Shown here piece after piece: positions 1-64,000 of a DNA stretch of 64,000 nt (the first letter of the stretch is position 1; each line of letters opens with the position of its first letter). The stretch covers positions 1 through 64,000 of the forward strand of contig NZ_LDQA01000025.1 of the NCBI RefSeq assembly GCF_001475935.1, written 5' to 3'. The notes under the pieces are model-generated. The model was given only the letters and a program-made list of their open reading frames with translations, did not search any database and was not told the origin of the DNA. This stretch comes from Aureimonas ureilytica. Its GTDB lineage: Bacteria > Pseudomonadota > Alphaproteobacteria > Rhizobiales > Rhizobiaceae. Both the position numbers and the translations under genes were made by a program.

Positions 1-1274
1 CGTTGATCACGGCCGTGATCGTGCCGATCGGCACTTGGGCGACGACCCATTACGGCGCGCGGATGACGACGACGTGGCGCGAAATCTACGGCAGCATCGG
101 CGACTTCAACGCGCGCATCGAGGAGAATGTTGGCGGCATCCGCGTGGTGAAGAGCTTCGCCAATGAAGGCCACGAGACGGCGCTCTTCGCCGTCAACAAT
201 CAGGGCTACCGGGCGCGCAAGCTCGACGCCTATCGCATCATGGCCTTCAGCCAATCGCTGAACTACCTGTCCATGCGCCTGACGCAGATCATCGTCATGG
301 TCGCCGGCACGTGGTTCGTGATCTCGGGTGATCTGTCCTATGGCGGCTTCGTCGGCTTCCTGCTTCTCGTGAACGTCTTCTTCCGCCCGGTCGAGAAGAT
401 CGCGGCCGTTCTGGAATCCTATCCCAAGGGGATCGCCGGCTTCCGGCGCTATCTCGAGTTTCTCGACACCGAGCCCGATATCGCGGACGCGCCGGGCGCC
501 GTGCCGCTGCCGGCGGGCGCTGGCCGCGTCGAGTTTTGCGGCGTGGAGTTCGGTTATCCCTCGCGTGGGTCGGTTTTGAAGGGCATCGATCTTTCCATTC
601 GCGCGGGCGAGACCGTCGCCTTCGTCGGCCCGTCCGGCGCGGGCAAGACCACGATCTGCTCGCTGGTGCCGCGCTTCTATGACGTGACCTCGGGCGCGAT
701 CCTGATCGACGGGATGGATGTGCGGGAGGTCACGCAGGACTCCTTGCGCCGCCGCGTCGGCGTCGTCAGCCAGGACGTTTTCCTGTTCGGCGGCACGGTG
801 CGCGAGAATATCGCCTATGGCCGGCTGGATGCTTCGGAAGTCGACATCCTGCGCGCCGTCGAGCGGGCCCATCTCGGCGAGACGATCGCGGCGCTTCCGC
901 AGGGGCTGGATACGGTCGTGGGCGAGCGCGGCGTCAAGCTGTCGGGCGGCCAGAAGCAGCGCCTGTCCATCGCCCGCATGTTCCTGAAGAACCCGGACAT
1001 CCTGATCCTCGACGAGGCGACCTCGGCGCTGGACACGGAGACCGAGCGCATGATCCAGGCCTCGCTTCAAGAACTCGCCGAAGGGCGCACAACGCTGGTG
1101 ATCGCCCATCGCCTTTCCACCATCCGCCATGCCGATCGCATCGTCGTCATTTCGGACGGGCGCCTTCTTGAAGAGGGCAGCCATGATGAACTGATGGCGC
1201 GGGAGGGGAGCTATCGCCGGCTGGTCGAGGCGCAGCACGGCATCCTCAACGACGAGCGGCAGGCGGCGGAATAA
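1..1274 (+). CDS. ABC exporter, fused membrane and ATPase domains (5' end missing)
   Basis: This is the C-terminal 424 or so residues of a half-size exporter of the MsbA/multidrug type; the gene begins upstream of the window. The remaining membrane domain (about residues 1-150, counted from base 3) has two hydrophobic stretches near 92-107 and 114-127. The nucleotide-binding domain follows. Walker A GPSGAGKTT is at 209-217, the signature LSGGQKQR at 313-320, Walker B with ILILDEATSALD at 333-344, and the H-loop lies in the VIAHRLST stretch. As a half-transporter it should work as a dimer in the inner membrane and export a lipid, drug or peptide; the substrate cannot be read from the sequence. 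A strong hairpin terminator follows the stop codon. Confidence 0.9.
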   Translation, partial: LITAVIVPIGTWATTHYGARMTTTWREIYGSIGDFNARIEENVGGIRVVKSFANEGHETALFAVNNQGYRARKLDAYRIMAFSQSLNYLSMRLTQIIVMVAGTWFVISGDLSYGGFVGFLLLVNVFFRPVEKIAAVLESYPKGIAGFRRYLEFLDTEPDIADAPGAVPLPAGAGRVEFCGVEFGYPSRGSVLKGIDLSIRAGETVAFVGPSGAGKTTICSLVPRFYDVTSGAILIDGMDVREVTQDSLRRRVGVVSQDVFLFGGTVRENIAYGRLDASEVDILRAVERAHLGETIAALPQGLDTVVGERGVKLSGGQKQRLSIARMFLKNPDILILDEATSALDTETERMIQASLQELAEGRTTLVIAHRLSTIRHADRIVVISDGRLLEEGSHDELMAREGSYRRLVEAQHGILNDERQAAE

Positions 1275-1301
1275 GACTTCGACGCTAGAATCGAGCATCA
1301 T

Positions 1302-1335
1302 AAAAGCGGCGGCCCCAAGAGGAGCCGCCGCTTTT
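1302..1335. terminator. Bidirectional intrinsic terminator
   Basis: A 12-bp GC-rich inverted repeat has AAAAGCGGCGGC as its left arm and the matching right arm ending in TTTT. It is flanked by A and T runs on both sides, so it can stop the ABC gene on the plus strand and the receptor gene on the minus strand. It sits exactly between the two convergent stop codons. Confidence 0.85.
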
Positions 1336-1358
1336 GTCGTCTTACCAGACGCTTGCCG

Positions 1359-3545
1359 TCAGAAGTTGAAATGCGCCTTCAGGAGACCCGAGCGCCCTTC
1401 GGCATAGCCGCAGGTGACGGAGGTCTGGCAGCCCGCGACATATCGTTTGTCGAAAAGATTGTTCACGTTGAGCGATACGCCCCAGGTCTCGCGGTCGTAG
1501 CGCACCGCCGCGTCGAAGACAGTCGCGTCCGGCACTTTCAGCGTGTTGGCGTTGTCGGCAAAGGAATCGCCTTGGTAACGCACGCCGCCGCCGAGCGACA
1601 GCCCGTCGAGCGAGCCGCCCTTCACCGTATAGTCCAGCCAGAGCGAGGCCATGATCTCCGGCACCAGATAGGGGCGCTTGCCGATGACCGAGGCGTCGGC
1701 GTCGTCTTCGATCGTCAGGTCGAAGGCCGTGAACGCGCCCGTCACACGCCAGTTCGGGTCGAGATTGACCTTGCCTTCCAGCTCGACACCGCGCGAATTG
1801 ATCTCGCCCACCGTGCGCGGGATGAAGAAGGGCGCGACCGACTGGAGCGTGTTGCGACGGGTCAGGTCGAAGAGCGATGCGGTGAACACGCCGTCGATGA
1901 AGCTCGGCGCGTATTTGATGCCGATCTCGTATTGCTCGCCTTCCTCCGGCACGACGCCGTTGCCGCTGGCATCGGTTCCGATCTGCGGATTGAAGAAGCG
2001 CGAGGCGCTGATATAGGGCACGATCCCATTGGCGAATTCATAGGCGAGACCCGCGCGCCCGCTGAAAGAGCCGTTGCGGGTCTCGTAATCCGCGTCCGCC
2101 GCTGAGCGGTCGTCGCGGTCGATCCACACGCCGTCATAGCGCCCGTTGAGGGTCAGGATGAATCCGTCTCCGAACTTCGCCTGATCCTGCGCGTAGACGC
2201 CGAGCTGATTGAGGTCGATCACCTCGTTCAAATAGGGCGCGTAAAGCGGTGCCAGACGGTTCGTATAGACCGGATTGGTCGGGTCCAGCGGCGAGGCCGC
2301 GCCCACGGCCTGCACTTGGTCGATGCGGAAGAACTTGTAATCCACTCCCGCCATCAGCGTGTGCCTCACAGCGCCCGTATCCAACTCGACGCTCGCGCGG
2401 TTGTCGGTCGTGAACGTATCGACCTCGGTGTCATGCGCGAAATTGAGGCGATTCAGGAGGTAGGGTGGGCCGACCGGCTTCTCGAAGCCGCCGAAGCCCG
2501 AAGCGGAATCGTACCAACCGAAGAAATAGGGTCCGTATTCGTTGCGCTGGTCGTGGCCGTAGCGCGTGTTGGAGGTCAGCGTCACCCCGTCGGCCGTCTT
2601 GTGCTCGAACTCGTAGCCGAGAAGAATCTGCCGATTGAGGAATTTGTCGAGGTCGGGCTCGGAATAGAAGAGATGCTCGCTGATCCGACCGAAGGGCGCG
2701 GGCACGACGCTGCCGAAATAGGGCAGGAACCCGTTCACATGGTTCTGGTCGTCATATTGGTAGTTCAGATAGAGGTTCAAACGCGTGTCGGCGTCCGGCG
2801 CGTAGGTGAGGTTCGGCGCGATCAGGCCACGGAAGTTTTTGGCGTAGTCGGTGTCGGTGTCGCCGCCCTTCACCTTGCCGAGTAGACGGTAGCTCCAGGC
2901 GCCGTCATTCGTCAGCTTGTCGGCGAGGTCGAAGGCCACGTAGCCGTTGGGCGTGCCGTCGATGCCCCCCTCGACATAGCGGATGCGATCACCCGTCGCG
3001 CGCTTGGAGACGGAGTTCACCACGCCGCCGGGATTGCTGCCGCCGTAAAGAACCGAGGCCGGGCCGCGCAGCACCTCGACGCGCTCCAGAAGGAACGGGT
3101 CGATGATGAAGCCGCCAAAGGCGTAGGAATAGAGATTGAGTCCGTCGAGATAGACGCCCGACTGCGTGGCGTTGAAGCCCCGGATATAGATCCAGTCCGT
3201 ATCGGTATCGTTGCCGAAGGGCTGCGCGAAGACGCCGGGCGTATAGCGCAGCGCCTCGTCCACCTTCTGCACGCCCCGATCGGCGAGTTCTTCCTGCCCG
3301 ATCACCGAAACGGACTGCGGCACTTCGATCAGCGGCGTGTCGGTCTTGGAGCCCGTGGTGGTGGCTTTGGCCACATAGCCGTTGACAGGCCCCGTGCCCC
3401 CCGACAGGCCGCTGCCCGCCCCGCCATTGCCATCGATGGTGACGGTCTCGAGGACGACAGGTTCCTGCGCGATGGCGGGAGCCGGCAAGGAACAAAGCGC
3501 ACAGCCGACCAGAAGCGCGCGGCGAAGGGAGGGGAGGGAACCCAT
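1359..3545 (-). CDS. TonB-dependent siderophore receptor
   Basis: This is an outer-membrane beta-barrel receptor of about 728 residues. It should take up a ferric siderophore, probably hydroxamate or ferrichrome type, using TonB-ExbBD energy. I chose the ATG at 3545 because a GGAG ribosome site lies just before it, and a clear signal peptide follows (MGSLPSLRRALLVG, ending ALA-like at PAIAQ). A plug domain follows, with the typical PQSVSVIGQEEL stretch and a barrel ending in a C-terminal phenylalanine (KAHFNF), as needed for outer-membrane insertion. The gene stands alone, without a siderophore synthesis or ABC partner next to it. Iron control is likely, given the IRO-like palindrome upstream. 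The exact siderophore cannot be assigned. Confidence 0.92.
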   Translation of the reverse strand: MGSLPSLRRALLVGCALCSLPAPAIAQEPVVLETVTIDGNGGAGSGLSGGTGPVNGYVAKATTTGSKTDTPLIEVPQSVSVIGQEELADRGVQKVDEALRYTPGVFAQPFGNDTDTDWIYIRGFNATQSGVYLDGLNLYSYAFGGFIIDPFLLERVEVLRGPASVLYGGSNPGGVVNSVSKRATGDRIRYVEGGIDGTPNGYVAFDLADKLTNDGAWSYRLLGKVKGGDTDTDYAKNFRGLIAPNLTYAPDADTRLNLYLNYQYDDQNHVNGFLPYFGSVVPAPFGRISEHLFYSEPDLDKFLNRQILLGYEFEHKTADGVTLTSNTRYGHDQRNEYGPYFFGWYDSASGFGGFEKPVGPPYLLNRLNFAHDTEVDTFTTDNRASVELDTGAVRHTLMAGVDYKFFRIDQVQAVGAASPLDPTNPVYTNRLAPLYAPYLNEVIDLNQLGVYAQDQAKFGDGFILTLNGRYDGVWIDRDDRSAADADYETRNGSFSGRAGLAYEFANGIVPYISASRFFNPQIGTDASGNGVVPEEGEQYEIGIKYAPSFIDGVFTASLFDLTRRNTLQSVAPFFIPRTVGEINSRGVELEGKVNLDPNWRVTGAFTAFDLTIEDDADASVIGKRPYLVPEIMASLWLDYTVKGGSLDGLSLGGGVRYQGDSFADNANTLKVPDATVFDAAVRYDRETWGVSLNVNNLFDKRYVAGCQTSVTCGYAEGRSGLLKAHFNF

Positions 3546-3915
3546 GCAAAACTCCAACAGAAAGTTTCTGCACCTTACGGCTATGAACATGATCTAAGGA
3601 GTCATGTTTTCTGCGCGATCGAATTCCCACAACGATATGTGACGGATTCAACACGCGATTTCGAAACGTTCCAATTTGCCCCTCGGCAGCGCTACGCCGA
3701 TTCGCACGGGGCTTGAGAAGTGCCGCCAACGCCCCGGACGTCGGCGCGCTTCAATCGGTTTGATCCGACGGGCGTTGGCCGGCCCGGCATTTTGAATCGG
3801 TTTTTCTGCAAATCGGCCGGCTTTTCCCGGTTTTCGTCATGGATCGGCAAGGTCAATCGCGCTAGTGGCTGCCGCAGACCACGCGGGTCCCATGCCAGGA
3901 GCGAAAGGTATTCCC
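3546..3915. other. 370-bp divergent intergenic region between receptor and mdh
   Basis: No credible gene is seen here. It carries the leader of the siderophore receptor with the IRO-like palindrome on one side and the promoter region of mdh on the other. The sequence is visibly more AT-rich than the neighbouring genes between about 3550 and 3680. I see no convincing sigma-70 box pair. Confidence 0.6.
3586..3608 (-). promoter_or_regulatory. IRO-box-like palindrome (candidate RirA site)
   Basis: The sequence reads AACATGA, nine bases, then TCATGTT: a perfect 7-bp inverted repeat that contains TGA-N9-TCA. That is the published form of the iron-responsive operator bound by RirA in Rhizobiales. 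It lies 41-63 bp upstream of the receptor ATG, where a repressor site is expected. The match is seen directly; the assignment to RirA is inference. Confidence 0.55.
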
Positions 3916-4893
3916 ATGACGCAGCCCAAACGCATCGCCGTCACCGGCGCGGCCGGTCAGATCTGCTACTCCCTGCTGTTCCGCATCGCCAATGGCGACG
4001 TCTACGGCAAGGATACGCCCGTCGTGCTTCAGCTCCTCGACCTGCCGCAGGCCCAGAAGGCCGTTCAAGGCGTCGTCATGGAACTCGAAGACTGCGCCTT
4101 CCCGCTTCTGCAGGGCGTCACCATCACGGACGATCCGGCGACCGCCTTCCGCGACATCGACGCCGGCTTCTTCGTCGGCTCGCGTCCGCGCACGCAGGGC
4201 ATGGAGCGCCGCGATCTGCTTTCGGCCAATGCCGAGATCTTCCGCACCCAGGGCCGCGCCCTGAACGAGGGCGCCAAGCGCGACGCCAAGGTGATCGTGG
4301 TCGGCAACCCGGCCAACACGAACGCCATGATCCTGGCCGCCAACGCCAAGGATTTCCCGACCGAGAACGTCACCGCCATGCTGCGGCTCGACCATAACCG
4401 CGCCCTGACGCAGTTCGCCAAGAAGGCGGGCGTCAGCGTCGATGCGATCGAAAAGTTCGTCGTGTGGGGCAACCATTCGCCGACCATGTTCGCCGACTGG
4501 GCCAATGCCACCGCCGACGGCAAGCCGCTGCCGCAGGTGATCGGCGACGAAGCCTGGTACAAGGACACGCTGATCCCGACCGTCGCCAAGCGCGGCACGG
4601 CGATCATCGAAGCGCGCGGCGCGTCTTCGGCGGCTTCGGCGGCCAATGCCGCCATCGACCACATGCGCGACTGGATCTCCGGCTCGAACGGCGACTGGGT
4701 CTCCATGGGCATCTCGTCGGATGGTTCCTACGGCATCCCCGAGGGCGTCATGGCCGGCGTCCCGGTGATCTGCTCGAACGGTTCCTATGAGCGCGTTCAG
4801 GGCCTGAAGCTCGATGCGTTCGCCCAGCAGATGCTCGATCGCACGGTGGCCGAACTGGTGGAAGAGCGCGAAGCCGTCTCGGCTCTCCTCTAA
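3916..4893 (+). CDS. mdh: Malate dehydrogenase (MDH/LDH superfamily, GAAGQI type)
   Basis: A 325-residue enzyme that should interconvert malate and oxaloacetate with NAD in the TCA cycle. The ATG at 3916 follows an AGGAGCGAAAGG ribosome site. The nucleotide loop GAAGQI is at 11-16. Substrate arginines are R92 and R98 in RPRTQGMER, and R162 in LDHNR. The catalytic pair is D159 and H187 (WGNHSP). The sequence belongs to the cytosolic/Thermus-actinobacterial MDH type rather than the LDH-like type (MARNKIALIG start) usual in alphaproteobacteria. It is also not next to sucCDAB, where alphaproteobacterial mdh usually sits. It may be the only MDH or a second one; the window cannot tell. Confidence 0.95.
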
Positions 4894-4918
4894 CTTCCGC
4901 CCGTTTTTACGGATTTGG

Positions 4919-4954
4919 GAAGGGCGCTCCGCGAGCCTCGCGGGGCGCCCTTTC
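4919..4954 (+). terminator. Hairpin terminator after mdh
   Basis: A long, nearly perfect stem begins GAAGGGCGC and ends GGCGCCCTTTC, 25 bases after the mdh stop codon. The T run is short. Confidence 0.6.
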
Positions 4955-5037
4955 GCGTTCTCGGCGGGTGACAACCGCTCGTTAAGCCTATGCTGCGAGA
5001 CTTGGGGCTTCTGGGTCACATCGCCTTCGGAAATCTC

Positions 5038-5748
5038 ATGCCCTCCAGCCGCTCCATCCTTCTCTGTCTGGCCTTGGGAAGCTTGGCGGCGGCCGGCGGC
5101 TGCGCCACAGTCCAGCCGGGGATGAGCTCGGAAGAGTGCCTCGCGCGGGCCATGTATTTCGAAAGCAACCGCTCCAGCGAGGAGGGGATGATGGCCGTCG
5201 GCACGGTGGTGATGAACCGTTTGGAATCAGGCCGCTATCCCAAATCGGTTTGCGGCGTCGTCGGCCAGCCCAACCAGTTCGCGCCGGGCGTTCTGACCAA
5301 GCCCATGGGCCGGGGCGGCGATCTCGCCAAGCGCACGGCGCGGCGCGTCCTGCACGGCGAGCGCCATTCGCGGGTGCAGAAGGCCATGTTCTTTCATACC
5401 GCGGGCTATTCCTACCCCTATAAGAACATGAACTACCTGACGATCCAAGGTGGGAACGCCTTCTACGAGAAGCGGCGCGACGCCACCCAGACGCAGTTCA
5501 TGGTGGCCGAACGCGAGCGTGCCGAGCGGGAAGGGCGGATGCCCTACAACCCGCCCGAACGCGCGGCCGCCGCCATTGCGGCCGCCCAGACACCGGCCCC
5601 CGCCATCATGACGACGCCGACGCAGACCAGCCGCATCGCGCGCCAGATGGCGGCCGGGCGCGGCGGCAGACTACCGCCACCGCCCAGCCGGGAGGCGACC
5701 CTCCCGGACATGTCGATCGAAGAGCTGATCCAGGAGAACGGCGGCTGA
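5038..5748 (+). CDS. SleB-type cell wall hydrolase, probable lipoprotein
   Basis: A 236-residue envelope protein. The in-frame ATG at 5038 gives a compact signal peptide (SRSILLCLALGSLAAAGG) followed by a cysteine, so lipid attachment is possible, although the lipobox is imperfect. A cell wall hydrolase (SleB/hydrolase_2) domain follows at about residues 35-155, with the family pattern RAMYFESNRSSEEG, VVMNRLESGRYP and CGVV..PNQF. These enzymes cut peptidoglycan glycan strands, and alphaproteobacteria use them in wall turnover. The C-terminal 70 residues are rich in Ala, Pro and Arg and look disordered. An upstream start at 4990 is possible but would put extra residues before the signal peptide. 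Confidence 0.8.
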   Translation: MPSSRSILLCLALGSLAAAGGCATVQPGMSSEECLARAMYFESNRSSEEGMMAVGTVVMNRLESGRYPKSVCGVVGQPNQFAPGVLTKPMGRGGDLAKRTARRVLHGERHSRVQKAMFFHTAGYSYPYKNMNYLTIQGGNAFYEKRRDATQTQFMVAERERAEREGRMPYNPPERAAAAIAAAQTPAPAIMTTPTQTSRIARQMAAGRGGRLPPPPSREATLPDMSIEELIQENGG

Positions 5749-5763
5749 TCCGCCGCTAGTCCT

Positions 5764-6609
5764 TTATTCCGGGAAATCGGCCGACAGGCTTTCGCTCTTC
5801 AATCGCTCGATTTCGGCGAGGCGCTCGCGCAGCTTTGCCGTGACGCCGTCATAAGCGATGCGCCCGAGCACGAGATGGCGCGGCGGCTCGGCCATCTCGG
5901 TCACGCGGATCATCGCCTCGCCGGCGCGCACGGGATCTCCCGCCTGCTTGCCGCTGATGTCGGCCGTGCCCTTCAGCCGCGCGCCCGCCGTAGGCGCATA
6001 GGCTTCGATCCGGTTCGGCGTCTGGCGCAGCGAACGGCCCGCCCAGTCGGTGCGGAACGGGCCGGGCGCGACGCAGGTGACGGAAATGCCGAGCGGCTTC
6101 ACCTCGGCCAGAAGCGCATCCGAGAAGCCCTCCACCGCGTGTTTCGTCGCGGCATAGTATCCCGAGCCCGGAAACCCGATGAAGCCCGCTTGCGAGGTGA
6201 GGTTCAGGATATGGCCCTTGCCCTGCCGGCGCATCATGGGCAGCACCGCGCGCGTCATGGCGAAGAGGCCGAAGACATTGGCGTCGAACTGATCGCGGAT
6301 CTCCTGGGCGTCGCCTTCCTCGATCGAGGCCTGATAGCCATAGCCGGCATTGTTGACGAGAACGTCGACCCGACCGAACCGCGCTTCCGCTTCCTTCACG
6401 ACGGCGTCGATCGCCTGCTCGTCCGTCACGTCGAGATCGACAGCCAGCGCGCGCTCGCCATGTCCTTCCGTCAGATCGGAAAGACGCGACTTGTCGCGCG
6501 CGGTGACGACGGCGTTCCAGCCGCGATCCAGCACCAGCTTCGCCAGTTCGCGGCCGAAGCCGGTGGAGCAGCCTGTGATGAACCAGACGGGCGTTTGCGT
6601 CGATGACAT
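5764..6609 (-). CDS. Short-chain dehydrogenase/reductase
   Basis: A 281-residue classical SDR. The ATG at 6609 is preceded by AGAGGAATTGTTC, a good ribosome site. Visible motifs are the cofactor loop TGCSTGFG near residue 13, the DLDVTD acidic patch, NNAGYGYQ, and the active site S-x12-YYAATK. It should oxidise or reduce a small alcohol or carbonyl with NAD(P) in the cytoplasm. The substrate is unknown; it resembles the many SDRs annotated only as oxidoreductase. It is not in an operon with its neighbours: the gene on one side is convergent, and the carboxypeptidase gene on the other side is divergent across 159 bp. Confidence 0.85.
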   Translation of the reverse strand: MSSTQTPVWFITGCSTGFGRELAKLVLDRGWNAVVTARDKSRLSDLTEGHGERALAVDLDVTDEQAIDAVVKEAEARFGRVDVLVNNAGYGYQASIEEGDAQEIRDQFDANVFGLFAMTRAVLPMMRRQGKGHILNLTSQAGFIGFPGSGYYAATKHAVEGFSDALLAEVKPLGISVTCVAPGPFRTDWAGRSLRQTPNRIEAYAPTAGARLKGTADISGKQAGDPVRAGEAMIRVTEMAEPPRHLVLGRIAYDGVTAKLRERLAEIERLKSESLSADFPE

Positions 6610-6768
6610 GGAACAATTCCTCTGTGAGAGAACGGCGCAGCGGGTTGGTTTGCCCGGCCGACTGTCGTTCGGCTTAACTGGAACGAAACCATGAAGGGAC
6701 CACCCTCGGATTGATTTGCAACGCCCGGACATCGGCCGGGCGCAACCTTATGCGCCGCGCGATCTCTC

Positions 6769-7698
6769 GTGCGCGCCAGCCTCTCGGACGTTCCTGTGTC
6801 GTTCATCTCCGCCCGCGTCTCGACCCGCCTCGTCGCGGCTTTCCTGGCCCTTGGTCTGGCTGGATGCCAGTCCGTCGATCTATCGCGCAACGATCTGGCG
6901 GCCGGCCTGTCCGTGCAGTCGAAGGCACCGGCTTTCCAGGTCGGCAATGGCGAGATCGTGCCGGTGCGCGCGGGCTCGGCCATCGTCGTGGACGCCGATT
7001 CGGGCAAGGTGCTCTTCGGCGACGATCCGGACGGGCTGCGCCATCCCGCCTCCCTGTCCAAACTTCTGACGCTCTACCTCCTGTTCGAGGCGATCGAGGC
7101 CAAGCGCGTGACGCTCGACACCGATCTCGTCGTCTCGACCCATGCCGCCTCGCGGCCTCCCTCCAAGCTCGGCCTGCGCCCCGGTTCCACGATCAAGGTG
7201 CGCGATGCCATGTATGCGCTGGCCGTGAAGTCGGCCAACGACGTCGCGACTGTTGTGGCCGAGAACCTCGCTGACGGGTCCGAGGAAGCCTTCGCGCGAC
7301 GGATGAACATGACCGCGCGCGAAATCGGGATGCGCCGCTCGAACTTCGTGACGCCTTCGGGCCTGCCGGACGATCTTCAGATCTCGACCGCGCGCGACAT
7401 GGCGGTGCTGGCGCTTCAGATCCGCAAGCGCTTCCCCGGCTTCGTGCCGCTCTTCTCGACGGAGAGCTTCGACTATGCCGGCCGGCATTACGTCTCGACC
7501 AACAAGCTCCTCGGCCGCGTTCCGGGCGTCGACGGAATGAAGACCGGCTTCGTCAACGCCTCGGGCTTCAACCTCGTCGCCTCCGCGCGCCGCAACGGTC
7601 GGGGCGTCATCGTCGTGGTCATCGGCGGGCAGACGGGCCGGGCGCGGGATATGAGAGTCGAGCAGTTGATCGACACCTATCTCGGCCCGGCGACCTGA
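6769..7698 (+). CDS. D-alanyl-D-alanine carboxypeptidase, lipoprotein (S11 family)
   Basis: A penicillin-binding protein of up to 309 residues that trims the terminal D-Ala from peptidoglycan stem peptides in the periplasm. All three serine-peptidase motifs are present: SLSK (S95-K98), SAN (155-157) and KTG (258-260). The N-terminus has a hydrophobic stretch and a good lipobox LAG|C with C33, so it is probably a membrane-anchored lipoprotein. That is less common than the C-terminal amphipathic anchor of DacA-type enzymes, which I do not see here. The start is uncertain: GTG at 6769, or GTG at 6796, which gives a shorter and more typical signal sequence. The stop codon is only 3 bp from that of the convergent SDR. 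Confidence 0.88.
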   Translation: MRASLSDVPVSFISARVSTRLVAAFLALGLAGCQSVDLSRNDLAAGLSVQSKAPAFQVGNGEIVPVRAGSAIVVDADSGKVLFGDDPDGLRHPASLSKLLTLYLLFEAIEAKRVTLDTDLVVSTHAASRPPSKLGLRPGSTIKVRDAMYALAVKSANDVATVVAENLADGSEEAFARRMNMTAREIGMRRSNFVTPSGLPDDLQISTARDMAVLALQIRKRFPGFVPLFSTESFDYAGRHYVSTNKLLGRVPGVDGMKTGFVNASGFNLVASARRNGRGVIVVVIGGQTGRARDMRVEQLIDTYLGPAT

Positions 7699-7701
7699 GA
7701 T

Positions 7702-8493
7702 TCAAACCGTGCGCAGCATTCCGCCATCGACGAAATAGGTCGAGCCAACCGAGTAGCTCGCCTTGTCGGAGCAGAGGAACACGAAGAAATTCGCCAGTTC
7801 CTCCGGCGAGCCGAAGCGCTTGATGGCGGCGTGCTCGTCGGCGACGCCCTGGAGATAGCCTTCCCAGTCGCCGCCCGACTTCTCCGTCAGCTGACGTGCC
7901 GTCTTCTTCCAGTCGGGCGTCAGGATCAGGCCGGGATTGATGCAGTTGACACGGATGTTGTCGGGAATCAGCTCCGTCGCGAGGCACTTGGAGAACATCA
8001 TCAAGGCGGCTTTGGTGACGTTGTAGATGGGCTCGTACCAGAGCGGCTGCACCGCGCAGATCGAGGCATTGTGCAGGATCACCCCGCCGCCGCGCCGCTT
8101 CATCTGTGGCGCGATCCCGCGCGCCAGACGCACGGCGGCCATGACATGCAGGTCCCAGTAGGACTGCCATTTCTCGTCCGGCGCTTCCATCACCGTCTCG
8201 TTCGAGCCGGTGCCCGCGTTGTTGATCAGAATGTCCGCGCCGCCGAACCGCGTCCGTGCGGCATCGATCACGGCTGCCGTGCCCTCGGGCGTCGCGACAT
8301 CGGCCGCAAGACCCATCGCTTCGACGCCATATTGGCTGGCGATGCGCGCGGCTTCCGCCTCGACCCGCTCGGCTCCACGTGCGACGAGGAGCACGTGTGC
8401 GCCCTCCGCTGCCAGCGCCTCGGCCACCGCCAGCCCGATGCCGACCGATCCGCCGGTGATCACGGCAACCTTGCCGCCCAAGCCCATATCCAT
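7702..8493 (-). CDS. Short-chain dehydrogenase/reductase
   Basis: A 263-residue SDR. The ATG at 8493 follows a GGGAGGGAGAG ribosome site; the frame stays open a little further upstream without a better start. Motifs are TGGSVGIG (cofactor loop near residues 13-20), NNAGTGSNE, NASICAVQ for the catalytic serine, and YNVTK. The last residues (STYFVDGG) match the usual SDR tail. The substrate is unknown. The next gene upstream on the same strand, the YuiH-like oxidoreductase, lies 81 bp away, so co-transcription is possible. Confidence 0.85.
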   Translation of the reverse strand: MDMGLGGKVAVITGGSVGIGLAVAEALAAEGAHVLLVARGAERVEAEAARIASQYGVEAMGLAADVATPEGTAAVIDAARTRFGGADILINNAGTGSNETVMEAPDEKWQSYWDLHVMAAVRLARGIAPQMKRRGGGVILHNASICAVQPLWYEPIYNVTKAALMMFSKCLATELIPDNIRVNCINPGLILTPDWKKTARQLTEKSGGDWEGYLQGVADEHAAIKRFGSPEELANFFVFLCSDKASYSVGSTYFVDGGMLRTV

Positions 8494-8574
8494 CGAATCT
8501 CTCCCTCCCATGCCCGGCGTTGCCGCCGGCGTAGGGGAGTGTGGGGCGGGCGGCTGAGGAAGACCAGCCTCGGA

Positions 8575-9240
8575 TCAGTCCGAATAGCGTTCTTCGGCCC
8601 AGGGGTCGCCGCGATTATGATAGCCACGCACCTCCCAGAATCCGGGTTGGTCGCGGTTGCGGAACTCGATGCCGCGCAGCCATTTCGCGCTTTTCCAGAA
8701 ATAGAGATGCGGCACCATAAGGCGCACCGGGCCGCCATGCTCGGCCGTCAGCGGCTGACCCTCCCATGCGTGTACGAGCATCGCGTCGGGCGCGGCGAAA
8801 TCTTCAAGAGAGAGATTCGTCGTGTATCCATCGTAGGAGGACAGGACAACGAAGCCGGCCTCGGGCTTAGGCTTCACGATTTCCAGAAGATCGCGCGTCA
8901 ATACGCCTTTCCAGTGATTGTCGTAGCGGGACCATGTGGTGACGCAGTGAATATCCGTCACCTCCTCGCTCTGCGGCTGCGCCTGGAAGGCGGCCCAATC
9001 CCAGACCTGCACATTCTCCACCGCTCCGTTGATCGTCAGTTTCCACTGACTTTCATCGACCTGTGGCAGAAGGCCGAGATCGAGAACCGGCCAGTTCTTG
9101 ACGAGATGCTGACCCGGCGGCAGACGTTCCGTCTCGGGGCGGGCGTGGCGGCCCGTCAGGAAGCGCCCCTCGCGCGCCCAGCTTTCCTTGGTACGGGTGA
9201 GCTTGGTGTCGGGATGGTCGGGATCGTTGGGTTCGCTCAT
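8575..9240 (-). CDS. Molybdopterin-dependent sulfite-oxidase-like oxidoreductase (YuiH family)
   Basis: A 221-residue protein that is essentially one molybdopterin-binding domain of the sulfite oxidase/MsrP superfamily. C99, in DIHCVTTWSRYDN, is the expected molybdenum ligand, and HAWEGQPL and GGPVRLMVPH are cofactor-contact stretches. There is no twin-arginine signal, haem domain or dimerisation domain, so it looks cytoplasmic and single-domain. Ribosome site AGGAG lies 11 bases before the ATG. The substrate is unknown; sulfoxide reduction or sulfite oxidation are only possibilities from the superfamily. Confidence 0.85.
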   Translation of the reverse strand: MSEPNDPDHPDTKLTRTKESWAREGRFLTGRHARPETERLPPGQHLVKNWPVLDLGLLPQVDESQWKLTINGAVENVQVWDWAAFQAQPQSEEVTDIHCVTTWSRYDNHWKGVLTRDLLEIVKPKPEAGFVVLSSYDGYTTNLSLEDFAAPDAMLVHAWEGQPLTAEHGGPVRLMVPHLYFWKSAKWLRGIEFRNRDQPGFWEVRGYHNRGDPWAEERYSD

Positions 9241-9355
9241 GCCGTTCTGCGCTCCTGTTTCGAGGATGACGTGGCGATTTTGAAGGGCATGGCAAGGGTC
9301 ATGTGACCAAGATGGCTGCTTGATTTCGAGCGGGACCGCGACAAGTCTGAACCCG

Positions 9356-9721
9356 ATGTCCTTCGCGCGAGCCCTCTCGAGATCACGCTCTCAAGCCGCA
9401 GCACTCAACGGCTGCGGCCTTCGCCTGTTCATGGTGCTGGCCTTTCTGCTGGCGGCGGCGGGCTTTCCAACAGGCGGTCACGCGCAGATTCATTCCGCCA
9501 AGCCCTGCGCCGAAGCCACCATGCTCTCGGACCATCATGGAACCTCTCCGGGCTCTGCTGTGGACAGCCTATGCTGCTTGTTTCATTGCGTGCCGGTCGC
9601 GCCGGTCGCGCTCCTGTCCGCGGCAAGGCCGCTTATGCGCTCGGCTCGCATGCCGCTTGTGCTCCAGATCGCCCCGCACGGGGTGACGCCGCCCGTTCTC
9701 GCGCCACCGCCGCGAGCCTGA
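9356..9721 (+). CDS. Small secreted Cys/His-containing protein, probable copper-cluster member
   Basis: This encodes about 121 residues from the ATG at 9356 (an upstream start at 9320 is possible). Residues 22-43 form a hydrophobic signal or anchor ending GGHAQ. The mature part carries a cysteine near the cut site, an HH pair, then LCCLFHC in the middle, and a Pro-rich tail. I cannot assign a named domain with certainty. It resembles the small DUF2946-like proteins found in copper operons and is followed 88 bp later by a copper storage protein and a DUF305 protein on the same strand. A role in periplasmic copper handling is inferred from context only. Confidence 0.5.
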   Translation: MSFARALSRSRSQAAALNGCGLRLFMVLAFLLAAAGFPTGGHAQIHSAKPCAEATMLSDHHGTSPGSAVDSLCCLFHCVPVAPVALLSAARPLMRSARMPLVLQIAPHGVTPPVLAPPPRA

Positions 9722-9809
9722 AAGTCTTCGAGCCCCGTTTTATTCCCGGTCCAGACCTCGAGCGCCACACCGACGCCGGGCGAACCCCCGCCATTCGAAG
9801 GATTTCACC

Positions 9810-10142
9810 ATGAACCCCATGAAAATGGATATGCAGGCCTGCATCGACGCCTGCCTCGATTGCTACAAGACCTGCCTCTCCTCCGCCTCGCATCATTGCC
9901 TGGAGGCGGGCGGCCCGCATACGGAGCCCGCGCATTTCCGGCTGATGCTCGCCTGCGCGGAAATGTGCCGGGCGTCGGCGCATCTGATGCTGCTCGGCAC
10001 GGACGCTCATCGGCATTCCTGCGCGGCCTGCGCCGAAATCTGTGCAGCCTGCGCGGATGATTGCGAGCGTGTGGGCGATATGGACGCCTGCGTCGCGGCC
10101 TGCCGCCATTGCGCGGATGAATGCCGGAAGATGGCGGCTTGA
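9810..10142 (+). CDS. Four-helix-bundle copper storage protein (Csp/DUF326)
   Basis: A 110-residue protein with 16 cysteines (at 11, 15, 18, 22, 30, 49, 53, 71, 74, 78, 81, 85, 94, 98, 101 and 105), mostly spaced CxxxC and CxxC along predicted helices. That is the hallmark of Csp proteins, which line the inside of a four-helix bundle with thiolates and store many Cu(I) ions. There is no signal peptide, so it is the cytosolic (Csp3-like) form. It sits between a secreted Cys/His protein and a DUF305 protein; the latter starts 3 bases after its stop, which suggests one copper-responsive transcript. Confidence 0.88.
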   Translation: MNPMKMDMQACIDACLDCYKTCLSSASHHCLEAGGPHTEPAHFRLMLACAEMCRASAHLMLLGTDAHRHSCAACAEICAACADDCERVGDMDACVAACRHCADECRKMAA

Positions 10143-10145
10143 ACC

Positions 10146-10502
10146 ATGAAGCGTATTTTGATCGCTCTCACCATCCTGCCCGCTATCGTAGGCGCTCCGG
10201 CGCTGGCGCAGGATCATTCCGCCCATGGAGGCGCGCACTCGCCGGCCTCGCAGGCTTACATGAAGGCCATGAAGCGCATGGATGCGGACATGTCGTCCAT
10301 GCCGATGTCCGGCCAGCCGGGCGTCGATTTCGCGCGCATGATGATCCCGCATCATCAAAGCGCGATCGACATGGCCAAAGCCTATCTCGCCAGCGGCGAG
10401 AACGATCCGACGATCCGCAAGATCGCGGAGGATGTGGTCGCCTCGCAGGAGCGCGAGATCGGCGAGTTGCGTGACTGGCTGAAGAGCAAGGGCGCGCAAT
10501 AA
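10146..10502 (+). CDS. Periplasmic DUF305 protein (CopM-like)
   Basis: A 118-residue protein with a classical signal peptide (KRILIALTILPAIVGAPALA, cut before QDHS) and a His/Met-rich mature part. It contains HSAHGGAH, a run of Met residues (MDADMSSMPM) and the DUF305 core FARMMIPHHQSAIDMA. DUF305 proteins such as CopM bind Cu(I) and are used in periplasmic copper tolerance. The start follows the Csp gene by 3 bp, so the two are probably translated from one message. A hairpin without a T run follows. Confidence 0.85.
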   Translation: MKRILIALTILPAIVGAPALAQDHSAHGGAHSPASQAYMKAMKRMDADMSSMPMSGQPGVDFARMMIPHHQSAIDMAKAYLASGENDPTIRKIAEDVVASQEREIGELRDWLKSKGAQ

Positions 10503-10509
10503 ATTCTGC

Positions 10510-10537
10510 GGGAGCCGGGCCAAGGCCCGGCTCTCCC
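10510..10537 (+). terminator. GC-rich hairpin after the copper genes
   Basis: A near-perfect stem (GGGAGCCGGGCC and its complement around a two-base loop) follows the DUF305 stop. No T run follows it, so it may act as a processing or stability hairpin rather than a true terminator. Confidence 0.45.
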
Positions 10538-10573
10538 TCTCGCCGGTTGGAGAGCCGGCTATATCTCGTTGGC

Positions 10574-11314
10574 ATGACCGATCGATCGACCGCGCCCGAC
10601 GCGCCCTCTTCGTCCCGTTTTCGCCGACTGCCGGTTCTTGGTCGGATCGAAGCCAAGCTCCTGCTTTGGCTCGTCGGCTTGTCCGGCGGACTGTTCGGAT
10701 TTCTGTCCATTGCCGGCGAGGTGCGGGAAGGGGATACGCACGCCTTCGACGACGCGATCCTGCGCGCCTTGCGCGAGCCCGGCCGACCGGACGATCCGAT
10801 CGGCCCGTTCTGGCTCGAAGCGGCGCTTCGAGACATCACCGCCCTCGGCGGTTACACCGTCCTGACCATGATCCTCGTCGCGGCCGTCGCCTATCTGTTG
10901 CTCAACGGCAAGCGCGCCGCTGCGCTGCTCGTCTTCGGGGCGGTGGTGGGCGGAACGGCTTTGTCGAATGTGCTGAAGGTTTTCTTCGACCGGCAAAGGC
11001 CGGATGTCGTCGGCCATCTCGTGGACGTTCACAGCTTGTCCTTCCCGAGCGGGCACGCCATGCTTTCGGCCGTCACCTATCTGACGCTCGGCGCGCTCCT
11101 GGCGCGAACGGAAGAGCGCTTCGTCATGCGCGCCTATTTCATCGGCCTCGCGGTGGTGCTGACGCTGCTTATCGGTGCGAGCCGGGTTTATCTTGGGGTG
11201 CATTACCCCACCGACGTTCTGGCCGGTTGGTGCGCCGGCGCGACCTGGGCCTTTCTCTGCCTGCTCATGGCGCGCTGGCTTCAGCATCGCGGTCAGGTCG
11301 AGCCATCGGATTGA
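10574..11314 (+). CDS. PAP2-family membrane phosphatase
   Basis: A 246-residue integral membrane protein with about five to six hydrophobic segments and all three PAP2 motifs: KVFFDRQRP, FPSGH, and SRVYLGVHYPTD. The histidines of motifs 2 and 3 form the catalytic pair. Such enzymes hydrolyse lipid phosphates, for example phosphatidic acid, undecaprenyl pyrophosphate or lipid A phosphate, at the membrane. I cannot tell which. The ATG at 10574 is preferred over a TTG at 10547, although its ribosome site is weak. It is followed by a perfect hairpin and the convergent binding-protein gene. Confidence 0.85.
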   Translation: MTDRSTAPDAPSSSRFRRLPVLGRIEAKLLLWLVGLSGGLFGFLSIAGEVREGDTHAFDDAILRALREPGRPDDPIGPFWLEAALRDITALGGYTVLTMILVAAVAYLLLNGKRAAALLVFGAVVGGTALSNVLKVFFDRQRPDVVGHLVDVHSLSFPSGHAMLSAVTYLTLGALLARTEERFVMRAYFIGLAVVLTLLIGASRVYLGVHYPTDVLAGWCAGATWAFLCLLMARWLQHRGQVEPSD

Positions 11315-11322
11315 GGCTAGGT

Positions 11323-11346
11323 GGCGCGGCTTCGAAAAGCCGCGCC
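11323..11346. terminator. Hairpin between convergent PAP2 and binding-protein genes
   Basis: A perfect 10-bp stem, GGCGCGGCTT / AAGCCGCGCC, has a CGAA loop. It lies 8 bases after the phosphatase stop and 10 bases from the binding-protein stop and could work in both directions. There is no T run. Confidence 0.55.
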
Positions 11347-11356
11347 ATGTTCGGTC

Positions 11357-12460
11357 TTAGAAGTCGAAGTTGTTGATGTCGGCCTTGGTGAAGACCTTCG
11401 GCGCACCGAGCAGAATCTGGCTCTGGTTGACGATCTGGAGATCGCCCAGACGCCCGGCCTTGAAGCTCGTGTCACCCGGCTTCAACGTGCCGTCCGCAAC
11501 CGCGCGCATGGCGAGGCCTGCCGCATAGCCGAGATCCACCGTCGACCAAAGCACGGTCGACTTGATGCAGTCGCCGTTGATATAGGGCTTCATCGCGTTG
11601 GGCAGGGCGAGGCCGACCACCGACACCTTGCCGCAGAGCTTGTTCTGCTGAACGGCTTCGGCGGCGGCGGGCGTCGCGACCGAGGTCATGCCGAGGATGC
11701 CCTTCAACTCGTCGCCATATTTGTTGATCAGCGTCTGCGCCTGGTTGAAGGACAGGATGTTGTCCTCCTGCGCTTCCACCGTCTCCAGGAACTTCAGCTT
11801 CGGGTGGCACTTCTCGGCATAGCCCTGCATCTCGCTGATCCAGCGGGACTGGTTGGGCGTCGTGAAGGTCGAGGTGACGATGGCGAAGGAGGCGTCTTCG
11901 CCGACTTCGGAGGCCAGCTGATCGATGAGCGCCTTGGCCACGCCGTTCGGCTGCGCCTGATTGACGAACCACTGGCGCGCATCGGCTTCCGCATCCGCGT
12001 CATAGCCGACAACGTTGATGCCGGCTTCCAGCGCACGCTTCAGAACCGGCGCGATGGCCACCGGATCGTTCGCGGCGAAGAGAATGCCGTCCACGCCTGA
12101 GGTGATGTAATTGTCGATGAAGGTGATCTGCTCGTCGATATTGGCCTTGGTCGGACCGTCGGTCGTGACGGTCATCGAGCCGGTTTCCTTGGCGGCTTCC
12201 TGAATGCCCTGGGCGGTCGAGTTGAAATAGCCGACGCCGACGAGCTTCGGAATATCGACCACCTTGAGCGGCTTGCCCTTGCGATCGGGCGCGCCGGTCG
12301 GCGTGCCGCCATTGTATTCGCCAGGGGGAACGGGCGTGACCGAGGCGTCGCAGGCGAGCGGATTGGCCGGCGCGCCGTCGCCGCCGGTCCAGGCACTCTG
12401 CGCCATGGCCGGAGCGGTGAGAAGGCTGGTGCCCAGAAGCAGGGCGAGCATGGTGCGCAT
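11357..12460 (-). CDS. Sugar/polyol ABC transporter periplasmic binding protein
   Basis: A 367-residue periplasmic protein of the RbsB/LsrB/RhaS class. The ATG at 12460 follows GGGAGGACT. The signal peptide is RTMLALLLGTSLLTAPAMA. The fold shows VDIPKLVGVGYFN at the start of the N-lobe, GVDGILFAANDPVAIAP, and a hinge region with VVGYDAD. The stretch STVLWSTVDLGYAAGLA is typical of rhamnose and AI-2-type binding proteins. It is the last gene of a four-gene importer cassette. Two substrates are plausible: L-rhamnose (from the nearby rha genes and family likeness) or a pentitol/L-xylulose (from the two adjacent dehydrogenases). I leave this open. Confidence 0.85.
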   Translation of the reverse strand: MRTMLALLLGTSLLTAPAMAQSAWTGGDGAPANPLACDASVTPVPPGEYNGGTPTGAPDRKGKPLKVVDIPKLVGVGYFNSTAQGIQEAAKETGSMTVTTDGPTKANIDEQITFIDNYITSGVDGILFAANDPVAIAPVLKRALEAGINVVGYDADAEADARQWFVNQAQPNGVAKALIDQLASEVGEDASFAIVTSTFTTPNQSRWISEMQGYAEKCHPKLKFLETVEAQEDNILSFNQAQTLINKYGDELKGILGMTSVATPAAAEAVQQNKLCGKVSVVGLALPNAMKPYINGDCIKSTVLWSTVDLGYAAGLAMRAVADGTLKPGDTSFKAGRLGDLQIVNQSQILLGAPKVFTKADINNFDF

Positions 12461-12523
12461 TGTTAGTCCTCCCAAATGGAACGGTTGTGAACCGACCCCC
12501 TCCCGAGGGGCCGAAGGCCACTC

Positions 12524-13468
12524 TCAATCGCTGGAATAGCGACGAAGAAGATTGGAAACGAGAACGGCCGCGATCAGCACGAACCCGATGATGACGATCG
12601 TGCCGTCGCCTTTGACGCCCGACAGGGCGAGGCCGTTCTTCAGAACCTGCACGAGGCACAGGCCGATCAGCGTCCCGACCACGAGCCCGCGCCCGCCGAA
12701 GATCGAGGTGCCGCCGAGAACCACCGCAGTGATCACGTCGAGTTCGATGCCCGTGCCCATGTCCGAGCGCGTGGTGGAGACGCGAGACACGAAGACAAGG
12801 GCGGCAAGCGCCGACACGAAGCCCGAAGCCGAGTAGATCAGAAGCTTCGTGCGCACCACGTCGATGCCCGAAAACTCCGCGCCCATCTCGTTGTTGCCGA
12901 TGGCATAGGTGGCGCGGCCGAAGGCCGTGAAGCGCAGGATGAAGAAGCCGACGAGGGCGACGATGGCGAGAAGCCAGAGCTGCGTCGGCACGCCCAGAAC
13001 ATTGCCCTGACCCAGTACGAAGAACCAGGACGGGTAGCCGCGGATCGACTGTGCCTGGCTGATGCCTTCCGCCAGACCGCGATAAAGGGCGAGCGTCGCC
13101 AGCGTCGCGATCAGAGGTGGCACGCGGAAGCGGGTGACGATCAGCCCGTTCACGAAGCCGGCGAGCGTGCCGACCACGAGGCAGAGCACCATGGCAACGG
13201 GCAGGGGCAAGCCGAGCGTCTTCCAGAACACGCCCACCAGAATGGCGCAGAGGCCAAGGATGGAGCCGACTGAGAGATCGATGCCGCCCGTGATGATGAC
13301 AAAGGTCATCACCACCGCGATCAGCCCAACCTCGGTCATTAGGCGACCCTGGTTGAGTAGGTTGGCTGCGGTGAAGAAGCGCTCGTTGTCGATCGCCAGA
13401 ACGGCGAGCGCGACAGCGAGAATGAGGGCCAGAAGCGCCTCGTGGCGGAGAAGGGAGCGAAGAGCCAT
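12524..13468 (-). CDS. Sugar/polyol ABC transporter permease 2
   Basis: A 314-residue inner-membrane permease of the RbsC family (BPD_transp_2). Many hydrophobic segments are visible. Family stretches are TGGIDLSVGSILGL, FRVPPLIATLATL, YAIGNNEMGAEFSGI (the cytoplasmic loop that contacts the ATPase) and VLGGTSIFGGRG. It starts 14 bp after the other permease and should pair with it as a heterodimer, as in rhamnose-type importers, which have two different permeases. Confidence 0.88.
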   Translation of the reverse strand: MALRSLLRHEALLALILAVALAVLAIDNERFFTAANLLNQGRLMTEVGLIAVVMTFVIITGGIDLSVGSILGLCAILVGVFWKTLGLPLPVAMVLCLVVGTLAGFVNGLIVTRFRVPPLIATLATLALYRGLAEGISQAQSIRGYPSWFFVLGQGNVLGVPTQLWLLAIVALVGFFILRFTAFGRATYAIGNNEMGAEFSGIDVVRTKLLIYSASGFVSALAALVFVSRVSTTRSDMGTGIELDVITAVVLGGTSIFGGRGLVVGTLIGLCLVQVLKNGLALSGVKGDGTIVIIGFVLIAAVLVSNLLRRYSSD

Positions 13469-13482
13469 GATGATATCCCCCC

Positions 13483-14432
13483 TCAGCCCGTCCGCCCGCG
13501 CCGCGCCATGTCGATCAGCACGGTGGCAAGGATTAGAATGCCCTGAACCGCACGCAGCCAGTAGGCCGAGACGTTCAGGAAAATCAGCGACGAGCCGATC
13601 GCGGCGAAGAGAATGGCCGCCAGCGTCGAGCCAGTCACCGTGCCAATACCGCCTAAGATCGAGACGCCGCCGACCACCGAAGCCGTGATGATGATGAGTT
13701 CGAGCCCGTTCGGAACGGTGGACTGGATCACCTGAAGCTGCGTCGCGAAGAGAATGGCGGATACCCCAGCGATCATGCCGTGAATGGTGAAGACCTTCAC
13801 GATCGTTCGGTTATAGGGGATCCCCTCGGCCTCTGCCGCCTCGCCATTGCCGCCAACCGCATAGATCGAGCGCCCGAAGGCGGTGGAGCGCAGCAGGAAA
13901 GCCGCGACGATCGTCATCACCACCATGAACCAGACGGGCGAGGGGATGTCGAAAAGGCGAAATTGCGCAAGCTGGAACTCCGGTGGCAGACCGGAAATCC
14001 AGGCGCCGCCAGTCGCCGTGATGAGCCCGCCGCGCAGGATCGAGAGCATGGCGAGTGTCGCGATGATCGAAGGCACCTTGAGATAGGCGATGACGGCGCC
14101 GAGCAGCGCATTGACCGCCCCGCCGATCAAGACGGGCAGGAGCCAGGCCACCCAGACGGGATAGCCGTTGGTGACGAGAAGGCCGCTGACCGTCGCCAAA
14201 ACCCCGATCAGCGCGCCGACGGACACGTCGATATGGCCGGAGATGATGACCATCGACATGCCGATCGCCGCGACCGCGATATAGGCATTGCCGACGAAGA
14301 TCGAGGTCAGGTTGTTCTGCGAGACGAAGCGCGGGTTGAGCCAGCCGACGACGAGAAACAGAGCGACAATGGCCAGCAGCAGCAGGATTTCCTGCCCCGA
14401 GCCGGACAGGCGGCGGGAAAGCGAAGGGCCGG

Positions 14433-14436
<4 letters not shown>
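13483..14436 (-). CDS. Sugar/polyol ABC transporter permease 1
   Basis: A 317-residue RbsC-family permease, the partner of the following gene. It shows SGHIDVSVGALIGV, LKVPSIIATLAMLSILRGG, YAVGGNGEAAEAEGI and VVGGVSILGGIG, each at the place expected for the family. Its ATG overlaps the stop of the ATPase gene (ATGA), so the two are translationally coupled. Confidence 0.88.
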
Positions 14437-15930
<1,494 letters not shown>

Positions 15931-15941
<11 letters not shown>

Positions 15942-16656
15942 GGAAGCCTCCGTCGATCGGCAGCGTCACGCCGGTCAGCATGGCCGCCGCGTCGCTCAAG
16001 AGGAACAGGATGACCTCCGCCACGTCCTCGGTTTCGGCGAAACGACCGATCGGGGTGCGTGCCAGCATGGGGCCGCCCTTCTCCGGCGCTTCCCATGCGA
16101 CGCGGGCGAGATCGGTCAAGGTAATGCCGGGCGCAACGGAATTGACGCGAATGCCGTGCGGCCCCAACTCGTTCGCCATGACCCGCGTCAGCCCGTCCAT
16201 CGCGCCCTTGGAGGCGCAATAGGCGGCGTGATCGCGAAAGCCGAGAAAGGACGAGATGGACGAGACGTTGACGATTGCGCCCTTGGCCTTTCGGGCGACC
16301 AGATCCCTCGCGAAGACCTGCGAGACGATGGCGGCCGAGCGCACGTTCACGGCCTGAACCGTGTCGAAGGACTCGTCCTTCATCTCCAGGAACGGCTCGA
16401 GAATGTTGATGCCCGCACAATTGACCAGCATGTCGGCCGGCAGGGCCTCGGCGGTGATCCGACGTGTCTCCGCGGCGTTGCCGAGATCGACGCTGAAGCC
16501 GCGCGCGCCCGTCTCGGCCGCGAGACTGTCGAGATCGGCCTGTGAGCGGGACAGCGCGACGACCTTGGCGCCGCGCTGCGTCAGAAGCTCCACCGTGCGC
16601 CGGCCGATGCCCTTGCCTGCGCCCGTGACGATGACGGTCTTACCTTCGAAATTCAT
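15931..16656 (-). CDS. SDR resembling L-xylulose (dicarbonyl) reductase
   Basis: A 241-residue SDR. The N-terminal stretch (VTGAGKGIGR, then VVALSRSQADLDSL) and the tail (LFLLSDAAAMLTG, then a DGGFL end) read closely like mammalian DCXR, the L-xylulose reductase, compared from memory. The cofactor loop GAGKGIG is at 12-18, NCAG near 79-82, and the catalytic S133 or S136, Y146 and K150. It would interconvert L-xylulose and xylitol with NADP(H). Next to it is a xylitol-dehydrogenase-like enzyme, which makes a two-step L-xylulose to xylitol to D-xylulose route plausible. Ribosome site GGGAGGAG. It is in one operon with the importer downstream. Confidence 0.72.
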
Positions 16657-16701
16657 AGGGCTCCTCCCAAAGCATTCGTGATCGCGGCCGGCAGGCCGGC
16701 G

Positions 16702-17790
16702 CTATGCGCCGGGGAGACCCATGGTGATCTGCATCTTGACTTGGCCCTTGGGGGCGGACGCGGCGTCCTGAAACGCCTCGACGCTCTTCTCGAACGGATA
16801 GGTCCGCGTGATGAGGGGCGAGACGTCGATCGCGCCGGAGGCCAGCATCGCCACGCATCGCGGGAAGACATGGGCGTAGCGGAACACATGCTCGACCCGC
16901 GCTTCCTTCAGCATGGCGGCCGACACGTTATAGGCGGGGTTGGACAGCGGGATGCCGACGAAGACCACCACGCCGCCGGGGCAGAGCGGTTCGAAAATAT
17001 CGGCGATCGCCCGTTCGGAGCCGGCGCATTCGTAGATCACATCCGCGCCCCAACCTTCGGTGCGGGCCTTCACGACCTCGGCGAGGTTTTCGCGCGACAC
17101 GTTGACAGTGGAGACCGAGCCGAGCTTGCGAGCGATCTCGAGCTTCGTGTCGTCCACATCGCTGACGATCACATGCGCGCAGCCGCCTGCGAGCGCGGCG
17201 AGCACCGTGACGAGGCCGATCGGTCCGGCGCCGATCACGACCGCGATATGTCCGGGCGCGGCCTTGGCCTTGGTAACGGCATGAACGCCCACCGCCAAGG
17301 GTTCCACCATGGCGGCGGCAGCGAAGGTCACGTTATCGGGCAGTTTGAAGGTGAAGGCTTCCGGGTGCACGACGCTCGGGCGCAACACGCCATGGATCGG
17401 CGGTGTGGCCCAGAAGCGCACGGCGGGATCGAGATTGTAGAGGCCAAGCCGCGTCGCGCGCCCGTTCGGATCGGGAATGCCGGGCTCCATGCAGACGCGG
17501 TCGCCGGCTTTCAGCGTCGTCACCGCCGAGCCGGTCTCGGTCACGATCCCGGAGGCCTCATGGCCGAGGATCATGGGCTCGCGCACCACGAAGGGGCCGA
17601 TGGCGCCATGGGTATAATAATGCACGTCAGAGCCGCAGATGCCGACCGTGTGGATGGCGATGCGAACGTCGTGAGGCCCGAGCGGCTCGTCCAACTGGAA
17701 GTCGCGAAGCGAAAGCTGGTCCTTGGCTTCGAGCACGAGGGCGCGCTGGTCGGTCGGATCGACCGTGGGAACAGGGGCGACGGAAGACAT
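16702..17790 (-). CDS. Zinc-dependent xylitol/sorbitol dehydrogenase-like enzyme
   Basis: A 362-residue medium-chain dehydrogenase. The ATG at 17790 follows AAGGAGAGG. Catalytic zinc ligands are C52 and the H77-E78 pair (LGHEASG). The four cysteines of the structural zinc lobe are absent and replaced by a stretch beginning EPGIPDPNG, followed by [14 protein letters not shown]. That pattern is known for bacterial xylitol dehydrogenases such as the Gluconobacter enzyme. GAGPIG near residue 185 binds NAD. It should oxidise xylitol to D-xylulose, or a related polyol. The SDR gene follows after 45 bp. Confidence 0.78.
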
Positions 17791-17899
17791 CCGATGGCCT
17801 CTCCTTGTCATGCAGTGTTGGAATGGATGCTATGCAGCCTCGTCGCGGATCGCGACACCGATTCAGGCGGGTTTCCAAACTTTCTTGCGTTTCTCCGGG

Positions 17900-18844
17900 C
17901 TAGGCTGTTGCGCGTTGCATCAGGGGAGGGCGCTGGATACGGCGTGTCGTTGCCCGGTAACCGCTGGGCGTCTCCCCGCAGACCATGAAGAATCGCCTGT
18001 TGAAATTGGCAGTGTTGTTGAAGCCGGTTTCAAAGCAGATATCGGTGATCGACTTGTCGCTGGTGGCGAGAAGCTGACAGGCGGCCTGCACGCGCAGATG
18101 GTTCACATAGGCCGAAAAATTGTGTCCGGTCTGATGCTTGAAGAAGCGAGAGAAGGCCGTCGCCTCCATGTTGCAGACATCCGCAGCTTCCTGCAGCGCG
18201 ATGTCCCGGCGGAAATGCGCGCCCAGAAACGCGATCACGCGCTCCAGCTTACGCGAGGCGCTGGTGTGAAGGCCAAGCGCGGGCGCGCATCTCGATAGCG
18301 TGCGCCGTTCCGCCCGGCGGGTGGCGAGGTCTGCCATCAGGCTCAGAAATGCGAGCAGTCGATGCGGGCCTTCCAACTCGCCGATGTCGCAAAGTTTCTT
18401 GCGACCTCGTTCGGCCGTCTCGCCGATGAACTCGACGCCGAAAGCCGCCTCCTGCAGCAGGGCGGCGACCTCGGCGAATTCAGCGAAGGCGTGGGACAGA
18501 CGATCCGCGATCTCGCCGCTGAACTGCACCAGCACGTCGCGCTCGCGTAAGCTTGTGCCGGGCTCGATGGCGCTGACCCAATTGTGCGGGAGGTTCGGCC
18601 CGGTCAGGATCAGGCTCCCGGCCTCGAACGGGCCGACATGATCCCCGATCATCATGCGGCCGGAGCTCTCACGGATGAGATGCAACTCGTATTCCGGGTG
18701 GCAGTGCCATTTGGCGAGGTGATGCGGATAATCATGCGTGGCCCAGCGGAAGGACTCGCGCGGTCCGCAAAGAATCACCTCCAAGGCCGGCCCGTTCGGT
18801 GGCGTCGGCTCCAGCATAAGCGCGCGTGACGCGGACATGCTCAT
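17900..18844 (-). CDS. AraC-family transcriptional regulator
   Basis: A 314-residue regulator with an N-terminal cupin-like sensing domain (HLAKWHCHPEYELHLI, then FEAGSLILTGPNLPHNWV) and a C-terminal double helix-turn-helix of about 100 residues (IALQEAADVCNMEATAFSRF, then ITDICFETGFNNTANFNR). The start at 18844 overlaps the rhaK stop as ATGA, with GGAAGGG nine bases upstream, so it is translated with rhaK. It probably controls the dehydrogenase and importer operon just downstream, the rhamnose genes, or both. The inducer is unknown. Confidence 0.85.
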   Translation of the reverse strand: MSMSASRALMLEPTPPNGPALEVILCGPRESFRWATHDYPHHLAKWHCHPEYELHLIRESSGRMMIGDHVGPFEAGSLILTGPNLPHNWVSAIEPGTSLRERDVLVQFSGEIADRLSHAFAEFAEVAALLQEAAFGVEFIGETAERGRKKLCDIGELEGPHRLLAFLSLMADLATRRAERRTLSRCAPALGLHTSASRKLERVIAFLGAHFRRDIALQEAADVCNMEATAFSRFFKHQTGHNFSAYVNHLRVQAACQLLATSDKSITDICFETGFNNTANFNRRFFMVCGETPSGYRATTRRIQRPPLMQRATA

Positions 18845-20238
18845 GGCCATATCCCTTCCATCGCATTCAGCCGCTCGCGCCAGCGCGCCGCGTAGTCGGA
18901 CAGACCCGGCAAAGACGCGAGCGCTAGCGACGTTTCATCAGACCCTTGTGGCTTCGCGCCGTCGCGCCCCGACGCCAGAAGCGCGGCGCCCGCGCTGGTG
19001 CCCGTGCCCTGCGTCGGTGCGAAAACCGGCCGACCCGTCAGGCCTCCGAGCGCCCGCAGGAACAGCGCGTTGCGCGCGAACGGCCCTTCCACGATGGTTG
19101 GTCCTGCCGCGCCGATCAACGTAAGGCTTTCATGGGCCATCAGAGCCACGTAAAGGCTCGCAGAGGCGGTACGCTCGGCCGCCGATAGGTTGTGAGACGG
19201 GTGCGACCAACCGCCCTGGCCGTGCGGGAATGGGCCAGTTCCCGTTGTGATCGGCGGCGTCACCATCAGCCCGCGCGCCATTACGGCGTTCACCACGTCG
19301 TCTCCCGGCGTTTCCGGCGAGCGGCCCGTCAGGATGTCGAATTCGCGCCCGCCCATGAACAGGGCCGAGGGCACCGGGCGGCCAAAGGCATCGACATAGG
19401 CCAGCATGTTCCGGTCGGGATCGAAAGGTTTCGGTTCACCGCCAATGGAGAATCCGACGACCCAGGTTCCCGTGGACAGGACGGCGAAAGGGGCCTGCCG
19501 CGTCAGGAGATGAGGCAGAAGCGATGCGTTGGAATCGTGAATGCCGCAGAAGACGGGGATTTCTTGCCCCCCCAAGCCGATCCGTTCGGCAAGGTCCGAC
19601 TTCAACGGACCCAAACGATCGAAGGCGCTGCGCAGCGGCGCAAACAGAGCCCGCCAGCCCATTCGATCAACCAGCGAGGAGAAGTCACCGCGCTCGGGCG
19701 ACCAGAGATCGGTGTGGCTGCCCAGCGAACTCGCCTCGCAGGCGGCCACGCCCGTCAGCCGATAGGCCCAATATTGTGGGTAGGTGAGAATGTGCCGAGT
19801 CTCGGCGAAGCGTTCGGGAAAGCGGGTCTGGAGCCAGAAAAGCTGACGCCCGACATTCAATCCGTTCGCCATGGCGGGGGATAGCGTTTCGGCAAAGTCC
19901 GGCCGGATCGCGTCATAGGCTTCGCTTCCCTCCAGCGGCGCCTCGTAGTCGATCACGGGAAGGGCTAGGTCCTCGCCTCCGATCAAAGCGACCGAAGCAC
20001 CGTGCGCGGTGATCGAGATGGCGTCCAGCCTGTGCTCGGTTGAGAAGGCGGCGAGGCTTTCGATCAGAAAGGCGAAAAGCGCATCCGTGTCGTAATGCGG
20101 ATAGGGACCGTCTTGCCGGATGATGTTGGGGCGCGAGCGGACAGCGAGGTCGCGCCGCTCGCTGAGGTCGTGCAGCACCAGCTTGGCATTGGTCTTGCCG
20201 ATATCGACGACGGCGACGAAGCGGGGCGCATCGCTCAT
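18841..20238 (-). CDS. rhaK: L-rhamnulokinase (FGGY family)
   Basis: A 465-residue sugar kinase. The phosphate-binding start VDIGKTNAKLV is at about residues 11-21. The C-terminal FGGY half has STGTWVVGF and TIVEGPFARN. Such kinases phosphorylate L-rhamnulose to L-rhamnulose 1-phosphate. Within FGGY enzymes the substrate is hard to read, but the position between rhaU and a regulator, next to rhaR and divergent rhaD-rhaI, makes rhamnulokinase (rhizobial RhaK type) the best call. It starts 3 bp after rhaU. In rhizobia RhaK is also needed for rhamnose transport. Confidence 0.88.
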   Translation of the reverse strand: MSDAPRFVAVVDIGKTNAKLVLHDLSERRDLAVRSRPNIIRQDGPYPHYDTDALFAFLIESLAAFSTEHRLDAISITAHGASVALIGGEDLALPVIDYEAPLEGSEAYDAIRPDFAETLSPAMANGLNVGRQLFWLQTRFPERFAETRHILTYPQYWAYRLTGVAACEASSLGSHTDLWSPERGDFSSLVDRMGWRALFAPLRSAFDRLGPLKSDLAERIGLGGQEIPVFCGIHDSNASLLPHLLTRQAPFAVLSTGTWVVGFSIGGEPKPFDPDRNMLAYVDAFGRPVPSALFMGGREFDILTGRSPETPGDDVVNAVMARGLMVTPPITTGTGPFPHGQGGWSHPSHNLSAAERTASASLYVALMAHESLTLIGAAGPTIVEGPFARNALFLRALGGLTGRPVFAPTQGTGTSAGAALLASGRDGAKPQGSDETSLALASLPGLSDYAARWRERLNAMEGIWP

Positions 20239-20241
20239 GGC

Positions 20242-20571
20242 TCAATCCATATGAAACATGGGAACGAGCGGCACGGCCACGGGCTCATTTCCGGAATGGG
20301 TGTCCATGATATCGGCCATCGCGGCCCACCAGCGCTGCATCACGGGATGGTCCGGCAAGGCCGCCATGCCGTGATCGCGCGGGCGCTTCAGGACGCCGAA
20401 GAGGCAGTTCGTCTCGGGATCGAGAAAGATCGAATAGTCGCTGACGCCGGCCTCGCGCAGCAGGACGACGAGTTCGGCCGGAATGGCATCGTGGCGCGCT
20501 TTGTACGCTTCCTCCCGATGAGGGTGAAGCCGCATACGGAAGGCGTAGGTTTCCACGCTGTCGGCGCTCAT
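20242..20571 (-). CDS. rhaU: L-rhamnose mutarotase
   Basis: A 109-residue protein of the YiiL/RhaU/RhaM family, whose normal length is about 105. It interconverts the alpha and beta anomers of L-rhamnose so the isomerase can use the sugar. Family features are [35 protein letters not shown] and a Trp-rich [14 protein letters not shown]. The catalytic histidine is probably in the RLHP segment. Its ATG overlaps the rhaR stop (ATGA). Confidence 0.92.
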
Positions 20572-21374
20572 GACTCGCTCCTCGGTGGCTCGCCCTTGGG
20601 CTCCAGCACCGCCACGATCAGGCGAAGCCCCGCGCTTTCGATCATGGCGGCGGAGCGGTCGTCGATCCGCTCGTCGGTGATGAGGATGTCGGCCCGCTCC
20701 AGCGGCGCGATGATGAAGCTGGACCGATCGGCGAATTTGCTGGCATCGGCCAGGATCACCAGCTCATCGGCCTGCCGCATGAGGCGCTGTTCGGACTGGA
20801 TAATGAGCGGGTCCGATTCTGCGAAGCCCAGCGGCGAAATGCCCTGCGCGCCCATGAACATGCGCCTTGCGCGGAAATGCGCGATCCCGTCCGCGTCGAA
20901 CGGCGAGAGGATCAGGCCCTGCTCGCGATAGACCGCGCCCGCCGGCAGCAGGACGCCGCATTGCGAATGCTGAAGGAGATGCTCGGCGATCGGAAAGGAA
21001 TTGGTCAGCACCTGCAGACGGAGCCCCGTGAGGTAATGCACCATGCCGAACGTGGTCGAGCCGCCATTGATGATGATGGCGCTGTCATCCTCGCATAGGC
21101 GCGCGGCCTCGCGGGCGATGGCGAGCTTCTGCGACGCGTTGCGGGTCTGGAGCGTGCCGAAGCTTTCGCCGGAGACGGCGCGAGGCAAAGCCTGTTTCAG
21201 GGCCTCCGCGCCACCCCGCACGCGCCTGAGCTTCTTCTGCGAATCGAGCAGCGCGATGTCACGGCGGACCGTCGCCTCCGAAGCGCCCGTCAGCGCTGCG
21301 AAGTCCTGAACGGTCGCCACCGAGCGCCCTTCGATAGCGCTCAGGATCATGCGATGACGCTCCCGCTCGTGCAT
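20568..21374 (-). CDS. rhaR: DeoR-family regulator of rhamnose genes
   Basis: A 268-residue repressor-type regulator. The DeoR winged helix is at residues 1-60, with [22 protein letters not shown]. The DeoRC effector domain follows, with [14 protein letters not shown] and the C-terminal [11 protein letters not shown], and should bind a phosphorylated sugar. It heads the rhaR-rhaU-rhaK-araC operon and faces rhaD across 190 bp that contain repeated TGATCGA-type sequences. Ribosome site GGGAGGACTGGGA. Confidence 0.88.
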
Positions 21375-21428
21375 TCCCAGTCCTCCCGAACCCGAAGTTC
21401 CGCTCTTATCGGCCCTCTGTCAATCATC

Positions 21429-21478
21429 TTCGATCAGGAATAATCATTGTGCAGCGCAACATGATCGAACTTGATCGA
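21429..21478. promoter_or_regulatory. Candidate RhaR operator repeats between rhaR and rhaD
   Basis: TTCGATCA at 21429-21436 is mirrored by TGATCGAA at 21462-21469, and a third related copy, TTGATCGATC, follows at once. DeoR-family regulators often bind such repeated short motifs. The repeats are seen directly; the link to RhaR is inferred from position. Confidence 0.45.
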
Positions 21479-21564
21479 TCCTGTTGACAGATGGGGATTG
21501 CGAGCGGATGGTTCGCGTCGTCGCGAGAGGCTTTCGCGGCTGCCGAAGGAGGAGGCTTCTGCCC

Positions 21565-23646
21565 ATGACCACCAAGCTTTTGGACAATCGCTGGGACGAC
21601 GCCAAGGCGGCGGGCATGAGCGAGTCGGAGCGGCTGCTCTATCGCTCGAACCTTCTCGGCTCGGACAAGCGCATCACCAATTACGGCGGTGGCAACACCT
21701 CGGCCAAGGTCGAAGAACGCGATCCGCTCACCGGTGAGACCGTCACCGTCCTCTGGGTCAAGGGTTCGGGCGGCGATGTCGGCACGATGAAGCTGGACGG
21801 CTTCGCGACGCTCTACCAGTCCAAGCTCGAGCAGCTGCGCGGCATCTATCGCGGGCCGGAGCATGAGGACGAGATGGTGGGCCTGCTCAGTCACTGCACC
21901 TTCAATCTCAACCCGCGCGCATCCTCCATCGACACGCCGCTGCACGCCTATCTCCCGTACACCCATGTCGATCACATGCATCCCGATGCGGTGATCGCCA
22001 TCGCGGCGACCGGGCGCTCGCGCGAGCTGACGCGCGACATCTATGGCGAGGAGCTCGGTTGGCTGCCCTGGCGTCGTCCGGGCTTCCAGCTCGGGCTCGA
22101 CCTCTCGCGCTTTGCGGCCGAAAACCCACAGGCCAGGGGCGTCGTCCTGGAAAGCCATGGGCTGTTCACCTGGGGCGAGACCGCGAAGGATTGCTACGAG
22201 ACGACGCTTCGCATCATCAATCGCGCCATCGAGTGGTTCGATGGACAGCTGGCCGGCAAGCCGGCCTTTGGTGGTGAGAAATCGCCGGCGCGTGATGTGG
22301 CCGAGCGCAGGCGGGTCGCGGCGCGGCTCATGCCGGAAATCCGCGCGCGGATCGGCGTCGAAGAGCGCAAGATCGGCCATTTCGACGATTCGCCGGCCGT
22401 TCTCGAATTCGTCGGCTCGAACCGGCTGGACGAGCTGGCCGCGCTCGGCACATCCTGCCCCGACCATTTCCTGCGCACCAAGATCCGCCCGCTCGTCCTG
22501 CCGTACAACGGCGATCTGGATGTTCTGGTCGGCGGTCTGGATGCGGCCGTAGAAGCCTATCGCGAGGGCTATCGCGCCTATTACGAGCGCTGCCGCCACG
22601 ACAACAGCCCGGCGATCCGCGACCCGAACGCGGTGATCTATCTCGTTCCGGGCGTCGGCATGTTGTCGTTCGCCAAGGACAAGGCGACGGCGCGCATCGC
22701 CTCGGAGTTCTACGTCAATGCCATCAACGTCATGCGCGGGGCATCCGGCGTCGACACCTATCAGGGCCTGCCCGAGCAGGAAGCCTTCGACATCGAGTAT
22801 TGGCTTCTGGAAGAGGCCAAGCTGCAGCGTATGCCCAAGCCCAAATCGCTGGCCGGGCGCATCGCCTTCGTGACGGGTGGGGCCGGCGGCATCGGCCGTG
22901 CGACGGCCGAGCGGCTGATGAGCGAGGGCGCCTGCGTGGTGCTGGCCGATATCGATGCCGGCGCGCTGGACGCGGCAAGGGCCGACTTCGCCAAGCGCTT
23001 CGGTGCCGATCAGGTGCGCGGCGTCATCGCCAATGTCACCGACGAGGCGGCGGTCGCACAGGCTTTCGAGGATGCCGTGACGGAATTTGGTGGCCTCGAC
23101 ATTCTCGTGTCCAACGCCGGTATCGCCTCGGCCTCGCCGATCGAGGAGACGACGCTGGAGGTCTGGAACCGCAATATCGACATTCTCGCGACCGGCTATT
23201 TCCTCGTCTCGCGCGAGGCCTTCCGACTGTTCCGCCGGCAGAAGCTTGGCGGCTCCATCGTCTTCATCGCCTCGAAGAACGGTCTGGCGGCGTCCGCCGG
23301 CGCGTCCGCCTATTGCACGGCTAAAGCTGCGGAAATCCATTTGGCGCGCTGTCTCGCGTTGGAGGGCGCGGAGGCCGGCATCCGCGTGAACACCGTGAAC
23401 CCCGACGCCGTGCTGCGCGGCTCCAAGATCTGGAGCGGCGAGTGGCGCGAGCAGCGCGCGGCGTCTTCCAAGATCGGCGAGGAACAGCTGGAGGAGCACT
23501 ATCGTCAGCGCTCGCTCCTGAAGCGTTCGGTCTTCCCGGAGGACATCGCGGAAGCGGTCTATTTCCTCGCGAGCGACCTGTCGGCCAAGTCCACCGGCAA
23601 TATCATGAATGTGGACGCGGGCAACCAGATCTCGTTCACGCGCTGA
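21565..23646 (+). CDS. rhaD: Bifunctional rhamnulose-1-phosphate aldolase / short-chain dehydrogenase
   Basis: A 693-residue fusion known in rhizobia and bacilli. Residues 1 to about 420 form a class II aldolase domain with zinc-histidine stretch YTHVDHMHPD. It should split L-rhamnulose 1-phosphate to dihydroxyacetone phosphate and L-lactaldehyde. Residues about 428-693 form an SDR domain (FVTGGAGGIGRATAE, LDILVSNAGI, then AYCTAKAAE for the catalytic Tyr and Lys), which should oxidise the lactaldehyde. The ATG at 21565 follows GAAGGAGGAGG. It is divergent from rhaR and followed by rhaI after 77 bp. Confidence 0.93.
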   Translation: MTTKLLDNRWDDAKAAGMSESERLLYRSNLLGSDKRITNYGGGNTSAKVEERDPLTGETVTVLWVKGSGGDVGTMKLDGFATLYQSKLEQLRGIYRGPEHEDEMVGLLSHCTFNLNPRASSIDTPLHAYLPYTHVDHMHPDAVIAIAATGRSRELTRDIYGEELGWLPWRRPGFQLGLDLSRFAAENPQARGVVLESHGLFTWGETAKDCYETTLRIINRAIEWFDGQLAGKPAFGGEKSPARDVAERRRVAARLMPEIRARIGVEERKIGHFDDSPAVLEFVGSNRLDELAALGTSCPDHFLRTKIRPLVLPYNGDLDVLVGGLDAAVEAYREGYRAYYERCRHDNSPAIRDPNAVIYLVPGVGMLSFAKDKATARIASEFYVNAINVMRGASGVDTYQGLPEQEAFDIEYWLLEEAKLQRMPKPKSLAGRIAFVTGGAGGIGRATAERLMSEGACVVLADIDAGALDAARADFAKRFGADQVRGVIANVTDEAAVAQAFEDAVTEFGGLDILVSNAGIASASPIEETTLEVWNRNIDILATGYFLVSREAFRLFRRQKLGGSIVFIASKNGLAASAGASAYCTAKAAEIHLARCLALEGAEAGIRVNTVNPDAVLRGSKIWSGEWREQRAASSKIGEEQLEEHYRQRSLLKRSVFPEDIAEAVYFLASDLSAKSTGNIMNVDAGNQISFTR

Positions 23647-23669
23647 TCGGCACCGAAACCAGAGACCAC

Positions 23670-23694
23670 GCCCGGCCGGGAGACGAGGCCGGGC
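23670..23694 (+). terminator. Hairpin between rhaD and rhaI
   Basis: GCCCGGCC and GGCCGGGC form a perfect 8-bp stem with a nine-base loop, between the rhaD stop and the rhaI ribosome site. Only TTT follows. It more likely lowers rhaI expression or stabilises mRNA than ends transcription fully. Confidence 0.4.
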
Positions 23695-23723
23695 AGTTTC
23701 ACCAAGGCAGGGGAGGACGGCGC

Positions 23724-25019
23724 ATGGCCGCACGGATCGATCGAGACGTTATCGACAAGAGCAACGAGCAGTTCCAAGAGGCACTGGAGGCCGACTACGC
23801 CGCGCTCGGTGCGCGACTGGACCGACGCGGCATTGCGATCGACGACATCAAGCGGAAGGTCGCGGGCTTCACGGTCGCCGTTCCCTCCTGGGGCGTCGGG
23901 ACCGGCGGCACGCGCTTTGCTCGTTTTCCGGGCGGCGGCGAGCCGCGCGGCATCTTCGAGAAGCTGAACGACTGTGCCGTGATCAACGACCTCGGCCGCG
24001 CCACCCCCGCCGTCTCGCTGCATATCCCCTGGGACAAGGCCGACCCCGCCGACCTGCGCGCCAAGGCCGAGGAACTGGGGCTCGGCTTCGATGCGATGAA
24101 CTCCAATACGTTTCAGGATCACCCGGACGATCCCAGCCAGCCACTGTCCTATAAGTATGGCTCACTATCGCATACGGACGCAGCGGTACGGCAGCAAGCC
24201 GTGGAGCACAATCTCGAAACCGTATCGATCGGCGAAGCGATCGGCTCCAAGGCGCTGACCGTCTGGATTGGTGACGGGTCGAACTTCCCCGGGCAGAGCG
24301 ATCTCGGCCGCGCCTTCGAGCGTTATCTGGGTGCGATGAAGGAGATCACGAAGGGTCTGCCCGCCGACTGGCGCATCTTCTCAGAGCATAAGATGTACGA
24401 GCCGGCGTTCTATTCGACGGTGGTGCAAGACTGGGGCACGAGCTACCTGACGGCGGTGGAACTGGGCGAGAAAGCCTTCTGCCTCGTGGATCTCGGACAC
24501 CACGCACCGAATGTGAATATGGAGCAGATCGTTTCTCGGCTCATTCACTCGCGCAAGCTCGGCGGCTTCCACTTCAACGATTCCAAATATGGCGACGACG
24601 ATCTCGACGCCGGCTCGATCGATCCGTTCCGTCTCTTCCTCGTCTTCAATGAGTTGGTGGAAGCCGGCGCACGGTTGGACGCGCTGGGGCCGTCCTACAT
24701 GATCGACCAGTCGCACAACGTCACCGACCCGATCGAAAGCCTGATCCGCACGGCCGGCGAAATCCGCCGCGCCTATGCGCAGGCGCTGCTGGTGGATCGC
24801 GCGGCCCTGCGCGGCTTTCAGGACGAGAACGACGCGCTCATGGCCTCCGAAACGCTGAAAGCCGGCTTCCGCTTCGATGTGGAGCCGATCCTCGCCAAGG
24901 CGCGGCTGGAGGCAGGCGGCGCCATCGATCCGATCGCCGCGTACCGCACGAGCGGCTATCGGCAGCGTGTGTCGCAGGAACGCCCGGCTTCGCGCGGCTC
25001 TGGCGGCGGCATCGTCTGA
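23724..25019 (+). CDS. rhaI: L-rhamnose isomerase
   Basis: A 431-residue TIM-barrel isomerase of the rhizobial/Pseudomonas type that turns L-rhamnose into L-rhamnulose. Metal and substrate residues lie in ALTVWIGDGSNFPGQ, FSEHKMYEPAFYST, CLVDLGHHAPN and GGFHFNDSKYGDDDLDAG, in the normal family order. The ATG at 23724 follows GGGGAGGACGG. A SIS-domain gene starts 10 bp after its stop, so the two are likely co-translated. Confidence 0.92.
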   Translation: MAARIDRDVIDKSNEQFQEALEADYAALGARLDRRGIAIDDIKRKVAGFTVAVPSWGVGTGGTRFARFPGGGEPRGIFEKLNDCAVINDLGRATPAVSLHIPWDKADPADLRAKAEELGLGFDAMNSNTFQDHPDDPSQPLSYKYGSLSHTDAAVRQQAVEHNLETVSIGEAIGSKALTVWIGDGSNFPGQSDLGRAFERYLGAMKEITKGLPADWRIFSEHKMYEPAFYSTVVQDWGTSYLTAVELGEKAFCLVDLGHHAPNVNMEQIVSRLIHSRKLGGFHFNDSKYGDDDLDAGSIDPFRLFLVFNELVEAGARLDALGPSYMIDQSHNVTDPIESLIRTAGEIRRAYAQALLVDRAALRGFQDENDALMASETLKAGFRFDVEPILAKARLEAGGAIDPIAAYRTSGYRQRVSQERPASRGSGGGIV

Positions 25020-25029
25020 GGGGATAGAC

Positions 25030-25584
25030 ATGAGCGATTTGTATCGGTCTGCGATCGATGAGCTTGCCGGCGCCGTGTCCGGCATCGATGACGCGCAAGT
25101 GGACGAAGCCTGCCGGCTCGTCGCGAATGCGCGTCATATCTGCACCTATGCGGGCGGGCGCGAAGGGCTTCAGCTCAAGGGCTTCGCCATGCGCCTGTTC
25201 CACCTCGGCCGGTCGGTCTCGGTCGTGGGCGACATGACGGTACCGGCTCTGGGCGAGGGGGATGTATTCCTCGTTGTGTGTGGGCCCGGCGAAATCTCGA
25301 CGTCTCTGGCGCTGATCGGCGTCGCGAAGGCGGCCGGCGCGAAGGTCGTGGTCGTCACCGCGCAGCCCTCCGGCCGCGTGCCCGCTTTGGCCGATCATGT
25401 GTTAACCATACCGGCCCAAACCATGGCGGACGATCAGGGCGCCAATGCTTCCTCGGTTCTGCCCATGGGCTCGCTTTTCGAGGGCGCGCTCTTCGTTCTG
25501 TTCGAAGTGATGGTGCTGAAGCTGAAGACCTTGCTGGGGGAGTCCAGCGAGACGATGCGCGCCCGGCACACAAATATGGAGTAG
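25030..25584 (+). CDS. SIS-domain sugar-phosphate isomerase-like protein
   Basis: A 184-residue single-SIS-domain protein of the 6-phospho-3-hexuloisomerase/KpsF-like fold. The N-terminal helix is followed by ICTYAGGREGLQLKGFAMRLFHLG, VVGDMTVPALGEGDVF, CGPGEISTSL and VVVVTAQPSGRVPALADHV. These are the usual sugar-phosphate contact loops. A length near 185 and the PMGSLFEGALFVLFE tail fit the hexuloisomerase subgroup. It is tightly linked to rhaI, yet no such step exists in the standard rhamnose pathway. It might act on a different sugar phosphate or bind an effector. The function is unknown. Confidence 0.75.
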   Translation: MSDLYRSAIDELAGAVSGIDDAQVDEACRLVANARHICTYAGGREGLQLKGFAMRLFHLGRSVSVVGDMTVPALGEGDVFLVVCGPGEISTSLALIGVAKAAGAKVVVVTAQPSGRVPALADHVLTIPAQTMADDQGANASSVLPMGSLFEGALFVLFEVMVLKLKTLLGESSETMRARHTNME

Positions 25585-25663
25585 CTCCGCCAAGACCCGA
25601 TGGGGAACCGGCCCAAAGCCTTCCAGTTGTCGCCTTTAGGTTCAAGCGAGCTGGGAGGTCATC

Positions 25664-25987
25664 ATGCCCCAAGGCGACAAGTCGAAATACACAGACAAGC
25701 AGAAGCGAAAGGCCGAGCATATCGCGGATGGCTATGAAGAGCGCGGCGTACCCGAGGCGGAAGCGGAGCGCCGGGCTTGGGCCACCGTGAACAAAGACAG
25801 CGGCGGAGGCAACAAGAGCGGATCGGGGCGCGGCCATCCCGATACGCACGCGTCGTCGCACAAGGGTGGCGAGAAGGGCGGTAAAGCGAGCGCATCACGG
25901 AGCGCCGCCGAGCGTTCGGCCTCAGCCAAGAAGGCGGCGGAAACGCGCAAACGGAATGCAGAGAAGACCGCTCACGCTCATCACTGA
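25664..25987 (+). CDS. Small charged protein, usually annotated 'plasmid stabilization protein'
   Basis: A 107-residue hydrophilic protein, very rich in Lys, Glu, Gly, Ser and Ala. The conserved N-terminus (GDKSKYTDKQKRKAEHIADGYEERG, then AERRAWATVNK) matches a family widely annotated as plasmid stabilization or stress protein in proteobacteria, without known biochemistry. The middle has HKGGEKGGK, reminiscent of KGG stress-protein repeats, and the tail is a lysine-rich, probably disordered helix. A good ribosome site (GGGAGG) precedes the ATG. Nothing around it points to a plasmid function. Confidence 0.7.
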   Translation: MPQGDKSKYTDKQKRKAEHIADGYEERGVPEAEAERRAWATVNKDSGGGNKSGSGRGHPDTHASSHKGGEKGGKASASRSAAERSASAKKAAETRKRNAEKTAHAHH

Positions 25988-26008
25988 TGCGGTGCGGCCG
26001 GCAAAAAA

Positions 26009-26032
26009 AAGGGCGGCTGTGAGGCCGCCCTT
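26009..26032. terminator. Terminator between convergent small genes
   Basis: GGGCGGC and GCCGCCC form a tight stem with a run of eight A residues on the left and TT on the right. On the minus strand this gives a stem followed by a long U run, an excellent terminator for the secreted-protein gene. On the plus strand it is weaker. Confidence 0.75.
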
Positions 26033-26054
26033 CTCGTTTGGTGACTATCCGAAC

Positions 26055-26405
26055 TTACTTCGCGGGAACCGTAGAGTTCTCACCCGCGCTCGTGCCTGGG
26101 ACGGGGTTGTTGGTCTCGGTCGGAACCGAAGTTGCGTCGCCAGACGTCATGGGCTTACGCACGGGCTGCGTGCTGTCGATGCCGCTCGTATTGCCGGGAA
26201 CAGGAACAGAGGTCGCGGCCGCGGATGTGTCGGCCTTGGGAGCGTCCTGATTGGTGGTAACGGTGCTGGCAGCGCCAGCCGGGACCGCCGAATTCTCGCC
26301 CGCGCTGGTGCCGGGAACTGGATTGGTCGTTTCCGAAGACTGCGCGAAGGCCGCGCCACTCAGGAGCATCGTCGCAGAAACGGCAACCAAAAGTGTCTTC
26401 TTCAT
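26055..26405 (-). CDS. Small secreted Ser/Thr/Pro-rich repeat protein
   Basis: A 116-residue protein from the ATG at 26405 (GGAG nine bases upstream). It has a standard signal peptide (KKTLLVAVSATMLLSGAAFAQ, cut near AFA/Q). The mature protein is low complexity, almost without aromatics or cysteine, and contains two copies of NPVPGTSAGENS (residues 28-42 and 100-114) plus a shorter VPVPGNTSG variant in between. No enzyme domain is visible. It is likely an exported, disordered protein; no function can be given. Confidence 0.65.
   Translation of the reverse strand: MKKTLLVAVSATMLLSGAAFAQSSETTNPVPGTSAGENSAVPAGAASTVTTNQDAPKADTSAAATSVPVPGNTSGIDSTQPVRKPMTSGDATSVPTETNNPVPGTSAGENSTVPAK
26064..26108 (-). 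repeat. Protein repeat copy 2 (NPVPGTSAGENS)
   Basis: This encodes the C-terminal copy of the repeat in the small secreted protein. It matches the copy at 26280-26324 at the protein level, and the DNA is also similar, with synonymous changes. Confidence 0.7.
26280..26324 (-). repeat. Protein repeat copy 1 (NPVPGTSAGENS)
   Basis: This encodes the N-terminal copy of the repeat, directly after the signal peptide region of the small secreted protein. Confidence 0.7.
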
Positions 26406-26554
26406 GCCGATCGACTCCATGTGATCTTGCTGATCCGAGCGTTTTGCTCTCGATCCATCAACGGATACTGAAGTGAAAGGTTCCCGATGGACAGGAGATT
26501 TGCGTGGGCTGAAGCAAGGCGCTCGCTCCCGAAATCACCCGTGAAGCTCTGCGT

Positions 26555-26953
26555 TCACGCGTTGTTGGCGGCTGATGGCGATCGATCCGACATCGCGCAT
26601 TCCAGCGTTTTAAGGAGGATGCGCCCGTCGCACGGCTTGTTGCAAACCGCGACCCCTGGATAGCGCTTGGCGAGAACACTCTGCTCCCCCTGGCCCGTAT
26701 GGAACACGAAGGGAACATCGTTGGCGGCCAGATAATCGGCAAGCGGATAGGAGGTTTCGCCGTGAAGATTGAGATCGAGCACCACGGCATCGAAACGGCC
26801 GGACTGCGCCACACCCGTCGCTTGGCCCAGCGTGCTGGCGCAGGTGACCTCCGCCCCGGAGTCGGCGAGTTCACATTCCAGATCTAGCGCGACCAGGAAC
26901 TCGTCCTCAACGACGAGAACACGCTTTCCGCGCAGACCATCTGCTTGCCGCAT
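26555..26953 (-). CDS. Single-domain response regulator receiver
   Basis: About 132 residues from the ATG at 26953 (a TTG 66 bases upstream is possible). It is a lone receiver domain with VLVVEDEFLVALDLE containing the acidic pair, the phospho-acceptor Asp in AVVLDLNLHGE, the switch Thr in VFHTGQGE, and Lys in VCNKPCDG. There is no output domain, so it should pass a phosphoryl signal by protein contact, as such short receivers do in alphaproteobacteria. No histidine kinase gene is adjacent. The end of the protein is short and polar. Confidence 0.85.
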   Translation of the reverse strand: MRQADGLRGKRVLVVEDEFLVALDLECELADSGAEVTCASTLGQATGVAQSGRFDAVVLDLNLHGETSYPLADYLAANDVPFVFHTGQGEQSVLAKRYPGVAVCNKPCDGRILLKTLECAMSDRSPSAANNA

Positions 26954-27185
26954 CTTGCTCAAGTCCCTGTTGAAGTCCGCCCGTGCCACGAGGGCAGTTT
27001 CCGAACGCGCGATGGTCAAACCGGCTCAATGCACCCTGTCATGCCTTTGTCGTCAGGGCCTCGGGTCATTCTCACCTTCCACCGCGCGGCGCTGTAACCC
27101 GCCATTGATGTAAATGTAGAAGGATTCCCGACAAGGAAAGTTGTGAAATTGTCACGCTGCGACGTCGGAGCAGTCTCGCGACAGT

Positions 27186-28583
27186 TTAGCCGGTAGCGCC
27201 CTGCCGCCATTTCCGCTCCAGGCCAACGAAGCGGGCGCTCATCAGAATGGCAGCGACGAGGAGCCCTCCTGCCAGTCCCCACCAGACGCCAACCCCTTTC
27301 CAGCCGGCGACGAAGGCCAGTCCGTAGGCGACCGGCATCCCCACCAGCCAATAGCTGGCGACGGCGATGAACATGGGAATGCGCGTGTCCTTCATGCCGC
27401 GCAGAATGCCGCTTGCCGTCACCTGAAGAGAGTCCACGATCTGGAACGCGGCGGCCACGGCCAGAAGCGGGATGGCGGCTTGAAGCACCGCCTGCGCGTT
27501 GGGCTGGCGCATTTCGAGATAAAGCCCGATCAGGAGTCCCGGCGCGACCCAGAACAGCATGGCGGCGGTGCAGGAGATCACGCCGGCCACGATCAGCGAT
27601 ATGCGTGCCGCGCGCTCCAGATTGGCCGCGTCATGCCGACCGAAAGCCGTTCCGACCCGCACGGTGGCCGCGCTCGCAAGACCCAGCGGGATCATGAAGG
27701 AAATCGAGGCCAGCTGAAGCGCGATCCCGTGAGCCGCGAGTTCCAGCGTGCCGATCCAGCCCATCATCACGGACGCCGCTGTGAAGAGGCCGACTTCGGC
27801 GAGGATCGTCGCGCCGATCGGCCATCCCAGCCGCAGCACCTCCTGGAAGGCGGGCCAGTCCGGCGCGTAGAAGCGCCGCCAGATATCGAAGACCTCAAGC
27901 CCTCGCGCTCGGCTCGTATAGGCGAGGAGCAGCAGAAAGGTCGCGATCGATGTTCCAACGGAAGCGATCCCCGAGCCCGTGAGGCCGAGCGCCGGTGCGC
28001 CGAAATGGCCGAACACGAGGATATAGTTGAACAGCGCGTTGAGACCTGCACCCAGCAGCGTGATCCCGAGCACGACATTCGGGCGCTCCAGCGCGCTGAG
28101 ATAGGAGCGCAGCACGAAGGTCGCGAGATAGGGCGCCATGGACCATTGCAGGACGCGGACATAGTCCCCAGCCTCGGCCGCAATCGCCGGTTCCTGACCG
28201 AGATGCACCAGAATGGTTTCGGTGAACCAAAGCGGAACCATCACCAGAAGGCTGTAGAGGATGACGACCCAAAGCCCCATCCGCACCGAACGGCGCACGC
28301 CGCGCACGTCGCCATTGCCATGCGCGGCCGCCGCCACGGGCATGACCGCATAGGCGAAGCCCGAGCCGAACATCCAGAACACGTAGAAGGTCTGTGTGGC
28401 GAGAACCGCCGCCGCGAGCTGGGCCGCGCCGAGTTGACCTATCATCACCGTGTTGGTGACGTTGATCGAAATCTGCGCGAGCTGCGCGCCCACGAGCGGC
28501 AGGCCGAGCGCAAACGTCGCCTTCAGATGCCCCCGCCACGGCAGGAGCTCCGGCTGGGGGGAAGAAGCTGTCGGCATGGTCAT
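27186..28583 (-). CDS. MATE-family multidrug efflux transporter
   Basis: A 465-residue inner-membrane protein with about twelve hydrophobic segments in two homologous halves, the NorM-like MATE layout. Family stretches are LGLPLVGAQLAQISINVTNTVMIGQLG in helix 1-2 and, in the second half, LGWPIGATILAEVGLFTAASVMMGWIG, which repeats the same pattern. It should export cationic drugs or metabolites using a Na+ or H+ gradient. It is alone on its strand and divergent from gguC. The ribosome site is weak, so the start (28583 or 28577) is uncertain by two codons. Confidence 0.9.
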   Translation of the reverse strand: MTMPTASSPQPELLPWRGHLKATFALGLPLVGAQLAQISINVTNTVMIGQLGAAQLAAAVLATQTFYVFWMFGSGFAYAVMPVAAAAHGNGDVRGVRRSVRMGLWVVILYSLLVMVPLWFTETILVHLGQEPAIAAEAGDYVRVLQWSMAPYLATFVLRSYLSALERPNVVLGITLLGAGLNALFNYILVFGHFGAPALGLTGSGIASVGTSIATFLLLLAYTSRARGLEVFDIWRRFYAPDWPAFQEVLRLGWPIGATILAEVGLFTAASVMMGWIGTLELAAHGIALQLASISFMIPLGLASAATVRVGTAFGRHDAANLERAARISLIVAGVISCTAAMLFWVAPGLLIGLYLEMRQPNAQAVLQAAIPLLAVAAAFQIVDSLQVTASGILRGMKDTRIPMFIAVASYWLVGMPVAYGLAFVAGWKGVGVWWGLAGGLLVAAILMSARFVGLERKWRQGATG

Positions 28584-28728
28584 GTCGGCCCGTCGGCATC
28601 GCAGAGGAAGGCCATTCGGGGTAGAACGCGGTCAAGGGCATGTCCAGTCGCATCGAGAGAACGCACGGTTCTTTCGCGGCGCAGCATCGAATTATCGGTG
28701 TGTCCCGGAGCGGGCGCCTGCCTGCCGA

Positions 28729-28757
28729 TTGACAAGACTGGAGCCCTTCGAAATAAC
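28729..28757 (+). promoter_or_regulatory. Candidate sigma-70 promoter for the gguC operon
   Basis: A perfect TTGACA is followed after 17 bases by AATAAC, which matches four of six -10 positions. It lies about 75 bases upstream of the gguC ATG in the 250-bp MATE/gguC divergent region. Only the -35 box is strong. Confidence 0.45.
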
Positions 28758-28833
28758 GCAGACAATTGAGCCTTCTTGCGCGGGCGCGAGGATGGCTTGG
28801 AGACGGGCTCCCGACCGATCGGATCGTATTGCG

Positions 28834-29823
28834 ATGGCACTTCGACTTCTTCAGGTAAAATTCGGTGGCCATCTGGCCGTGGTCGCCAGTGACGATGCGG
28901 GCGCGGCGCATGTCGTTCCTGGTTATGCCTCCGTCTACGAACTGGCCGGCGCGGCGATCCGTGAGGGCAAGAGCTTGTCCGATCTGGTCGCGCAGGCCGG
29001 GCAGGGCGAGAGTGTCGATCTCGACGCGGCGCTGGCCGAAGGGCGGATCGGTCTCCCCATCCATCATCCCGACCCCGCGCATTTCATCGTGGCCGGTACG
29101 GGCCTCACCCATCTCGGCTCGGCTGACGGCCGCGACAAGATGCACAAGTCCGCCGCGGGCGAGCATGTCACCGACTCCATGAAGATGTTCCGCATGGGTC
29201 TGGAAGGCGGCAAGCCGGCCGAGGGCGATGTCGGCGTACAGCCCGAATGGTTCTACAAGGGCGACGGCTCCTGCTTGGTCGGCCCCGGCGACCCGCTGAC
29301 CTCGCCCTCCTTTGCACTGGATGGCGGCGAGGAGCCGGAACTGGCGGGCATCTATTTGATCGGCCCGGACGGAACGCCGTTCCGCCTCGGCTTCTGCCTT
29401 GCCAACGAGTTTTCGGACCATGTGACCGAGCGCGGCAACTATCTCTGGCTCGCCCATTCCAAGCTGCGCGAAGCCTCGCTCGGCCCGGAGCTTCTGGTCG
29501 GCGAATTGCCGGAGAGCGTCGAGGGCACCTCGCGTATCCTACGCGGCGACGAGGTCATCTTCGACAAGCCCTTCCTGTCGGGCGAGGCGAACATGTCGCA
29601 TTCGATCCGCAATCTGGAACATCACCATTTCAAGTATGATCTGTTCCGCCGCCCCGGCGACTTGCATGTCCATTTCTTCGGAACGGCCACGCTGTCGGTG
29701 ACGCATGGCGTCAAGACCGAGAATGGAGACCGCTTCGAGATCGACGCGCGCCCGTTCCGCCTGCCGCTGGTCAATACGCTGGCGAGCGCCAGCGAGACGC
29801 CGGTTTCGGTCAAGGCGCTTTGA
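28834..29823 (+). CDS. gguC: AraD1/GguC-family protein, probable L-2-keto-3-deoxyarabonate dehydratase
   Basis: A 329-residue protein of the GguC/AraD1 family within the fumarylacetoacetate-hydrolase-like superfamily. I place the start at the ATG at 28834 (MALRLLQVKFGG), although the frame is open further upstream. Visible stretches are GTGLTHLGSADGRDKMH, PEWFYKGDGS, FLSGEANMSHSIRNLEHHHFKYD and DLHVHFFGTATLS; the acidic and His residues there fit metal binding. The family is proposed to dehydrate L-2-keto-3-deoxyarabonate to alpha-ketoglutarate semialdehyde. The next gene starts 10 bp after its stop and encodes the first enzyme of the same pathway. Confidence 0.85.
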   Translation: MALRLLQVKFGGHLAVVASDDAGAAHVVPGYASVYELAGAAIREGKSLSDLVAQAGQGESVDLDAALAEGRIGLPIHHPDPAHFIVAGTGLTHLGSADGRDKMHKSAAGEHVTDSMKMFRMGLEGGKPAEGDVGVQPEWFYKGDGSCLVGPGDPLTSPSFALDGGEEPELAGIYLIGPDGTPFRLGFCLANEFSDHVTERGNYLWLAHSKLREASLGPELLVGELPESVEGTSRILRGDEVIFDKPFLSGEANMSHSIRNLEHHHFKYDLFRRPGDLHVHFFGTATLSVTHGVKTENGDRFEIDARPFRLPLVNTLASASETPVSVKAL

Positions 29824-29833
29824 GGGTCGCAGG

Positions 29834-30763
29834 ATGACGCTTCGTACCGCCATTGTCGGCCTCGGCAAGATCGCACGGGATCAGCATGTTCCCTCCATCG
29901 CCAAGGTGGAGGGCGTCGATCTCGTCGCCATCGCCAGCCGCAACGCCTCCCTGGACGGACTGCCGTCGTTTTCGGACGTGAATGAACTTCTGGCGGCGGT
30001 CGGCGACGATGTGGACGCCGTGTCCCTTTGCACACCGCCGCAGGGACGCCATGCGCAGGCCGAGGCCGCCTTGCGCGCCGGCAAGCATGTGATGCTCGAG
30101 AAGCCGCCGGGTGCGACGGTGAGCGAGATCGCGCCGCTCGTGTCTCTGGCCAAGGAAAAGGGCGTCACGCTTTTTGCCACATGGCATTCGCGCTACGCTT
30201 CGGCCGTGGAGCCCGCGCGTGCTTTCCTCGCGGACGCCGGCATTCGCTCGGTTCATGTCGAGTGGAAGGAAGATGTCCGCAAGTGGCACCCGAACCAGGA
30301 TTGGATCTGGCAGCCGGGCGGCCTCGGCGTATTCGACCCCGGCATCAATGCGCTGTCGATCGTCACGGCCATTCTGCCGCGCCCGATCTTCCTTCTGCGC
30401 TCGGACCTGTTCTTCCCGGAAAACCGCGCCGCGCCGATCGCGGCCGATCTGGAATTCACCGACGCGCTGGGGACGCCGGTTCGCGCGGAGTTCGACTGGC
30501 GCGAGACGGGCGGCGAGACCTGGAGCATCCATGTCGAGACCGACATGGGCAAGCTCAGCCTGCGCGAGGGCGGCAAGAAGCTCTTCATCGATGATGTCCT
30601 GAACGTGGACGAGCCCGATCAGGAATATGTCGGCCTGTATCGCCGCTTTGTCGAACTGACGAAGACGGGCGCGCTGGATGTCGATTTATCGCCGCTGCAG
30701 CACGTCGCCGACGCCTTCCTTCTCGGCCGCCGCCGCGCGGTCGAAGCCTTCATCGAGGAATAG
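29834..30763 (+). CDS. L-arabinose/D-galactose 1-dehydrogenase (Gfo/Idh/MocA family)
   Basis: A 309-residue NAD(P)-dependent aldose dehydrogenase that oxidises the sugar to its lactone. The ATG at 29834 follows GAGGGTCGCAGG. GLGKIA (9-14) binds the cofactor, SLCTPPQGRHA and EKPPG (89-93) are family signatures, and FATWHSRYASAVEPAR and WIWQPGGLGVFDPGINALSIV read very like the Azospirillum L-arabinose 1-dehydrogenase and the Pseudomonas galactose dehydrogenase, compared from memory. Such enzymes accept both sugars, which fits an operon holding both arabinose and galactose branch genes. Confidence 0.88.
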   Translation: MTLRTAIVGLGKIARDQHVPSIAKVEGVDLVAIASRNASLDGLPSFSDVNELLAAVGDDVDAVSLCTPPQGRHAQAEAALRAGKHVMLEKPPGATVSEIAPLVSLAKEKGVTLFATWHSRYASAVEPARAFLADAGIRSVHVEWKEDVRKWHPNQDWIWQPGGLGVFDPGINALSIVTAILPRPIFLLRSDLFFPENRAAPIAADLEFTDALGTPVRAEFDWRETGGETWSIHVETDMGKLSLREGGKKLFIDDVLNVDEPDQEYVGLYRRFVELTKTGALDVDLSPLQHVADAFLLGRRRAVEAFIEE

Positions 30764-30767
30764 GGCG

Positions 30768-31841
30768 ATGGCGGTCGGCATTTCACGGAATTCGTTCGGG
30801 AAGCTCGCCTCGGGCGAAGAGGTCGAGATCGTCACGCTGCGTGCGGGTGACGGGCTCGAGGCCTCGGTCCTCACTTATGGCGCGACGCTTCAGGCGCTCA
30901 AGGTGCCGGACCGGAACGGGCATGTCGCGGACATCCTTCTCGGTCATGACGATCTGGCCGGCTATGTCGATCATCGCAGCTTCTTCGGTGCCACGATCGG
31001 TCGTTATGCCAATCGTATCGCGGGCGGGCGCTTCGAGTTGGACGGTGAGGCTTTCGAGGTCGCGCCCAATGACGGTGCCAATGCGCTCCATGGCGGCGAG
31101 CATGGTTTCGATCGCCATCTTTGGACGATCGACGCGATCGGCGATGGCGAGGTGCCCTTCGTCATTCTTAGTCGGCATAGCGCGGACGGCGAAGGCGGCT
31201 TTCCCGGCGCTCTCGACGTTCATGTGACCTACCGGCTCCGCGCCAACGCGCTGGAGATTGACCTGCGCGCCGTGAATGGCGATAGGCCGACGGTCGTGAA
31301 CCTCACCAACCACGCCTATTTCAATCTCGGCGGCGCGTTGGAGCCGGTAGACATCCTGTCGCATGACCTGCGCATTGCGGCGGAACGTTACCTGCCGATC
31401 GATAGTGGATCGATCCCGGAGGGCGGCCCACTGCCGGTGGCTGGAACGCCCTTCGACTTCCGCGAGATGCGAGCGATCGGCGCGCGCATTCGCGAGGCGC
31501 ATCCGCAGATCCTGACGGGGCGTGGCTACGACCACAATTACTGCCTGGATGGCCGCGAAAGCGCCGAGGGTCGCCATCTGGCGGCCCGTGTCGAGGACAA
31601 GGCGTCGGGCCGCGCCATGGAACTGTGGACCGACCAGCCGGGCGTGCAGTTCTATTCCGGCAACTTCCTGAACGGGACGATATCGGGCAAGAACGGCCGG
31701 TCCTACCGCATGGGCGATGCCTTCTGCCTGGAGCCGCAACTCTATCCCGACACGCCGAACCGGCCCGATTTTCCGTCGGCGCGTCTCGATGCGGGGGCGA
31801 CCTATCGCCACCGCTCCGCTTTTCAGTTTTCGACGATTTGA
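30768..31841 (+). CDS. galM: Aldose 1-epimerase
   Basis: A 357-residue mutarotase that equilibrates the anomers of galactose or arabinose before the dehydrogenase. The ATG at 30768 lies 4 bp after the previous stop. Family stretches are GATIGRYANRIAGG, DGANALHGG, VVNLTNHAYFNLGG with the catalytic His, GYDHNYCLDG, and MELWTDQPGVQFYSGNFL, with the catalytic Glu near the end in CLEPQLYPD. The length is normal for GalM. Confidence 0.93.
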   Translation: MAVGISRNSFGKLASGEEVEIVTLRAGDGLEASVLTYGATLQALKVPDRNGHVADILLGHDDLAGYVDHRSFFGATIGRYANRIAGGRFELDGEAFEVAPNDGANALHGGEHGFDRHLWTIDAIGDGEVPFVILSRHSADGEGGFPGALDVHVTYRLRANALEIDLRAVNGDRPTVVNLTNHAYFNLGGALEPVDILSHDLRIAAERYLPIDSGSIPEGGPLPVAGTPFDFREMRAIGARIREAHPQILTGRGYDHNYCLDGRESAEGRHLAARVEDKASGRAMELWTDQPGVQFYSGNFLNGTISGKNGRSYRMGDAFCLEPQLYPDTPNRPDFPSARLDAGATYRHRSAFQFSTI

Positions 31842-31907
31842 CCGCAGCGCTCGTCCATGCCCAAAGCATACGAGCGTCGGCCTGACACAGACCAGGGGAA
31901 AGACCCA

Positions 31908-33740
31908 ATGAGCAGCGAACTCACCAGCCCCAACGGCGGCGCCGCACACGGGCGCGCCCACACCAAGCTCCGCTCGCGCGCCTGGTTCGACAATCCCGAA
32001 AACGCCGACATGACGGCGCTCTATCTCGAGCGCTACATGAATTTCGGCCTGAGCCAGGAAGAGCTTCAGTCCGGCCGCCCGATCATCGGCATCGCGCAGA
32101 CGGGCTCGGATCTGAGCCCCTGCAATCGCCACCATCTGGAACTCGCCAACCGCCTGCGCGAGGGTATTCGAGAGGCCGGCGGCATCGCGATTGAATTCCC
32201 GGTTCATCCGATTCAGGAAACCGGCAAGCGCCCGACGGCGGGTCTCGACCGCAACCTCGCCTATCTCGGCCTGGTCGAGGTGCTTTACGGCTATCCGCTC
32301 GACGGCGTCGTGCTCACCATCGGCTGCGACAAGACCACGCCTGCTTGCCTCATGGCGGCGGCGACCGTCAATATTCCGGCGATCGCGCTTTCGGTCGGCC
32401 CCATGCTGAACGGCTGGTTCCGCGGCCAGCGCACGGGCTCGGGCACGATCGTCTGGAAGGCCCGCGAACTGATGGCCAAGGGCGAGATCGACTATGCGGG
32501 CTTCGTGAAGCTCGTCGCCTCGTCCGCGCCGTCCACCGGCTATTGCAACACGATGGGCACGGCCACCACGATGAACTCGCTTGCCGAGGCGCTGGGAATG
32601 CAGCTGCCCGGCTCGGCGGCGATCCCCGCACCCTATCGCGACCGCCAGGAAGTGTCCTACCGCACGGGCCTTCGCATCGTGGACATGGTGCGCGAGGATC
32701 TGAAGCCGTCCGACATCCTGACCAAGGACGCCTTTATCAACGCCATCCGCGTCAACTCGGCCATCGGCGGCTCGACCAACGCGCCGATCCATCTCAACGC
32801 CTTGGCCCGCCATATCGGCGTCGAGCTGACGGTGGACGACTGGCAGGAGTTCGGCCAGGACATCCCGCTGCTGGTCAATCTCCAGCCGGCCGGTGAATAT
32901 CTGGGCGAGGACTACTACCATGCCGGCGGCGTGCCGGCGGTGGTCAATCAGCTCATGACCCAAGGGCTGATCAAGGAAGACGCACTGACCGTCAACGGCC
33001 GCACCATTGGCGAAAATTGCCGTGGCGCGATCATCGAAGACGAGAACGTCATCAAGACCTATGACAAGCCGCTGAAGGAAAAGGCCGGCTTCCTGGTTCT
33101 GAAGGGCAATCTCTTCTCCTCGGCGATCATGAAGACCTCGGTCATCAGCCCCGAGTTCCGCGATCGCTACCTGAACAATCCGAACGACCCCAACGCCTTC
33201 GAAGGCAAGGCCGTCGTGTTCGATGGTCCGGAGGACTATCACCACCGGATCGACGATCCCGCGCTCGGCATCGACGAGAACACGGTTCTCTTCATGCGCG
33301 GCGCCGGCCCGATCGGCTATCCCGGCGCGGCCGAGGTCGTGAACATGCGCGCGCCCGACTACCTCATCAAGAAGGGCGTCACCTCGCTTGCCTGCATCGG
33401 CGACGGCCGTCAGTCCGGCACGTCGGGCTCGCCCTCGATCCTCAACGCTTCGCCCGAAGCGGCGGCGGGTGGCAATCTCGCGGTGCTCAAGACCGGGGAC
33501 CGGGTGCGCATCGATCTGGGACGCGGCACGGCCAATATCCTCATCTCCGACGACGAGCTGGCCGAGCGCCGCGCGGCGTTGAAGGCCGAGGGCGGCTACA
33601 AGTACCCGGACCACCAGACCCCCTGGCAGGAGATTCAGCGCACGCTGGTCGGTCAGATGGAGACTGGCGCGGTGCTCGAAAACGCGGTGCAATACCAGCG
33701 ACTCGCGCAGACGCGCGGCGTGCCCCGCGATAACCACTAA
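31908..33740 (+). CDS. IlvD/Edd-family sugar-acid dehydratase (L-arabonate / D-xylonate / D-galactonate type)
   Basis: A 610-residue [2Fe-2S] dehydratase that turns an aldonate into its 2-keto-3-deoxy acid. The ATG at 31908 follows AGGGGAAAG. Cluster ligands C72 (SPCNRHH), C140 (GCDKTTPA) and C213 (GYCNTMGTA), and K142, which should be carbamylated for Mg2+, sit 13 places after those of the Rhizobium L-arabinonate dehydratase. The sequence is also very close to Caulobacter xylonate dehydratase XylD. Operon context favours L-arabonate, possibly with D-galactonate; xylonate is the alternative. Confidence 0.9.
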
Positions 33741-33771
33741 GCGGCGCACGGAATATGAGAGGGCTTGCGGC

Positions 33772-34650
33772 TTGAGCGATATCGCCATCGAGATCCTGTC
33801 GGATCAATCCTGCCATCTGGGCGAGGGGCCGTGCTACGACGGCCGCACCAACACCGCCTGGTGGTTCGACATTCTCGAAAGCAAACTGTTCGAGGCGCGG
33901 CTCTCCGCCGGTTCCGTGACCGTCCATGATCTGCCGTCGATGGGGAGCGTCATCGCACCCATCGACGCTCGGCGTCATCTGGTGGCGACCGCCGATGGGC
34001 TTTTCGTGCGCGATGCCGCAAGCGGGCGCATGGAACTGCATACGCCGCTGGAATCCGACAATCCGGCCACCCGCTCCAACGATGGCCGGGTGCATCCCGC
34101 CGGCGCGCTCTGGATCGGTACGATGGGGCGTCGCGCCGAAGAGGGCGCGGGCGCGATCTACTGGTTCCGGGATGGCGAGGTTCGCAAGCTCTATTCCGAG
34201 ATCACCATTCCGAACGGCATCTGCTTCTCGCCGGACGGGCGCTTCGGCTATTTCACCGATACCCATGCCGGCATCTATCACCGCGTGCCGCTCGACCCGG
34301 ACACCGGCCTACCGATCGGCCAACCATCGATTCTTTACGATCATCGCGGCGGCGAAGGCGGCCTCGATGGCGCGGTCGTGGATGCCGAAGGTCTGATCTG
34401 GAGCGCGCGCTGGGGTGCCTCCTGCATCGACGTCTATACGCCGGAAGGCGACCGGGTGCGCACGATCCGCGTGCCGGCGACGCGCCCGAGCTGCCCGGCA
34501 TTCATCGGTCCCGATCTCGATCGCCTCCTGGTGACGACGGCCCGAGAGGGCATGAGCGAAGCCGATCTTCAGGCCGATCCCAAGGCCGGCATGACGCTCG
34601 TCCTCGATGTCAACGCACGCGGAATTCCTGATCCGCTGGTTCGGATTTGA
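33772..34650 (+). CDS. SMP-30/gluconolactonase-family sugar lactonase
   Basis: A 292-residue six-bladed propeller lactonase that opens the sugar lactone made by the 1-dehydrogenase. It seems to start with TTG at 33772, with GAGAGGG upstream. Family features are CHLGEGPCYDG with the metal Glu, SNDGRVHPAGALWIGTMG, ITIPNGICFSPDG with the Asn ligand, and GGLDGAVVDAEGLIWSARWG with the Asp. It should act on L-arabino-gamma-lactone and/or D-galactonolactone. Confidence 0.88.
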   Translation: MSDIAIEILSDQSCHLGEGPCYDGRTNTAWWFDILESKLFEARLSAGSVTVHDLPSMGSVIAPIDARRHLVATADGLFVRDAASGRMELHTPLESDNPATRSNDGRVHPAGALWIGTMGRRAEEGAGAIYWFRDGEVRKLYSEITIPNGICFSPDGRFGYFTDTHAGIYHRVPLDPDTGLPIGQPSILYDHRGGEGGLDGAVVDAEGLIWSARWGASCIDVYTPEGDRVRTIRVPATRPSCPAFIGPDLDRLLVTTAREGMSEADLQADPKAGMTLVLDVNARGIPDPLVRI

Positions 34651-34652
34651 TC

Positions 34653-35570
34653 ATGCTGCCGACTTATGCCGCCGTCGATTGGGGCACCACGTCGTTTCGC
34701 GCGTGGGCCATCGATGGCAACGGGAATGTTCTCAACGAGACGCGCGCGCGAGACGGGTTGACGACAGCCGCCGAGCGGGGCTTCGAAACGGTGCTCGAGC
34801 AGCATCTGTCCGAGCTCGGTCTCGGCCCCGATGCGCCCGCCGTTTTGTGTGGAATGGTGGGCTCGCGCGCCGGCTGGGTGGAAGCCGCCTATCTCGAAAC
34901 GCCGCTGGAACTCGGCGACCTCGGCGCGCGCGCGATCAAGGTTCCGGGGATCGCGCGTCCGGTCTTCATCCTGCCGGGGCTGGCGCAGCGCGCCGCCTGG
35001 GAGCCCGACGTCATGCGCGGCGAGGAAACCCAGCTTCTGGGCGTCGTCGCAGAAGGCTACCGCACCGGCCTCGTTTGTATGCCCGGCACCCATTCCAAAT
35101 GGGTATCCTTGTCCGATGGGGTGATCGAAGCCTTTTCGACCTTCATGACAGGCGAATTGTTCCAGCTGCTGCGCTCGCAATCCATTCTCAAGCAGGCGGT
35201 GGACGGCGAGGGGGCGGTTGCCGCGACCCCGGCCTTTCTGGATGGTGTGCGCCGCGCTTTCGAAGCGCCGGCCTTGGCCACCAACTTCCTGTTTTCGATC
35301 CGGGCCGGCTGGCTCCTGCATGGGGCGGCGCCGACCGATCAGGCCGCGCGCCTCTCGGGCCTGTTGCTCGGTCTTGAACTCGCGGGCGCGGCAGAGCGCC
35401 ATGGCGACCTGCACGGGGCGGCCCTTCTCGCGTCCGGCCCGATCGCCGATCTTTATGTCGCCGCGTTCGAGGCCATCGGCATGGGCGCGTTCCGCCGACT
35501 GGATGCCGACTCCTGCGTGCGGCACGGGCTGGCCCAGGCCGCCATATCCCTTTTCAGCAAAGAAAGCTGA
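34653..35570 (+). CDS. dgoK: 2-dehydro-3-deoxygalactonokinase
   Basis: A 305-residue kinase of the DgoK family that phosphorylates 2-keto-3-deoxy-D-galactonate at O6. The N-terminal phosphate loop AAVDWGTTSFRAWA and the family stretches CGMVGSRAGW, FILPGLAQR, MRGEETQLLG and MPGTHSKWV are all present. The ATG at 34653 lies 2 bp after the lactonase stop, without a clear ribosome site, so translation is probably coupled. With dgoA it forms the galactose-specific lower branch. Confidence 0.92.
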   Translation: MLPTYAAVDWGTTSFRAWAIDGNGNVLNETRARDGLTTAAERGFETVLEQHLSELGLGPDAPAVLCGMVGSRAGWVEAAYLETPLELGDLGARAIKVPGIARPVFILPGLAQRAAWEPDVMRGEETQLLGVVAEGYRTGLVCMPGTHSKWVSLSDGVIEAFSTFMTGELFQLLRSQSILKQAVDGEGAVAATPAFLDGVRRAFEAPALATNFLFSIRAGWLLHGAAPTDQAARLSGLLLGLELAGAAERHGDLHGAALLASGPIADLYVAAFEAIGMGAFRRLDADSCVRHGLAQAAISLFSKES

Positions 35571-35576
35571 TCGTCC

Positions 35577-36218
35577 ATGACCGCTACCCGCATTCCCTGG
35601 CCGCAGCTTCGCCGTTCGCTCGTCGCCATTCTGCGGGGGATTCGCCCCGAAGAGACCGAAGCCATCGTCACCACGCTGATGGAGGCCGGTTTCGAGGCGA
35701 TCGAGATTCCGCTGAACTCGCCGGACGCGTTCAATTCCATCGGCAAGGCCGTGCGCCTGGGGACGGACGCGCATTACATCGGCGCCGGTACCGTTCTCTC
35801 CGTCGAGAATGTCGATCGGCTGGCCGATGTCGGCGGTCGTCTTCTGGTTTCGCCCAATGTCGATGCCGCCGTTCTCCGGCGCGCGGGCGAGCATGGCATG
35901 GTGACGATGCCGGGTGTCTTCACGCCGACCGAAGCCTTTCAGGCGCTCGCGGCCGGCGCTTCGGCGCTCAAGTTCTTCCCGGCCAATGTCCTGGGCCCGG
36001 CTGGCGTTTCGGCCGTGCGCGCCGTTCTGCCGAAGGATTGCGAAGTCGGCGTCGTCGGTGGCGTTTCCGAGAATGATTTCGAGGGTTTCGCCAAGGTCGG
36101 TGTCCGCGCCTTCGGGCTGGGCTCCTCGCTCTACAAACCTGGGATGGATATACAAGAAATACGTGCACGAGCCGATCGCACCATCTTGCTCTACGACCGC
36201 ATATTCGGTTTAGGATAA
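35577..36218 (+). CDS. dgoA: 2-dehydro-3-deoxy-6-phosphogalactonate aldolase
   Basis: A 213-residue class I aldolase of the KDPG/KDPGal family. It splits the phosphorylated acid into pyruvate and glyceraldehyde 3-phosphate. E43 (IEIPLNSP) and the Schiff-base Lys K132 (ALKFFPAN) are in place, along with GAGTVLS and SPNVDAAV. Its length is the usual 205-215. It starts 6 bp after dgoK and is the last gene of the gguC-dgoA operon; I see no strong terminator before the chvE genes. Confidence 0.93.
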   Translation: MTATRIPWPQLRRSLVAILRGIRPEETEAIVTTLMEAGFEAIEIPLNSPDAFNSIGKAVRLGTDAHYIGAGTVLSVENVDRLADVGGRLLVSPNVDAAVLRRAGEHGMVTMPGVFTPTEAFQALAAGASALKFFPANVLGPAGVSAVRAVLPKDCEVGVVGGVSENDFEGFAKVGVRAFGLGSSLYKPGMDIQEIRARADRTILLYDRIFGLG

Positions 36219-36253
36219 ATCAGGCGGCTGGAAGAATTCCGTTGTCGCTGTGG

Positions 36254-36273
36254 TGACGATCGGATAATCGTCA
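36254..36273. promoter_or_regulatory. Palindrome upstream of the first chvE gene
   Basis: TGACGAT, six bases, then ATCGTCA form a perfect 7-bp inverted repeat about 110 bp before the start codon, in the only sizeable gap between dgoA and the importer genes. It is a candidate operator; no regulator is assigned. Confidence 0.4.
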
Positions 36274-36382
36274 GACAAATTCGAATTCGGCGAGGAGAGG
36301 CCGGCTTCGAATCGGCGGCGCGGGTCAGGGCCGTGATGTCTGTGAGGGAACCGTTGCGACGGTTTCATTCGGGAGGGACAGA

Positions 36383-37447
36383 ATGAAGACGATGAAAACG
36401 CTGCTGGCTGCGGTGGCATTGGGCGCGATGGCGTTTGCGGGTGCAGCATCCGCACAGGACAAGGCCGTCGTCGGCGTGTCCATGCCGGACAAGTCTGTCG
36501 CGCGATGGATCGCCGACGGCGCCAACATGGTGAAGACGCTGAAGGACAAGGGCTACGACGCCGATCTTCAGTATGCGGAAGACGACGTCTCGACCCAGCT
36601 CTCGCAGATCGAGAACATGGTGACCAAGGGCGCGCAGGTTCTGGTGATCGCGCCGGTCGATGGCACGACCATGACCGACATTCTTCAGAAGGCCGCCGAC
36701 AGCGGCATCAAGGTCATCGCCTATGATCGCCTGATCCGCAATTCGCCGAATGTCAGCTATTATGCGACCTTCGACAATTATCAGGTCGGTGTGCTTCAGG
36801 CGACCTCGATCGTCGACGCGCTCGGGCTGAAGGACGGCAAGGGCCCCTTCAACATCGAGCTTTTCGGCGGCTCGCCGGACGATAACAACGCCTTCTTCTT
36901 CTACAATGGCGCGATGAGCGTGCTGCAGCCCTATATCGATCAGGGCAAGCTCGTGATTCCGTCGGGCCAGACCGGCATGAACGTCGTCGGCACGCTGCGC
37001 TGGGATGCGGCGACCGCACAGGCCCGTATGGACAATCTCCTGTCGGCTCACTACACCGACAAGAACGTCGATGCGGTTCTGGCTCCCAATGACGTGCTCG
37101 CCATCGGCATCATTTCGTCGCTCAAAGGCGTCGGCTATGGCTCGGGCGACAAGAAGATGCCGGTTATCACCGGTCAGGACGCCGAACTGCCGTCGGTGAA
37201 GGCCATTCTCGCCGGCAACCAGACCTCGACCATCTTCAAGGACACACGCGATCTCGCCAAGGCTGCCGTGGGCATGGTCGAAGCGACGCTCGGCGGGAAA
37301 CAGGTCGAGGTCAACGACACCAAGACCTACGACAATGGCGTCAAGATCGTCCCGGCCGAGTTGCTGAAGCCAATCCTCATCACCAAGGACAATGCGGTCA
37401 AGGTGCTGGTGGATAGCGGCTACTACACGGCTGATCAGCTGAAGTAA
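36383..37447 (+). CDS. chvE: ChvE-like sugar-binding protein, copy 1
   Basis: A 354-residue periplasmic binding protein of the multiple-sugar (ChvE/XylF) type. It has a signal peptide ([22 protein letters not shown]) and family stretches [68 protein letters not shown] and [16 protein letters not shown]. It should bind L-arabinose, galactose, xylose and related sugars for GguAB. In Agrobacterium ChvE also feeds sugar signals to VirA, which is not seen here. Ribosome site GGGAGGGACAG. A second, very similar gene follows. Confidence 0.92.
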
Positions 37448-37453
37448 GCTGTC

Positions 37454-37486
37454 TGATCGGCGCCGGCTTCCCGTCTGCGCCGATCA
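37454..37486 (+). terminator. Hairpin after chvE copy 1
   Basis: A perfect 10-bp stem, TGATCGGCGC / GCGCCGATCA, begins 6 bases after the stop. It lacks a T run. It could protect the 3' end of the binding-protein message or weaken read-through to copy 2. Confidence 0.5.
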
Positions 37487-37695
37487 TGCCTTCGCCGCCT
37501 GATCGGCATGGCTCTTCGCGGGACCACGCGAATGTCCGGCGCGCAGCTGCCGCGCCGAGATCAATACGAATGTCTCCACCGAGCCCCTCAGGGATGCTGC
37601 GGCCATCGAGCGTCGCAAGCCGAAGGGCCGGGATGAGGCAGTCGCGAACTCGCACGACGGTCGAACCGGCGTGTGTTCATCAAAAGGGGAGAAGC

Positions 37696-38757
37696 ATGAA
37701 GTCTCTGAAGATTCTGGCGGCGGGCGTCGCCCTCGGTCTTACGCTGATGTCGGGCGCCTTCGCGCAGGACAAGGGTGTCGTCGGTATCGCCATGCCGACC
37801 AAGTCGTCCACCCGCTGGATCGCAGACGGCGACAACATGGTGAAAGTGCTCCAGGAGCGCGGCTACAAGACCGATCTGCAGTACGCGGAAGACGACATCC
37901 CGACCCAGCTCTCGCAGATCGAGAACATGGTCACCAAGGGCGCGAAGGTGCTCGTGATCGCGTCCATCGACGGCACGACGCTGACGGACGTCCTTCAGCA
38001 GGCGGCCGACAGCGGCATCAAGGTCATCGCCTATGACCGCCTGATCCGCAATTCGGGCAATGTCGACTACTACGCGACCTTCGACAACTTCCAGGTCGGC
38101 GTGCTCCAGGCCAGCTCGATCGTCGACTCGCTCGGTCTGAAGGACGGCAAGGGCCCCTTCAACATCGAACTCTTCGGCGGCTCGCCGGACGACAACAACG
38201 CCTTCTTCTTCTATAACGGCGCGATGAGCGTGCTTCAGCCCTATCTGGACTCGGGCAAGCTCGTGATTCCGTCGGGCCAGAAGGGCATGGACACGGTCGG
38301 CACGCTGCGTTGGGACCCCTCGGTCGCTCAGGCTCGCATGGATAACCTCCTGTCCGCCTACTACACCGACAAGAATGTCGACGCGGTTCTCTCGCCCTAT
38401 GACGGCCTGTCGATCGGCATCATCTCCTCGCTGCGCGGCGTCGGTTACGGCTCGGGCAACAAGAAGATGCCCGTCATCACCGGCCAGGACGCCGAGCTGC
38501 CTTCGGTGAAGGCGATCATCGCCGGCAACCAGACCTCGACCATCTTCAAGGACACGCGCGAGCTGGCCAAGGTCACGGTCGACATGGTGGACGCGATGGC
38601 CGCTGGTAAGGAAGTCCCGGTCAACGACACCAAAACTTATGAGAACGGCGTCAAGACCGTTCCGTCCTACCTCCTGAAGCCGGTCCTCGTCACCAAGGAC
38701 AACGTGACTCAGGCTCTGATCGACACCGGCTACTACAAGGCCGACGAGATCAAGTAA
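37696..38757 (+). CDS. chvE: ChvE-like sugar-binding protein, copy 2
   Basis: A 353-residue paralogue of the preceding protein, alignable over its full length without visible gaps in the mature part. It has its own signal peptide ([21 protein letters not shown]) and ribosome site AAGGGGAGAAG. Differences cluster near ligand loops ([12 protein letters not shown] for [21 protein letters not shown] for [18 protein letters not shown] for APNDVLAIG), so sugar preference may differ. It lies between copy 1 and the shared ATPase and permease genes. It looks like a tandem duplication, not a decayed copy, since it is fully open. Confidence 0.92.
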
Positions 38758-38768
38758 GATCGCATGCG

Positions 38769-38805
38769 GGCGGGGCGGGTATCCTTCAAAGGATTCCGCC
38801 CCGCC
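38769..38805 (+). terminator. Stem-loop between chvE copy 2 and gguA
   Basis: An outer 10-bp stem, GGCGGGGCGG / CCGCCCCGCC, encloses an inner ATCC/GGAT stem, 11 bases after the stop. No long T run follows. Such stem-loops after binding-protein genes usually keep binding-protein levels above those of the ATPase and permease. Confidence 0.55.
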
Positions 38806-38864
38806 GTCTCTCATCGGGGCCGCGCCTGAGACGCCGGTTCGGCCCGTTCAATTCGAGGTCGCCG

Positions 38865-40406
38865 ATGGCTCCCATTCTAGAAATGCGCGGCATCACCAAG
38901 ACGTTTCCGGGCGTGAAGGCCCTCGATAACGTCAATCTCTCGGTTCAGGCCGGCGAGATCCATGCCATCTGCGGCGAGAACGGCGCCGGCAAATCGACCC
39001 TGATGAAGGTTCTGTCGGGCGTCTATCCGCACGGCACCTATGAGGGCGATATCCACTTCGAGAACGAAGTGCGGTCCTTCAAGGACATCGCCGATTCCGA
39101 AAAGCTCGGCATCATCATCATTCACCAGGAGTTGGCGCTCGTTCCGCTTCTGTCGATTGCCGAGAACATGTTTCTCGGCAACGAGATGGCGAAATGGGGC
39201 GTGATCGACTGGGACGCAGCGCACGCGCGCACGCGCGAACTGCTGGCCCAGGTCGGTCTCAAAGAATCCCCCATGACCCTGATCAAGGATCTGGGCATCG
39301 GCAAACAGCAGTTGGTCGAGATCGCCAAGGCGCTCGCCAAGAAGGTGCGACTTCTCATTCTGGACGAGCCCACGGCGAGCTTGAACGAAAGCGACAGCCA
39401 GGCACTGCTCGATCTCCTTCTGGAGTTCAAGAAGCAGGGCATGTCCTCGATCATCATTTCGCACAAGCTGAACGAGATCGCGCGCGTCGCCGATTCCATC
39501 ACCGTCATTCGCGACGGGACGACCGTTTCCACCATCGACTGCCGCGCCGAACCCATTTCGGAAGACCGCATCATCCGAGACATGGTCGGACGCTCGCTGG
39601 AGGATCGCTATCCCAAGCGCGTCCCCAAGATCGGCGAGATGCTGTTCGAGGTGAAGGACTGGAACGCCTATCACCATCTGAATTCCAGCCGGCAGGTTCT
39701 CAAGAACGTGTCGCTCAACGTGCGCCGGGGCGAGATCGTCGGGATCGCCGGCCTGATGGGCGCGGGCCGCACGGAACTCGCCATGAGCGTGTTCGGACGC
39801 TCATACGGACGCAACGTGTCGGGCGAAGTCCGCATGAGCGGCAAGCCTGTGGACGTGTCCACCATCAACCGGGCGATCGACGCGGGCATTGCCTATGTCA
39901 CCGAGGATCGCAAGCATCTCGGCCTGATTCTCAGCGACGACATCAAGCAGAACATATCGCTCGCCAATCTTGAAGGCGTCAGCTCGGGCGGCATCATCGA
40001 TCCGCACAAGGAGCAGGAGGTCGCGGAAGACTACCGCCGTCAGCTCAAGATCCGCTCCTCCGGCATCCTGCAGAAGACCCTCAACCTTTCGGGCGGCAAC
40101 CAGCAGAAGGTTGTGCTGTCGAAATGGCTCTTCTCGAACCCCGATCTCCTGATCCTCGACGAGCCGACGCGCGGCATCGACGTCGGCGCCAAGTTCGAGA
40201 TTTATTCGATCATCAACAAACTGGCCGATGAAGGGAAGGCCGTTCTCATGATCTCGTCGGAAATGCCCGAGCTGCTCGGCATGTGCGACCGGATCTACGT
40301 GATGAACGAAGGCCGGATCGTCGCGGAGATGACGGCGGCCGAAGCCTCCCAGGAAAACATCATGCGAGCCATCATTCGCTCCGGAGCACAGACCCATGAG
40401 CATTAA
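38865..40406 (+). CDS. gguA: Multiple-sugar ABC transporter ATPase
   Basis: A 513-residue ATPase with two nucleotide-binding domains (GguA/XylG/MmsA type). The first P-loop, GENGAGKST, is at 37-45, with [13 protein letters not shown] as its Walker B. The second domain has the usual degenerate P-loop (GLMGAGRTE), the signature LSGGNQQK, and [14 protein letters not shown]. It powers sugar import together with GguB and either ChvE copy. Its end overlaps the start of gguB by 11 bases. Confidence 0.93.
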
Positions 40407-41601
40407 GACCGTCGATGAGACAGAACGGGGCGGGGGCAAGGGTGCCGCCTGGGGCGTGCTGAGCGGCCATATCCGCGAATACGGAATGCTGATGGCGCTG
40501 GTCGTCATCATGGCCTTCTTCCAGTTCATGACGGGCGGCGTTCTCATGCGCCCGCTGAACCTGACGAACCTGATCCTGCAGAACAGCTACATCGTCATCA
40601 TGGCGATCGGTATGCTGCTGATCATCATCACCGGGCATATCGACTTGTCGGTCGGTTCGGTGGCGGGATTCATCGGCGGCCTCGGCGCCGTCTTGATGGT
40701 CAATCACGGCTTCAGCGGCCTGACGGCAGCGGGCATCGGTCTTCTTGCGGGCGCGCTGATCGGTGCCGCGCAGGGCTATCTCGTCGCCTATTTCAAGGTT
40801 CCGTCCTTTATCGTGACGCTGGCGGGCATGTTGGTGTTCCGCGGTTTGACGCTCAAAGTGCTCGGCTCCGCTTCGATCGGTCCCTTCCCGGAAGGGTTCC
40901 AGAAGCTCTCCAAGGGCTTCATCCCCGATTTTCTGGGCGGCACGGGTGGCCTCCACATGACGACGCTTCTGATCGGCGCGGTGGCGGCCGCGACGATCGT
41001 CATCCTGTCGATGCGCAAGCGCGCCAAGCAGGCGAAAGCCGGCCACGTGGACGAGCCGATGGGACTGTTCGCCGGCCGCAACATCTTCATCGCCGCCGCG
41101 ATCATGCTCATCACCTATCTGATGGCATCCTATAACGGCTTTCCGAACGTTCTGATCGTCATGGCGCTGCTGATCGCGGTCTATGGCTTCATGACGACCC
41201 GCACGACCGCCGGCCGCCGCATCTATGCCGTTGGCGGCAACGAGAAGGCAGCCAAGCTCTCGGGCATTCGCACCGAGCGCCTGACCTTCTTCACCTTCGT
41301 CAACATGGGCGTTCTGGCGGCGCTGGCTGGTCTCATCTTTGCTGCACGCCTCAACTCCGCCACGCCGAAAGCCGGCGTCGGCTTCGAACTCGATGTCATC
41401 GCGGCCTGCTTCATCGGTGGTGCTTCTGCCTATGGCGGCGTCGGCAAGGTGATGGGTGCGGTGGTCGGCGCCTTCATCATGGGCGTCATGAACAACGGCA
41501 TGTCGATCCTGGGCATCGGCATCGACGATCAGCAGGTCATCAAGGGCCTCGTCCTGCTCGCCGCCGTCTGCTTCGACGTCTACAACCGCAACAAGGCCTG
41601 A
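40396..41601 (+). CDS. gguB: Multiple-sugar ABC transporter permease
   Basis: A 401-residue integral membrane protein of the XylH/GguB branch of the RbsC family, longer than RbsC because of an extra cytoplasmic stretch near residues 195-220 ([18 protein letters not shown]). Conserved parts are [47 protein letters not shown] and [16 protein letters not shown]. It should form the homodimeric channel for the GguA importer. A strong terminator follows. Confidence 0.93.
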
Positions 41602-41628
41602 TCGTCTCAACGAAGGCGTGGACATGCG

Positions 41629-41661
41629 AAAGGCGCCGGGAGCGATACCGGCGCCTTTTTC
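41629..41661 (+). terminator. Intrinsic terminator after gguB
   Basis: An 11-bp stem, AAAGGCGCCGG / CCGGCGCCTTT, continues into TTTTTC. It closes the sugar locus. Confidence 0.88.
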
Positions 41662-41750
41662 TTGTGCTTGCGAAATTAGCTCAGAAAGCGAGACAGCTAT
41701 CAGACCCGGATGTATGAGGTGACTTTGAAGGTGAATTGATAGGTCATGAT

Positions 41751-42044
41751 ATGCCGGAGAGCCACGCCCTCGTAGCGACCGCTCATGCCAGCCGCTATCT
41801 CCAACAATTGTGCAAACACTGGGCGCACAAGTTCGCGGTTGAGTTCACGCCGTCTCACGGCGAGATTGCCCTTCCGTTGGGGGCGTTGGTGCTGGATGCG
41901 ACGGACGAGGCCCTAGAAATCAGGATCCGCAGCCCGGAAGACACAGTGCTGGATCAACTGGAGGGCGTCGTCGCCGATCACATTCGTCGCTTTGCCTTTC
42001 GCGAGGAGCTGCGCTTCGACTGGCGGCGTGGCAGTCCGGCATAG
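41751..42044 (+). CDS. DUF2218-family small protein
   Basis: A 97-residue protein. Family marks are the N-terminal ASRYLQQLCKHWAHKF, then FTPSHGEIALPLG (the conserved glycine-containing strand), and the C-terminal VADHIRRFAFREEL. DUF2218 proteins are short, mostly single-domain and of unknown biochemistry, and some sit near iron or siderophore genes. Here the gene is isolated between the sugar importer and the choline importer, which is convergent to it. The start is at the ATG at 41751, with AGG eight bases before. Confidence 0.8.
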   Translation: MPESHALVATAHASRYLQQLCKHWAHKFAVEFTPSHGEIALPLGALVLDATDEALEIRIRSPEDTVLDQLEGVVADHIRRFAFREELRFDWRRGSPA

Positions 42045-42086
42045 GGGGCGGCCCGCGCGAGGCGGTGACGCCCGACCGCGAAGCCG

Positions 42087-43289
42087 TCAGGCGCGCGGTT
42101 CGGCTCGTTGAAGCAGGCCGCGATAGATTTCCTCGTTGTCGCAAAGCCCCGCCAAGCGGCCGAGGTCGTCCACCAAAAGGATAGGGTGGTTGGTCTGGCG
42201 CTTCAGGGCGATCGCGGCACGCAGCTTCAGATCGACCGGCGCGACGATGACGTCGCAGGCGTGAGGGACGCGCCCTTCTTCGCCATCGGCATGACCGAGC
42301 GTTCCGCCATGCCCTTCGATCCGAACACAGACAGGCCGGTCGGCGCTGTCCACTTCGAGTCTCACACCGCCGGCATCGTCCAGGAGCAGCATATCGCCCT
42401 CGCGTTTCAAGGAGTGAAGCGGGCGCATTACGGCGGAGCCGCGCAGCACGTTGAGCGGGTTCATATGGCGCACGAATTCCGCGACATAAGGCGTCGCGGG
42501 CCTCAACAGGATATCGTCCGGCCGGCCCCATTGAACGATATGGCCGTCCTGCATGATGGCGATGCGGTTGCCGAGTTTGAGCGCCTCGTCCAGATCATGG
42601 CTGACGAAGAGGATCGTCTTGCGGATGGATTTTTGCAGCTCCAGCAATTCGTCCTGAAGCTTGGTGCGAATGAGCGGATCGAGCGCCGAAAAGGGCTCGT
42701 CCATCAGGAGAATATCCGCATTCGTTGCGAAGGCTCGCGCCAGGCCGACGCGCTGCTGCATCCCGCCCGAAAGCTCGTGAGCGTATTTGTCGGCCCATTT
42801 CGTCAGGCCGACCATAGCGAGTTTCTCGTCCACGATCCGGTTGCGCTCGGCAACGGGCAGGCCCTGCAGCTCCAGACCGAGCCCCGCGTTCTGCCGGACG
42901 GTGCGCCAGGGCAGGAGGGCGAATTGCTGAAAGACCATCGACACGGTGTGCGTGCGGATATCGCGCAAGGTCGTCTCGTCGCAGGCGGCGACATCGATCG
43001 CGCGCTCGCGATGTCGTACCAGAACCTCGCCGCGCGCCACGTCGTTGAGCCGGTTGACCGCGCGCAGGATCGTGGATTTGCCCGAGCCGGACAGACCCAT
43101 CAGGACGCAGATCTCGCCTCGATCGACAGTAAAGCTGACACCAGCCGCACCCAGGACGGCGTTCGTTGCCTGCAGGATTTCGTCTCGTGTCTTGCCTTGA
43201 TCGACCAGACGGAGCGCTTCTGCGCGCCGCTCGCCGAAGACGATGTCGAGGTTACGGAATTCGATCGCGGGAAGGGTGGTCTCGGCCAT
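42087..43289 (-). CDS. choV: Choline ABC transporter ATPase
   Basis: A 400-residue ATPase of the ProV/ChoV type. Walker A GLSGSGKST is at 65-73, the signature LSGGMQQR at 173-180, and LLMDEPFSALDPL is the Walker B. The start, with IVFGERRAEALRLVDQGKTRDEI, is typical of ProV-like proteins. The C-terminal 110 residues look like CBS-type regulatory domains, which sense osmolarity or ionic strength in OpuA and ProV. It starts 3 bp after choW. Confidence 0.92.
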   Translation of the reverse strand: MAETTLPAIEFRNLDIVFGERRAEALRLVDQGKTRDEILQATNAVLGAAGVSFTVDRGEICVLMGLSGSGKSTILRAVNRLNDVARGEVLVRHRERAIDVAACDETTLRDIRTHTVSMVFQQFALLPWRTVRQNAGLGLELQGLPVAERNRIVDEKLAMVGLTKWADKYAHELSGGMQQRVGLARAFATNADILLMDEPFSALDPLIRTKLQDELLELQKSIRKTILFVSHDLDEALKLGNRIAIMQDGHIVQWGRPDDILLRPATPYVAEFVRHMNPLNVLRGSAVMRPLHSLKREGDMLLLDDAGGVRLEVDSADRPVCVRIEGHGGTLGHADGEEGRVPHACDVIVAPVDLKLRAAIALKRQTNHPILLVDDLGRLAGLCDNEEIYRGLLQRAEPRA

Positions 43290-43292
43290 GGG

Positions 43293-44147
43293 TCAGCGTC
43301 CTTTTGCGCGACGCGGTTCGGGCGCCTTGCAGATTCGATCGAGAAGGATGGCGAGGATGACGATGGCGAGCCCGGCCTCGAAGCCCATGCCGATATTGAC
43401 GGTGTTGAGGGCGCGCACGACGGGCTTGCCCAGTCCATCAGCACCGACGAGAGCTGCGATCACGACCATCGATAGGCTCAACATGATGCATTGCGTGACG
43501 CCCGCCATGATGGTCGGTAAAGCGTGTGGCAGTTCGACCTTATAGAGAAGTTGGCGCTTGGTGGCGCCGAATGCGCTGCCAGCCTCATGCAGGGCGCTCG
43601 GTACGGCGGATATGCCGAGATAGGTGAGTCGGATGGGAGCCGGAAGGGCGAAGATGACCGTCGAGATCAAGCCCGGCACAGCGCCGAGACCGAAAAGCAC
43701 GAGCGTGGGGATGAGATAGACGAAGGTCGGGATCGTTTGCATCAGATCGAGAAAAGGCCGAAGGGCCGTGTAGACCCAAGGGCGATGGGCTGCGACGACG
43801 CCGAGCGGAACGCCGATCAGCACGCAAACGAGGGTCGCGCAGAAGACGAGGGAAAGGGTCTGGATCGTCTCCGTCCAATAGCCGAGATTGACGATCAGAA
43901 GCAGGGAGAAAACGGCAAAAAGCGCCAGCCCGATCGAGCGGTGAAGCAGCCATGTGCCTGCGGCGACGAGCGCGATGAAGACGAGCGGAGGGATCAAGGA
44001 CAGGCCTGCGGTCAGGCCGTCGATCAGCGCGCCTAGAACGAGCGAGATCGTGTCGAAAAAGCCCTGTGCGTGGCTTGTCAGGCCATTCACGAGGTCGCGA
44101 AGCCAGACCCCGAGGGGTATCTTATGATTGGTCAGCCAATCGAGCAT
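43293..44147 (-). CDS. choW: Choline ABC transporter permease
   Basis: A 284-residue inner-membrane permease of the ProW/OpuAB type with about six to seven hydrophobic segments and the binding-protein-dependent transport motif (PTFVYLIPTLVLFGLGAVPGLIS, then EAGSAFGATKRQLLYKVELPHALPTIMAGV, the EAA loop). It should form the translocation path for choline with ChoV. It follows choX by 188 bp containing a terminator-like hairpin. Confidence 0.92.
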   Translation of the reverse strand: MLDWLTNHKIPLGVWLRDLVNGLTSHAQGFFDTISLVLGALIDGLTAGLSLIPPLVFIALVAAGTWLLHRSIGLALFAVFSLLLIVNLGYWTETIQTLSLVFCATLVCVLIGVPLGVVAAHRPWVYTALRPFLDLMQTIPTFVYLIPTLVLFGLGAVPGLISTVIFALPAPIRLTYLGISAVPSALHEAGSAFGATKRQLLYKVELPHALPTIMAGVTQCIMLSLSMVVIAALVGADGLGKPVVRALNTVNIGMGFEAGLAIVILAILLDRICKAPEPRRAKGR

Positions 44148-44284
44148 ACAGGATGATCCCTTGAGTCTCGGCTCGAAATGAAAGGCCGGCGCCCTGCGAA
44201 AGGCGAAGAGCGCCAGAGGGCCGGCAGGAGACTATAGACGGTGCGGCGGTGACCGCTGCGTCAGCGGCCCCGAGGGGTACACGA

Positions 44285-44322
44285 AAACAAAAAGAGCGCT
44301 CGGCCTGCTGGTCAGACCGAGC
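44285..44322 (-). terminator. Terminator or attenuator between choX and choW
   Basis: On the minus strand GCTCGGTC, a short loop and GGCCGAGC are followed by GCTCTTTTTG. The stem allows one G-U pair. It lies just after the choX stop and should give more ChoX than ChoWV. Confidence 0.7.
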
Positions 44323-44335
44323 GACAGTTCTCAGA

Positions 44336-45286
44336 TCATTTCGAAAGAGCGGCGGACACGGCAGCCTCTGCTGGCTTTCCGTCGAATGTCGTCACACCGT
44401 CGAGCCAAGGCTTCCAGGTCTCGGGATGGGCTGCGAGCCATTGTTTCGCGGCGGCCTCTGGCGCCTTTCCGTCATTCAGGATCGCGCCCATGATCTCGTT
44501 TTCCATCGGCAGCGAGAAGACGATATTCGAAAGCAGTTTGCCCACATTCGGACACTCGGTCGTATATCCCTTGCGAACTAGGGTATAGATCGTCGCGCCA
44601 CCATAGTTGGGGCCGAATACATCGTCGCCGCCCGAAAGGTAGGAGATCTTGAAGTTCGAGTTCATGGGATGGGGCTCCCAACCCAGGAAGACCACGGGCT
44701 TCTCACCGCGCGTCTGACGCGCGACTTGGGACAGCATGCCTTGTTCGGAGGACTCCACCAGTTCGAACTTGCCGAGGCCGAACTTGTTGTCGGCGATCAT
44801 CTTCAAGATTAGCCGGTTGCCGTCATTGCCAGGTTCGATGCCGTAGATCTTGCCACCGAGCTGGTCGTAGAACTTTCCGATATCGGCGAAGGATTTCAGG
44901 CCTTCATTGTAGAGATAGGTCGGTACGGCCAGCGTATATTTGGCGCCTTCCAGATTGACGCGCACCGTTTCGATAGACCCGTCCGTCTTGTAGGGCGCGA
45001 GATCGGCCTCCATGGTCGGCATCCAGTTGCCGAGAAAAACGTCGATATCCTTGTTCTTCATAGAGGCGAAGGTGACGGGCAAGGCCAGCACATCCGTCTT
45101 GGGCTTGTAACCCAAGGCCGATAGGAGAGTGGAAACCGAAGCCGTCGTCGAGGTGATGTCTGTCCATCCCACATCGGCGAAGCGAACTGCTTGGCAGCTC
45201 GCCGGATCTGCAGCGTGTGCCGGGGGTGCCGAAGCGGCCAGTGCTAAAACGAGGCCTGTCAGGGCGAGGTGGCGGGACATCATCAT
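44336..45286 (-). CDS. choX: Choline-binding periplasmic protein
   Basis: A 316-residue binding protein with a signal peptide ending PAHAAD. The mature sequence follows the Sinorhizobium ChoX pattern closely, compared from memory: VRFADVGWTDITSTTA, ALPVTFASMKNKDIDVFLGNWMPTME, KIYGIEPGNDGNRL, VESSEQGMLSQVAR and VFLGWEPHPMNSNF, then GGDDVFGPNYGGATIYT. The Trp/Tyr residues in those stretches build the cage for the trimethylammonium group. The first of three ATGs at 45286 has AGGAG eight bases upstream. It is divergent from the bet genes and likely BetI-controlled. Confidence 0.93.
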   Translation of the reverse strand: MMMSRHLALTGLVLALAASAPPAHAADPASCQAVRFADVGWTDITSTTASVSTLLSALGYKPKTDVLALPVTFASMKNKDIDVFLGNWMPTMEADLAPYKTDGSIETVRVNLEGAKYTLAVPTYLYNEGLKSFADIGKFYDQLGGKIYGIEPGNDGNRLILKMIADNKFGLGKFELVESSEQGMLSQVARQTRGEKPVVFLGWEPHPMNSNFKISYLSGGDDVFGPNYGGATIYTLVRKGYTTECPNVGKLLSNIVFSLPMENEIMGAILNDGKAPEAAAKQWLAAHPETWKPWLDGVTTFDGKPAEAAVSAALSK

Positions 45287-45416
45287 TCGGTATGCTCCTG
45301 ATCATAGAGAGCCAAAGCTCTCGGGCGCAAAATACACGATGTCAGTCGCTGATCGGTGGAACAATCAACGGGTTTGAAGCCATTCCAAATGCGTTCCGTG
45401 GATCTGTCAAGACGTC

Positions 45417-45436
45417 TATTGAACAATCGTTCAATA
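45417..45436. promoter_or_regulatory. BetI operator, perfect palindrome
   Basis: TATTGAACAATCGTTCAATA is a perfect 8-4-8 inverted repeat (arms TATTGAAC and GTTCAATA). It shares the ATTGAAC half-site with the E. coli and Vibrio BetI operators as I recall them. It lies between the divergent choline import and oxidation genes. Confidence 0.72.
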
Positions 45437-45569
45437 TTATGGAAGCCAGAGCATTCTTCGATGAAAGCTTGATCGTTCTGCTTCTGATTTGTGCGTTGCA
45501 TGATGGATGCGAGCTTCAACTTTTGTAGGAAAACGTGTCGCTCCCGTCCTGCTGAGCTCGAATGCCTTG

Positions 45570-45587
45570 ATTGAATGACCGATCAGT
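45570..45587 (+). promoter_or_regulatory. Second, imperfect BetI-like site
   Basis: ATTGAATGACCGATCAGT matches most positions of the E. coli-type BetI site (ATTGAA...CAATCAAT form). It ends 35 bp before the betI-betB start codon, where a repressor would block transcription. Confidence 0.45.
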
Positions 45588-45622
45588 TTCTGCTATCGCC
45601 TCTCTACTCCCGGAGGTGAACG

Positions 45623-47734
45623 ATGGCTCGCATGGACAGTGTTTCGCGATTCGGCGCAGAGGATCAGCGTCGTCGTCAACTCATCGAGGCGACGATCGAC
45701 GCGCTCGCCGATGTCGGATTTGCCGCCTCCAGCCTGTCGGAAATCGCGGGCCGGGCCGGGGTCGCGCCCTCGCTCGTGTCGCACTATTTCGGTGACAAGG
45801 AAGGGCTGCTGGAATCCACCCTGCGCCATCTGGCCAACCGTGTTTCCAACAGCGCGCGGCTGCGGCTGGCGCGCGCGGACGGGCCGCGCGAACGCATTCA
45901 GGCCGTTATCGACGCCAATCTCGCTCCTGAAGAATTCGACGCGCGCACATGTTCGGTCTGGCTCGCCTTCTGGGGGCAGGTGCTGCACTCGGCACGGCTG
46001 AAGCGGGTTCAGCGTGTCTACCAAAAGCGCATGCTGTCCAATCTGCGGCATGAGCTCAAATTTCTCTGCAACGCGGACGACGCCAACAGGATCTCGATTG
46101 CCATAGCGGCCGTGATCGACGGGCTCTGGCTTCGCTCTACCTTATCGGACGTGGCGGAGACGGATAGTTTCTCAGCCCGCGCCATCGCGACGAGCTTTGC
46201 CGATCAGCAGATCGGCGCGGCGCGGCCCCGTGATTCGGGTGAGATGGTGCGTGCGCCCCGGCGCGCCGACGGCGTGCGCGTTCTGACGAGCCATGTCGGC
46301 GGCGACTATCTGCCGCTAGCGGCCGACGCCGAAACCTTTCCGACGCTCAATCCGGCGACGGGCGAGGTTCTGGCTGAAATCGCCATCGCCGGTGAAGCCG
46401 AGGTCGATCACGCCGTGGCCGTCGCCCGCGAGGCGCAACGGGCCTGGGGCGCGATGACGGGCGCCGAGCGGGGCCGCATTCTTCAGCGCGTGGCCATGCG
46501 CCTGCGCGAACGCAACGGCGAACTCGCCATGCTGGAGACGCGCGACACCGGCAAGCCGATTCAAGAAACACAGGCGGTCGATGTTCTTTCGGGCGCCGAC
46601 TGTATCGAGTATTTCGCGGGGCTTGCCGCAAGTCTGGCGGGCGAGCATGTCGATCTCGGCCCCTCGGCGTTCGGTTATACGAGGCGCGAGCCGCTGGGCG
46701 TCGTGGCCGGAATCGGGGCGTGGAATTATCCGATCCAGATCGCTTGCTGGAAGGCCGCCCCCGCGCTCGCGGCCGGAAACAGCTTCATTTTCAAACCGGC
46801 CGAACTCACGCCACTGACCGCGCTGAAGCTTGCGGAAGTGATGACCGAGTGCGGCGTTCCCGCCGGGGTGTTCAACGTGGTGCAGGGGGATGGGCGCACT
46901 GGCCGTCTTCTCTCCCGCCATTCTGGTATCGCCAAGATTTCGCTGACCGGCGAAGTCGGTACCGGCAAGAAGGTGATGGCGGACGCGAGTTCCACCCTCA
47001 AGCAGGTGACGCTGGAGCTCGGCGGCAAGTCGCCGCTCATCGTATTCCCCGACGCCGATTTGGACGACGCGGTCGGCGGCGCGCTTCTCGCCAACTTCTA
47101 TTCCGCTGGCGAGGTCTGCTCCAATGGCACCCGCGTCTTCGTGCACGAGGACGTGCGTGAGGCATTCCTCGCGAGGCTCGCCGAGCGCACGCGCGCTATG
47201 GTGGTGGGTGATCCCTGCGACCCCGCGACCCATGTCGGCGCGCTGATCTCGCAAGCGCATATGAGCAAAGTGCTGTCCTATATCGAGGAGGGGCAACGCG
47301 AGGGTGCGCGGCTCCTCGTAGGCGGCAACCGAGAGACGACGGGGGCGCTGGCCAGGGGCTGTTTCGTGCAGCCGACCATTTTCGACGCCTGCACCGACGA
47401 TATGCGCATCGTACGCGAGGAAATCTTTGGTCCGGTCATGACCGTCCTGTCCTTTCGAGAAGAGGATGAGGTCATCTCCCGCGCCAACGACACTCCGTTC
47501 GGTCTGGCGGCAGGCGTCTTCACGCGCGATCTGGGACGCGCGCACCGCGTCGTGGCGAAGCTTCAAGCCGGCACGACCTGGATCAACACCTATAACATCA
47601 CGCCGATCGAACTGCCCTTCGGCGGCGTCAAGCAGTCGGGTCTCGGGCGCGAGAACGGGCGAGCAGCGCTTCTCGCGCATACGGAAGTGAAGAGCGTCTA
47701 CGTCAATCTCGGTTCTGTCGACGCACCCTATTGA
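45623..47734 (+). CDS. betI-betB: BetI-BetB fusion: choline-sensing TetR repressor joined to betaine aldehyde dehydrogenase
   Basis: One 703-codon frame with no stop. Residues 1 to about 200 are a complete BetI/TetR repressor: DNA-binding helices with [25 protein letters not shown] (38-62), then the ligand domain ending [12 protein letters not shown] and FADQQIGAA. Residues about 208-703 are a complete NAD-dependent aldehyde dehydrogenase that oxidises betaine aldehyde to glycine betaine: N368 (GAWNYP), E466 (LELGGKSP) and C499 (GEVCSNGTR). The joint is a short polar stretch around residues 200-215. Normally betI and betB are separate. M208 (ATG at 46244) could be an internal BetB start giving about 496 residues. 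A TGA in another frame at 46231 means a single missing base could explain the fusion. Ribosome site CCGGAGG; betA follows after 14 bp. Confidence 0.85.
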
Positions 47735-47748
47735 TCGGAGGACAAGCC

Positions 47749-49419
47749 ATGTCTGTCGAAAGCTTCGATTATGTGATCGTGGGCGCCGGCTCGGCGGGCT
47801 GCGTTCTGGCCAACCGCCTGAGCGAGGATGGGAAGAGCACCGTTCTCCTGCTGGAGTTCGGCGGCTCGGATCGCTCGGTTCTGATCCAGATGCCGAGCGC
47901 GCTGTCGATCCCCATGAACATGAAGAAATACAATTGGGGCTACGAGTCCGAGCCCGAACCCTATCTCGGCGGACGGCGTATAAATTGCCCGCGCGGCAAG
48001 GTGCTAGGCGGCTCCTCCTCGATCAATGGCATGGTCTATGTGCGCGGTGCGCCGGCCGATTTCGATCGGTGGGAACGCGAAGGTGCGTCGGGCTGGAGCT
48101 ACCCTGACGTTCTGCCCTATTTCCGCAAGGCCGAGCACCGGCGCGCTGGGGGCGATCCCTATCGCGGCGATGAGGGCGCGCTTCACACGACCTATGGCAC
48201 GCTGGAAAATCCGCTCTATCAGGCCTTTGTCGCAGCTGCCGGAGAGGCCGGCCATGCACTGAATCAGGACATCAACGGCGCGACCCAGGAAGGTTTCGGC
48301 CGGATGGACATGACCGTCCACGAAGGGCGGCGCTGGTCCACCGCCAACGCCTATCTAAAGCCTGCGCTGGGCCGGCCGAACCTGAAGGTCGAAACCCACG
48401 CGCTGGTCGAGCGCGTGCTTTTCGACGGGCGCGTCGCTTCGGGCGTTGCGTACCGCGTGGGAGCCTCGGAACGGCGTGCGATGGCACGGCGCGAGGTGAT
48501 TCTCTCGGCTGGCTCGATCAATTCACCCAAGCTCCTGAAACTCTCCGGCGTTGGACCAGCCGGCGAACTGCGCGATCTCGGGATCGATGTCGTGGCCGAT
48601 CGGCCGGGCGTCGGCGAGAATCTTCAGGACCATCTGGAATTCTACTTCCAGGTGGCTTGCCGCGAACCGATCACCCTGTTCTCGGCTATGTCGCCCTTCG
48701 CCAAGGGGACGATCGGGGCGCGATGGCTGTTCACCAAAAAAGGGCTCGGCGCCACGAATCATTTCGAGAGCTGCGGCTTCATCCGATCCTCACCCAATGT
48801 CGAGCACGCCGATATCCAGTACCACTTCCTGCCGCTGGCCGTGACCTATGACGGGAGGGGGCTGGCATCCGAGCACGGCTTCCAGGCCCATGTCGGGCCG
48901 ATGCGCTCCAAGTCTCGCGGCCATGTCCGACTGGCCTCACGCGATCCGGCCGAGGCGCCGCGCATCCTCTTCAACTATATGAGCCATCCCGATGACTGGG
49001 CGGAAATGCGCGCCTGCGTGCGACTGACTCGTCAGATTTTCGCGCAGCCAGCCTTCGATCGCTATCGCGGTCGCGAGATCCAGCCGGGCGAGGGCGTGCA
49101 GAGCGACGCGGAAATCGACGCCTTCATCACCCAGCATGTCGAAAGCGCCTATCACCCCTCCTGCACCTGCGCGATGGGAGCGCCGGACGCGACGATGAGT
49201 GTGGTCGATCCCCAGACGCGCGTCATCGGTGTCGACCGACTGCGCGTGGTGGATTCGTCGATCATGCCATCCATCACCACCGGCAATCTCAACGCACCGA
49301 CCATCATGATCGGAGAGAAGGCGGCCGATATCATCCGCGATCGCGCGCCTCTGCCCCGTGCGGATGTGCCCTACGAGCGCGTGGCCTTCCTGCCCGCGCC
49401 CGCGCAAGGCGTCATGTAG
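47749..49419 (+). CDS. betA: Choline dehydrogenase
   Basis: A 556-residue flavoenzyme of the GMC family, usually membrane-associated, that oxidises choline to betaine aldehyde. The FAD loop [16 protein letters not shown] lies at the N-terminus. GMC signatures are [21 protein letters not shown] and [19 protein letters not shown], and the catalytic His is in [14 protein letters not shown], with the C-terminal Asn in [18 protein letters not shown]. Ribosome site GGAGGACAAG. Its last 8 bases overlap the tail of the convergent etfB-like gene. Confidence 0.94.
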
Positions 49420-50188
49420 CGCTGCTGTCTTTGACGGCGGGAAGGGCGCCAATAGCGCGCAAATGCCGGAGAATGGCGCGGGCCGCCATCTCCGGCTCGG
49501 GATCGACCAGCAATTCGCCCCCGGTGCTGGCCGCGATTTCGGTCGCCGCCTTCAAGCGATCGGCGGCGCTGCCGCCCGTGGCGGATGCCTTCACCTTTGC
49601 CCGCTGACGCATGGGGCGTTCCAATGGTCTGGGCGACGTGTCCAACTCAGCTTCGATGCTCCGAGTTTCGATCAGGCCTCGGCGTTCCTGCGCATAGGCG
49701 TAGGCGCGCGGTGGCGGGGCGGCTGGATGAAGCGTGAGGACGAGCGAACCTGTTTCCTTACAGATCAATCGCTCACCCTTCGGCAGGGCGGAGGCGACCT
49801 TGAACCCATCCGACATCCGCTCCACCGACACGGCATCGGCGAGGATCGGCCATCCCAAGGCGTCCGCAAGGCGATAGGGCACGAGACCTGTTTCATCCGC
49901 GCCGACGGATCGCGGACCCGCCAGGACGAGATCGGGCTGAAAGCGCTGGAGCTCGGCCACGAGGGGCAGTACGGGGTCGGCGGTCGGCTGGGTTCGCAGA
50001 TGAACGAGACGGGGCAAGCCGTGCCCCAAGGCGCTCGCCGCCGCGACGCAATCCGGCCCGGCATGGAAACCCACGATATCGCCGCCGAGATCGAGCGCCA
50101 TGGCCACGGCCTGAGCCTCGATGCGGGACAATGCCGGCCGCTGAGACACGGGATGGAGGCTGGCCGAAAGGAGGATCGCGATTTTCAT
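49412..50188 (-). CDS. etfB: Electron transfer flavoprotein beta subunit of the demethylation system
   Basis: A 258-residue EtfB-type protein. It starts [18 protein letters not shown] and has an adenine-nucleotide-type stretch ([27 protein letters not shown]) and the recognition-loop area ([14 protein letters not shown]). The last 60 residues look atypical. The ATG at 50188 follows AGGAGAAG and overlaps the etfA stop (ATGA). Together with EtfA it should accept electrons from dimethylglycine oxidation, as in the Pseudomonas dgcA-dgcB-etfA-etfB group. Confidence 0.82.
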
Positions 50189-51348
50189 GGCTGCTTCTCC
50201 TGAGCCAGGCGCAACAGCGCCTCCATCACGGGCTGCGCATCGGCGACGATGGCAAGTTCCGCCCGCTCCACCATGGCGGCGTGAAGGTCGGTGTTGACCG
50301 CGATCACATGCCGGCACCCGGCAATGCCTTGAAGGTGTTGGGGCGCGCCGGCGATCCCCAGCGCGAGGTAGCAATCGGCCGCCAGCACCGTTCCCGAAGC
50401 GCCGACCTGCGCCGCGCGGGGCATGTCGCCGCTATCGCAAACGACGCGGCTAGCGCCCGGCGTGCCGCCCAGCGCTGCCGCAACATTGCGAAACAGTTCG
50501 AAGTCCCGAATGCCATTGCCGGCGGAAACCACGAAATCGGAATCCGCCAGTGGCAGCGAGCCGCGCGCGGGCCGAACGCGTTCGACGGCGCGCTTCGCTT
50601 GAGGAAGATCGAGTGAAACAATGCGCCCCTCGCGCGGCGCGTCCGAGCGCAGCGGCACCATGTCGGGCGCGAGCGTGAGAATTTCGGGGCATTCCGCCTG
50701 TTCCTGATCGACCTTGCGCCCGCGCACCGGGCGCACGAGACCCCGCGCGCCGATCTGCTCCACGCCGGAAAACAGCGCCCATCCAAAACGCGCGGCCAGA
50801 CGCCGGCCCAGATCGCCGCCGGCCGGCGTCTCTGGCAGCATCATATGTGCCAGCGGGATAGCGGTTCGCAGCGCCAGCGCGGTCTCGAAACGATCGGCCG
50901 GATGCGCCGATTCCGGGAGGATAACGATGCGGTCCGCCCCGGCTGATCCCGCGTCGTCCACCTCACGATCGACAGCGAGCACGACGCCGCCAGCGGCTCC
51001 CGCCGCGATGCGTGCCGACGCCAGCAACTGGCGATCCATCGGCGTCAGCGGACCTTTTCCGGGATCGGTGATAACGAGCACGCGCAGGGCCGCATCCTCG
51101 ACCCGAACCACAGCAGGCTTGCTTTCAGGGATGGGCGCGGCTTGAGCAGCGCTTGCCGAGAGGAAGACATGCTGCGTGCGGTCGATACGCAGGCGCGGAG
51201 CAAGGCGCACGGCCTGGGACGCCGCCTCCTGCCTCGGATCGCGTCGGGGCCGGCCGCTGCGTTGCGTGAGATCGTAGCGAGGCCGTGCGCCAGAGGACGG
51301 CAGCAGGTGAACGGAGCGCTCAAGGCGCGGGTCGCGGCGAAGGCGCAT
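50185..51348 (-). CDS. etfA: Electron transfer flavoprotein alpha subunit of the demethylation system
   Basis: A 387-residue EtfA-type protein. It is longer than the usual 310 or so because of about 75 Arg-rich N-terminal residues (MRLRRDPRLERSVHL...), a feature of the dgc-linked form. The FAD-binding C-terminal domain is clear: VVSAGNGIRDFELF, AAQVGASGTVLAADCYLALGIAGAPQHLQG, then HVIAVNTD and IVADAQPVMEALL. Its ATG overlaps the dgcB stop (ATGA). Confidence 0.86.
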   Translation of the reverse strand: MRLRRDPRLERSVHLLPSSGARPRYDLTQRSGRPRRDPRQEAASQAVRLAPRLRIDRTQHVFLSASAAQAAPIPESKPAVVRVEDAALRVLVITDPGKGPLTPMDRQLLASARIAAGAAGGVVLAVDREVDDAGSAGADRIVILPESAHPADRFETALALRTAIPLAHMMLPETPAGGDLGRRLAARFGWALFSGVEQIGARGLVRPVRGRKVDQEQAECPEILTLAPDMVPLRSDAPREGRIVSLDLPQAKRAVERVRPARGSLPLADSDFVVSAGNGIRDFELFRNVAAALGGTPGASRVVCDSGDMPRAAQVGASGTVLAADCYLALGIAGAPQHLQGIAGCRHVIAVNTDLHAAMVERAELAIVADAQPVMEALLRLAQEKQP

Positions 51349-53270
51349 CAGGCGAACTCCTTGGCATGGGCCGCCGCATTCGGCGTCCCCGCGTCCGTAT
51401 CGAGCGCCCGCAGAACGAGTTCGGCAATGTCGAGGACATCCGGCCGCGCGCCGACCACGCCTTCCAGCATGGCGGTGCATTGCGGGCAGGCCACGGCGAC
51501 GAGTTCGGCACCGGTTTCCTGTGCCTGGGCCATGCGCAGATCGGGGATGCGGCGCTCGCCGGCAATGTCCGTCACCGGCGCTCCGCCGCCGCCGCCGCAG
51601 CACATGGAGCGCTTGCCAGAGCGCGCCATCTCGCGGCGTTCCAGACCCAGCCGATCGAGAAGCCGGCGCGGCGCGTCCACCTCGCCGTTATAGCGGCCGA
51701 GATAGCAGGGGTCGTGATAGGTGACGGGTTCAGGGCCGAGCGCGCGCAGAGGCAAGCGCCCGGTCTCGGCCAGTTCGTCCAGAAAACCCGTGTGGTGCAC
51801 CACGTCGTAGCGGCCGCCGAACGCGGAATATTCGTTGCGCAGGACATGCAGCGAATGCGGGTCGGCTGTCAAAATTCTGTTGAACCGGTATTGCGACAGG
51901 GTCTGGACGTTCGATCGCGCTAAACGTTGAAAACTGGCTTCGTCGCCCAGCCGGCGCGCGAGATCGCCGCAGTCGCGCTCTTCCGCTCCAAGAATGGCGA
52001 AATCGATTTTGGCCGCACGCAGAAGTTCAACCAGAGCCCGCAGTGTGCGGCCCGTGCGCAGATCGAAGGCATTGGTCCCGAGCCAGAGGAGCACGTCCGC
52101 TTCGCCCTTGTCCCGCATCAGCGGAACGGGCAGACCGGCGGCGAAATCGCCGCGCGCGCTGAGCGGCGCGCCACTCGGCTCATCCGCGCCGCGCAGTTCG
52201 GTCAAAACCGCTTCGGCCTTGGCTGGAACCGCGCCGCGCTCCAGCGTCTCGAAGCGGCGCAGATCGACGATGGCGTCCACGTGCTCGATCATCATCGGGC
52301 ATTCCTCCACGCAGGCGCGGCAGGTCGTGCAGCTCCAGAGCGTATCGGGATGGATCATAGCGCCTTCGCTGATGATGGATCGATGCAGGCCGCTGACGCC
52401 CGCCACCGGGCGGGCCTGCGGATAGTCGCTGCCGGCATAGGCGGGATTGCCGCCCGGCGTGCTGGCTGCGGCCAAATCCTGGATCAGGCGCTTGGGGTTC
52501 AGCGGTTGGCCGGCGGAGAAGGCCGGGCAGGCGGCCTCGCACCGGCCGCATTGGATGCAGGCGTCGAAGGCCAGCAGGCGGTTCCAGGCGAAATCAGCGG
52601 GCTCTTCCGTACCGAGCTTCGGGGCGTCCAAATTCAACGGGCGAAGCGCCGTTTCGCGCTGTCCTTCGAAACGGCCCGGCCGAGGGTGTGCTGCCAAATG
52701 CAGCGCGCCCGTCAGCGCATGGCGCATGGGCCCTTTACCGGTTTGCCAGGCAAGGCCCAAGCCGCCGCCCAGCGCCAGCGCCGCACCCAAAATCGAAACG
52801 GCAGCGGGCCCGTTCAACGCGAGGCTGAGAGACAGGATCGCCCCGCCGAGCGCATAGGCCAAAAGCAGAAACGGCAAAATCTGGAACGCCCCACCTGACA
52901 GCCGCTTGGGCTTTACAGGATAACGCCGGGCACCGACGGCGAGCGTGCCCGCGAGCATTGCCAGAAACAGGAGTGTCACGACGCCCCAGAAGAGGCGGGA
53001 TGCGCCGAGCGGTGGAAGGAGACCAAGCAGCGCCAGACCGGATGCGCCGATCAGGCCGCCGGCTACCGCCGCGTGCATCCGAGCCGCATAGGGATCGCGT
53101 GCCACGACATGATGAACGTCAACGAGATAGCGCCGTGGCACGGCGGCGAGCCCTTTGGCCCAATCGACCGGGGCGGGCGCGCCCGCGCGCCAGATGGCGA
53201 TGCGCGGGGCCATGCGGACGGCCGCAAGAGCGATCATCGCAAGAACCAGAAGCGGCAGAACCCAGCTCAT
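51348..53270 (-). CDS. dgcB: Membrane iron-sulfur electron carrier of dimethylglycine catabolism
   Basis: A 640-residue protein. The N-terminal part has about four to five membrane segments (residues 1-185). Two 4Fe-4S motifs follow, CIQCGRCEAACP and CTTCRACVEECP, and then heterodisulfide-reductase-like CCG regions (DPCYLGRYNG...CCGGGGG, plus ACPQC). It probably carries electrons from DgcA and EtfAB to the quinone pool. The ATG at 53270 follows CGGAG. It resembles DgcB of Pseudomonas in layout. Confidence 0.88.
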   Translation of the reverse strand: MSWVLPLLVLAMIALAAVRMAPRIAIWRAGAPAPVDWAKGLAAVPRRYLVDVHHVVARDPYAARMHAAVAGGLIGASGLALLGLLPPLGASRLFWGVVTLLFLAMLAGTLAVGARRYPVKPKRLSGGAFQILPFLLLAYALGGAILSLSLALNGPAAVSILGAALALGGGLGLAWQTGKGPMRHALTGALHLAAHPRPGRFEGQRETALRPLNLDAPKLGTEEPADFAWNRLLAFDACIQCGRCEAACPAFSAGQPLNPKRLIQDLAAASTPGGNPAYAGSDYPQARPVAGVSGLHRSIISEGAMIHPDTLWSCTTCRACVEECPMMIEHVDAIVDLRRFETLERGAVPAKAEAVLTELRGADEPSGAPLSARGDFAAGLPVPLMRDKGEADVLLWLGTNAFDLRTGRTLRALVELLRAAKIDFAILGAEERDCGDLARRLGDEASFQRLARSNVQTLSQYRFNRILTADPHSLHVLRNEYSAFGGRYDVVHHTGFLDELAETGRLPLRALGPEPVTYHDPCYLGRYNGEVDAPRRLLDRLGLERREMARSGKRSMCCGGGGGAPVTDIAGERRIPDLRMAQAQETGAELVAVACPQCTAMLEGVVGARPDVLDIAELVLRALDTDAGTPNAAAHAKEFA

Positions 53271-53312
53271 CCTACGCTCCGTGTCTCAAACCCGGTGCTA
53301 AGCCGGGCATGG

Positions 53313-55355
53313 TTAGAGGTCCTTGCAGAGACGAAGCGCGTCGTAGATCGCGGCGTGGATGTTGCGGCCCGCGACCGCATCTCCAAGACGGAAGAGCTGG
53401 AAGCCGTCCCCGTCCTTGGGTTGCGGGCGACCTTCCACCAGGGCTTCCTGATCGATCTGCCCATGGTTCACCGATTTCGCCTTGAGGTCGAAATAGAGGC
53501 CGTCCACCGGCAGCGTGCCGTAATCCACGACGACCCGGTCCACTACGCGCTCTTCCTCGGCATCCGTGTGCGTGTTGCGGAGCGCGGCGACAAGACGATT
53601 GCCCTCGGGATAGATTTCGATCAGCTCCACATTGGGCGTCATCATCACGCCGAGCTTGTAAAGCTCGCGAATGTGGATCGGCTGGTTGGTGGTGCCGATT
53701 TCCTCGCCGATCATCCGGTCATGCGTGGCGATCTCCACGAGGCAACCGCGCTTGGCCATGAACTCGGCTGTGGACGAGGCATTGTGCTGCCCCTGCTCGT
53801 CATAGAGGAGGATCGAGCCGGTCGGTTCGACCTTGCCGGACAAGACATCCCAAGTCGAGATCGCAAATTCATGCGCCCCCTTGGCATGGCCGAGGTTCGG
53901 CAGACCTCCCGTCGCAACGATCACGACATCCGGGTTTTCGGCCAGAACCGCCGCCTCGCTCGCCTCCGCGCCGAGCCGGATATCGACGCCGAGCTTGGTG
54001 ACCTGGCCCTGTAACCAGCGCGGAATGCCCGACAGCGCCTCGCGCCATGTGCCCTTGGCCGCGACGTTGATCTGCCCGCCGAGGCTCGGCTGCTTCTCGA
54101 ACAGGACGACGCGGTGCCCGCGCTCGGCCGAGACGCGCGCCGCCTCCAACCCCGCCGGTCCGCCGCCGATCACGACGATCGTCTTGCGCGGGCCGTCCGT
54201 CCTCGCGATGACATGCGGCATCTTCGCTTCGCGGCCGGTCGCCGCGTTCTGGATGCAGAGCGCATCCCCGCCGACATAGATCCGGTCGATGCAATAGCCC
54301 GCGCCGACGCATTGGCGAATATCGTCCGCGCGCCCCTCCTGAAGCTTTTTGACGAGATGCGGGTCGGCGATATGGGCGCGCGTCATGGCGACCATATCGA
54401 CATGTCCCTCATGCACCGCGCGCGCGGCGGTCGCCAGATCGGTGACGCGCTGCGCGTGGAAGACGGGCACGTCCACCTCGCGCTTGATGGCGCTCGGCAG
54501 AAACAGGAAGGGCGCGACCGGAAAGCTCATGTTGGGCAGCGAGATCGCATGGGCGATATGATCGCGCGCCTGCCCGCCGATGATGTTGAGGAAGTCCACG
54601 AGACCCCGGCGGGAATATTCCGTCGCGATGGTCAGAAGGTCTTCGTGCGTCAGGCCGTCCGCAACCATCTCGTCGCCGGACATGCGAATACCGATCAGGA
54701 AATCCTCGCCCGCCGCCTCGCGCATGGCCTCCAGCACCTCGATGCCGAAGCGCATCCGGTTCTGGAGCGAGCCGCCATATTCGTCGGTGCGTTGGTTGAC
54801 GGAGGGCGACCAGAACTGATCCACAAGGTGGCCATGGGCGGCCGAAATCTCGCAACCATCGAGCTGGCCTTCGCGCGCGCGGCGCGCGGCCTCGGCAAAG
54901 CCCCGCACGACGCGTTGGATGTCCTCCTTCTCCATCTCCTTCGGGACCGAGCGCGAGGCCGGTTCGCGCCGCACCGAAGGCGCGATGGTCGGCATCCAAT
55001 TGTCGGTATTGTCCTTGGTGCGACGGCCCATATGGGTCAGCTGAATCATCAGCTTGGCGCCGTGGCGATGAACCCGATCGGCGAAGGACTGGAAATGCGG
55101 GACGACGCTGTCGTCGGTCAGCGAAATCTGCGCCCAGGGCGTCGCCGGGCTGTCGATCGCGACCGAGGACGAGCCGCCGAACATAGTCAGGCCGATGCCG
55201 CCCTTGGCCTTTTCCTCGTGGTAGAGCTGGTAGCGCTCCTGCGGCTTCCCATCCTGACCATAGCCCGGCGCGTGGCTGGTCGACATGACCCGGTTGCGAA
55301 AGGTCACGCCGCGAATGGTGAGGGGTTTCAGCAGCGCTTCGGCATGGGCGATCAT
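53313..55355 (-). CDS. dgcA: Dimethylglycine (N-methyl) demethylase, FMN/Fe-S/FAD oxidoreductase
   Basis: A 680-residue member of the trimethylamine dehydrogenase/2,4-dienoyl-CoA reductase family that should convert dimethylglycine to sarcosine. The FMN TIM barrel (1-340) has IMQLTHMGR-like MIQLTHMGRR, GCEISAAHGHLVDQF and YGGSLQNR. The Fe-S segment has C349, C355 and C367, but position 352, where TMADH has its second cysteine, is Ala. The C-terminal FAD/NAD part begins GGGPAG (397-402). The ATG overlaps the gbdR stop (ATGA). A related N-methylproline demethylase role is the alternative. Confidence 0.88.
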   Translation of the reverse strand: MIAHAEALLKPLTIRGVTFRNRVMSTSHAPGYGQDGKPQERYQLYHEEKAKGGIGLTMFGGSSSVAIDSPATPWAQISLTDDSVVPHFQSFADRVHRHGAKLMIQLTHMGRRTKDNTDNWMPTIAPSVRREPASRSVPKEMEKEDIQRVVRGFAEAARRAREGQLDGCEISAAHGHLVDQFWSPSVNQRTDEYGGSLQNRMRFGIEVLEAMREAAGEDFLIGIRMSGDEMVADGLTHEDLLTIATEYSRRGLVDFLNIIGGQARDHIAHAISLPNMSFPVAPFLFLPSAIKREVDVPVFHAQRVTDLATAARAVHEGHVDMVAMTRAHIADPHLVKKLQEGRADDIRQCVGAGYCIDRIYVGGDALCIQNAATGREAKMPHVIARTDGPRKTIVVIGGGPAGLEAARVSAERGHRVVLFEKQPSLGGQINVAAKGTWREALSGIPRWLQGQVTKLGVDIRLGAEASEAAVLAENPDVVIVATGGLPNLGHAKGAHEFAISTWDVLSGKVEPTGSILLYDEQGQHNASSTAEFMAKRGCLVEIATHDRMIGEEIGTTNQPIHIRELYKLGVMMTPNVELIEIYPEGNRLVAALRNTHTDAEEERVVDRVVVDYGTLPVDGLYFDLKAKSVNHGQIDQEALVEGRPQPKDGDGFQLFRLGDAVAGRNIHAAIYDALRLCKDL

Positions 55356-56374
55356 GACAGGCTCTCCGCAAGCGGAACGGAAGGAACGGGGCGGATAGGG
55401 GCATGGGCACGGGTCGCAACCCGCTCGGCGCGGGGCGCGTGGCCGAAGCGGCGGCGATAGGCGGCCGAGAAATGCGCCGAGGAAACGAAACCGGACGCGA
55501 CGCCGACGGCAGTGACCGCAAGGTCGGATTGGCGCAACAGCTCGCGGGCATGGTCGAGCCGGAGCGCCATGGAGAATTCGGCTGGACCCATGCCGGTATG
55601 CTGGCGGAACAGCCGTTCCAACTGGCGAGGCGAAAGCCCGACGCGAGCGGAGACCGCCGCGACGGTGAGCGGCGCACCGATCGTCTTGGCCATCAAGGCC
55701 CCAGCCTGTTCCAGGGCAGGATGGCGCAGACCTTTGGAGCGAAGCGGCGCATGCTGCGGCTCGGCCCCGCCGCGCAAGCGATCCATGACGAACTGCTCCG
55801 ACATGCGTTCGGCCACGTTGCGCCCCAGCCGCGCTTCGATGAACGCGCCCATCATGTCGATCGGCGCTGACCCGCCCGTGCAGGTGAAGCGGTCCCGGTC
55901 GATGACGAAGAGATCGTCCACGAAGTCCACGCCCTGAAATTCTTCCCGGATGGCGCCGAGATTTTCCCAGTGAATGGCGCAGCGATAGCCATCGAGAAGT
56001 CCGGCTTCGGCCAAGGCAAAGCTGCCGGTGCAGAGCGATCCGAGGCTGACCTTGCGGCGCGCGAGGCGACGTAGCGCTTCGCGTGTCGTCCGGTCGATCG
56101 CCCGCCTGATATCGATGCCCCCGCACACGAACAGAATGTCGAGAGGGGCTGCCTTGTCGAGCGCTGTGGTCGGCGTCAGGGTCAGGCCGCCGGAGGCTCT
56201 GGCCGGCGCGCCGTCCAGCGTGAGAACCTGCCACGAATAGATTTCCGTTCCGGCCACGTAATTGGCCATCCGGCACGCTTCGATCGCCGCCGAGACGGCG
56301 ATCAGCGAATAATTGGGCAGCGTCAGAAAGCCGAACCGCGTGAGATCGGCCAGCGGGAGAGCCCCGGCGCTCAT
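55352..56374 (-). CDS. gbdR: GlxA-type AraC activator, probable GbdR
   Basis: A 340-residue regulator with an N-terminal DJ-1/PfpI-like domain (ILFVCGGIDI, LGSLCTGSFALAEAGLLDGYRCAIHWE, then TCTGGSAPIDM) that should sense glycine betaine or dimethylglycine, and a C-terminal AraC double HTH (AVSARVGLSPRQLERLFRQ, then VGVASGFVSSAHFSAAYRRRF). This is the architecture of Pseudomonas GbdR, activator of betaine catabolism. The gene lies inside the operon: 4 bp after gbcB and overlapping dgcA. The operon should therefore amplify its own activator. Confidence 0.88.
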   Translation of the reverse strand: MSAGALPLADLTRFGFLTLPNYSLIAVSAAIEACRMANYVAGTEIYSWQVLTLDGAPARASGGLTLTPTTALDKAAPLDILFVCGGIDIRRAIDRTTREALRRLARRKVSLGSLCTGSFALAEAGLLDGYRCAIHWENLGAIREEFQGVDFVDDLFVIDRDRFTCTGGSAPIDMMGAFIEARLGRNVAERMSEQFVMDRLRGGAEPQHAPLRSKGLRHPALEQAGALMAKTIGAPLTVAAVSARVGLSPRQLERLFRQHTGMGPAEFSMALRLDHARELLRQSDLAVTAVGVASGFVSSAHFSAAYRRRFGHAPRAERVATRAHAPIRPVPSVPLAESLS

Positions 56375-56378
56375 GATC

Positions 56379-57482
56379 CTACCGCTCGATGACGACGTCG
56401 GAGCGAGGCTTGGCGCAGCAGATAAGGATCTGCCCCGCGTCGATCTCGCGCTGGCGGATGCCGCCCTGATGCGTCATCTCGACCTCGCCCGACACTTTCT
56501 TCGACTTGCAGGTGCCGCAGAGCCCCTTGGTGCAGGACGAGGGAAGGCGCAGGCCCGCGCGCTTGGCGGCTTCGAGGATCGGCATGTCCTCCGGGCATTC
56601 CACCACGCGCTTGGTCTTGGCGAATTCGATCCGAAAGGTGCGCGCCGCTGGAGCCATCTCCTCGGCGGCCGTTTCGACCTCGGCTTTCTCGCCGGGCGAA
56701 AGCTCTTCGAAATTGAAGCTTTCCTCGTGATAGCGCGCCATGTCGAAGCCCGCGCCTTGCAGCATGGCGCGAACGGCGTTCATGAAGGGCGAGGGGCCGC
56801 AGACGAAGACTTCCCGCTCGCGGAAATCCGGCGCGACGGCTTCCAGCATTCCGGCGGACAGACGCCCGCGCAGGCCCGGCCAGCTTCGCCCCGGCGCGTC
56901 GCTCTCGCAGACATGCGCGACGCGGATCGAGCGATTGCGCCGGCTCATCATGGCCAGCTCGTCCTCGAACACGATGTCGGCTGGCGTGCGGGCGGCGTGG
57001 AGAAAGACCGTGTCGCGGATTTCGGCCAGATCATAGGCCGCGCGGGTCATGGACATCATCGGCGTGACGCCGCTGCCGCCCGAGATCAGGAGATATTTGC
57101 CGGACGCCGACACATGGCGCGCCCAGGAAAACTCGCCCATCGGCCCTGTCGCCTTCAGCGTCATGCCGGGCTTGAAATGATCATGCAGCCAGTTCGAGAC
57201 CGGACCGTTCGGCACGCGCTTCACCGTGATGGAGCAGGTGTCGGGGCGGGTCGGGGAGGCCGAGATCGTGTAGCAGCGGTAGATGGTCTCGCCGTCGATC
57301 TCGAACTCGAAGGTGAGAAACTGGCCGGGGTCGAAGACGAAGCGGCGGCGGGTGCGCGGGGCGAAGACGAAGGTCTTCACATCGTGCGTTTCCTCGCGCA
57401 CCGCGCGGCAGACGAGGATGTCGTCCTCTTCGGGGTCCCAGAGATGGAAGCCGGTGGGCGCGGGAGCGGTGGCCTGATCCAT
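56379..57482 (-). CDS. gbcB: Glycine betaine monooxygenase reductase subunit
   Basis: A 367-residue flavin reductase. The N-terminal FAD/NAD(P) module has FDPGQFLTFEFEIDG, YTISASPTRPD, and ISGGSGVTPMMSM for the nucleotide. A C-terminal plant-type [2Fe-2S] domain has CTKGLCGTC and a final Cys in ILICCAKP. It passes electrons from NAD(P)H to GbcA. Ribosome site GAGAGG. It starts 9 bp after gbcA. Confidence 0.92.
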   Translation of the reverse strand: MDQATAPAPTGFHLWDPEEDDILVCRAVREETHDVKTFVFAPRTRRRFVFDPGQFLTFEFEIDGETIYRCYTISASPTRPDTCSITVKRVPNGPVSNWLHDHFKPGMTLKATGPMGEFSWARHVSASGKYLLISGGSGVTPMMSMTRAAYDLAEIRDTVFLHAARTPADIVFEDELAMMSRRNRSIRVAHVCESDAPGRSWPGLRGRLSAGMLEAVAPDFREREVFVCGPSPFMNAVRAMLQGAGFDMARYHEESFNFEELSPGEKAEVETAAEEMAPAARTFRIEFAKTKRVVECPEDMPILEAAKRAGLRLPSSCTKGLCGTCKSKKVSGEVEMTHQGGIRQREIDAGQILICCAKPRSDVVIER

Positions 57483-57491
57483 GGCGGCCTC

Positions 57492-58766
57492 TCAGAGCGA
57501 CGGAGAGGTCGTGTCGAAATGCGCGCGCATCCGGCCGATATACCAATTGCAGAATTTCTCGACGAGCATCTCGGTGTGGGGCGAGTAGGGGCCGGGCTCG
57601 TAGGCCGCCGTGCGCGCGCCGGACTGGCAGAAGCCGACCAGCTCGGAGTCCTGCGCGTTGGTCGACATCCAGACGCTGATGAGATTCTCGAGGTCGTAAT
57701 CGACGCCTTCCACCGCGTCCTTATGGACCAGCCATTTGGTGCGCAGGAGCGAGCGCTCGGCATCCAGTGGGATCACCGAGAAGGTGACGGCATGATCGCC
57801 CATGAAGTGATGCCAGGAATTGGGCTGCGTCCAGAAATGTAGCCCGCCCATCTTCGCGCTGGGGAAGCGTCCCATCGGAATGCGGCAGGCGGCCTTGGTG
57901 TCCATCGTGTGGGACTCGCCGTCGCCGTCGAGCGGCAGGCGCTCTGTGCGATAGCCCGTCACCATGTCATCGAGATGCTCCAGCATCCGGCTGGGAATGC
58001 CTTCGTTTTCCCATGCCCGATGGCTGTCGGTCACGAGGCAGCCGTAGCGCGCGGCCTGCTCGCGTTCGGCTTCATCGAGCTCTTCCGGCGCGAAGCCGAA
58101 GCCATAGGCAAACAGCGGCACCGTCAATTCGGGATGGTTGGCCCCGCAATGGTAGCACTCGCGGTTGTTCTCCATCGTGAGCTTCCAATTGCCCGGCTCG
58201 ATCAGATCGTGCTGATAGGCAATCTTGGCCTCGCGAATGTTATGCGGCGCTATATAGGGGCCCATCGCCGCCGCCATCTCGTCGAAATCGGCCGGCGGCT
58301 CCTCCGCAAGGCAGATGAAGATCAGGCCTTCGAGCGAGCGGACATGAACCGGCTTCAGCCCGTGGCATTTGCGATCGAATCCTTCGCCCATATGCTCGGC
58401 GTGAATCAGTGCGCCCGAGAGGTCGTAGGTCCAGGAATGGTAGCGGCAGACGAGATTGCCGACCGTCGTCTTCTCGTCATGCACGAGGCGCGCGCCGCGA
58501 TGGCGGCAGACATTGTGGAAGGCGCGGATCTCGTTATCGTCGTCACGCACGATAAGGATCGCATTCGCCCCGATGTCCACGGTCATCGCATCGCCGGGCT
58601 CCGGCACATCGGGCTCGACGCCGACGAAGATCCAGGTCTGCTCGAAAATCGCTTCCAGATCGGCCGCGAAAATCTCGGGGCTGGTATAGAACGGCGCTTC
58701 CAGCGAATAGTTCGGCCGGCGTCGACGGATCAGCGACAGGAGCGGCGTGGTGGTGCGGTCGAGCAT
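57492..58766 (-). CDS. gbcA: Glycine betaine monooxygenase, Rieske oxygenase subunit
   Basis: A 424-residue Rieske non-haem oxygenase that removes one methyl of glycine betaine as formaldehyde to give dimethylglycine. Rieske ligands are C87/H89 (CRHRG) and C107/H110 (CRYHSW). The mononuclear iron site has H206 and H211 (ENNRECYHCGANHPE) and an Asp near residue 355. The ATG at 58766 follows GGGGAACCG; an upstream GTG lacks such a site. Close relatives also act on stachydrine and carnitine, but the dgc and sox neighbours favour glycine betaine. Confidence 0.92.
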   Translation of the reverse strand: MLDRTTTPLLSLIRRRRPNYSLEAPFYTSPEIFAADLEAIFEQTWIFVGVEPDVPEPGDAMTVDIGANAILIVRDDDNEIRAFHNVCRHRGARLVHDEKTTVGNLVCRYHSWTYDLSGALIHAEHMGEGFDRKCHGLKPVHVRSLEGLIFICLAEEPPADFDEMAAAMGPYIAPHNIREAKIAYQHDLIEPGNWKLTMENNRECYHCGANHPELTVPLFAYGFGFAPEELDEAEREQAARYGCLVTDSHRAWENEGIPSRMLEHLDDMVTGYRTERLPLDGDGESHTMDTKAACRIPMGRFPSAKMGGLHFWTQPNSWHHFMGDHAVTFSVIPLDAERSLLRTKWLVHKDAVEGVDYDLENLISVWMSTNAQDSELVGFCQSGARTAAYEPGPYSPHTEMLVEKFCNWYIGRMRAHFDTTSPSL

Positions 58767-58838
58767 TGACGGTTCCCCGTGAGAGGGTGGCGACATCACT
58801 CAGTCTGGAACCATTCCGAAGTCATAACTTCCATGTTT

Positions 58839-58865
58839 GCGACACAAACTGTCAAAAACGCGACA
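58839..58865 (-). promoter_or_regulatory. Direct repeat upstream of gbcA, candidate GbdR site
   Basis: GCGACA occurs at 58839-58844 and again at 58860-58865, 21 bp apart (two helix turns), as AraC-family dimers prefer. On the transcribed strand this reads TGTCGC twice, about 73-99 bp before the gbcA start codon, with a TTGACA between the copies. Confidence 0.45.
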
Positions 58866-58994
58866 TGCTCGAACATAGTCACATCGCTAATTCTTTGTGC
58901 AATGCGAAGGGCTTAGCAGTTGCGAGGGGCTCGAAATGCAAGCGGCGCCGGCCCTAAGGCCAGAGCCGCCGAATGGAGCGTGATATTTCGCCTG

Positions 58995-59576
58995 TCAGTC
59001 GTAGGAGCGAGCTGCTTCGATGAGATAGCCGAGCGTGTAATTGGCGAAGGATCGCCAGACGTCGATCTGGAATTCCTCCGCACCGATTCGCTGCAGGATG
59101 ATCTCCGTCTTGGCCAGAACCGTGCGGGTCGCCATGCCGACCGGGAAAGCGCGCAGGTCGAGATCGAGGGGGCAGCCGGAGGCGAGGACGCTGGCGGCTT
59201 TCGGACCCGTCAGTGCGAAGCCGAGCGAGCGATGGCTGACCTCGACCATCGAATGTGGAATACCCGCCAGCGCGGCCTGGACCTCGGTGACGATCGCGCC
59301 GGCCTGATCGTAAGGCGCGACGAGCAGCCATTCGTCCGGCCCGAGCCACAGGGCGCGCCGATCCGCTCCCTCGTTGAAGCGGCAGGCCTCCCGCGGCAGG
59401 GCGAGGCCGAAGCTTTCCTCTACGCGGGCGAAGCCATGGTCCTGGCGCAGGCGGAGCGCGAAGCGGGCGCGCGGGCCGAGGCTCTCGATTCGGACGGGCG
59501 AACCGGGGCCGCCGAAAGGCAGGGCGATCGGCGCGGGGCCGGGGGAAATCGCGGCGTCAAGCATTGAGGCGCTCAT
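58995..59576 (-). CDS. soxG: Sarcosine oxidase gamma subunit
   Basis: A 193-residue SoxG with the expected small-subunit fold (GcvT-like). It has FALRLRQD, RALWLGPDEWLLVAP, VEVSHRSLGFALTGPKAASVLASGCPLDLD and QRIGAEEFQIDVWRSFANYTLGYLIEAA. The start could be 59576 or 59564; both overlap the soxA stop, so translation is coupled to soxA. It is the last sox gene; about 230 bp then separate it from gbcA. Confidence 0.88.
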   Translation of the reverse strand: MSASMLDAAISPGPAPIALPFGGPGSPVRIESLGPRARFALRLRQDHGFARVEESFGLALPREACRFNEGADRRALWLGPDEWLLVAPYDQAGAIVTEVQAALAGIPHSMVEVSHRSLGFALTGPKAASVLASGCPLDLDLRAFPVGMATRTVLAKTEIILQRIGAEEFQIDVWRSFANYTLGYLIEAARSYD

Positions 59577-62529
59577 TCGCTTTGTCGTGGAACACGGGAT
59601 CGACGATGGTCGCGGCGATACGCCCGCCCGGCATCGGAATATCGACCGTCTCGCCGATCCGGGCGCGACCGTTGCGCACGAGAGCGATCGCGATGGAGCG
59701 GCCAAGCGTTTCGGAGCGATAGGACGAGGTGACATGGCCGAGCGCGGGGATGGAGGCGGGAGCGGCGGGATCAGTCACGTGATTCACGACCTGCGCGCCT
59801 TCTTCCAAAACCGTCTGCGGCTCCAGCGTCAGAAGGCCCACCATCTGCTTGCGACCGGATGCCGAGAGGGCGGGACGCGCCAGAGAGCGCATGCCGACGA
59901 AATCATGCTTCTTCTTCGCAACCGCCCAGGTGAGGCCGACATCGTCGGGGACGGCCGTGCCGTCCGTTTCCTGGCCGACAATGATGTAGCCCTTTTCGGC
60001 GCGCAGAACGTGCATCGTTTCCGTGCCGTAGGGCGTGATCGCGAAGCTCTGGCCCGCCTGATGAACGGCTTCCCAGACCTTGCGCCCTTCGCTGGCCGGC
60101 ACGTTGATTTCGAAGCCGAGTTCGCCGGTGAAGGACACGCGCCAGAGCCGCATCGGCACGCCGGCGATCCGCCCTTCGCGCCAGGTCATATGCGGCATGG
60201 CCTCTTTGGAAAGATCGACCCCGTCCACCAGCGGCTCGATTACCCGCCGCGCATCCGGCCCCTGTACGGCGATGACGGCCCATTCCTCGGTGGTCGAGGT
60301 CAGCCAGACATCAAGATGCGGCCATTCGGTCTGGAGATAATCTTCCATATGGTTGAGAACGCGCGGCGCGCCGCCCGTTGTCGTCGTGATGTGGAAGCGG
60401 TCTTCCGCGATGCGGGCGATCACGCCGTCATCCATCACGAACCCGTCCTCACGCAGCATGACGCCATAGCGCAGGCTGCCGACGGCGAGTTTCTTGAACG
60501 GGTTGGTGTAGAGCCGGTCCACGAACTCGGCGGCATCCGGTCCGACGACCTCGATCTTGCCGAGCGTGGAGGCATCGAACATGCCGACCGACGTGCGCAC
60601 GGCGCGGCATTCGCGGGCCACCGCCGCATGAATGTCCTCCCCCCCGCGCGGGAAGAAATGCGCGCGCTTCCAGATGCCGACATCCTCGAATTTCGCGCCA
60701 TGCTCCACCGCCCAGCCGTGGATCGGCGTGGTGCGCACGGGGTCGAAAAGCGGCCCGCGCGCGATACCGGCGAAATTCCCGAAGGTCGTGGGCGAATAGG
60801 GTGGGCGGAAGGTGGTGAGGCCGATCGCGGTTTCCGGCCGCTTCAGTTCCTTCGACACGATGGCGAGCGCGTTGATGTTGGACAGGCGCCCTTGGTCGGT
60901 CGCCATGCCCGTCGTCGTGTAGCGCTTCACATGCTCGATGGAGCGGAAGCCTTCCTGCGTCGCGAGGCGAACGTCCTTCGCCGTCACGTCGTTCTGGAAG
61001 TCCACGAAAGCCTTTACCTTGCGCAGATCGCCCGCATGGAAAGTCGCGCCCCGGAACGCGCCATGGCCGACCGGCATCTCCTCGACCCTATAGGGGGAGG
61101 CGCCACCGCCGCCCGCCGCGTGCCCGTCCGCCAGCGCGCCGGCCAGATCGAACACGCCCCGGCAGGCGCCGGCCGAGCGTTCCTGCTCGACCGATTCGGC
61201 CGGGATATAGGCTTCGATCGTCTCGTCCCAACGCATCTTGCCGCGCGACTGCGAGAAGAGCGAAATGGTCGGCGTGAAGCCGCCCGACATCAGAAGGCAA
61301 TCGCATTCCAGCGTTTCGCCCGTCTGCTGACCCTCGCGAACCAGGGTCGCGGAGCGGATGCGAAGACGGCCCGAGGTCGCCGAAACGGCGGTGCCAGGAT
61401 GGATAGCGATGCCGGCTTCGCGCGCCTTCTGCACATAAGGCCCATCGGGCGCGGCGCGCAGATCGGCGATGGCGGCGATGGTGACGCCGCGTGCCTTGAG
61501 GTCGAGCGCCGCGCGATAGGCGCTGTCGCCCGCTGTGACAATGACGGCGCGGTGGCCGGGCAGGACGCCGTAGCGCACCGCATATTGACGCGCGGCCTCG
61601 GCCATGATCACGCCCGGCCGGTCATTGCCGGGGAAGACGAGCGGGCGCTCGATGGAGCCCGTGGCGAAGACGACGCGGCCGGCGCGCACCTGCCACATGC
61701 GCTCGCGCGGCAGATGGCCGGGCGGGTTCGCCAGATGTTCGGTCACCCGCTCGGCGAGGCCCAGCAGATTGTGCGGGTAGAAGCCGAAGGCCGTGGTGCG
61801 CGGCAGAAGCGTCACATTCGGGCGCGAGCGCAGCTCATGCAGCATGTGCATAGCCTGGATCGGCGCGGTGTGCCCGTCCACCACCGCCTCACTCTCGTGC
61901 AGAAGCGAGCCGCCCATTTCGCTCTGCTCGTCGCATAGGATCACACGCTGCGACGGGTCTTCGGATGCTGCCAGCGCGGCGGCAAGGCCCGCCGGGCCGG
62001 AGCCGACCACGAGCACTTCGCAATGGGCGAAGATCTGCGCGTAGCGATCGGGGTCGGGCAGGGTCGGGGAATGGCCGAGACCGGCCGCGCGGCGGATGAT
62101 CGGCTCGTAAAGCTTCTCCCAGGCCGAGCGCGGCCACATGAAGGTCTTGTAGTAGAAGCCGGCCGAGAAGAACTTGCCGAGAATGTCGTTCGCCGCGCCG
62201 ACGTCGAAATTCAGCGACGGCCAACGGTTCTGGCTCAGCGCGTTCAAGCCGGAATAAAGCTCCACTTGCGTCGCGCGCAGGTTGGGCGCGACCCGCGCCG
62301 CGTCACGGCGGATATCGACCAGCGCGTTCGGCTCTTCCGAGCCCGCCGTGACGATGCCGCGCGGGCGATGATATTTGAACGAGCGGCCGACGAGATGGAC
62401 GCCGTTGGCAAGCAGCGCCGAGGCCAGCGTGTCGCCCTGATAGCCGCGATAGCTCTGCCCGTCGAAGGTGAAGCCGAGCGAGGCCGTGCGGTCGATCCGG
62501 CCGCCGGAGGAGGTGCGAAAACGGTTCAT
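59557..62529 (-). CDS. soxA: Sarcosine oxidase alpha subunit
   Basis: A 990-residue subunit of heterotetrameric sarcosine oxidase. The N-terminal [2Fe-2S]-fold-like part (FDGQSYRGYQGDTLASALLANG) is followed by an FAD/NAD domain (VLVVGSGPAGLAAALAASE near residue 170), and the C-terminal 380 residues or so form a GcvT-like folate-binding domain (GMFDASTLGKIEVVGPDAAEFVDRLYTN, then GYIIVGQETDGT). It oxidises sarcosine to glycine and passes the methyl to tetrahydrofolate. GGAGG lies before the ATG, which overlaps the soxD stop (ATGA). Confidence 0.94.
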   Translation of the reverse strand: MNRFRTSSGGRIDRTASLGFTFDGQSYRGYQGDTLASALLANGVHLVGRSFKYHRPRGIVTAGSEEPNALVDIRRDAARVAPNLRATQVELYSGLNALSQNRWPSLNFDVGAANDILGKFFSAGFYYKTFMWPRSAWEKLYEPIIRRAAGLGHSPTLPDPDRYAQIFAHCEVLVVGSGPAGLAAALAASEDPSQRVILCDEQSEMGGSLLHESEAVVDGHTAPIQAMHMLHELRSRPNVTLLPRTTAFGFYPHNLLGLAERVTEHLANPPGHLPRERMWQVRAGRVVFATGSIERPLVFPGNDRPGVIMAEAARQYAVRYGVLPGHRAVIVTAGDSAYRAALDLKARGVTIAAIADLRAAPDGPYVQKAREAGIAIHPGTAVSATSGRLRIRSATLVREGQQTGETLECDCLLMSGGFTPTISLFSQSRGKMRWDETIEAYIPAESVEQERSAGACRGVFDLAGALADGHAAGGGGASPYRVEEMPVGHGAFRGATFHAGDLRKVKAFVDFQNDVTAKDVRLATQEGFRSIEHVKRYTTTGMATDQGRLSNINALAIVSKELKRPETAIGLTTFRPPYSPTTFGNFAGIARGPLFDPVRTTPIHGWAVEHGAKFEDVGIWKRAHFFPRGGEDIHAAVARECRAVRTSVGMFDASTLGKIEVVGPDAAEFVDRLYTNPFKKLAVGSLRYGVMLREDGFVMDDGVIARIAEDRFHITTTTGGAPRVLNHMEDYLQTEWPHLDVWLTSTTEEWAVIAVQGPDARRVIEPLVDGVDLSKEAMPHMTWREGRIAGVPMRLWRVSFTGELGFEINVPASEGRKVWEAVHQAGQSFAITPYGTETMHVLRAEKGYIIVGQETDGTAVPDDVGLTWAVAKKKHDFVGMRSLARPALSASGRKQMVGLLTLEPQTVLEEGAQVVNHVTDPAAPASIPALGHVTSSYRSETLGRSIAIALVRNGRARIGETVDIPMPGGRIAATIVDPVFHDKANERLNA

Positions 62530-62867
62530 CGAGCAACCTCCCCGGACCATGTGCCGACATTGTCTCCGCTGAGCGCCGGGCGATGCTCTTCGACGCCGTC
62601 CGGTCGGGGCTCGCCGATCTTGTAGGTCGTCACGAAGAAGTCGGTTCTCGTATCGCGCACGGCGTTGAAGAAGCGCGCGCAGCCATGGATATGGCGCCAG
62701 CGCTCGGCATGAAGCCCGCGCGGGTTGGAGCGTGTGTAGAGGAAGGCGCCCCAATCGTCCGCACCCACGTCCGACGGCGTTTCCGCGCGCATCACATGCG
62801 CTTCGCCAGCGTAGCGGAATTCGAGTTCGGGGCGGGGGCCGCAATAGGGGCAGGTGATCAGAAGCAT
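62526..62867 (-). CDS. soxD: Sarcosine oxidase delta subunit
   Basis: A 113-residue zinc-binding subunit. The CPYCGPR motif near the start (C6, C9) and the H..HGC pair in RWRHIHGCARFFN are the family zinc ligands. The stretch TRSNPRGLHAERW is conserved in SoxD. It starts 31 bp after soxB. Confidence 0.94.
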   Translation of the reverse strand: MLLITCPYCGPRPELEFRYAGEAHVMRAETPSDVGADDWGAFLYTRSNPRGLHAERWRHIHGCARFFNAVRDTRTDFFVTTYKIGEPRPDGVEEHRPALSGDNVGTWSGEVAR

Positions 62868-62898
62868 TGGTCGGCCTCGCGGGGGAGCAAAGGGCGGG

Positions 62899-64000
62899 TC
62901 AGTGCGCGACGGCGGCGGCCGCCGCCTCGTCGATCAGGACGCCGTCGCGGAAGCGCTCGATCGTGAAAGGCGCGTTGATCGGATGCGGCTCGTCGCGGGC
63001 GATCGTGTGGGCGAAGAGATTGCCGGAGCCCGGCGTCGCCTTGAACCCGCCCGTGCCCCAGCCGCAATTGACGTAGAGACCTGGGACCGTCGTCTTGGCG
63101 AGAATGGGCGAACGGTCGGGCGTGACATCCACGATGCCGCCCCAAGAGCGCAGCATCCGCACCCGGCGAAAATCGGGAAAGAGATCGCAGATCGCATCCA
63201 GCGTGTGATTGGCGATATGGAGCCCGCCGCGCTGCGTATAGGACGTGTAGGCGTCCGTTCCCGCGCCGATCACCAGCTCGCCCTTGTCGGACTGCGAGAT
63301 ATAGGCGTGGATCGTGTTGGACATGACGACGCAGGGCACGACGGGCTTCAACGGCTCCGAGACAAGAGCCTGCAGCGGGTAGCTTTCGAGCGGCATCCGC
63401 AGACCGGCCATGTCCATGACGACCGAGGTATTGCCAGCGGCCACGACGCCGATCTTGCCGGCCTCGATCGCGCCGCGCGTCGTCTCGACGCCCGTCACCG
63501 CGCCGCTGGCCCCGCGCCGGATGGCCGTCACCTCGCAGTTCTGGATGATGTCGACACCCAGCGCCGAGGCCGCGCGGGCATAGCCCCAGGCGACGGCATC
63601 GTGCCGCGCCGTGCCGCCGCGCCGCTGCAGCGCGCCGCCGAGCACCGGATAGCGCATGGTCGAGGCGTCGATATTGAGCGGCGGGCAGTAATCCTTGCAC
63701 TCCTGCGCGCTCAGCCATTCGTTGTCCACACCCGCCAGACGGTTGGCATGGACGTGGCGTTTGAAGACCTGAATGTCGTGAATGTTATGGGCGAGCATGA
63801 GCACGCCGCGCGGGCTGAACATGACGTTGTAGTTCAGATCCTGCGACAGGCCTTCCCAAAGCTTCACGGCATGGTCGTAGAGCGCCGCCGACTCTTCGAA
63901 CAGGTAGTTCGAGCGGATGATCGTCGTGTTTCGGCCCGTATTGCCGCCGCCGATCCAGCCCTTTTCCAGAATCGCCACATTGCGGATGCCGTGCTCCTTG
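62899..64000 (-). CDS. soxB: Sarcosine oxidase beta subunit (5' end missing)
   Basis: The C-terminal 366 or so residues of SoxB, a flavoprotein of the D-amino acid oxidase fold; the N-terminus with its FAD-binding GxGxxG lies outside the window. The readable part starts KEHGIRNVAILEKG. It holds GGGNTGRNTTIIRSNY, and GGTARHDAVAWGYARAA, where the His should bind FMN covalently. SWGGIVDVTPDRSPIL and NCGWGTGGFKATPG, near the C-terminus, form the catalytic and FAD-contact regions. It heads the soxBDAG cluster. Confidence 0.94.
   Translation of the reverse strand, partial: KEHGIRNVAILEKGWIGGGNTGRNTTIIRSNYLFEESAALYDHAVKLWEGLSQDLNYNVMFSPRGVLMLAHNIHDIQVFKRHVHANRLAGVDNEWLSAQECKDYCPPLNIDASTMRYPVLGGALQRRGGTARHDAVAWGYARAASALGVDIIQNCEVTAIRRGASGAVTGVETTRGAIEAGKIGVVAAGNTSVVMDMAGLRMPLESYPLQALVSEPLKPVVPCVVMSNTIHAYISQSDKGELVIGAGTDAYTSYTQRGGLHIANHTLDAICDLFPDFRRVRMLRSWGGIVDVTPDRSPILAKTTVPGLYVNCGWGTGGFKATPGSGNLFAHTIARDEPHPINAPFTIERFRDGVLIDEAAAAAVAH

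Follow-up and report, generated by a model that had tools for sequence, protein, structure and literature searches.

From a 64,000-nucleotide stretch of the Aureimonas ureilytica genome (henceforth the window), we describe a gene in which a BetI-type repressor and a betaine aldehyde dehydrogenase (BetB), the enzyme that completes the conversion of choline into a compound protective under salt stress, share one reading frame. This is a real, conserved fusion gene and not a sequencing error, and its product probably works in a manner akin to PutA, as a single-chain repressor-enzyme that keeps its own divergent cho/bet promoters shut until choline releases it. The frame is unbroken over 703 codons, as the initial annotation had claimed, and has the following parts.

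45623..47734, plus strand: betI-betB fusion gene, 703 aa (own frame; same frame in 20 of 21 Aureimonas genomes, its own counted)
45612..45618, plus strand: Shine-Dalgarno-like GGAGGTG ahead of the start codon at 45623 (from the sequence)
45623..46222, plus strand: BetI half, residues 1-200 (Pfam, NCBIfam scores, nine modelled helices between 2 and 199)
45680-45817, plus strand: TetR_N, residues 20-65 (Pfam)
45884-46213, plus strand: TetR_C_6 of BetI type, residues 88-197 (Pfam)
46223..46288, plus strand: linker, approximately residues 201-222, variable and rich in Ala, Pro and Arg across the family (alignment, composition, pLDDT, dN/dS)
46289..47731, plus strand: BetB half, residues 223-703 (PRK13252, TIGR01804; Pfam Aldedh at 235-692)
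47117-47119, plus strand: Cys499 codon, within the BetB half

The division of the chain made from the letters, with BetI in the first 200 residues and a BetB with its catalytic residues in the remainder, agrees with Pfam, with equivalog models and with an alignment of 57 diverse fusions. The BetI half narrowly passed the NCBIfam equivalog TIGR03384 (203.3 bits, cut-off 201.3) and also passed PRK00767 (193.3, cut-off 118), while the BetB half reached 775.9 with PRK13252 (cut-off 593) and, again narrowly, 673.6 with the equivalog TIGR01804 (cut-off 668.6). TetR_N, TetR_C_6 and Aldedh were present in all 57 aligned fusions by Pfam scan, and N368, K391, E465, C499 and E600 were invariant among them; the catalytic roles of these residues we take to be those of the aldehyde dehydrogenase family. 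An AlphaFold2 model built from the 57 rows (mean pLDDT 83.6, pTM 0.66) placed nine helices between residues 2 and 199, followed by the linker and then the dehydrogenase, and supports two folded halves joined by a flexible tether. Confidence was low in the linker (pLDDT below 50 at 206-212) and at 342-354, 651-669 and 672-689 of the dehydrogenase half. Given the low-confidence linker and the pTM of 0.66, the model fixes no contact between the halves. Each of the solved relatives listed covers a single half; these were the 60 best of 309 with the whole protein as query, among them 6wsa, 2wme and 3r31 for BetB, and the 60 best of 84 with the BetI half.

The source genome is an assembly of 5.0 Mb in 183 contigs, and the initial annotation had cautioned that a one-base error near 46210-46230 might have joined two normal genes. 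Both features on which this caution was based, a TGA in another frame (46231) and an ATG (46244), are indeed there. An error of sequencing or assembly can nevertheless be practically dismissed, because relatives carry the same joined frame. It was found unbroken in 20 of 21 Aureimonas genomes (its own counted, 72–100% identical over about the whole query length), that is, as a stop-free whole-length frame in 19 of the 20 others at 72–88% identity, and it recurred in 79 of 80 named loci from other assemblies (see below). The pattern named as grounds for doubt, relatives that all keep the two genes separate, is thus contradicted by a fused frame in Aureimonas and in many further genera. The one exception in the genus, G019, had only a BetB at 58% identity. 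On the tree this separate BetB (L039) clusters with BetBs of other classes, and the fused gene looks as if it had been swapped by transfer.

To see how widely the gene occurs, named genomes were scanned with two patterns from the BetI half and the best 80 of 159 relatives were kept. One fused frame was present in 79 of these 80 loci, 77 recognised by the first rule and two (L071 and L123) by profile; the sole non-fused locus, L121 from Aquibaculum, had separate genes. The fusion occurs in Ancylobacter, Kaistia, Azorhizobium, Faunimonas, Methylobrevis, Rhodomicrobium, Acidisoma and Gluconacetobacter, in Bosea sp. 117, and in metagenome-assembled genomes (MAGs) deposited under the labels Bauldia, Pseudoxanthobacter, Caulobacterales, Steroidobacteraceae and Gammaproteobacteria. 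When successively wider taxa were surveyed with the Aureimonas alignment as query, stop-free whole-length matches came from at least eight of 394 genomes in the family (those listed all Aureimonas), at least 15 of 397 in the order (seven families), at least three of 385 in the class and at least three of 398 in the phylum, where inspection of the frames added two. That betI and betB are separate genes in known bet operons consequently holds only within limits, since many alphaproteobacterial genera carry the fusion. The component families are known, but our searches of the open-licence PMC literature yielded no report of a BetI-BetB fusion. On a plasmid of Komagataeibacter saccharivorans the fusion is a 2031-base CDS that RefSeq names only betaine-aldehyde dehydrogenase, although its translation contains BetI sequence, and labelling of this kind may explain why the fusion has been overlooked. 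The start annotated for this CDS (L206:4031-6061) falls in TetR_N, some ten residues into the match, and the repressor half may have been trimmed by the choice of start.

Some loci departed from the common form. Long open frames in G022 and G046 were rejected as extra fusions, their N-terminal parts not being BetI-like and the BetI profile giving no hit in them (L036 and L031). In L046 and L047 (G216 and G145, of the same family) a stand-alone BetB clusters with the fused BetBs of Aureimonas and the fetched locus has no betI, a possible case of loss of the BetI half. L150 (G715), a fusion of 680 aa, scores low as a BetB (525) and sits on a very long branch of the BetB tree, for which an altered substrate, decay or a faulty assembly are options.

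In the window, putative genes for the uptake and oxidation of choline lie on either side of the fusion.

47749..49419, plus strand: betA-like choline dehydrogenase, 556 aa (named by position and eye)
44336..45286, minus strand: choX-like binding protein (named by eye)
43293..44147, minus strand: choW-like permease (named by eye)
42087..43289, minus strand: choV-like ATPase (named by eye)

A BetA homologue was found in 79 of the best 80 named loci (all but L065). Homologues of ChoX turned up in 59 of the 80, of ChoW in 56 and of ChoV in 61, some loci ending at contig edges. The transporter genes of the named Hyphomicrobiales loci are mostly divergent and upstream of the fusion. Together with the BetA neighbour, this arrangement places the fusion between choline uptake and choline oxidation. 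At L099:3817-5850 the ChoW-like permease and the ChoX-like binding protein match a single open frame, as they do in the further MAG loci L103, L104, L107, L112, L116, L118, L122, L124 and L126, and these may represent a second gene fusion.

The region between the divergent genes contains two palindromes of BetI type, scored with the consensus ATTGAACGATCGTTCAAT that we derived from Aureimonas upstream palindromes.

45418..45435, no strand: BetI-type palindrome ATTGAACAATCGTTCAAT, 17/18 against the consensus used, best match in the 64 kb
45570..45587, no strand: second BetI-type palindrome ATTGAATGACCGATCAGT, 14/18, second best match in the 64 kb

A box of at least 13/18 was present upstream of 85 of 94 fusions (two of the 96 were left out for having fewer than 200 bases upstream), compared with 1.3% of first-order Markov shuffles and none of 94 coding controls. 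Outside Aureimonas, from which the consensus came, 65 of 74 upstream regions had one. Two or more sites at 12/18 or better were found for 72 of the 94; some of the second sites are chance matches, since 9.5% of shuffles also reach 12. Similar boxes precede 36 of 42 separate betI genes of relatives. When the whole 5.0 Mb genome was searched with a degenerate box, three exact sites emerged, the two of the window and C105:74443. This third site was rejected as an operator and taken as chance, because the ORFs in the surrounding 6 kb are, by eye, not choline genes. C162:110766, with one mismatch, was also set aside; it falls inside an ORF that by eye resembles a secretion protein. The same genome has a second ORF, of 223 aa (G000:C137:3515-3847), with a BetI-type C-terminal domain that scored 48 bits, above the Pfam cut-off, compared with 96 for the fusion; a third ORF fell under the cut-off. 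The next matches listed to the fusion were BADH-like dehydrogenases, 42–45% identical.

Since DNA binding is here deduced from sequence, the BetI half might be a passenger that tethers or stabilises BetB after the loss of regulation. We consider this very improbable: besides the boxes upstream of most fusions, G32, L51, H54, F56 and K59 of the BetI half are invariant among the 57 aligned fusions, and dN/dS in the helix-turn-helix was 0–0.15 in ten Aureimonas pairs (with dS above 1 in some). In the same ten pairs dN/dS was 0.02–0.14 in the ligand domain, save 0.6 for L026/L028, and, again with dS above 1 in some, 0.04–0.19 in BetB and 0–1.0 in the linker. As judged from these values, both halves are under selection and the linker is far more changeable between species.

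The evolutionary history of the fusion was examined on trees of both halves, from which near-duplicate Aureimonas rows were left out (160 of 167 distinct rows used for BetB, 132 of 138 for BetI). On the BetI tree, with midpoint rooting, all 90 fused rows fall in one clade of 100, in which the only separate rows are the 10 from families f27 and f50, and the fusion label requires two changes. On the BetB tree, 88 of 89 fused rows fall in a clade of 104 (support 94, not starred) together with 16 separate rows, and the label requires seven changes, all forced by starred branches, against a shuffled mean of 52.6. The separate pairs of f27 and f50 branch within the fused clade on both trees. A four-base overlap of betI and betB, with a Shine-Dalgarno-like stretch ahead of betB, is seen in all five f27 rows and one of the five f50 rows; the four remaining f50 rows have the two genes apart. 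The overlap in these sister families indicates that the fusion and the coupled pair are close evolutionary neighbours.

Overlapping or adjacent genes might also have fused several times independently, such joins being easy to form and of no advantage of their own. The overlaps just described and the seven forced changes on the BetB tree are what one would expect from such a history. We regard it as rather unlikely all the same, given the two changes and the single clade on the BetI tree; moreover, the seven changes can be read as one gain and five losses plus L203, and four of them depend on single rows (L165, L172, L195 and L203), two of which are flagged long branches. L203 was rejected as an independent fusion: the BetB tree puts it outside the fused clade, on a branch flagged as long, but the BetI tree puts it inside, and it was taken as misplaced for that reason. 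A single origin of the fusion is therefore likely on these quick trees, and it stays short of proof in view of the kind of trees, the flagged long branches and the choice of rows by similarity.

Another question is whether the frame gives one product or two, the fused chain and in addition a free BetB started within the linker. An ATG, GTG or TTG is present in the linker of 76 of 96 distinct fusions, an ATG in 33, and a linker start codon follows a Shine-Dalgarno-like stretch in 13, most clearly in Acidisoma; by the identical rule, 72 of the 96 have such a stretch ahead of the N-terminal start. The four-base overlap with a Shine-Dalgarno-like stretch in six of the 10 sister rows also favours two products. 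Internal initiation may therefore yield free BetB in some species. Against this, in 20 of the 96 fusions the stretch from the end of BetI to the BetB core lacks any in-frame ATG, GTG or TTG, which excludes internal initiation for those. By the rule used, no Shine-Dalgarno sequence precedes the junction ATG of the window. This ATG is not common to the genus, in which L010 and L018 have none of the three codons between the end of BetI and the PATG motif. Taken over the family, we think a second product unlikely. Between the last BetI helix and PATG lie 53–56 codons in the 17 Aureimonas loci, of 20, that the measurement covered, and the linkers of the 96 fusions are 20% Ala and 18% Pro.

Compared with a separate BetI, the N-terminal half of the fusion likewise matches TIGR03384 and PRK00767, lies beside betB and betA sequence and has a palindrome upstream as separate betI genes do, but its C-terminus runs on into the dehydrogenase. 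The box also differs from that of a characterised BetI, our Aureimonas-derived consensus standing against ATTGACGCGTCAAT, the footprinted box of Ruegeria BetI1 as given in PMC12442346. The C-terminal half belongs to the same equivalog as separate BetBs and keeps the catalytic residues, whereas its N-terminus is joined to the repressor and the first BetB strand motif is gone in about 31 of the 96 fusions (34 by a simple rule, before L067, L082 and L085, which read NQIGG, were restored by eye). The f27 and f50 pairs share with the fusion a betI immediately ahead of betB and differ from it in encoding two proteins.

To our knowledge, few repressors are a physical part of the enzyme that they control. 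The DNA-binding fold of PutA is unlike the TetR-type domain of the fusion, which has its own ligand domain, and no proline dehydrogenase domain was among the four Pfam families listed for the 57 fusions scanned. Trifunctional PutA, according to PMC9132996, combines a proline catabolic enzyme with a DNA-binding repressor of its own genes, and the fusion would likewise have an aldehyde dehydrogenase and an own-gene repressor on one chain. The fusion would thus be PutA-like in logic and unrelated to PutA by domains.

A repressor carried by the enzyme that it controls, as first suggested for this frame, is the best reading of a single BetI-BetB frame with catalytic residues and BetI-type palindromes upstream. 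The initial annotation further suggested that choline sensing would be physically coupled to BetB flux and that the oligomeric symmetries of the two halves could be compatible. The product would be one protein of an estimated 75 kDa or so, in which a short flexible linker ties an N-terminal BetI, a TetR-type repressor responsive to choline, to a betaine aldehyde dehydrogenase at the C-terminus. When choline is absent, the BetI part would bind the two palindromes that separate the fusion-betA operon from the divergent cho transporter genes, repressing both transcription units. By analogy with characterised BetIs, choline would free the BetI part from DNA, and uptake, BetA and the fused BetB would then increase together. 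A single chain fixes the ratio of repressor to enzyme at 1:1, so that the enzyme pool would double as a large repressor pool. Such an operon should remain on only at high choline and be turned off abruptly once the choline has been consumed. More tentatively, and with considerable doubt, the fusion could be a metabolic switch, in which the state of the BetB oligomer (with betaine aldehyde or NAD bound) alters DNA binding by BetI, or the oligomer bridges the boxes 152 bp apart. If this were true, enzyme flux would directly set transcription in the manner of PutA, though through a TetR domain.

As a repressor-enzyme, the fusion is a TetR-family candidate for a repressor within its own enzyme, found in several alphaproteobacterial families and with one origin on the BetI tree. 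Its relatives provide a natural series, from genes apart to genes overlapping, to fusions with a possible old start, and to fusions that have no start codon in the linker and have lost the first strand. This series lets one ask how a fixed ratio of repressor to enzyme and their physical coupling shape induction and shut-off, and it also bears on whether an enzyme oligomer can bridge operators.
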